Of a stretch of DNA of 30,500 nt, positions 1-30,500 are shown one piece after another. A program made the position numbers and the translations under genes. Below the pieces are notes generated by a model. That model was not told the origin of the DNA. It did no database searches and saw only the letters and a list, made by a program, of their open reading frames with translations. The stretch is taken from the IMG/VR virus record IMGVR_UViG_3300035070_002546, positions 1 through 30,500 of that record; one strand, written 5' to 3'. This stretch comes from a virus. Positions within the stretch are counted from its first letter, which is position 1; each line of letters opens with the position of its first letter.

Positions 1-578
1 TAGATTTGTTGTACTTTAATAGTGGCTCTATTTTGCCAATTATAATCTTGAAAATCTTCACTTGCTTGAACAACCAGAGAAACGTTAGGTACAATAAAAA
101 GAATCCTTTCGGCCTTCTTCTTTTCTAACATATAGGTTACTGTAAGAAATGAGATTAGAGTCTTACCAGCAGAAGTTGCTAATTCAGAGAGACACTTCCT
201 AAACTTAAGTATATTAAAGGCTGCCTCTATTTGATAATCTCTAGGTGTTATTTTTGAGCCATCGAAGAAATCAAGTGCCCATTCGGTAAACTCATCATGC
301 TTAATAGATCTATCAAACAATTCTGTAATACCGTTTATTTTTAATTCGTATTTATATTCTTTACAAACATTCATCACTTCTCGCCAAAGACCAGAAGGAA
401 TCCATTTGTCATCTTTAATATAAGATATATAGCCATCCCATAGACCTTTTTTTACCAAGGGGTGAAATCTCCAGTTGTCTACCCTTCGGTTTAAAGATAT
501 ATTAAGCTGCTCGATCTCCATCTCTGAAGCCGAATCAACTCTTAGCAATTGCTTATTATCTGTTAAACTTATTTCCAC
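1..578 (-). CDS. uvsW: UvsW-like DNA/RNA helicase, N-terminal part (cut by window edge)
   Basis: Helicase of superfamily 2 that in T4 unwinds branched recombination intermediates and R-loops and helps shift replication to the recombination-dependent mode. The 192 visible residues start at a GTG directly after an in-frame TAA. An in-frame ATG lies at residue 20, but residues 2-60 align by eye with the T4 UvsW N-terminal domain (WRFHP and GLWDGYISYI correspond to YRFNP and GNWDGRIRLL), so GTG is preferred. TPRDYQIEAA (residues 111-120) is the Q-motif-like region. ATSAGKTL (134-141) is the Walker A loop, like T4 PTSAGKSL. RILFIVPNVSLVVQ (158-171) is motif Ia. The DEAD-like motif and C-terminal helicase domain lie beyond the left edge. 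It is the last visible gene of the leftward recombination cluster and sits 23 bases after uvsY, the same neighbourhood as in T4. Confidence 0.9.
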   Translation of the reverse strand, partial: MEISLTDNKQLLRVDSASEMEIEQLNISLNRRVDNWRFHPLVKKGLWDGYISYIKDDKWIPSGLWREVMNVCKEYKYELKINGITELFDRSIKHDEFTEWALDFFDGSKITPRDYQIEAAFNILKFRKCLSELATSAGKTLISFLTVTYMLEKKKAERILFIVPNVSLVVQASEDFQDYNWQNRATIKVQQI

Positions 579-601
579 TTAATGTGTTTTTTGTTTCTTT
601 T

Positions 602-1024
602 TTATAGATCTTTTAATGCCAATCTATTTCGGATTGCAAATCCCATGTTATCCAGGGTTTTAACCGATTCTTTGAAGAAATCCATTTGATTCTCCAGGTG
701 TGATAGTATCATGTTCTCACTACTAAGATCTGTTTCAATAAACTTCTCTTTCTGCTTCTCACCAAGTTTATAGTCATATTCATAATAACGAATATAGGCC
801 TCTCGGTATCTAATACTAATCTTTGATTTTTGCTCCTTGATCTTCATATTCATATATGCCATTTGATCAATAAGCGTCTGTCTAGAAGAAAGAACATCTG
901 CAATTGTGGCTTCCATAGTATTAATATTACGAAGGCTTTGTGCTAGGTCTTTAATTCTGTTAGACCACTCAGTTCTTTGTGATGCTAATTTACCATCTAG
1001 TGCTAATATTTGTTCTTTGCTCAT
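602..1024 (-). CDS. uvsY: UvsY-like recombination mediator
   Basis: UvsY loads the UvsX recombinase onto single-stranded DNA coated by gp32. This product is 140 residues; T4 UvsY is 137. The C-terminal third matches T4 in pattern: LENQMDFFKESVKTLDNMGFAIRN (around residues 109-132, written here only as landmarks LENQMDFF and GFAIRN) corresponds to LQYWGILLDF and GFAIKH in T4. The rest is predicted alpha-helical and rich in K, E and Q, with a tyrosine-rich stretch (YREAYIRYYEYDYK, residues 73-86). The location next to uvsW is as in T4, which supports the call. The start ATG follows an A-rich leader with no Shine-Dalgarno. UvsX itself is not in the window. Confidence 0.82.
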   Translation of the reverse strand: MSKEQILALDGKLASQRTEWSNRIKDLAQSLRNINTMEATIADVLSSRQTLIDQMAYMNMKIKEQKSKISIRYREAYIRYYEYDYKLGEKQKEKFIETDLSSENMILSHLENQMDFFKESVKTLDNMGFAIRNRLALKDL

Positions 1025-1033
1025 TTATTGTTT

Positions 1034-1258
1034 TTAAAATAAAGATTTATTATCACCCGACTTTGGTTTAATATAAATACTGGTTCTTTGCTTCTTTTTA
1101 AACTTGGGCTTACCAGGGTTAAATGAGCTGTCCTTTGCTTCTATGTCAATTGGTGTAAAATCAACAAGAAGTTTAAGGTTTCTAAACCTTTCTTTGTCTC
1201 TATAAAAATCGTCTAAGTTATCGTCCACTCTATTATTAATATCTTCTATAAGTACCAT
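1034..1258 (-). CDS. small protein of unknown function between primase and uvsY
   Basis: A 74-residue frame whose ATG overlaps the last 13 bases of the primase gene and which ends 9 bases before uvsY. Such tight packing with coupled overlap supports a real gene in the replication operon. The N-terminal half is acidic and polar (DNRVDDNLDDFYRDKE region). The C-terminal half is basic, with KPKFKKKQR at about residues 50-58 and KPKSGDNKS at about 64-72, as in many small nucleic-acid-binding proteins. No membrane segment, cysteine motif or known family was recognised. DNA binding is only an inference from the basic tail. Confidence 0.6.
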   Translation of the reverse strand: MVLIEDINNRVDDNLDDFYRDKERFRNLKLLVDFTPIDIEAKDSSFNPGKPKFKKKQRTSIYIKPKSGDNKSLF

Positions 1259-2322
1259 AGGTCTAATTGATTTGAAGTGAAATAATTATTAAGTTGCTTA
1301 TGTGCTGTTGACTTAAGCTCAAAACATTTTAGCATCAATTCATTTAGATCTTTGATGTTATATTTATCTAGATTATTATCAGCTAAAAATTTAGACCACA
1401 TAAAAACAGCCTTTCCTTTCTTTAGCTTCTGTATCATCTTAGCCTTTCCAGTCTTATCGTTATCAAACATATACCTTACAGTTGCCATCTCATCAAACTC
1501 ATCTGTAGTTCTACCTGCAGTCGCAAGTGCAATAGAGTTATGCATGAACTTAGCATCAAGAGGTCCTTCAAAAAGAGTAACCGGTCTCTGGAAGTTTACT
1601 TGCATTATACCAAAGAGAGTTGAAGCCTTATTCATATTACCTAATAGTGCAGGTTCTACTTCAAGTGGCCTGCTCATTTCAGAATAGAGTTTAGATAGAT
1701 CATAAGTTAAATACCTTGATCCATAACCTTTCATCTTTCTAGTTTGAGCTCCCATTACCTTTCCAGTACTGGTCATATTAAGAATCCATAATCTATGTCC
1801 CTTCTCAGTATATAAGAATTCATCTAATCTATTATGAAGAAGTCTATCTTTTAACTGAAACCACACCCAGTCACCTGGCACTATAGGCTTAGCTCTAAAG
1901 GCTCTTTTAAAATCATCAAGTGTTATTGCATATTCTTCAACTGAGCTCATTACGGCATGCTTCAGAGTGTCCTCTGAGTTAACCTTAGTCTTATTCTGTT
2001 GAATATAGTCAATTACAGTAAATGCATCTTCGGAACTATTAAGTTTAATACCGAAATCTTTAAGTAGTGTATGGACATTTGTATGATGGCTACAGTTGTA
2101 ACAATGATATTGAAGAGTGTCCCAATACATGTTGCCACGCTTCTTAGTATGGTCATCATGTGAATCACCACAATAAGGACATGCAAGAGTTATTCGCTCA
2201 TGCATGCCCTTTAGTAGTTGTTTACCAGGAGAAGAATGTTCTTGAACACAAAGCGCTTTTAAAGCAACTTTTATTTCCTCTCTTAGTTCTTCTGTTAGTT
2301 GTATATTAGATGTCGAGGTCAT
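1246..2322 (-). CDS. 61: DNA primase, T4 gp61-like
   Basis: Synthesises RNA primers for lagging-strand replication together with the replicative helicase (gp41 in T4, not in this window). Length is 358 residues, against 342 in T4 gp61. The N-terminal zinc ribbon is intact: C48-x2-C51 (ACPYCGDSHDD) and C74-x2-C77 (HCYNCSHH). The TOPRIM catalytic fold is visible as FEGPLDAKF (residues 251-259; E252 and D256) and FDNDKTGK (286-293; D287 and D289), the acidic metal-binding residues. The start codon lies inside the 3' end of the gp32-like gene, a 17-base overlap that suggests translational coupling. The reverse-strand frame inside it at 1352-1687 is a shadow. Confidence 0.88.
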   Translation of the reverse strand: MTSTSNIQLTEELREEIKVALKALCVQEHSSPGKQLLKGMHERITLACPYCGDSHDDHTKKRGNMYWDTLQYHCYNCSHHTNVHTLLKDFGIKLNSSEDAFTVIDYIQQNKTKVNSEDTLKHAVMSSVEEYAITLDDFKRAFRAKPIVPGDWVWFQLKDRLLHNRLDEFLYTEKGHRLWILNMTSTGKVMGAQTRKMKGYGSRYLTYDLSKLYSEMSRPLEVEPALLGNMNKASTLFGIMQVNFQRPVTLFEGPLDAKFMHNSIALATAGRTTDEFDEMATVRYMFDNDKTGKAKMIQKLKKGKAVFMWSKFLADNNLDKYNIKDLNELMLKCFELKSTAHKQLNNYFTSNQLDLWYL

Positions 2323-3220
2323 TCAAAAAAGAATCAAGATCATCATCTGTGCTAACTGTATTCGTTGGAGTAGAAGCTGCTGCTTCTGTTACCCCAGCAG
2401 TTTCTGTTACTTTAGCGGCGACTGGTGCTGTTTCTTTTTTTGGTGTACTCGTCATAGCTGAAATAGACTCTCCTGGATTAAGATACATTCTCAATACATT
2501 GTTTACGAAGTTACGCATTTCCTCATCCCACGGTCTGTAGTCGTAAGTAGCTAATGAAGGTGCATTATCTAATTCTGCTTTGATTGCAGTCATTGTCTCT
2601 TTGCTTCTTTCTGCTGGAGCATCTCCTAAGATGATAGCTGATTTACTAGAAGAGAATTTAGACTTATCATAGTTGTTGTATTCACCTTGTCTTGTGATAA
2701 TCAACTCAAAGTTCTTTCCTTCAAATAGGTCAAATACTTGTGTTGGCTCGCCAAAGTCAGGCTTTAATTCTGCATCGATTTTCTCTTTGATTTTATAACC
2801 AAATTTAAAGATCTTATACTGTCCTTCTAATGATGGATTCTGTGGATCTTTTACGATTTTAATTAATGCATAATACTGTTGTCTTCTTTTCAATTTTTCA
2901 GATGCCTTACGGTCAACTGCTGAATCAGACTTTCTTAATTTCCAAAATACATCTGCAATAGGACATTTCTCTCCGATTGTTGATGGACTGTCTACTAATT
3001 TACCATCTCCTGAAGAGTTAGTTAACCAGTGTACATATTTTTGGATTAGTGAATTACGAGGGTTTTCTGGATTAGGTACAAAACGAATCATCGCTTTATA
3101 AGTTCCGTCTTTACCGTCGTCTGCTGTTGGTTTGTAAATCTCATTTGCTGAGTTACTTGTTTGTACTTGGTGGGTTTCTACGTCTTCCACGCCCAAGTTA
3201 AAAATGTCAAAATCTGCCAT
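2306..3220 (-). CDS. 32: single-stranded DNA-binding protein, T4 gp32-like
   Basis: Coats single-stranded DNA and organises the replication and recombination proteins. It is 304 residues, against 301 in T4. The core FKFGYKIKEKID (about residues 138-149) and the later FELIITRQGEYNNYDKS stretch fit the OB-fold of gp32. A low-complexity A/T/P-rich linker (about 255-290) leads to an acidic tail ending DDDLDSFLNDLDI, the usual interaction tail. T4 gp32 has a zinc site (His64, Cys77, Cys87, Cys90). Here only C86 of CPIADVF remains, with CPVC changed to CPIA, so zinc is probably not bound. The start is supported by AAAGGAAAC just before ATG, the only convincing Shine-Dalgarno-like leader seen in the window. 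A sigma70-like promoter lies 48-77 bases upstream. Confidence 0.85.
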   Translation of the reverse strand: MADFDIFNLGVEDVETHQVQTSNSANEIYKPTADDGKDGTYKAMIRFVPNPENPRNSLIQKYVHWLTNSSGDGKLVDSPSTIGEKCPIADVFWKLRKSDSAVDRKASEKLKRRQQYYALIKIVKDPQNPSLEGQYKIFKFGYKIKEKIDAELKPDFGEPTQVFDLFEGKNFELIITRQGEYNNYDKSKFSSSKSAIILGDAPAERSKETMTAIKAELDNAPSLATYDYRPWDEEMRNFVNNVLRMYLNPGESISAMTSTPKKETAPVAAKVTETAGVTEAAASTPTNTVSTDDDLDSFLNDLDI

Positions 3221-3267
3221 GTTTCCTTTTAGTTGTTTAATTGTTTAAATGTTTATTACGTTCAGTA

Positions 3268-3297
3268 CTTATAGTATACAATAGTTATTAGTTTCAA
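3268..3297 (-). promoter_or_regulatory. sigma70-like promoter for the gp32-primase-uvsY operon
   Basis: On the minus strand TTGAAA (3297-3292) is followed after 18 bases by TATAAG (3273-3268), extended to TATAAGTA. The expected start of transcription near 3260 would give a leader of about 40 bases before the gp32 start. It overlaps the stop codon of the upstream 58-residue gene. Inference from sequence alone. Confidence 0.5.
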
Positions 3298-3470
3298 ATA
3301 TTTGGCATAGTTAATATACTAGTTGCTGATTCTCTCCATCTTCCATCCTCTAGCTTAAGCAGCCCTGCTTTGTGGAGTAATGATTCACGCTCGGAGGCAG
3401 TGATCTTTTTATCTCTCACCAAAATTATTAAGGCGTTATTGAGATGGAGTATTTCAGTAGTATTTAACAT
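3294..3470 (-). CDS. 58-residue protein of unknown function upstream of gp32
   Basis: A short minus-strand frame from ATG at 3470 to TGA at 3294. It begins MLNTTEILHLNNALIILVRD, continues with KKITASERESLLHKAG and ends with LTMPNI. It looks like a compact, mostly helical, charged protein with an aliphatic N-terminal helix, rather than random translation. It reads in the same direction as every other gene and has a near-consensus promoter 39-68 bases upstream, and the gp32 promoter begins at its stop codon. No family was recognised. The opposite-strand frame at 3370-3564 overlaps it and is considered a shadow. Confidence 0.5.
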   Translation of the reverse strand: MLNTTEILHLNNALIILVRDKKITASERESLLHKAGLLKLEDGRWRESATSILTMPNI

Positions 3471-3508
3471 GTACTTTATTATTTGTCTAATAGTAATTGC
3501 ATATGTGT

Positions 3509-3538
3509 ATTATATATCAAACTTTAGAATTGTTTCAA
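3509..3538 (-). promoter_or_regulatory. near-consensus sigma70-like promoter upstream of the 58-residue gene
   Basis: On the minus strand TTGAAA (3538-3533), an 18-base spacer, then TATAAT (3514-3509). Transcription would start near 3502, about 30 bases before the ATG at 3470, and could read through into gp32. The -10 region also contains the GATATATA motif seen ahead of several late genes, so the site could serve more than one polymerase form. Confidence 0.5.
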
Positions 3539-3559
3539 TATCTGCTAGTTTAAAAAAGA

Positions 3560-3645
3560 TTTGAAATAAATTGAATTAGTTTGGAACAAAATCACCAGCC
3601 TTGCATATAAGTAATGTCTTTAAGCGAAAGATAAGGTTAGGCTTA
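3560..3645 (+). repeat. direct repeat, copy 1
   Basis: First copy of an imperfect direct repeat whose second copy begins 123 bases downstream at 3683. About 76 of 86 aligned positions agree, with one single-base gap. The best conserved part is centred on CAGCCTTGCATATAAGTA. It contains a rightward sigma70-like promoter. Its end (GGTTAGGCTTA) resembles the last bases of the resolvase gene included in copy 2, which suggests that copy 1 arose by duplication of the copy 2 region. Confidence 0.85.
3581..3611 (+). promoter_or_regulatory. rightward promoter in repeat copy 1
   Basis: TTGGAA (3581-3586), 19-base spacer, TATAAG (3606-3611), extended to TATAAGTA. The same -10 octamer occurs on the minus strand ahead of gp32. 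It points right, against all genes in the window, so it would give a short or antisense RNA. A weak inverted repeat (3641-3657, GCTTAAGG/CTTAAAGC with a bulge) followed by an A/T-rich run could end such an RNA. Confidence 0.4.
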
Positions 3646-3697
3646 AGGTCTTAAAGCTTAGATTAGCTTATTAATTATTTATTTTGAATTAAATTGA

Positions 3698-3714
3698 ATT
3701 TGTTTGGAACAAAT
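3698..3714 (-). terminator. possible hairpin downstream of the resolvase gene
   Basis: A perfect 7-base inverted repeat, ATTTGTT and AACAAAT, with a 3-base loop, 46 bases past the resolvase stop. On the minus strand A/T-rich sequence follows but no clean T run. The arms have few G or C bases and the hairpin overlaps the -35 box of the rightward promoter in repeat copy 2, so a terminator role is weak. Confidence 0.25.
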
Positions 3715-3734
3715 CTCCCAGCCTTGCATATAAG
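3704..3734 (+). promoter_or_regulatory. rightward promoter in repeat copy 2
   Basis: TTGGAA (3704-3709), 19-base spacer, TATAAG (3729-3734), extended to TATAAGTA. Spacing and both boxes are identical to copy 1 although the spacer has diverged in four places, which hints at selection on the boxes. Transcription from here would be antisense to the 3' end of the resolvase gene and the genes beyond. Confidence 0.4.
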
Positions 3735-3759
3735 TAATGTATTTAAAGGAAAGATAAGG

Positions 3760-4410
3760 TTAGCTTAAAGTATCTACAGTATAGGCTGCAAGGTAGCAAG
3801 CGTCGATAAGGTCATCAAGTGGCTTTGGAACTTTCTTCCCAGTCTCAATATTCTTAATGTAGTTCCATAAAGGAGACTTAAGCAGAGATTTATCTTCAGT
3901 GGCATTAGCTTTAAAAGCATCAAACAATTGAAGCTTACTCATATTACCTTTACCTGCATATTTCTTAAGAGTGGTTGGAGCGACAGTTAAAATATCTTCC
4001 GGCTTTAAAGCCTTAATCATCTTTAATTTTAAAATAGCTGCACCTGCTGCCATGTCGATCATATTATTGGTTCCCATCTTAGAACCATATGAAGAGCCCT
4101 CAAAGGCAATAGTAAAACCATCACCCTTAAATGCATTCTGTAAAATTAAATTGATAATATCATCAGCCATCTTATCATATCGCATGACTTTGGCTAATTC
4201 TGATTTAGAATAGTCTTTATTACTAGTAAAATCTGGTTGTGCTACCATGGTAACATCTGGCAAGAGGCTAATTTCTTCCTGCATTAAACGTTCTGCCTTA
4301 GTTCCCGTCTTTGGTTTAAGATAATTTATAAAGTGATACTGCTTACTCTTATCATTATAAATACAAACACCTGGGGAGTTTAAAGAAAAATCAACTCCAA
4401 TAAAATTCAT
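3760..4410 (-). CDS. RuvC-like Holliday junction resolvase
   Basis: Probable endonuclease of the RNase H-like RuvC family that cuts branched DNA before packaging. The 216 residues carry the expected acidic set: D7 in FIGVDFSLN (start of strand 1), E104 in IAFEGSSYGSK, and D199/D200 plus D203 in KPLDDLIDACYLA, which matches the DxxxD helix of RuvC. The MGTNNMIDMAAGAAILKLK helix (about 112-130) and TVAPTTLKKYAGKGN (142-156) also match the usual order of the fold. T4 itself uses an unrelated enzyme (gp49, endonuclease VII) for this task, so this looks like a non-homologous replacement. The start ATG directly follows the stop of the upstream gene (TAAATG), so it belongs to the same transcript. 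Confidence 0.75.
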   Translation of the reverse strand: MNFIGVDFSLNSPGVCIYNDKSKQYHFINYLKPKTGTKAERLMQEEISLLPDVTMVAQPDFTSNKDYSKSELAKVMRYDKMADDIINLILQNAFKGDGFTIAFEGSSYGSKMGTNNMIDMAAGAAILKLKMIKALKPEDILTVAPTTLKKYAGKGNMSKLQLFDAFKANATEDKSLLKSPLWNYIKNIETGKKVPKPLDDLIDACYLAAYTVDTLS

Positions 4411-4782
4411 TTACATTCTTTTACCCATACTAGCACCTATTGCAGTACCAACTAAACGGGAGGTTAATAAATCATAAAAGATACCCTTATTGATACCTAA
4501 AACTCTTGCAATCATTTTACCAACTGATTTACCTAAAGCAAATCCAGCTAATCCACCAATAATTGAACCAAAGATACCTTCGTTAGTAAGCTCTTCATTA
4601 AGTCTTTCTAGATCATAGGTTCCATCTTCTTTCATGTATTCTTTTTCAAATACATCTAGTGCCTCATCAATTTGAGCCTCTAGTTCTGGTGTCCATTCTT
4701 CTTGTAAGCCCTCTCTGATAAGTTCGTAATCTTGTTCAGATATTTCGTTCTCTACTAAGTAGTCATTAAATGTTTTCATCAT
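4411..4782 (-). CDS. putative internal head protein with T4-type capsid-targeting peptide
   Basis: A 123-residue protein of unknown family. Residues 2-11, MKTFNDYLVE, closely resemble the capsid-targeting sequence of the T4 internal proteins IPI-IPIII (MKTYQEFIAE). That peptide is cut by the prohead protease gp21 after (I/L)-x-E, and LVE at 9-11 fits. Further L/I-x-E sites are IRE (22-24), LQE (26-28) and LNE (61-63). Residues 12-69 are strongly acidic. Residues 70-120 are glycine-rich and hydrophobic (GSIIGGLAGFALGKSVGK and LVGTAIGASMGKR), like a glycine-zipper membrane segment. The inference is a protein packaged in the head, cleaved and injected with the DNA, perhaps acting at the host membrane. 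Alternatives are a scaffold-core component or a holin-like membrane protein. Start could be M1 or M2; M2 gives the exact targeting peptide. Confidence 0.55.
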   Translation of the reverse strand: MMKTFNDYLVENEISEQDYELIREGLQEEWTPELEAQIDEALDVFEKEYMKEDGTYDLERLNEELTNEGIFGSIIGGLAGFALGKSVGKMIARVLGINKGIFYDLLTSRLVGTAIGASMGKRM

Positions 4783-4803
4783 TAGTGTGTAATTTTCTTA
4801 TTG

Positions 4804-4811
4804 TATATATC
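4804..4811 (-). promoter_or_regulatory. GATATATA motif ahead of the putative internal head protein
   Basis: Minus-strand TTGATATATACAATAAG overlaps the stop of the preceding gene and lies 21 bases before the ATG at 4782. The octamer recurs ahead of four other genes and may be the -10-like element of a late promoter. Confidence 0.3.
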
Positions 4812-5361
4812 AATCAATCTCTATCCTAAGATCCAGTTTATTATAAACGAATGTAAGTTCAAATGTTGAGAACTCTGCAACGTTTTGTGCCATATTAAGA
4901 TCTAGTTCATTAATTGATGTCATAATTGGTTTCTGAAATTCCATATATGCAACGCTAGCACCCTCTGCATCTAAAATTCTTAAAGTTATTGGAGGAGTAT
5001 ATGGATCCTTTGTTTTTCTTGCATAATAATAAAGAAGCGTGTCCATCATTATCCAATAGTTAATAAAACCATCTAGTAATTGTAGGGTCACAGTAAACTC
5101 TCTAGTGATAGTATTTTGAATTGGCACAGCACCTCTGTGATATCTAGTAGTTCCATCATTATCAGCCTGTGTTGTTGGTTCAAATGCAATTCCTGGAATA
5201 CCAACACCTTGTATTGAATAGTTAATATAATCAATTGGCTCTGCTAAAAGAGAACCAGGTATTTTATCTAAGTAACCCTTATATTTATCAACTACTTCCG
5301 CGGGAATAAAGTTCCTAGGAAACCTAAAATCATAAAGATTATTTCTACTATTAAGAATCAT
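4810..5361 (-). CDS. tail-tube-fold structural protein (gp19-like)
   Basis: Virion protein of 183 residues, close to T4 tail tube gp19 (163 residues). The order of landmarks fits the tube fold: a two-strand segment IQGVGIPGIAFEP (about 50-62), an ITREFTVTLQLLDGF strand (about 84-98) like the DWTVTVMND strand of gp19, a helix with INYWIMMDTLLYYYA, a strand ITLRILDAEG, then INELDLNM and AEFSTFELTFVY, which correspond to GELQLDWDS and EIQTFEVTLALDY at the end of gp19. It could be the tail tube itself or a related baseplate tube-initiator (gp48 or gp54 type). The latter is quite possible, since it sits among baseplate and fibre genes with no sheath gene nearby. Confidence 0.5.
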   Translation of the reverse strand: MILNSRNNLYDFRFPRNFIPAEVVDKYKGYLDKIPGSLLAEPIDYINYSIQGVGIPGIAFEPTTQADNDGTTRYHRGAVPIQNTITREFTVTLQLLDGFINYWIMMDTLLYYYARKTKDPYTPPITLRILDAEGASVAYMEFQKPIMTSINELDLNMAQNVAEFSTFELTFVYNKLDLRIEID

Positions 5362-5373
5362 ATTAATTATTTA

Positions 5374-7440
5374 TTATATAGATTTACCAGTCCATTGTCC
5401 ACTCGTGATCATAGTTTCATCATTACCATTATCCATGCTAATATAAAATTTATTTGATTTCATCCCTCTAATTAAAGATGCATTTGCTTCACTAATTTTA
5501 AAAAGAACTTCACCAAGGCCCATATCTACTGATCGATCGGTCACGTGATTAAACTTTAGTTTTTTAGTACCATCAATAAATGAAAGTACAATATTTTCAG
5601 CACCGCTTAAATTAATACTAACAAAATCATCATTAACACCTTTAGCTAATTTAAATTTAAAATAAGTACTAAATGGTGGAACTTCAATTAAAAGTTTATC
5701 ACTAGTGACATAAGGTGGTGTATTAACATCCTCTAATTCTCTAACACCTTCTTCAGATTCCTTAAATTCAACACCACTATTAGAAGCTACTACGTTATAC
5801 CTTTCAATAAAAGCCGGAACTTTTTTAATACTCCTTGGCATCACATTAGAAATAAGATTACTAATCTTTCTGTTAGTAGATACGTTTGGTAATATATTGT
5901 AAATTTCTGTTAGTGTATTATTCCCATTAACGTTAATCTTCTGCAAAGTCTTGCCATACTTACCAGCCTGTCCTACTGTAAGACTTGCTCTCTTTACAAT
6001 TTGAGTATTATTAGTCTGGTTCCAGATTCTCATTGTAACATCTATTGAAAAGTTAACAGCAATATTAGCGTTAATAATCACAGGTCTAAAAACAATGGGA
6101 GTATCAAAATCCTCATATTGAGTATAAGTTGTAGTAAATGTTTTAATATCTGATAAACCAACCTGCTCAAATACTTCTACGTCAAATAGAACCATTATAT
6201 CGTCGCCGGCAGTTTGTATCTTATCTAATATATAGGCTTCAAATCCAGACGTTGAACCATCTTTCATTCCATAAATATTAAAGTAATCACCATCTGCTGC
6301 ATCTTCTACGACCAGTGTAAAATCTTGAAATTCATCTTCTCTAGAAACAGTAAAGATATTTTCTTCACCAGTCTCTATATAGTCAAATCCACCAGACTCA
6401 GTTAGTTCATTTATTAGTTTAAAACTAATTCCATAATTTGATGTTGGGCTTATATCAGAAGAACCTAATGTACCATCACCATAAAATCTATCTTCAAATT
6501 CTTGATTCTGATTAATTAATGTTGGAACTTTAACTTCTATAAATTTAGCAAAAAGAGTTTCTCCTAAAACAAAAGGCTTTGGGTTTGCATGTTCGTAGTT
6601 GCTTGTATTTAAATAGACTAATTGAGTAAGATTATTTTTTACTCCTGTTACTCTTTCCGTGGTAACCTCAAATAAGAAACCCTCATAGTTTCTAGCTGCA
6701 AAGTTATATCCACTCCTTAAGTGTAACCTAATAGTATCGTATTTTATATAATTAATATTAGCAGTATTATCAGTTTGAGATGATAATAAATCAGACTCAC
6801 TTGAACCTAACCATTCACTATTATTATTAATAAAATTATAAGCATCATATGCTCCAGTTGAATCATAACCCAAAAGAGCATATTTCGTAAGATCTTCAGA
6901 GTGTTGAATTGCATGAAATCTACCTAACGTCTGGTTAATATCGTTACCAGCATTTTCATCTGGGTTTGCAAATAGGGGATTAGCTCTATTTCCAACTGTA
7001 ATTTTACCACCAATTAAACCAGTTGATTTATATTCAACTATACCGTTTTGATTTGGTGTAAATGTTGCAATATTAGTAACAGCTGAATAAGTATAAATAC
7101 CAATTGCTCCCGTGATTTGAAAATCCGTTGGATTAGTAAGTGCACTAAGATTAAATTTATAAGTCTTACCATTTTGTAAAAGTAATGTCCTAGCAGCAAA
7201 GTTCTCTATTGCTAGATAGCCAGCAGATTCAGTTACGTCAAAATTAACTACATTACCACCAAGTTCACTTATTAAATGCCTTGTCTTTGAATAGTCACCC
7301 TGTACTGTATCCAAAAACTTTACTTCACTACCATTATCATCAACTTCTATCTGGTATGCAGTAGGGTTTGATTGATCGTGGTAAATGAATTCAATTAAGA
7401 CGTCATTATCAATTCTATAATATGTAGATGATTGTGCCAT
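5374..7440 (-). CDS. large virion protein of unknown function (688 residues)
   Basis: Not assigned to a family. It lies between the spanin-like gene and the tube-fold gene in an unbroken run of virion genes, 6 bases from the former and 12 from the latter. Composition is rich in N, T, S, G and short beta-strand-like stretches, typical of tail, baseplate or fibre proteins, with only three tryptophans (NSEWLG, RIWNQT and near the end) and no catalytic motif seen. Segments such as TFTTTYTQYEDFDTP and AVNFSIDVTMRIWNQ look like beta-sandwich strands. There is no signal peptide or membrane segment. A baseplate or receptor-binding role is an inference from position only. Confidence 0.6.
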   Translation of the reverse strand: MAQSSTYYRIDNDVLIEFIYHDQSNPTAYQIEVDDNGSEVKFLDTVQGDYSKTRHLISELGGNVVNFDVTESAGYLAIENFAARTLLLQNGKTYKFNLSALTNPTDFQITGAIGIYTYSAVTNIATFTPNQNGIVEYKSTGLIGGKITVGNRANPLFANPDENAGNDINQTLGRFHAIQHSEDLTKYALLGYDSTGAYDAYNFINNNSEWLGSSESDLLSSQTDNTANINYIKYDTIRLHLRSGYNFAARNYEGFLFEVTTERVTGVKNNLTQLVYLNTSNYEHANPKPFVLGETLFAKFIEVKVPTLINQNQEFEDRFYGDGTLGSSDISPTSNYGISFKLINELTESGGFDYIETGEENIFTVSREDEFQDFTLVVEDAADGDYFNIYGMKDGSTSGFEAYILDKIQTAGDDIMVLFDVEVFEQVGLSDIKTFTTTYTQYEDFDTPIVFRPVIINANIAVNFSIDVTMRIWNQTNNTQIVKRASLTVGQAGKYGKTLQKINVNGNNTLTEIYNILPNVSTNRKISNLISNVMPRSIKKVPAFIERYNVVASNSGVEFKESEEGVRELEDVNTPPYVTSDKLLIEVPPFSTYFKFKLAKGVNDDFVSINLSGAENIVLSFIDGTKKLKFNHVTDRSVDMGLGEVLFKISEANASLIRGMKSNKFYISMDNGNDETMITSGQWTGKSI

Positions 7441-7446
7441 AGTTTT

Positions 7447-8250
7447 TTAAAATCTCAACCATTTAGGTGACCAGTAAACTCCAACTCCAATTGAAGGACC
7501 AGTGCTAATTACTTGATTATTATTTAAGTTTATTCCATACCCAACTCCAATTCCAATTGACCATCCGGCCTTCTTAGTATTACGCTGGTTCAGTTTAGTA
7601 TTTATCAGGTTTATATTTTCAATGTCTGAAATATTAAGGCCTGGATAGCTTGTAGATATTTTAAGTTGATTATAACCTTTAATATTTTCAATTGCTGCCA
7701 TTAGGCTAATTGTTTGATCTAGTTTAATAAATGGATTGCTATAAGAATATGTACTATCTAGTCTTCTTATTATCATTTCACCAAATAAGCTTCTTGTGTT
7801 ACCACCACCAAAGTCATCAAATTTATCAAATGATATTTTAGTTGTATTAGTGTCAATCACAGTAACAGTACTATTAGCAATAATACTGTCTTTAATTTCA
7901 ACATTAGCAGATAATAAAGTGTTTACTTTATTTAAGTCTTTGTTTAAATTAAGAGCTCTCCTATATTTATTCAATAACTCTTCTTGGTCTCCTTTAATAT
8001 TACTTAAATCAAATTCATAGCTTCTAATTTTAGATATTAAATTACCGTTTTCAGCAGTTAATGTTCTAACACTATCTTTTGAAGCTAAATAATTATTAAA
8101 GGTTCTGTCAGAATCTTGTTTACTAATTTCAAGCTCATGTTTAAGGGCTTCAGTTTGATTACATTGTCTAAAAAATAACAAAATAAAGAGAGCACCCAAT
8201 ACAAATGTAAGGGTGTTCTTGTTACTAAATATTTTTATTAATTTTTTCAT
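7447..8250 (-). CDS. membrane-anchored coiled-coil protein, spanin-like
   Basis: A 267-residue protein with a short basic N-terminus, one hydrophobic segment (TLTFVLGALFILLF, about 13-26), then RQCNQ and a long polar coiled coil (about 32-110, heptad-like LKHELEISKQDSDRT and LTAENGNLISKIRSYE). The middle is beta-rich. It ends with a glycine/aromatic pattern, WSIGIGVGYGINL and PSIGVGVYWSPKWLRF (about 230-267), resembling outer-membrane strands seen at the end of membrane proteins of Bacteroidetes phages. One reading is a lysis protein linking inner and outer membranes (spanin), since an N-terminal anchor and periplasmic coiled coil are typical of spanins. The cysteine at residue 30 is not in a clear lipobox. 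It sits between two virion genes, as lysis genes sometimes do. A tail-assembly role cannot be excluded. Confidence 0.5.
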   Translation of the reverse strand: MKKLIKIFSNKNTLTFVLGALFILLFFRQCNQTEALKHELEISKQDSDRTFNNYLASKDSVRTLTAENGNLISKIRSYEFDLSNIKGDQEELLNKYRRALNLNKDLNKVNTLLSANVEIKDSIIANSTVTVIDTNTTKISFDKFDDFGGGNTRSLFGEMIIRRLDSTYSYSNPFIKLDQTISLMAAIENIKGYNQLKISTSYPGLNISDIENINLINTKLNQRNTKKAGWSIGIGVGYGINLNNNQVISTGPSIGVGVYWSPKWLRF

Positions 8251-8275
8251 TTTTTTACATGTTTTAATTGGAAGC

Positions 8276-10498
8276 CTAGACTCCCACAGAGCCTGTCGGT
8301 GTAGAGCTAGCTCCGCCCCCCGCTAGTACAGGGAGATTATCAATAGTTGTCTGTTCTTTATATAAATTACCGGCCATTGTAGCATTATCCCCAGCATAGA
8401 GGAAGTTCTGTTTACTTGTGTCTATAACATCATATGACTTAACATCAGTAGGTATACTAAAATTAAAAGATATAGTAGTTACAGCCGCCTCTTGTGGTGT
8501 TGTTCCACCAGCCGCAGCGGTTGCAAAAGTATTCTGATTTGCTCTTAAATCCCCTAATGTCATGTATGGTATAAGCATTTTACCAACGTTATCAGTAGTA
8601 CTACCACTATAAGGATTACCCTTCTCACGGTAAGTTTTCCACCAATCTTGGCCCCAACTTGGGTGTATTTTAGCTATATTAAAGTAATTAGCACCTGGTG
8701 GTATTGCACCCCAAAAATCAAATGGCTCCAGGATAGCTGAGTTATTATAATCGTCAATAAGCTCACTAGTCATAAGTCTTTGTGGTATTGGAAAATAAAT
8801 CCAATCATCACTTGCGTTTGTATATGGGAATGTAGCTAGTTCTGCAAAATAAAATGCTATCCTTCCTTCCAATATAAACTCCGCGTCATCCCATGTCTGC
8901 ACTGTGCTCATCGTGTTATTGTAGTGCATTTCACCATTTATATTAGCGCCGGCTGTGATCAAATCGATATCTAATGCCACGGGATAAAAGCTAATGGAAC
9001 CCCAGCACTGAACCATATGCCCAGTTTTAACATAAGATAATTTAGTTGTGGGCTCAATTAATGGTAGAGCAATATTAGTTTCTATGTTGTGTGTATTATA
9101 ACTAATACCACCCAGGCTGCTTATTGTCTTTGTTTGTTGTCTATGTACCCATAATAATTTATACGATACTTTAGGGTTTGGGCTTGGATTAAAAGTAAAT
9201 CTCTCGCCAGGTGAGCTATAAGGATAAGAAACCGGTAGCGCCGGTAAACCATATGTGGACTGTACAAATGGTTGACTATTTGTGATTTCCACTGCTGTTG
9301 AATCACAAAACACTGACTCTTGATAAAAATAATCATCCAGCCTTCTAAACTCTTTAGCAGATGCAGAATTAGCAGGCTGTGCTTGGTCAGCTCCCAAAGA
9401 GACTGTTTTTGCTTTAATAAGAAAACCTTGATCCTCATCTACTACAATATCTCCTTGATTAAATTGATCAGTTTTGAATTGAATAGCATTTGTTGATACT
9501 ATAGTTCCATCAGAGAGGTCTTCGCCCATTGTAGCTACTTCACCCCCACCAACAATGCCGACAGTCCCAACATTAAATCTTAAAATATCTTCATCTGTAT
9601 TCTGTTCTGCTACAATATAAGTATCTTGATCAGTGTCAATTAAACCACCTAGGCCTTTCCAAATAGTGCCATCATATCCTTCAAAGCTTGTAAGGGTTTG
9701 ATTATATCTAATCATACCCTGTATGCCAGTAGGCCTATCAGCAGTTGTACCTGCAGGTATCTTAATATGGCTTGTTCCAGTAACATTTAAATAGCCAGTT
9801 ACAAGAACAGGCCTTGCAATATTAACAAAACCAGTACTACCAGTTATTTCAATATTACCACCACTAGCAAAAGTAATATTAGATGATGTGGTTGTAATAT
9901 TAACCTCACTATCTGCTACAACTTTAAACTTGTCAGATATAAATTCAATTCCTAAAGAATTTAAAGATGAGCCAAGATCAGGCTTAGTAGAAAACCAAGT
10001 AGTAGACCCATCATATCTATGATTAACATTTAAAACATGATCGGAGTTTTTGTAATATTTTAAAAAATGACCTACTTCATCTGGATCTGTTCCAGTCTCT
10101 AACGTTAATCTAGCCTCTCCATTTGTTTTACCGGGTCCGACGCCTTCTTCAAAATCAGAGTCTCCAAGCCATATTGTCGGTGACTTAGTAACACTAGCAG
10201 ATTTAGGTTTAATTATAATACTATCATTAGGCGAGGGACCAGTTGCGGTACCAATTGCTACAGAGTCCCATAATGTAATTGCAGTCCCTGGTTCTCCTTT
10301 AGGGCCAGTTGTTCCAAGTTCCCCCTTTTGACCTTTAACACCAGTTGCACCATCGGCACCTTGCTCTCCCTTAACGCCTTGTATTCCCTGCGGACCTCCC
10401 CCATTAGCTAGTATTTGGTCAAAATTATAGTTAACCTTTTCAAACTTAATAGAGTCTGAATCACTTGGATGTAGAATTTCTTTTATATTGATTGCCAT
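8276..10498 (-). CDS. collagen-like tail fibre protein
   Basis: A 740-residue fibre. The N-terminus (NIKEILHPSDSDSIKFEKVN, residues 4-23, then NFDQIL) resembles that of the 191-residue fibre-like protein at 21438-22013 and is probably the attachment module. Residues 35-73 form 13 uninterrupted G-x-y triplets rich in K, E, Q and P, a collagen-like triple helix. A stem of repeated beta strands follows (about 180-250). Next comes DRPTGIQGMIRYN plus FEGYDGTIWKGL (254-283), a module common in phage fibre proteins where a shaft meets the next domain. The C-terminal 400 residues are aromatic-rich and probably form the receptor-binding head. The chain ends in a flexible G/S/T/P tail. The start follows an A/T leader with no Shine-Dalgarno. 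A GATATATA motif lies 58 bases upstream. Confidence 0.75.
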   Translation of the reverse strand: MAINIKEILHPSDSDSIKFEKVNYNFDQILANGGGPQGIQGVKGEQGADGATGVKGQKGELGTTGPKGEPGTAITLWDSVAIGTATGPSPNDSIIIKPKSASVTKSPTIWLGDSDFEEGVGPGKTNGEARLTLETGTDPDEVGHFLKYYKNSDHVLNVNHRYDGSTTWFSTKPDLGSSLNSLGIEFISDKFKVVADSEVNITTTSSNITFASGGNIEITGSTGFVNIARPVLVTGYLNVTGTSHIKIPAGTTADRPTGIQGMIRYNQTLTSFEGYDGTIWKGLGGLIDTDQDTYIVAEQNTDEDILRFNVGTVGIVGGGEVATMGEDLSDGTIVSTNAIQFKTDQFNQGDIVVDEDQGFLIKAKTVSLGADQAQPANSASAKEFRRLDDYFYQESVFCDSTAVEITNSQPFVQSTYGLPALPVSYPYSSPGERFTFNPSPNPKVSYKLLWVHRQQTKTISSLGGISYNTHNIETNIALPLIEPTTKLSYVKTGHMVQCWGSISFYPVALDIDLITAGANINGEMHYNNTMSTVQTWDDAEFILEGRIAFYFAELATFPYTNASDDWIYFPIPQRLMTSELIDDYNNSAILEPFDFWGAIPPGANYFNIAKIHPSWGQDWWKTYREKGNPYSGSTTDNVGKMLIPYMTLGDLRANQNTFATAAAGGTTPQEAAVTTISFNFSIPTDVKSYDVIDTSKQNFLYAGDNATMAGNLYKEQTTIDNLPVLAGGGASSTPTGSVGV

Positions 10499-10499
10499 T

Positions 10500-13400
10500 T
10501 TAAGACTTTATTTTTATCATAGGCTTTATATCGTATGAATAGCCTAACCTTTTATTATATATCAACCTGAAATTAAGAGGTGTTTCTACATGTGGATTAT
10601 ATGTAAAGTTAACATCAGCAGAAAAGCCATCAATATTTAAATCATCAACACTAGTACTACTAATAATAGTAGATCTAGATCCCTTAAATGCTTTAGTAAA
10701 TAATTTTAAATTATCAACAGTAAATACATCTAATAAGTTTTTAATTATGTATGACTCTGAATCATCTACTAAACTAGTTTTATCCCCAATAGAATTTATT
10801 GGATTAACATATAGGTTTAAAGTAGCCAATACTCCACTATCTCTAAGTCTTTTATAGATAATTTCGTTTAAATAAAAATCAGCAATTAGATTATTATCAT
10901 CTTCAAATAGTACAACATCGGTTGTATTGTTAGAGTTCCTGAGAATATCGTCTAATTCTTCTTTACTATCTACACTACTTGACGTATAGCTTAATAAGTT
11001 ATATGAATTCTCCAATGTCATTATAGTAGATGCTAAATAAGATCTCTCTTCGATCACATCAAATGTACCAGGTACGTTTACCGAGACACCGCCGGCAAGA
11101 GACCTAGTATAGTAATTAGAATCCCAAGAAGATCTAAACACATTAATATCTTTCTTATCAATTGCAATTTCACTAATCAATGGATAAAGAGGTAAGAACT
11201 CACTGGACGCTGTTAACTTTGTAACACCGGTTGTATTAATCTCATTTACTTTATGGTAAAAATGATTCTTAATCATCCCCCAATTTTTATCATGATCTCC
11301 AGTATCTTTTATAAACCCAAGATTAAATGAAGTACCAGTTCTATTATATTTATTATAGTAAGCTTTAGCTATTTCTATTTCAGAAAGCCTATTCATAGAA
11401 TGCTTATAAATAGCTTCACTGTAATCTCGTTCTTCTTCACTAATCGACGTGTATGTTTGATTAATTTTAAAATGAGTGTATATATCGGTAAATGTAATAA
11501 CTGGCCTCATGTCCACTGTATAGTCACCTGAGTGTCTAATTAAGAATGGATAATACCTATTACCCTCCACTATATTGTAACCAATATTTCCGGAATTTAA
11601 CTTATATGATTTTGGTTTTTCAACATCTTCAGTTACTGTTAAATTAGCATTCTTAATAATTTCTTTACCTCCTTCAAAGTTAATTACAAATCTATTATCT
11701 AATTGAGTTCCATCAGTATTAATAGTAGTATATTTAATATCAGAACTTCCAGTATTTAATAAATTAAAAATATTATTAATCGATATCTTTTCTAAAATAA
11801 TTTTATGTGTATTAATACCACCACCCTCATATGTGTATGTCGCATTTTCTTGTAAAAATGAAGTTAACAATGAGGTTGGTAATAAATTACTAGGATCGCC
11901 TTCTTCATGTGGAATACCTTGTATTAATAATTCACTATTAGAATTTACAGATTGTATCGTAGCAACATATACAGTACCAGTTCCAAAATCTAGTTTAAGG
12001 GTACCGTATAATCCATTAGCACCGGTTGCAATTTGATTATCAAAGTTAGGTAACGCTCCATTTGAATCGGCTATACCAGGTACTATAAATGGTGCAGTCC
12101 CAGTAAAATCAGTATTTAATAGATCTAAAGCTCCAGTTATAACTATATCGTCATATGACCATTTATTATCATCACTTGCAGTTCCATCATATTTCATCTT
12201 ATGATTTAATTCATAAAGCTGTTTAATTGATAACTCACTATCTATGAAATAATCATTAATAGTTAGAGTAATAAAGAACACAACAAATTTATGAGCTTTA
12301 TTTTGTATAACATCATATTCTACTTTATTAACACCAGTAGCGTCAGAAGTTTTATTAACTTTAACAATAGTACTAAACTTATAACCATTAAACTCAGTAT
12401 TCTTAACAAATTCAGTTGCTTTATCTGCAGTAAATTCCTTTCTAGGTTTAAATACTACTTTAATACCTTTAAAAAAAGTATTTGCAAACCCAATATCATT
12501 ACCCTTTTCTATTAGCGTGTATTTTTTTACTATTTCAGACTTTAAAAAAGCACTTATATCCCAAGAATTAGGATCTAAGCTATTTGGATTAGTACTTTGT
12601 AGCCCAACTTCCAATCCTTCAGACACCATTAATTTATCAAAGTAATCATTATCAGTATCAAAGAATAAATCCTTACTTAAAGTAAATCCTTTAATAAAAT
12701 TAATATAGTTAAAATCTTCACTAACATTAGATGGTCTAATATAACTAGGTGGTCTATCCATATAAAACCACTCATGTGTAAACGATTTTCTATCTCTACC
12801 CTCAACACCTAAGTCAGGAGCAAAATTAGTTCTACCAAAAGCTTCGTTTGCATTTAAATAATAAGGCTGTTCTCTTGTAGTAAATGTGTTTTTTAAAACC
12901 CACTTGTTAATATTAGGCACAACCCTAGAATTAAGTGCAAATTCTTTAGTATTATTCTCTTGTAATCTATCAAATTCAGATGCAATAAATCCACTTGCAA
13001 TACCATCCACGGTTTCATCTTCTAAAACAGGTAATAGATTAGAAAAATAATCAATAGGAGCTAAGTCATAAGCTTCATCTAATATTTCCTCAGGCTGAAG
13101 TCCGGCATATGCGCTATTGTCTGATAGTGTTTTAATAGCAGCATATGGTTCATAATTTATATTAGCCTCTAATTCCTTATTTAATCCACGTAGATCTGAA
13201 TTAGCAGTATCATAAAAGTCAAAGTTTAAATCATAAACATCATATACTGAAAATAAACCAAGTCTAAGATTATTCTCTCTAAATAATCTAGCCTCTCCAG
13301 AGCTAATAGAGTTTTTATTTTTTAATATTACTTTATGAAATCCTGATTCTAATGCATCTATGTGCTCTACAATATCAATAACTTTATTATATTCATTATC

Positions 13401-15707
13401 ATATTTAGTAGGAATATAATCACCTACATTAACTTCACTAATAGTATTGCTATTAATTAAAACACTTTGGTTATTATTATGCCCGCCGTTAAAATAATGA
13501 GCTTTCCATAGTGGCAAAATAGGACTAGGGGTTGCATCAGGGTCGCCTATGATAGGAGTTCCTAATCCCAATAAATTATCTACATCTAAATTCTCAACAT
13601 CAATAAAATCAACATTATTATTTAAGTTAACCAATAGGGTATTTTGCATTGTTCGATAACCTGCGATATTACTTTTAATATAAACATATTCACCAGAGTT
13701 AAATGATGTAAAGTTTTTTAAATTATTAATGGCAGCACTAATTGCAATAGCAATGTCAGTTAACTTCCCATCTTGTGAAAATTTATTACCTTCAAATCTA
13801 CCTCTTTGTAAAGCACCTGGTGCCGCTGCGTATATAGTATTATTATTTAAGTTTACATTAGTATAAATTTTAGTAACTTTAATAATGTTACCTGGACCCC
13901 CACTAATAGTTAAATCTAAATCTCCTAGTCCAGCTAAAGTTTCTGTCAAATAAACCACATTATCTTTTTGTGAAAAATTCATATGAGTGGCAATAAGACT
14001 AGAATCAAATCCAGTTTTAAAATTAACAAATGCAGAAGTTGGATCTATACCGGTATTAAAAATAAATGAATGCCCATGGTCATCTGTTACTGTTATATTT
14101 TCATTAGGATTGTGTTTAATAAATTTAAAGCTATATGCCTCCTCCTTAGTTCCAACAATAGCAATATTATCATTAACAATTGGAGTGGCCTTAACTTTAA
14201 ATTTTACAAAATCAAACCCCTGTTCTAAATACTCTTCAATGTTAATTGATTTATTAGTATATTTAATACCTAGATTCTTAGTAATATCATCATTAGCATC
14301 TACAACATTAAGACTTAAATTGGTTTCATCATAATGTAAATTTGAATCTATTTTAAAAAATTTATCAGCGATCGATGCATACCCTAATGTAGGAGTACTT
14401 TGTATTAATTTATTGGAAGGTATCCCGGAGTATCCTATTTCCGGCTTAACATAAGACTTTACTGAATTAAACTTAAGCTTACCATAGTTACTAGTAGAAA
14501 TTTCACCTAATCCAGAATCTATATCATCAACGTATAGTCCAAAATATCTATTAACAGAATAATCAGCAGCAGTCAAATCATCAAACAAGAACTCAAGGTT
14601 TAAAATATTTGCAGATACCATAGAGTTTCTCTTAAACCCATCGGTAATAAAATCATTAGCCTCAATTAAAGGTTTATCTGTTTTGATAAGATCTTTATAT
14701 AAATATTCAGGCTTACTAGTAAAGCCACCTTTAACTAAATCTATGCCGTTATAAGATGATTTTTCATTTTCCTCAAACGAAAATGTTAAAGGACTTACTG
14801 GAAACTTTTCATCCTGTACGTGATTTCTAATATAGCGCCCAATTGAACTTTTATTAGTTAAGTCAAATGTTTTTACAATCTCAGCGTTAGCTAACATTGA
14901 TTGAATTCTATCAAAATTACCAACTGCAGTGTTGTCAAAATTTACAGCAGTTGCGGGTTTTGCTACTTTAAATATAACAAATATCTTAGGCATATTAAGG
15001 TCTGCCCATATTGGTGCAAATATTCTAAGCTTCTCTTCATATAGCTTTGAATAGTTTAGAGTTGCTCCATATTGGTAATCTTCCTCAAGCTGTGATTGGT
15101 AATTATCTAATACTGATAAATCAGATTCTGATCTTTTAGTTCTATAAACAATATCATAAGGTGTCTTTTTAGAATTAAAAAAGTGTGCAATATCATATGA
15201 GTAAAAACCAGATCCACTAACCTCGTTTCTCTTATACTCAATACTTGCTAAATCAGCCGATGCATTAATAGATTCTAAGTAGATCTTATCTGCACTATCA
15301 GTAATAATTTTAATATTAGTAGTTAACTTAGGATTAGTCCTTAATAAAGGCTTAGCAACATTATCTAATTTATAGTTTTTCTCTGTTGAAAAATTAGGCC
15401 CTGGTGAAACTTCTTCTGGGCACGTAGCAAGATCAATAACTTCGGCGTTTTCATTAACTTTAATTATGTAACCTAAATTAGTTTTATACCAATATTCGTT
15501 TCCGGCAACTTTAGGTGTAATGCCATCCTCTAAAAAAGTATCCTTTATAGAAGCAGTATCATCAATGTAAATCGTACTACCTAGTACTGGTATGCCATTT
15601 ATTGTATCGTCAAAATACCTAAGCGTATTATCATATACTAGTTCACATGCCGCAGTTGGCATGTCAACATAACTGGTTCCGTTTATTTGAAAGCTTAATA
15701 TTGCCAT
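10500..15707 (-). CDS. giant virion protein of unknown function (1735 residues)
   Basis: The longest gene in the window, not assigned to a family. It starts MAILSFQINGTSYVDMP and has one base between its stop and the fibre start. Composition is N, D, Y, F and T-rich with many predicted beta strands and few long helices, as in baseplate or tail-fibre proteins. No transmembrane, coiled-coil, lysozyme or peptidase motif was recognised. One landmark is a G/N/H-rich loop, AHYFNGGHNNNQS, near residue 745. Tryptophans are few and scattered. Its length, and its position after the wedge genes and before the receptor-binding fibre, suggest a long structural element. It could be a central baseplate component or a proximal long tail fibre. 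The 72-base gap upstream contains a hairpin and a GATATATA motif. Confidence 0.65.
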   Translation of the reverse strand: MAILSFQINGTSYVDMPTAACELVYDNTLRYFDDTINGIPVLGSTIYIDDTASIKDTFLEDGITPKVAGNEYWYKTNLGYIIKVNENAEVIDLATCPEEVSPGPNFSTEKNYKLDNVAKPLLRTNPKLTTNIKIITDSADKIYLESINASADLASIEYKRNEVSGSGFYSYDIAHFFNSKKTPYDIVYRTKRSESDLSVLDNYQSQLEEDYQYGATLNYSKLYEEKLRIFAPIWADLNMPKIFVIFKVAKPATAVNFDNTAVGNFDRIQSMLANAEIVKTFDLTNKSSIGRYIRNHVQDEKFPVSPLTFSFEENEKSSYNGIDLVKGGFTSKPEYLYKDLIKTDKPLIEANDFITDGFKRNSMVSANILNLEFLFDDLTAADYSVNRYFGLYVDDIDSGLGEISTSNYGKLKFNSVKSYVKPEIGYSGIPSNKLIQSTPTLGYASIADKFFKIDSNLHYDETNLSLNVVDANDDITKNLGIKYTNKSINIEEYLEQGFDFVKFKVKATPIVNDNIAIVGTKEEAYSFKFIKHNPNENITVTDDHGHSFIFNTGIDPTSAFVNFKTGFDSSLIATHMNFSQKDNVVYLTETLAGLGDLDLTISGGPGNIIKVTKIYTNVNLNNNTIYAAAPGALQRGRFEGNKFSQDGKLTDIAIAISAAINNLKNFTSFNSGEYVYIKSNIAGYRTMQNTLLVNLNNNVDFIDVENLDVDNLLGLGTPIIGDPDATPSPILPLWKAHYFNGGHNNNQSVLINSNTISEVNVGDYIPTKYDNEYNKVIDIVEHIDALESGFHKVILKNKNSISSGEARLFRENNLRLGLFSVYDVYDLNFDFYDTANSDLRGLNKELEANINYEPYAAIKTLSDNSAYAGLQPEEILDEAYDLAPIDYFSNLLPVLEDETVDGIASGFIASEFDRLQENNTKEFALNSRVVPNINKWVLKNTFTTREQPYYLNANEAFGRTNFAPDLGVEGRDRKSFTHEWFYMDRPPSYIRPSNVSEDFNYINFIKGFTLSKDLFFDTDNDYFDKLMVSEGLEVGLQSTNPNSLDPNSWDISAFLKSEIVKKYTLIEKGNDIGFANTFFKGIKVVFKPRKEFTADKATEFVKNTEFNGYKFSTIVKVNKTSDATGVNKVEYDVIQNKAHKFVVFFITLTINDYFIDSELSIKQLYELNHKMKYDGTASDDNKWSYDDIVITGALDLLNTDFTGTAPFIVPGIADSNGALPNFDNQIATGANGLYGTLKLDFGTGTVYVATIQSVNSNSELLIQGIPHEEGDPSNLLPTSLLTSFLQENATYTYEGGGINTHKIILEKISINNIFNLLNTGSSDIKYTTINTDGTQLDNRFVINFEGGKEIIKNANLTVTEDVEKPKSYKLNSGNIGYNIVEGNRYYPFLIRHSGDYTVDMRPVITFTDIYTHFKINQTYTSISEEERDYSEAIYKHSMNRLSEIEIAKAYYNKYNRTGTSFNLGFIKDTGDHDKNWGMIKNHFYHKVNEINTTGVTKLTASSEFLPLYPLISEIAIDKKDINVFRSSWDSNYYTRSLAGGVSVNVPGTFDVIEERSYLASTIMTLENSYNLLSYTSSSVDSKEELDDILRNSNNTTDVVLFEDDNNLIADFYLNEIIYKRLRDSGVLATLNLYVNPINSIGDKTSLVDDSESYIIKNLLDVFTVDNLKLFTKAFKGSRSTIISSTSVDDLNIDGFSADVNFTYNPHVETPLNFRLIYNKRLGYSYDIKPMIKIKS
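10556..10563 (-). promoter_or_regulatory. GATATATA motif ahead of the collagen-like fibre gene
   Basis: Minus-strand GTTGATATATAATAAAAGG lies inside the 3' end of the 1735-residue gene, 57 bases before the fibre start at 10498. TTGATATATAATA is shared exactly with the promoter region at 3508-3520. Candidate late-promoter element. Confidence 0.3.
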
Positions 15708-15725
15708 TAGTTAATTAAAATCTTT

Positions 15726-15750
15726 TATATAGAGTTTATTCTCTAATATA
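15726..15750 (-). other. inverted repeat in the gap before the 1735-residue gene
   Basis: TATATAGAG (15726-15734) and CTCTAATATA (15741-15750) pair with one bulged base around a six-base loop. The stem is A/T-rich and lacks a flanking T run in either direction. It could be an RNA-processing or weak attenuation element between two long structural genes. Confidence 0.3.
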
Positions 15751-15754
15751 TATC
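15747..15754 (-). promoter_or_regulatory. GATATATA motif ahead of the 1735-residue gene
   Basis: Minus-strand CGAAGATATATATTAGAG, 39 bases before the ATG at 15707, in a true intergenic spacer. Same octamer as ahead of four other genes. It overlaps one arm of the inverted repeat. Confidence 0.3.
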
Positions 15755-15780
15755 TTCGATTTTATCTAACTAATTTTACA

Positions 15781-18700
15781 TTAAATACGTACTAATTGAG
15801 CCGCTTTAATAGAGTTTAGATTCTTACCCTTTGGGCTATACTTAGCAAACACTTCTATATCAAATGAGAATTGTTCGTCAAATTTATCGAAGATATCCAA
15901 ACCTAATTTCTTAGTATATGTTAAGTTACCCCATCCAAATTTAGAGAATCCACCGATTCTACCTATATCAGACGCAGGATCATTACCAAAATAATCGGTC
16001 ATTCTATATTGAAATACAACATCCAATGATAACCCATTACCAGTACCTGCTAAAACCTTTTTAGTACTTTGTTTAGTTTCACCATCAACCGTTAATGTTG
16101 ATGTATTAATAGGTGCTAAGAATAAGAAAGCCCCTACTGATTTACCACCTAATAAGTATTGATCATTTGCATCAAAAGACATTTTAAATGATCTATCTCC
16201 AGCTGCAATCATCCCATCCATCTCCATAAAACCTAATTGTTTCTTGGATAAGACATCAGAGCCTGCTGGTAATTGTAATTGATATGGTTTAACTAGTCCT
16301 GAAGTTTCAACTGTAGCTGAAATAGGCATCGTGTATATAGCGTTATTTACTAAAGCTTGAACAGATGTTTGTTGTTCTGTGTTTGTTACAGCAGCCGAAT
16401 CAATAGCAGCGTTTGCATAATCACTATAAAGACCCTCTAAATCTGGATGTTCTTTATGTAAATAAATATTACTATTGTAATCAGTTGCTGATAAAGCTGT
16501 ACTGAATGAGGTTACATCAATTTGATCAGCACTAAATGGTACGCTTAAATCAGAAGGACCAATCCCACCTACAATTCCGGAAGCAGTTCTTCCAAAAGTT
16601 CCAGTCCATATAAAGTCAGCATCATTAGCATCACCAGTTGGTAAAAGTAGAGTAGGTGGTATTGCTGATTCAAAATCAGAATAACCAAGAATGTACTCGT
16701 AATTAGTTAATGAATTAATAGATCCAATTGTAGATATAGGCTCAACATTATATAATGCTTCTGTACCTGAGATATCCATAAATCTAGAATAGACAAACTG
16801 CCCTCTTCTTTGTGCAGATTGATAAGGAGTATCGTGTAATAATTCTAATGAATTAAATTCGGTAGTTGAAATATTTTGATATTGTATAGGTACTAGATCA
16901 TACATTCCTTCGTTTGTATAATAAGTATCTGCAATAATTCTATTGTCTGTGGTTTGTGCGCCAGCGTCGTTCACTGGGTTACCAAAGCCATTTAGAGTTG
17001 CAGTTGCAGTTGCAACTGTTGATTTATATGCTGGTTTTGATCTATCGCCAGTAAGCCTTGAAATCAATTCTAAAGTAGTAGCTTTTGTATTTTCAATTAC
17101 TAATTTAAATGTCTTAGTAACAATATGTCCCTTTTTAACAGTAAGATCACTAACCTCATCGGTATAATATCCAGCAAAGATCTGGTTTGTTGTATCTTTA
17201 TTAATAAGCGTAACAGTACCGTCTTCAGCAACAAGCTTAACAAGTATTTCACCTTTAGCCTTTTCAATCTGTTCTTGTAACGCAGCAATTTGTAATTGTA
17301 ACTCAGCTAATTTATCATATACAGAAATAGGTTTTTGTTCCGGAGATAAAAAACCAGAAGCTAAGTCTGTAGCAGTATGCGCGTAAAAGTTTTCATTAGC
17401 TGTAAATCCACTGGCAACGTGAGTAAAGACTCCTTGTGCTGCTAACTCTTCATTTAATTTAACTTTAGTTACTTCAGATATGTTTTGTTGAATTAACGCG
17501 TTAATATCAGTTGTATCAACTTCACCAACTGGGAATGGGATTAAAACCGGCTCAGACCAATCTGATAAGATCGGGTTTGCAGGATAACCAGCTTCAGAAA
17601 TAGATTTAATTCTAATCTCTATAGCCTCTCCCTGAGATATTGCAATATCTAGCTGATTAAAATTAATAGCCTCTCCATCCTCAACCTTTGAGTCTTGCCA
17701 TTTAAATTTACCCTCTTCATTTTTAGATCTAGGCCTTGTGCTAGTTTTAACTTCTGACCAATTTGAGAAAACAGCAGTCTTCTCTCTTGAATCTTCAACA
17801 AACTTAAGTTGACTAACAGGTGGTGTTTTACCAGACGTTGAAACGTATCTATATTGAACAAAGAATTGAACAACGTTTTGAGCCATTGTACCTGCCACTG
17901 TTTTTGCAAAAGGCACTGACCAAAATCCACGCACTCTATACTTAGGAGCTACGCCACCGATATTTGTATCAGTTGATAATGATTGTATCTGTGTTACAAT
18001 TGAGCTATATAAAGATGCCTCAGAAGACCTCTGGTCGATTAAACCAGAAAGTACATTTTTATCGCTATCTTTCTGAATTGTAGATCCATATATCTTAGTT
18101 GCAATTTCAGATCTCTTCTTAGAAATTGTATCGTCTAATTTCTTAATAGCTTCCTCTACTGAAGCTTTATCAGAAACTAATTTTTTAATCTTAACAGCAG
18201 CATCACTTTCAGTTAAGTGGCTATTAACTTGGACAACTTTAAAGTTCTGTGCAATTAATACTGGAGCATCCGGTGTAATACCTTGAGTCGCAGGTGGAAT
18301 TGCATCATCTTTTAAAGCTTTAATATATCTACCAAAATCAGCTACCTCATCAACATAGTATTCTGCAAGATTTTGTACATTACCGTCTTCTCTAGTAATT
18401 TCAAGATCATTAGAATAGAAACCTACACCAGGAGACCATTGTTCTGCTAACATTTTCGATACCGGATCAATTGCTTTAATAAAGACTAATATTCTTTCGT
18501 TAAACCCAACATTAATCTCAGCCTCTAATGTATTACCAATGTTTTTATAAATAGCAACAGAATCTGCACCTATTTTAATTGGTTCAAACCCTTCAATTAG
18601 TTCTAGTTCAACCTGTCTAGTAGAACCATCAACATTAGTAACTTTATACCTTGTGTTTTTATATAACGAATTAACCATTAACTCGTCACCTGGTTTGATA

Positions 18701-19473
18701 ACCTCAGTTCTGTCTAACTCTTTATTAGAATCGCTATATGTTAATTGATCAAGTGTATATAATTTAATAGCCTTCTTCGTAGTTACTCCATTAACAATAA
18801 CCTCTCTCTTAGAGTTGCTAATTGCAGTAACATCAAATTTACCATAGTATCTACTATTTCTATAAGGCATATCTCTTACCTCTTCATCATCAGTATAGCT
18901 AATCTTATTATTTGTAAGACCTGCTAATGCAGAAGCATATGTAATATCATTCTTATTAACAAAATTATTATTAAAATAATCAACAGCAACTTGGTTACCA
19001 GAATCAAAAATAAATCTTTTGATTAAGACTCTTTCAGTATCGTTAGGTATTTGACCAGTAATATCAAACTTAGCTACTAATAATGGATTTAAGAAATCTT
19101 CAAAGAAGTAATTAGATTTAATATTAAATGTAGTTGGTCTATTTATGATAGTAATATCAGATGCTGGTGTTTTAAGTGCAGATGTAATTACCTTTTGGTA
19201 ACTTCCATCAGAAAGTCGAATGCTACTGTCACCAGTTCCAAGTCCACTAATAGCTTTAAGATTAGTATCTAACCTTTCAAGTTCTTTCTTCATAAAACCA
19301 AAAGAGGGAACGTAAACAGTTTTAGTGCCACCCTCAGATGTCAATATTTCTAAAGGAACGTTCTGTTCGCTAGTTGTAATAGCTTCATTAATTCTCTCAA
19401 AAGTCTTTAATGAGTTAACATTAATCTCAAGAAGCTGTTTTATTGTGCTGGAAATAGAATTGTTTGTATTCAT
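15781..19473 (-). CDS. large tail/baseplate protein with fibronectin III-like domain (1230 residues)
   Basis: Virion protein not assigned to a T4 counterpart. The N-terminal 80 residues are helical. A mostly beta region follows. A helical coiled coil lies near residues 424-470 (VKIKKLVSDKASVEEAIKKL and onward). A fibronectin III-like domain is suggested at about 505-655 by VVQFFVQYRYVS, WSEVKTSTRPR, AIEIRIKSISEAGYP and LSDWSEPVLIPFP. The spacing resembles the B-C, E and F-G strands with the closing DWSEP. A second coiled coil, KLAELQLQIAALQEQIEKAK, is near 725-745, followed by a C-terminal structural region. Such domains are common in tail-tip and central-fibre proteins that touch the cell surface. 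It lies 1 base after the 647-residue gene and 73 bases before the 1735-residue gene, in one transcription unit. Confidence 0.65.
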   Translation of the reverse strand: MNTNNSISSTIKQLLEINVNSLKTFERINEAITTSEQNVPLEILTSEGGTKTVYVPSFGFMKKELERLDTNLKAISGLGTGDSSIRLSDGSYQKVITSALKTPASDITIINRPTTFNIKSNYFFEDFLNPLLVAKFDITGQIPNDTERVLIKRFIFDSGNQVAVDYFNNNFVNKNDITYASALAGLTNNKISYTDDEEVRDMPYRNSRYYGKFDVTAISNSKREVIVNGVTTKKAIKLYTLDQLTYSDSNKELDRTEVIKPGDELMVNSLYKNTRYKVTNVDGSTRQVELELIEGFEPIKIGADSVAIYKNIGNTLEAEINVGFNERILVFIKAIDPVSKMLAEQWSPGVGFYSNDLEITREDGNVQNLAEYYVDEVADFGRYIKALKDDAIPPATQGITPDAPVLIAQNFKVVQVNSHLTESDAAVKIKKLVSDKASVEEAIKKLDDTISKKRSEIATKIYGSTIQKDSDKNVLSGLIDQRSSEASLYSSIVTQIQSLSTDTNIGGVAPKYRVRGFWSVPFAKTVAGTMAQNVVQFFVQYRYVSTSGKTPPVSQLKFVEDSREKTAVFSNWSEVKTSTRPRSKNEEGKFKWQDSKVEDGEAINFNQLDIAISQGEAIEIRIKSISEAGYPANPILSDWSEPVLIPFPVGEVDTTDINALIQQNISEVTKVKLNEELAAQGVFTHVASGFTANENFYAHTATDLASGFLSPEQKPISVYDKLAELQLQIAALQEQIEKAKGEILVKLVAEDGTVTLINKDTTNQIFAGYYTDEVSDLTVKKGHIVTKTFKLVIENTKATTLELISRLTGDRSKPAYKSTVATATATLNGFGNPVNDAGAQTTDNRIIADTYYTNEGMYDLVPIQYQNISTTEFNSLELLHDTPYQSAQRRGQFVYSRFMDISGTEALYNVEPISTIGSINSLTNYEYILGYSDFESAIPPTLLLPTGDANDADFIWTGTFGRTASGIVGGIGPSDLSVPFSADQIDVTSFSTALSATDYNSNIYLHKEHPDLEGLYSDYANAAIDSAAVTNTEQQTSVQALVNNAIYTMPISATVETSGLVKPYQLQLPAGSDVLSKKQLGFMEMDGMIAAGDRSFKMSFDANDQYLLGGKSVGAFLFLAPINTSTLTVDGETKQSTKKVLAGTGNGLSLDVVFQYRMTDYFGNDPASDIGRIGGFSKFGWGNLTYTKKLGLDIFDKFDEQFSFDIEVFAKYSPKGKNLNSIKAAQLVRI

Positions 19474-19474
19474 C

Positions 19475-21418
19475 TTATCTTAAAATATCTGCTTCAAATT
19501 TATAATTTACTGAGTCTACACATGTAATCTCAATATATGGCTTTGTTGTAAGTAACTGTCCAGAATCAATATCAATAATAGTCTTATCGAATCCTGTTGT
19601 CTTTCCAGTTTTAATTATAATGTTATGACCGTCCATATCAATTGTATCGAATGCTATCTTAAACACTTGACCAGATTGCCACGCTACTGTACTATCATCA
19701 ATGTATATATACAGATCATCATTAGGCTTACTTGATGTAAAAGTTTCATATAAGCTCATCCTATTAGTATAAGACTGAAGTCTTGTCCATATACCTTGGC
19801 TCTGAGCCCCGGAACCACTTAACCCTGCATCGAATAAAGTAACTCCATCTAGCTTTGCTCCAACTGTTGATGATGCTAAATCCCATAAATAGTTTATTGT
19901 TTGGGCATAACCAACAACTGTGTTATTAATTTTAATATGACCTCCTGCTGTTTTATCAACAGTAGTACCTTTACCATTAAAGATCACATCGGTATTATAT
20001 TGTAACTCAGTTGGAATAGTCCCATCAATTAATGAGTTTATTTTTTCGTGAGCTTTTTGAATTAATTTTAATAAAGAATCAGAATCTGCTAACTGAATAG
20101 AAGCGTTCTCAAAATCAGTCTCTAGTGATTTAAGCCTTGTTGTGATATCTGACGAATCTACATTTGATAATAAAAGACCTTCTAACTCTTCAACCTTTGT
20201 TGCAATTGAAGAATATCTATTATTAGCCTGTACTATAACTTCAACTGCATTCTCTAAAGCAGTTGTTGTGTCCATAAACAGATCCATTGAAAAAGTAGTA
20301 AAGTCATTAATACTAGTTTCTACTCCAACGTTATCTAATGAAGAGTTAAATTTAAGGTTAAGTTTTAAAGAGAAAGCATTACCATTAAGTCCAGTAACCT
20401 CGTTTGGTTTATTCTTAATTTGTTCGTTAATCTTAGAACCTGTACCACCAACAGATTGTATATCGTCTAAGATAAGGATTCCATAAAGGTTAGTTGATCT
20501 ATTTGAAGGTACAGACTGGCTATACATATCATAGTAAACTAGAATAGCATTAAAAGTAAATTGTTGACCTGTCTTTGAATAGTCAGATAGATTTTTAACT
20601 GAAGGCGCGTTAACAATTTCAGAATATGCAAAATCATCCCATTCTAATTGAACACTGTCAGTTGAATTAACTGCAATATTATAAAAAGGACCATCTGATA
20701 TAGTATGGTCATCAACTATAGTTGCTAGATTTAGATTTGGGTCTGGGTGTGTTTGTCCAGCTCTACCCTCGATATCATCGTCTGCATATAGCTTTGTAGC
20801 CGTAGTGTTATAATTACTAGGACTAAAAATAACTTGTGGTGTATATCCAACAGAGGTTGGAACATTAATAAAGACTTCATGGTAAGTATTACCAGAATAA
20901 GCAACGTCATTCTCAGCATCAATTGTACCTAAATACTTAACAACCCTATCGTAGGCTGCAACACCAATCCCATCGCTATTGGCTGGTTCTACATAACCAC
21001 CTAATGTGCTTATATTAGAGTCAGCAGAAGTTAATCTAATTGCTCCTAATGAACTTAACCATTTAAAGAATATTTTCTCAGAGTCTGATTGTAGTATGAT
21101 TGGATCATAGTCATCATCCTGGAGAAGTAGTTCTTCCATGTTTAATGCATAGTTCTGAAAAGATTGTGCAAAATCGACATTAGGTGCGGTTGCAACATAA
21201 TTTGAACCTGACGCTTGTTTAAGATTAAGTTCAAAATCGATAGTATTTGATCCGGAAACTGCTGTTGTAAAATCTGGAAGATCTAACAAAGCGAATTTAC
21301 TAAACTCAAATTTAATATCTGGGTTGTTAAACGCCCTAGTCATATCCTTTGCGGAAGATGCAAACGCATACATAGTGCCGCCTTGCGACTGAGGTATTCT
21401 AACTAGTGGAGTTGCCAT
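19475..21418 (-). CDS. virion protein with central coiled coil (647 residues)
   Basis: Starts MATPLVRIPQSQGGTMYAFA, then a beta-rich region with a DFAQSFQNYALNMEELLLQDDDYDP stretch (landmarks NYALNMEEL and DDDYDP). A long helical section, about residues 380-465 (VEVIVQANNRYSSIATKVEE, LKSLETDFENAS, LLKLIQKAHEKINSLIDG), is probably a trimeric coiled coil. The C-terminal 180 residues (from about QYNTDVIFNGKGT) look like a beta-structured tip with IYIDDSTVAWQSGQVFKIAF. The layout of globular head, coiled coil and beta tip resembles trimeric baseplate or short-fibre proteins such as those of T4 genes 8-12, but no direct match was recognised. It is 19 bases from the small fibre-like gene upstream. 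Confidence 0.6.
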   Translation of the reverse strand: MATPLVRIPQSQGGTMYAFASSAKDMTRAFNNPDIKFEFSKFALLDLPDFTTAVSGSNTIDFELNLKQASGSNYVATAPNVDFAQSFQNYALNMEELLLQDDDYDPIILQSDSEKIFFKWLSSLGAIRLTSADSNISTLGGYVEPANSDGIGVAAYDRVVKYLGTIDAENDVAYSGNTYHEVFINVPTSVGYTPQVIFSPSNYNTTATKLYADDDIEGRAGQTHPDPNLNLATIVDDHTISDGPFYNIAVNSTDSVQLEWDDFAYSEIVNAPSVKNLSDYSKTGQQFTFNAILVYYDMYSQSVPSNRSTNLYGILILDDIQSVGGTGSKINEQIKNKPNEVTGLNGNAFSLKLNLKFNSSLDNVGVETSINDFTTFSMDLFMDTTTALENAVEVIVQANNRYSSIATKVEELEGLLLSNVDSSDITTRLKSLETDFENASIQLADSDSLLKLIQKAHEKINSLIDGTIPTELQYNTDVIFNGKGTTVDKTAGGHIKINNTVVGYAQTINYLWDLASSTVGAKLDGVTLFDAGLSGSGAQSQGIWTRLQSYTNRMSLYETFTSSKPNDDLYIYIDDSTVAWQSGQVFKIAFDTIDMDGHNIIIKTGKTTGFDKTIIDIDSGQLLTTKPYIEITCVDSVNYKFEADILR

Positions 21419-21437
21419 TTATTAATTGTTTTTATTA

Positions 21438-22013
21438 TTATGCGATTGTTGCATTATGTGATGCAATCACGAACCATTTAGTACTGAAACATCTTAATGT
21501 CACTGTAGAATTTAATCCATCAAGTGAAATTGACGTAGCTCCTAATAATGCACCCGAAGCTGCTGTAATTGCAAGAGCACTAGCCGATGTTGATATAATA
21601 GTTATTTCCTGTCCTTCATCACCTGCTGGTATCGCAAGTGAAGTAACAGCACTTCCCATAATATAAGTTGAAGCAGCTAAACTCGCTGGCGCCACATCGG
21701 TAGATCCAGATGCAACAGTACCAACAGTACCACTTTTAATTAATTTACCACCAGCGTTCAATGTTTTTGAAAACGTAGTATCTGCTCCAAATGTTGCGCC
21801 AGTAGATGGATTTAATACAATGCTAGTACTACCATTAGTTAGAGTCAACGTTTGTGCAGTTATGCTAGTTACACTTGAAAGTGTAGCAGTAGTTGGGTCT
21901 AATAACGCAGTGATTGAAGCAAGCTCATCATTTAACAATTCAAAATTGCTATTGATGGTTGGTCTCGATGAAGAAACTGAATCAGTTCCTAAAATTTCTG
22001 TAATGTTTGCCAT
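21438..22013 (-). CDS. small fibre-like virion protein
   Basis: A 191-residue protein with N-terminal NITEILGTDSVSSSRPTINS and NFELLNDEL (3-31), a motif often found at the base of phage fibre proteins (S-R-x-x-I-N-x-N-F-x-x-L-N) and echoed at the start of the collagen-like fibre (8276-10498). The rest is very rich in A, S, T and G with alternating small and aliphatic residues (LTLTNGSTSIVLNPSTGATF), typical of beta-solenoid or fibre shafts. It ends with TVTLRCFSTKWFVIASHNA, the W-x-x-x-A end seen in many phage fibre domains. It probably forms a short trimeric spike or head-decorating fibre. It follows the gp7-like gene by 8 bases. Confidence 0.6.
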   Translation of the reverse strand: MANITEILGTDSVSSSRPTINSNFELLNDELASITALLDPTTATLSSVTSITAQTLTLTNGSTSIVLNPSTGATFGADTTFSKTLNAGGKLIKSGTVGTVASGSTDVAPASLAASTYIMGSAVTSLAIPAGDEGQEITIISTSASALAITAASGALLGATSISLDGLNSTVTLRCFSTKWFVIASHNATIA

Positions 22014-22021
22014 TTTGTTTT

Positions 22022-24799
22022 TTATTTTACTTTTATCATGTTACGTTTTACAACGTTTTTATTTCCGTATGTGTCTTCAGCACTCAACTCAATTGAATAG
22101 AATCCAGCTTCCTGAAAAATATATGTAAGCCACATATTATTATAGTATATATCAACATTTTCAGGGTTAGTTGAATGTTCAATTTTCCAGACTGGATTTT
22201 TAAGGCCTGGCATCTTAGAACCATCAGCTGCAATTGTAATATGTGTAGATCTTTCAACTTCAGCAAAATCATTAAATACCTTAGTATTATCAAATGTTGG
22301 GTTGTAATGTACAACATGCTGTAAACCTTCTGTAATATATCTTATTGGGCTAATTGAATCTGGAGCAATACCAACTGTATTAAAATCATAATTCTTAGAA
22401 TATTCTTTACCAACTGCAATAATATAGACAAATGTTTCATCATTACCTCCAATCGCACCTGGATCTAAAAATACTGGATTGTAATTAAATTTACTAATGA
22501 TCGGGTCTATTGATGAGTTAAGTTCATCTGATATAGTTTGCCATGCAACAACATCTAATAAACTCGCGGGAGCCGGAGATGAAATTATAATTTCTCCAGT
22601 AAGTTCTTTATTAGTAGTAGGGTCTATATGTGATATCACAAGCTTACTACCATTAGTAATGTCATTAATTTTAAATGAAGCAGTTTGATCCGGTCCAATT
22701 CTAGTATAATCCCATGCTAAGTTTTTAGTATCTAGCCATCTATATCCAGCATCTTCCCATCTATATGGTCCTGTTGTTTCACTAAAACCAGTTTCAGAAT
22801 AAATATCTTGGTATCTTCTTACTGTTGAGAATCTTACACCCTGCGACTCATCATGCAAATAATTAGCTCTATCTAATGTTAAGTATAAAGCTGCAATATG
22901 TTCATCAATTGTTGTTTTATTATCTTGTGCAACATCCCAGTAGCCACCAGACTTAGACCAATCTAATTTTTTATCATCCCAAGTAGAAGATTCTAACCAT
23001 TTATAGATGCCATACAATTCAATATCTTTTAATTTAATATCAATAAGATTATCTTCTCTATAGTGAGATCTATGTCCAAATAAATCATAAGTTCTCATTT
23101 CAACATTAACACCACCACTATTAGGTAAAAATATAGGCAGTCTTAAATAGTCGTCGATTGGCCCTCTATAGGTTTGAGTTTCTCCACTCGCACCGGTAAC
23201 TAACCATTCAATTTCATATACCCAACGCTTCCACCAGTTATCCCAAGTAATACCTGAGTGTAATTGTATAGTTCCGTTTGGTATTGGTGCAATTCCAGTT
23301 GGATCTGCGTCTTGCCATGTAAATAAAGCCTCATCCCAGGTATCATCAAATGTTGCAGTACCATCAAGAATCACAGGACACCCAACTGGAGTTCCTTCAT
23401 TCCAGGTCTCTAAGGTCCTATCATGGTAATTACTATAAAACGCTTCAATAATCTCACGTAGTTCCGATATTTCAGCAGATGTTAATGTAGAATAATCTAA
23501 GTCTTTATAGTTTAAAAATTTAACATAATTACTAGCAGCATCATTTTGATCTAATACATTACCAATAACTAAAGCCATATCTTCTATAAAAAGAGCTCTA
23601 TCATCTTGTGTAACTTTAAATTTAATATCATGTCCTTCACTAAAATACGCAATTGCATTTTGAGTATTCCAAACATTAAGATTTTTTTGTGTAAAATAAT
23701 CACCCTCTGCTGTTATGTCAATTATCTTGGCGTTAAGTGGTAAATATTCTAATTGTAGTTTTTGTTTTAATCCGTATAACTTAATAAGTACTTCATCCGG
23801 AGTATAATCAAAACTCTCTTTTACATTAGGGAAATCCCATTGATCATAAGTACCATCAGCTTCATTTAATCTATAAACAAGACTAAACTTACTAGTCTTT
23901 TTCATAGTACTAGAGGGTAATTGAACAGACATTTGTTTTCTAATCATTTCACCCCTAACAGATGAATTAGCAACTGGAACTGCATGTAACTTTCCGAAAC
24001 TATCTCCAGTTCCATCAATGTTCATCCAATATTCCTTTAATGTAAGTTTATTATAACCAAAGAAATCAATAGCATTTAAGATTGCTTTATAAGTACCAAT
24101 GAATGGCTTAATATTGTGTAATTCTAAAAGAAGTTCTTTTCTTTTCTGATTTAATAAAATATAATCAGGTGACATTTCAGAAATATCATGATCTTTAAAT
24201 AATAAAAAATCAGTAACATCCAAAGTAGCTCCTAGATTTTGTAGAAGGATTTTTAATCTTTCATCTTCAGCTACAACCTCACCATAAAAAAGTATTTCTG
24301 CAATTTTTGTTTTAACCCCATTAACTTCAGCTGAAATATATAGAGTTCTTTTATGTAAACCTTCTTTGTCAGATTTAAGTGCAACATTAACCTGTATTGC
24401 TGACCTGTCTATTGTATTTAGAATCTTAAATCCATTTAAATCTACAGAATCAACTACGCTATAGTCGACCAAGTCGATTTTGTCTGATTTATTTTCTACA
24501 ACAACTGGAATTCCATTAGTAAGACTTGTAGTATACATGATAATATCAGCCGAAGCATCTTTATCAATTTCCCATTCAAAATGTAATGTTGCCGGATCAA
24601 CACTATCTGCAATTGGCTTATTAAATGTAGGATTATTTAGATATAAAGCCTCTTCCAATATAAAAAGATTAGCAGTCTCGTATAAACCTTCTGAAACTTC
24701 ATCAAAATATATTGCACCACGTAATACATCACCCGGTTCATCCGCAGCAATGTTTAAATCATAATCAGCCCCTTTAAAATATCTAAAATTATTATACAT
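22022..24799 (-). CDS. 7: baseplate wedge protein, T4 gp7-like
   Basis: A 925-residue protein following the gp6-like gene and a small gene; T4 gp7 (1032 residues) also follows gp6. PFIGTYKAILNAIDFFGYNK (residues 232-251) followed by LKEYWMN is a motif characteristic of gp7-type wedge proteins in T4-like phages. Residues 520-580 are aromatic-rich (WDNWWKRWVYEIEWLV) and run into an immunoglobulin or PKD-like strand pair (LPNSGGVNVEMRTYDLFGHRS). The last 40 residues (FQEAGFYSIELSAEDTYGNK) have the same PKD-like pattern, suggesting two beta-sandwich domains. In the baseplate gp7 forms the wedge backbone with gp6, gp10, gp8, gp53 and gp25. The start ATG overlaps the stop of the previous gene by one base. 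Homology is by pattern, so the call is moderately firm. Confidence 0.62.
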   Translation of the reverse strand: MYNNFRYFKGADYDLNIAADEPGDVLRGAIYFDEVSEGLYETANLFILEEALYLNNPTFNKPIADSVDPATLHFEWEIDKDASADIIMYTTSLTNGIPVVVENKSDKIDLVDYSVVDSVDLNGFKILNTIDRSAIQVNVALKSDKEGLHKRTLYISAEVNGVKTKIAEILFYGEVVAEDERLKILLQNLGATLDVTDFLLFKDHDISEMSPDYILLNQKRKELLLELHNIKPFIGTYKAILNAIDFFGYNKLTLKEYWMNIDGTGDSFGKLHAVPVANSSVRGEMIRKQMSVQLPSSTMKKTSKFSLVYRLNEADGTYDQWDFPNVKESFDYTPDEVLIKLYGLKQKLQLEYLPLNAKIIDITAEGDYFTQKNLNVWNTQNAIAYFSEGHDIKFKVTQDDRALFIEDMALVIGNVLDQNDAASNYVKFLNYKDLDYSTLTSAEISELREIIEAFYSNYHDRTLETWNEGTPVGCPVILDGTATFDDTWDEALFTWQDADPTGIAPIPNGTIQLHSGITWDNWWKRWVYEIEWLVTGASGETQTYRGPIDDYLRLPIFLPNSGGVNVEMRTYDLFGHRSHYREDNLIDIKLKDIELYGIYKWLESSTWDDKKLDWSKSGGYWDVAQDNKTTIDEHIAALYLTLDRANYLHDESQGVRFSTVRRYQDIYSETGFSETTGPYRWEDAGYRWLDTKNLAWDYTRIGPDQTASFKINDITNGSKLVISHIDPTTNKELTGEIIISSPAPASLLDVVAWQTISDELNSSIDPIISKFNYNPVFLDPGAIGGNDETFVYIIAVGKEYSKNYDFNTVGIAPDSISPIRYITEGLQHVVHYNPTFDNTKVFNDFAEVERSTHITIAADGSKMPGLKNPVWKIEHSTNPENVDIYYNNMWLTYIFQEAGFYSIELSAEDTYGNKNVVKRNMIKVK

Positions 24800-25071
24800 T
24801 ATCTAACTGTTTCGTCATCTTTTTTACTGGTATAATTCTTAAAATTCTTTAAGTATCTAATACCACTTGTTATATTATAAATATAATCATCTAAAAATCC
24901 AACAAACTCACGTATTGTTTGGCTTCTTAAAATAAACGGAGATAATGAATTACGCAATATACCATCTTCTTTATAATTACGACCTAAATTATATTTAATA
25001 TCATGTCTTGATTTAGCAACATCATACATCTTCTCTTCTTTATAGCCGAGTAAGTCTTTAAATGGATTCAT
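24799..25071 (-). CDS. 90-residue protein between gp6-like and gp7-like wedge genes
   Basis: Not recognised. It lies 2 bases after the gp6-like gene and overlaps the gp7-like start by one base, so it is co-transcribed and probably co-translated with the wedge proteins. It is charged and tyrosine-rich (MYDVAKSRHDIKYNLGRNYKED, landmarks RHDIKYN and RNYKED), with a C-terminal helix REFVGFLDDYIYNITSGIRY and a basic tail. A small wedge component, comparable in position to T4 gp53, is possible; length and sequence do not prove it. Confidence 0.55.
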   Translation of the reverse strand: MNPFKDLLGYKEEKMYDVAKSRHDIKYNLGRNYKEDGILRNSLSPFILRSQTIREFVGFLDDYIYNITSGIRYLKNFKNYTSKKDDETVR

Positions 25072-25073
25072 AA

Positions 25074-26906
25074 TTATTTAAGTGCTTTTCTATTTCCTGC
25101 TTGTACCCTAGTATAAATAGTTCTAGGTACTGGTTTTGCATCAAAGTTAATACTTAACGCAGCTTCTTCATTCATAAGAACATCATCAACAATAACATCA
25201 CCATCTCTATCTTCCCATCCACCTCTGAATACCGCAACCTCTTCTTTTCCAATAATAATATCTCCCCATTGGTCTAGTCCTTTAATATCCTCAGGTATAT
25301 CATCTCCTAGAGTTACCGGTACTTTCTTGATAGTTTCAATTTTCTTGAAGAAAACATATTTTTGTTTACCATCTCCAATATCTTCTAGTACTACAGGTTC
25401 TTGTGGAACTACGGTTGTAGTAACTGATTCATAATAATTATTTCTAATTGCAGTCTCTTCAGTTTCTGAAATAAATCTAACATTTACAGAATCAATTCCC
25501 TCAACTTCTTCTAAGATATAAACAATATCTGATTTTGGTAATTTATCTCTTCTTGTAATATTTAATAAGTAGTTTGCAACAACTCCTCTAACATCATTAA
25601 AAATGTCACTCTTAGAGAAACCTTCAAAATATCTAATATCAATATCCATAGAATATTTTTTAATCTTAGGTTTAACAAAACTAACCTCTGTTGTCACCAT
25701 CATTTGACCAGAGTCCTGCAGTACCTTTAACATTGCGTCATATTCAGACTGAGCAAAGAACATCTCTTGTTCAGGTATTGAGAAATAATCTTGACCCTTA
25801 GCAATCTTCCTTTTAACATCCGGTGTTGCAAAAATATAGATTACATTATCATCATCTAGGTAATTGTCATCTGTTGTATTGTAAGCGTCAATATAAGAGA
25901 ACATCCCATACTTAGAAAGGAAATACTCATAATTATCTGGGGTTGCCAGTACGAAGCTCTTAGATGCCATAGGCGTTAAGATTTTTGTAAAATCAATTGA
26001 CTCCCTATCAGCTCCCATTTTTGGAGAAGATGTAACTTTAACATCTAATAATTCATTAAGATCGTGAAATACACCAGCTCCATCTTGTCCTTCAACTGTA
26101 AATTTAACTTTAAGCTCTTCAGAGTCATTAATATTACCAGCAGCACCTTTATGTACCAAATATTCAACTTCAATAATAGCACCTTCCGGTGGAATCATAC
26201 CAAAGTTTCCGTTTCCAAAATAAAGATCTATACCTCCAGCAATACCTGTTTTAAGAAGGTAGCCTTTTTCATTAGCAAGTATATCGTATAATGATTCATG
26301 CTTAGTCCATTTTTCACCATTAACACTAACAGTTACTCTATTATGGTCTGTTAAACTACTACCAGTTTTTATATTAAAAGATTGCATTGCATCTCCACTA
26401 GAAGTAAGGGTTTGATCTTCATAAACACCTTGTACAATAGCAGTTGTTATTGAATTAGAATTTGTTTTATCAATTCTAAAAAATTCTTTAGGGGTTAATA
26501 ATGTATAGAATAAACCATTAGTCTCAAATACAACCTCGGCTCTTCCATCTATTACTATACCATTCCCTGCAATTTTTGCCATGGCAGCACCAATTTTCCA
26601 TCTAAATTGAATTTCACCAAACGCAGCATAACCTCTAGTTGCATCATGTCCTGTTAATCTTGACATCCCATATACAGATTCTGCATGCTGTGCAGTATAT
26701 ATGTTTTGTTCTACTACAGAATCCTCAATATAAAACATTAATAACTCAGAAATATCAGAAAGAACCGATATTATTTGAGCAAATGGAGAAGCTGCCGTAA
26801 ATAAAACAGCAGACCTTTTATACACCCTAGTAATATACGTAGATGCATCCTGCCTAATCTGATTGGCAGTAGCTCTAATATTATTTAAAAATTTTAATTC
26901 GGCCAT
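25074..26906 (-). CDS. 6: baseplate wedge protein, T4 gp6-like (baseplate J family)
   Basis: A 610-residue protein; T4 gp6 has 660. The N-terminal helical region, ASPFAQIISVLSDISELLMF (about 39-58) with SVVEQNIYTAQHAESVYGMSRLTGH (62-86), is the classic start of gp6/baseplate J proteins, where a helix is followed by ARxxGxxP-like packing. Further signs are GGIDLYFGNGNFGMIPPEGA (landmark FGNGNFG, about 226-232), a region that in this family marks the J-like core, and VEYLVHKGAAGNIND. The C-terminal domain has RYFEGFSKSDIFNDVRGVV and KLPKSDIVYILEEVEGIDSV, typical of the gp6 dimerisation region. gp6 subunits form the inner ring that joins the wedges. It is 16 bases from the gp25-like gene, with TATAAGTA in the spacer. 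Confidence 0.8.
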   Translation of the reverse strand: MAELKFLNNIRATANQIRQDASTYITRVYKRSAVLFTAASPFAQIISVLSDISELLMFYIEDSVVEQNIYTAQHAESVYGMSRLTGHDATRGYAAFGEIQFRWKIGAAMAKIAGNGIVIDGRAEVVFETNGLFYTLLTPKEFFRIDKTNSNSITTAIVQGVYEDQTLTSSGDAMQSFNIKTGSSLTDHNRVTVSVNGEKWTKHESLYDILANEKGYLLKTGIAGGIDLYFGNGNFGMIPPEGAIIEVEYLVHKGAAGNINDSEELKVKFTVEGQDGAGVFHDLNELLDVKVTSSPKMGADRESIDFTKILTPMASKSFVLATPDNYEYFLSKYGMFSYIDAYNTTDDNYLDDDNVIYIFATPDVKRKIAKGQDYFSIPEQEMFFAQSEYDAMLKVLQDSGQMMVTTEVSFVKPKIKKYSMDIDIRYFEGFSKSDIFNDVRGVVANYLLNITRRDKLPKSDIVYILEEVEGIDSVNVRFISETEETAIRNNYYESVTTTVVPQEPVVLEDIGDGKQKYVFFKKIETIKKVPVTLGDDIPEDIKGLDQWGDIIIGKEEVAVFRGGWEDRDGDVIVDDVLMNEEAALSINFDAKPVPRTIYTRVQAGNRKALK

Positions 26907-26922
26907 TTTTCTTACTTATAAT

Positions 26923-27276
26923 TTATGCTCGTACCTTTACTGAGTACTTATTATCTATCTTAATATCTATATAACCAATATCACGAGCATCACCTTTTTC
27001 AAATGTAACATCAATTGTCACATTATGTTTTTCCGATAATGGGCAATAATCAGTTAATTGGTTTCTAATTTCTTGTCTAATTTTATATTCAGCAAATCCA
27101 AATGTAAATAGCATATCTTCTAAACTGCATCCGAAATCAGGCATACCCAAAACATCTCCCTTTTTAGTGAATAAAATAGTTTCAATTTGAGTAATGAGTT
27201 GTTGAATCTCATCCTCAAGTTGAAGTTTACCAACTTCAAACCCGGGATCGTCATACGCTTTAATATAAATCTCCAT
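26923..27276 (-). CDS. 25: baseplate wedge protein, T4 gp25-like
   Basis: A 117-residue protein of the gp25/TssE family, which binds the gp6 inner ring and nucleates the sheath. T4 gp25 has 132 residues. The family signature MPDFGCSLEDMLF (45-57) matches PEFGCDLSDQLF in T4 (D-F-G-C-x-L). The helix EYKIRQEIRNQLTDY leads to the place where the family has its E-P-R motif (NYEPRI in T4); here it reads DYCPLS, so E and R are both absent. The C-terminal strands (VTIDVTFEKGD and GYIDIKIDNKYSVKV) are as expected. The short N-terminus lacks the first 15 or so residues of T4. It lies immediately upstream of the gp6-like gene, in keeping with their direct contact. Confidence 0.8.
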   Translation of the reverse strand: MEIYIKAYDDPGFEVGKLQLEDEIQQLITQIETILFTKKGDVLGMPDFGCSLEDMLFTFGFAEYKIRQEIRNQLTDYCPLSEKHNVTIDVTFEKGDARDIGYIDIKIDNKYSVKVRA

Positions 27277-27294
27277 CTATTATATATTCTATTT

Positions 27295-28137
27295 TTATGA
27301 ATGGAACATCCAGTCCACTCCTTCGTCTCCTTTGATTTCCTCTTCAATTGTTGCTAATTCTTCATCACCCATATCTTTAATTGCTCCATAATCAAATTCT
27401 ACATTACCAGGCATTGCAAACTTAAAGATACCTAACTTAGCTCCTAATGATTGTTTTATTTTTGCACTAATATACCTAAAGAAAAGCTCATCCTCGTACA
27501 GGGCACAGTCTGAGATGGTCTCATAGACCTCAAGGATAACATCTCCCTTTGGAGTATCACCCATGATCTTTAAATCACCAGTTAATTGTGAATAATTATA
27601 AGAGATTGGATTATTTAAGATTTGTCTAGACATATCTGCTAATGAGGCATTAAGCACGTAGTATTGTAATTCCTCTGCTTGTTCAGCTGCACCAGAACCT
27701 TCTGACATTCCTCTAAATAACATCTTCTCCATAGAGAAATCAGAACCACCTTGAAATCTAACATCCATTCCACCGCCAGCTGAGTTCCAACCTGATGAAA
27801 GATCATATAACCCATAAACAGAATAAACCTGTCCACTACCATCAGCACTTGCGCCTGGTAAAGTTAAAGTTCTATTATCTTTAAAATATTGTGTAGAGAA
27901 TATTGAATTAGGGATATGGTAATAGTTCTCCTTTACAGAATATTCATACTTCTTATAGAACCATTTTTTAGCTCTCTTAATAATGTTAATGATTTCACGT
28001 TGTGGCAACTGTACAGGTACCATACAAGCCCCTGTAATATCATCGGCAATTTCACTAAGAAACGCGTTTAGGCAATTACCACCAAAATCTCTTGGTGTAT
28101 TTAAACTACTTTCGTTTCCGCTTCTAATTTCACTCAT
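27295..28137 (-). CDS. 13: neck protein, T4 gp13-like head completion protein
   Basis: In T4 gp13 closes the filled head together with gp14 and makes the site to which the tail joins. This product has 280 residues, against 309. [20 protein letters not shown] (44-63) corresponds to [20 protein letters not shown] in T4. [20 protein letters not shown] (183-202) and EVYET correspond to [41 protein letters not shown] followed by [11 protein letters not shown] corresponds to the helix before the MLPGGVTIDG end of gp13. The N-terminal 40 residues are extended compared with T4. Neighbours here are gp25 and gp6 rather than gp14 and gp15, so gene order is rearranged. The alignment is by eye; a related neck protein cannot be excluded. 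Confidence 0.68.
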   Translation of the reverse strand: [280 protein letters not shown]

Positions 28138-28141
28138 TTTA

Positions 28142-29449
28142 TTATTTTATTTTTTTACTTACTACTATTTCAGTATCTTCAAATCTAGCATTCTTTTTCA
28201 TCATACCTTCTCTAAATATACCTCCAATCATTTTACCTGCAAACACACCATCTCTACCAAATACATAGCAGTTAGTTAATTCACAGCTACCATTGACATA
28301 GGACGATTCAATTTTAGATTCTAATATATTTGTATTTCGATAGAAGTCACATCTAAGTAGATTAGCACCCTTAATTGTACAGCCATAAAAGTTTGAAGTC
28401 TCAATATTACCACCCAATTCACAGTTTATAAAATCATAGCCCTGTAATAGATAACAAAGGCCAAATTTACCGTCTTTAATTTGTATACGCCCTAAATCAC
28501 TGTCATAATTAATTGTACCAGAAGTCATACTACCATTTACAATTAAATCCATAACCTTCTTTTTGATGTCAGGCCATCTTAGTTGTATAACCTGTGGATG
28601 GTCTTGTAAGTCTACTAGTAAGTTTATGTCAGGCCAATATTTATTAATCTTGGTCCAATCCTTAAGAGATTCAGTTATTGGTAAGTTCTTATTAAGTATT
28701 TTTCTAAGTTCAATCTTATTCTCTTCAGTAAACAGCGGATCATTACATGAATTCCACATTTGCATTAAGAATGCTTCAGTAAGATAGAATACATCTTCTG
28801 TTTTATTCTCATAATCTGCACCACCTAAATACCTAAACTCTAAATAATTGCTCTCTTTTTTAGAAAAGTTAATTCCATAATATTTAGTGTCTGCAAATTT
28901 ATAACTCATTGACGAAATATTACTTCCATCAAAGAAATAAGCCTCATCTTTTGGCATAATCCATTTTATGCTTTTGGCATAAACCGAGTTCTCTCTACCT
29001 GGAAAGAATTTGTAAACTTGTCTTTCGTTAAAATCAAGAATAAACTTTAAGACATTCATCTTAGAGATCATTGCAGGATCTTCTAAATATTTTTTATCAA
29101 AAGAAAGGTTGATATGAATAGAAGCTCTATCATTAGTATATCCGTTCTCTCGGATCCACTTCATCATATTAGAAATCATGATTCTAGCGTTTCTATATGG
29201 AATTGGCCCAGTAACTAATTCTGCTAGCCCTTTACCACCAGACATATCTGGTTCCAATTTAAACTCATCAGCCGATGGCTGGAAATCTGAATGTGCTTTA
29301 GTTTCAAGCCTAATAGGTCGGCCTAAAAGCTCACTCAATGATTTTCGAGTCTCTTCTAGGCCGATATTAGAGTAGAATTCGAACTCGACTCCCACTAGTG
29401 CAGCGTTTAGTATCGAGTTGCGATCTGAATTCCTATTTAATTTTTGCAT
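28142..29449 (-). CDS. putative amidoligase fused to pentapeptide-like repeat domain
   Basis: A 435-residue protein whose first 250 residues fit the carboxylate-amine ligase (amidoligase/GCS2-like) superfamily. That superfamily couples ATP hydrolysis to amide-bond formation between a carboxylate and an amine. Landmarks are VGVEFEFYSN (19-28), AELVTGPIPY (76-85), NDRASIHINLSF (106-117; the H in a beta strand) and YYGINFSKKESNYLEFRYLGG (190-210; landmarks GINFS and EFRYLGG), in the family order G-x-E-x-E, E-L-V-x-P, H-x-N/H and E-x-R. The C-terminal part (about 335-425) has short tandem units such as CTIKGANLLRCDFYRN and CELTNCYVFGRD, like a pentapeptide or small beta-helix. The substrate is unknown; modification of a virion, cell-wall or host protein is speculation. 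It lies 4 bases from the neck gene and 56 bases from the S1-like gene, so it is probably co-expressed with structural genes. Confidence 0.72.
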   Translation of the reverse strand: MQKLNRNSDRNSILNAALVGVEFEFYSNIGLEETRKSLSELLGRPIRLETKAHSDFQPSADEFKLEPDMSGGKGLAELVTGPIPYRNARIMISNMMKWIRENGYTNDRASIHINLSFDKKYLEDPAMISKMNVLKFILDFNERQVYKFFPGRENSVYAKSIKWIMPKDEAYFFDGSNISSMSYKFADTKYYGINFSKKESNYLEFRYLGGADYENKTEDVFYLTEAFLMQMWNSCNDPLFTEENKIELRKILNKNLPITESLKDWTKINKYWPDINLLVDLQDHPQVIQLRWPDIKKKVMDLIVNGSMTSGTINYDSDLGRIQIKDGKFGLCYLLQGYDFINCELGGNIETSNFYGCTIKGANLLRCDFYRNTNILESKIESSYVNGSCELTNCYVFGRDGVFAGKMIGGIFREGMMKKNARFEDTEIVVSKKIK

Positions 29450-29475
29450 CTTAAGAGTATGATATTACGTTTGAA

Positions 29476-29483
29476 TATATATC
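29476..29483 (-). promoter_or_regulatory. GATATATA motif ahead of the amidoligase gene
   Basis: Minus-strand GTGTGATATATATTCAAACG, 26 bases before the ATG at 29449, in the 56-base spacer after the S1-like gene. Same octamer as ahead of four other genes. Confidence 0.3.
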
Positions 29484-29505
29484 ACACTTTAAAACGCATA
29501 AGTTA

Positions 29506-30500
29506 TTATGGCATCTTTAAGAATACCTTTTTACTTTCTGTATCAATTCTTGTAATCTGTACAGTGATCTTATCACCTGGATTAAAGACATCCATCAAGG
29601 CATCGTCAAGTTCACTAACATGTAGTAATCCAGTAACTCCTTCTTCAATGTTTATAAATAAACCATACTCTTTTTTAGTTTTAATAACAGCTTCAACTGT
29701 AGTCGGTATTTGATACCTTGTAGCAATATCTAACCATGGGCTAATAACTGCGTTATCTTTTTGAGTTAAAGTGATTTTAGTATTAGATACAACATCTTTT
29801 ACTTTAAATTTAATTTCATCACCTGGTTTAATTTCTCTTGCTTTGAATGCCGGCATCGTATCCTCATCTAAATCATTAACATGGATCATACCAGTTAAAC
29901 ATTTATTAAATTCAACAAAGACTCCATACTTAGCAGATCCAGTAACATTCCCAGTATACTCAACATCCATATTATCTTTAATAGCCTGTAATTCATTTGG
30001 AATCATAGCCTGTAGATATTTTCTGTGAGATACAACAATCGTTCCTCTATCTGGTGAGAAGCTTACCGGTACTACATACATTTCAGTGCCAATAATAGAT
30101 TCAAAATCATGTAGTTTATTAATCCCTGCAAGTGAACCTGGCATAAAGCAATCAATACCTTGTACATTTACAATATAACCTCCGTTTGAGATCATGTTAG
30201 TTACAACACCAACCCATGCAGTATCTTCACTTTCAACACCAGCTCTTAGATCTAAGAATACTTTATGTTTAATACCACCTGAAATAGATCCAAGTATATG
30301 GGTATTTGATTTAGATGTAGTAATTAATACTGCTGTTTCATCACCAGGCATCAATGTTTTAACCTGATCACTTTCCTTGTCGTATTTAACATAGATCAAT
30401 TCCCTGTAACCAACGTCCACTGAAATCATATCAGTAGTCATTGCATGGATTCTACCTTCATAGATTTCACCTTCATTAATCTGTGGAATAATATCACTTA
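29506..30500 (-). CDS. S1-domain RNA-binding protein (ribosomal protein S1-like), C-terminal part
   Basis: The frame stays open to the right edge. An ATG at 30441 is internal, because the 19 codons before it (ending EGEIYEGRIHAM) are the normal first strand of an S1 domain. At least four S1-type OB folds are visible: one starting at EGEIYEGRIHAMTTDMISVD (30490-30420); a second around AWVGVVTNMISNGGYIVNVQ; a third around VEYTGNVTGSAKYGVFVEFN with LTGMIHVNDLD; and a fourth around EAVIKTKKEYGLFINIEEGV with TGLLHVSELD and a final KKVFLKMP. Linkers such as PGDEIKFKVKDV and PGDKITVQITRI are typical. The role is presumably RNA binding and translation of phage messages. It resembles bacterial ribosomal protein S1 rather than a tail protein. 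It ends TAATAA and is followed by the amidoligase. The start lies outside the window. Confidence 0.88.
   Translation of the reverse strand, partial: SDIIPQINEGEIYEGRIHAMTTDMISVDVGYRELIYVKYDKESDQVKTLMPGDETAVLITTSKSNTHILGSISGGIKHKVFLDLRAGVESEDTAWVGVVTNMISNGGYIVNVQGIDCFMPGSLAGINKLHDFESIIGTEMYVVPVSFSPDRGTIVVSHRKYLQAMIPNELQAIKDNMDVEYTGNVTGSAKYGVFVEFNKCLTGMIHVNDLDEDTMPAFKAREIKPGDEIKFKVKDVVSNTKITLTQKDNAVISPWLDIATRYQIPTTVEAVIKTKKEYGLFINIEEGVTGLLHVSELDDALMDVFNPGDKITVQITRIDTESKKVFLKMP

Follow-up and report, generated by a model that had tools for sequence, protein, structure and literature searches.

A widespread, divergent, stand-alone amidoligase fused to a beta-helix in huge phages and their marine relatives

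The amidoligase gene and its neighbors

The window, by which we mean the whole 30,500-nucleotide stretch of viral DNA analyzed here (positions 1 to 30,500 of IMG/VR record IMGVR_UViG_3300035070_002546), carries on its minus strand an ORF of 435 aa that lies among virion genes (Table 1). The first-pass annotation had read its product as an amidoligase-like enzyme fused to a pentapeptide-like domain. The four motifs on which that reading was built, GVEFEF, AELVTGP, SIHINLSF, and EFRYLGG, are all present in the order given, and the Cys/Asn/Phe/Leu-rich units described for the C-terminus are found at about residues 307–418.

Table 1. Features of the amidoligase locus and the basis on which each was assigned
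Feature	Position in window	Strand	Residues or evidence
gp6-like baseplate wedge protein	25074..26906	minus	phrog_219, 1.2e-26
gp25-like baseplate wedge protein	26923..27276	minus	phrog_261, 1.3e-5; Pfam GPW_gp25 24.9 bits, under the 27.2 cut-off
gp13-like neck protein (head-tail adaptor Ad2)	27295..28137	minus	phrog_211, E 4.5e-10
Amidoligase/beta-helix fusion protein	28142..29449	minus	435 aa ORF, PF12224 match, AlphaFold2 model
Predicted right-handed beta-helix, pentapeptide-repeat-like	28151..28528	minus	Residues 308-433; model, structural, and profile matches
Helical segment	28538..28726	minus	Residues 242-304; AlphaFold2 secondary structure
Glutamine-synthetase-like catalytic domain	28730..29428	minus	Residues about 8-240; VIA-align and PF12224
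Motif 4, LEFRYLGG	28820..28843	minus	E204 and R206; EFRYLGG is residues 204-210
Motif 3, SIHINLSF	29099..29122	minus	Residues 110-117; H112, N114, S116
Motif 2, EPDMSGGKGLAELVTGP	29204..29254	minus	D68 and E77; AELVTGP is residues 76-82
Motif 1, GVEFEF	29375..29392	minus	Residues 20-25; E22 and E24
S1-domain RNA-binding-type protein	29506..30441	minus	PF00575, 4e-21

The gp13-like gene begins only 4 bp past the amidoligase stop codon, and relatives of its product carry the annotation "neck protein." Together with the matches to the gp25-like and gp6-like genes, this bears out the neck and baseplate neighbors that had been described at the locus. An S1-domain gene sits 56 bp upstream of the amidoligase, and its product is a steady upstream neighbor within the virion gene cluster of the marine clade. 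Further along the window, the minus-strand ORF at 8276–10498 encodes a protein of 740 aa, probably a fiber protein, that opens with a collagen-like stretch of Gly-X-Y units (GPQGIQGVKGEQGADGATG...).

In the marine clade, the order S1, amidoligase, gp13, gp25, gp6 is constant, that is, the placement within the virion-assembly cluster is conserved, and the amidoligase and neck genes are found side by side in fragments of marine phages, which number at least in the dozens. Of 80 gp13-centered loci fetched by gp13 alone, all have the amidoligase immediately upstream of gp13; being close relatives of the window gp13, these loci represent one clade. Pairwise distances between amidoligases track those of gp6, S1, and gp13 (Spearman 0.90, 0.88, and 0.85, respectively), as expected under vertical inheritance together with the virion module. 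Despite rearrangement, the gene is also found no more than about 3 kb from gp13 in LR756500, LR756504, and the contig L162. The two are hundreds of kb apart, however, in three of the huge-phage genomes (634, 642, and 735 kb); the link between amidoligase and gp13 is therefore strong in one clade, without being universal.

The last ten residues of the gp13-like protein, KGDEGVDWMFHS, reach the 98th percentile of that protein's conservation in the marine clade and were considered as a clue to the substrate. This candidate was dropped: the tails differ in other amidoligase carriers (L061, L162, LR756502) and in non-carriers, so that the gp13 C-terminus points to no substrate.

Family, predicted fold, and conservation of the two domains

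Using hmmscan, the window protein matches PF12224 (Amidoligase_2) at residues 18–118 with 25.9 bits, above the curated cut-off of 22 bits. A PF12224 profile search of the whole window record returned no match; divergent members are missed in this way, and we relied on the protein-level search. The match is significant, as the amidoligase assignment had predicted, and no similarity to a known nonenzymatic virion protein was found. The ORF and its motifs lie far beyond chance, given 55 near relatives in IMG/VR by single-sequence search and at least 548 when the search was guided by a profile (599 candidate stretches, of which 548 were confirmed among the matches listed), a whole-gene dN/dS of 0.07–0.09, which indicates purifying selection, and main motif residues that are invariant in 51 of 51 homologues. 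The evidence that the protein belongs to the amidoligase family is strong. Because only 19 of the 51 homologues match Amidoligase_2 at E≤0.1, we would class the fusion protein, judging by its sequence, as a divergent branch of that family.

The AlphaFold2 model, built with 51 homologues in the alignment, has a pLDDT of 90.5 and shows what the first-pass annotation had anticipated from a structure prediction, a ligase fold with a separate right-handed beta-helix. The glutamine synthetase (GS) catalytic fold is seen in this predicted model, with the E.E, E, H, and E.R active-site motifs present; the best match of the catalytic domain using VIA-align is to glutamine synthetase 4bax (Z 12.1, 183 residues at 3.4 A). 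In the viral Foldseek library, the top structural neighbor is A0A6J5PQ40, followed by many proteins named amidoligase enzyme.

Eleven positions (E22, E24, D68, E77, H112, N114, S116, R152, K159, E204, and R206) are invariant in all 51 diverse homologues, so the predicted metal- and ATP-binding residues have been kept rather than lost. By analogy with the GS/GCS superfamily, E22 and E24 are predicted metal ligands, and the other active-site residues would take metal and phosphate roles. The ligase part is under tighter constraint (dN/dS 0.03–0.05) than the helix (0.10–0.16). The invariance of the predicted active site and the low ligase dN/dS point to a working enzyme, and the comparison of sequences argues for an active site that is apparently intact.

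One should be careful to distinguish this protein from genuine glutamine synthetases. PF00120 has the fold seen in residues 8–239 of the window protein and analogous E.E, H.N.S, and E.R motifs, and the motifs of genuine phage GS (GWEQEY, NGSGCHVNFS, and YFEDRRPAS) resemble those of the fusion protein, with SIHINLSF resembling GCHVNFS and LEFRYLGG resembling YFEDRRPAS. Nevertheless, hmmscan gave no PF00120 match to the window protein at E values up to 10, and a profile–profile comparison detected no sequence homology to the phage glutamine synthetases (hhalign probability 0.4%). Separate, genuine PF00120 genes occur in LR745206 (L255), LR756501 (L256), and the contig of L162 (L257); since huge phages do carry such genes, the "glutamine synthetase" reported in related moraphages (PMC12619734) could be genuine.

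The C-terminal domain (residues 300–435) modeled alone has a pLDDT of 95.2 and forms a right-handed quadrilateral beta-helix. The closest structural matches that can be interpreted are the pentapeptide protein 2j8k (VIA-align Z 9.4, 119 residues at 3.1 A) and several other pentapeptide-repeat proteins (Z 8–9.6 at 3–4.5 A), pentapeptide proteins head the list in a PDB profile search with the helix (from 1.7e-5), and 21 of the 51 homologues have sub-threshold Pentapeptide_4 matches (E≤0.1). Left-handed-type matches to eIF2B and AntD (rmsd >11 A) were rejected as probable handedness mismatches. The separate right-handed helix thus stands, while the pentapeptide label holds only in part: PF00805 and PF13599 do not match the window protein, the best of the tabulated homologues reaches 26.8 bits against a Pfam cut-off of 38, and the hydrophobicity spectrum is globally non-significant at period 5. 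The geometry is similar to that of the right-handed beta-helices of MfpA, AlbG, Qnr, and the designed beta1, but the repeat is irregular. On the structural matches and the sequence profiles that agree with them, we describe the modeled domain as a degenerate pentapeptide-like right-handed beta-helix, without a textbook pentapeptide array.

Relatives in huge phages and beyond

Outside the marine clade, relatives with 31–39% identity are found in huge phages, namely LR756500 (462 kb), LR745206 (634 kb), LR756504 (636 kb), LR756502 (642 kb), and LR756501 (735 kb). All five of these complete genomes carry one full-length copy; LR756502 has an additional weak fragment (1.2e-4) with two internal stop codons. 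Four of them agree in size with the four largest genomes of Al-Shayeb et al. (634, 636, 642, and 735 kb), who assigned theirs to the Mahaphage clade and predicted Bacteroidetes as the hosts (PMC7162821).

An N-terminus of the form MK-x-[IL]-x-x-[FY]-x-x-F[LIV]-x-E (e.g., MKYILEYEEFLLE) is shared by many ORFs, in L058 (8 ORFs), L061 (5 ORFs), L140, L162, and the window (4411–4782, minus strand). It resembles the capsid-targeting leader of the T4 internal head proteins, and huge phages possibly use it on a large set of proteins that are packaged or injected. MKYLK is likewise the start of some genes that immediately follow the amidoligase in freshwater Mahaphages (L060:13350-13778 and L061:13340-14011).

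The nearest architectural match is A0A6J5PQ40, an uncharacterized protein of an uncultured Caudovirales phage, which aligns over its full length (TM 0.87 over 438 columns) and has the same two domains at 24% identity. One homologue of the fusion protein matches phrog_2443. PF12224 and PHROG 2443 ("amidoligase enzyme") share its motif order, GS-like fold, and active-site residues; unlike them, the window protein has an added C-terminal beta-helix and stands alone in a virion cluster. A publication describing an amidoligase with a beta-helix was not found in the literature searched.

The family profile also reaches Agrobacterium phage Atu_ph07, where AUZ94978.1 ("Amidoligase enzyme") has a homologous catalytic domain (profile E 4.3e-20, Foldseek E 3e-10). 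It lies near portal and prohead genes but does not adjoin gp13 and has no pentapeptide model match in Pfam. Virion proteomics of Atu_ph07 recorded 131 proteins, and the main text of that report does not name AUZ94978.1 (PMC6102473). A more distant amidoligase, matched by the Atu_ph07 query only, is encoded in the small Bacteroidota prophage BK068099 of Porphyromonas (L269:11923-12876), between adaptor and neck genes and with no GATase annotated nearby. With about 317 aa it probably lacks a comparable second domain, and the prophage is a possible independent case of a morphogenesis-linked amidoligase. Salicola phage SCTP-2 gave only a weak tblastn match (6e-3).

The family profile found no match in two Lak phages or in Tenacibaculum phage PTm1 and Chryseobacterium phage MA9V-2, both smaller Bacteroidota phages. 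Nor did it find one anywhere in the T4 genome, in agreement with the earlier remark that T4 has no such gene. Scans of bacterial and archaeal genomes returned no cellular or prophage relatives.

Proposed function and its alternatives

We tentatively favor an active amidoligase, encoded on its own, whose substrate is a carboxylate on a virion or assembly protein and whose helix is used for docking or oligomerization, while regarding this reading as slightly more apt to be wrong than right. ATP would phosphorylate the substrate carboxylate, the metal being held by residues such as E22, E24, E77, H112, and E204; the amide would form as an amine takes the place of the phosphate. The enzyme would act alone, without an amidotransferase to supply ammonia. 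Within such a protein, the target would most likely be either the C-terminus or an Asp or Glu side chain, and the nucleophile could be an amino acid, an amine, or a lysine side chain. The beta-helix may position the virion or assembly protein or oligomerize the enzyme. We infer the chemistry from membership of the amidoligase family and the target from the location of the gene; the activity, its timing, the nucleophile, and the role of the helix are put forward in the same conditional sense. The Pup ligase PafA, a protein-to-protein isopeptide ligase of the same superfamily, links two proteins through a carboxylate on one and a lysine on the other; hmmscan gave no PafA profile match in the window protein.

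In favor of this reading as a whole we count the PF12224 match, the GS fold, the residues invariant in 51 of 51 homologues, the ligase dN/dS, the gene order and the 80/80 placement, as well as the distance tracking, the closeness to gp13 in LR756500, LR756504, and L162, the lack of GATase_6 described below, and the Porphyromonas prophage. Three observations count against it, namely the hundreds of kb between the amidoligase and gp13 in three huge genomes (634, 642, and 735 kb), the gp13 C-terminus that points to no substrate, and the lack of family matches in T4, the two Lak phages, PTm1, and MA9V-2, which means that necks can be built without the amidoligase. Adjacency in a phage genome need not imply functional coupling. 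The first-pass annotation had proposed the modification of a virion or injected protein, with the helix binding the target, and both parts stay proposals here. A more specific form, in which the enzyme makes amide or isopeptide modifications on neck, tail, or other virion proteins during assembly and is targeted by the pentapeptide-like helix, we hold to be somewhat unlikely.

Other phage-borne proteins with the amidoligase fold suggest a different role. In phiEco32, LUZ24, tf, RIO-1, and PSA-HP1, the amidoligase is part of a cassette that also contains GATase, ATP-grasp, and gamma-glutamyl cyclotransferase genes and for which a change to peptidoglycan has been proposed (PMC5498523), and the amidoligase cassette genes of the LUZ24-like phage UFV-P2 are counted as early genes (PMC3890496). 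Cellulophaga phage phi14:2, which also has the fold, carries the same type of cassette. The present enzyme, being of the same Pfam family as those of phiEco32, LUZ24, and RIO-1, might likewise make uncommon amide or gamma-glutamyl bonds, either in peptides of the cell wall or in a small metabolite, and so alter the host surface (e.g., for superinfection exclusion). Phage amidoligases have been proposed in print to act in this way (PMC5498523; PMC10580990), a proposal itself unproven, and a gamma-glutamyl cyclotransferase (PF06094) is present, but unlinked, in three freshwater huge phages (LR756501, LR745206, and LR756502). The phiEco32/LUZ24-type cassettes, which include a COOH-NH2 ligase, lie outside the virion genes, whereas the window amidoligase stands by itself within a virion cluster. 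Furthermore, GATase_6 (PF13522) was found in none of 12 genome records with the present branch or its relatives (14/14 controls were positive), COOH-NH2_lig (PF14395) was likewise absent from the 12 records in a search that does match phi14:2, and PF06094 is missing both from LR756500 and LR756504, which are complete, and from four partial records. We consider a cell-wall or metabolite substrate unlikely, if still to be taken seriously.

The location among neck and baseplate genes and the separate helical domain would also suit an assembly factor whose role is mainly structural or chaperone-like, with the enzyme fold as a scaffold and the beta-helix, like other phage beta-helices, as the working part. 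A nonenzymatic scaffold would, however, be expected to lose its catalytic positions; here they are invariant, and the ligase part is more constrained than the helix, which makes this explanation quite improbable. Lastly, by analogy with the RimK-type tailing of ribosomal protein S6, the substrate might be a translation component, for instance the S1-domain protein encoded next door or the S1 of the host, and not a virion protein; the S1-domain gene is steadily next to the amidoligase in the marine clade and nearby in LR756500, but tblastn found no S1 relative near the amidoligase in the 634–735 kb phages and the S1 C-terminus is conserved no more than average, and we give this very little credence.

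Phage amidoligases have been annotated for more than a decade, and we know of none with a proven substrate. The current cell-wall proposal rests on cassettes with GATase and cyclotransferase genes, and the stand-alone branch fused to a beta-helix breaks that pattern: it is widespread and divergent, occurs in huge phages and in marine relatives of these, adjoins the neck gene in one marine clade, and is retained by phages of 634–735 kb. If the enzyme does modify a virion protein, it would add a new step to tailed-phage assembly, and an amide or isopeptide modification of the virion would be a maturation chemistry that T4-type phages are not known to have and that the largest known phages carry. 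Even if the virion-protein reading is wrong, this common and conserved enzyme lends itself to direct tests of what phage amidoligases act on.
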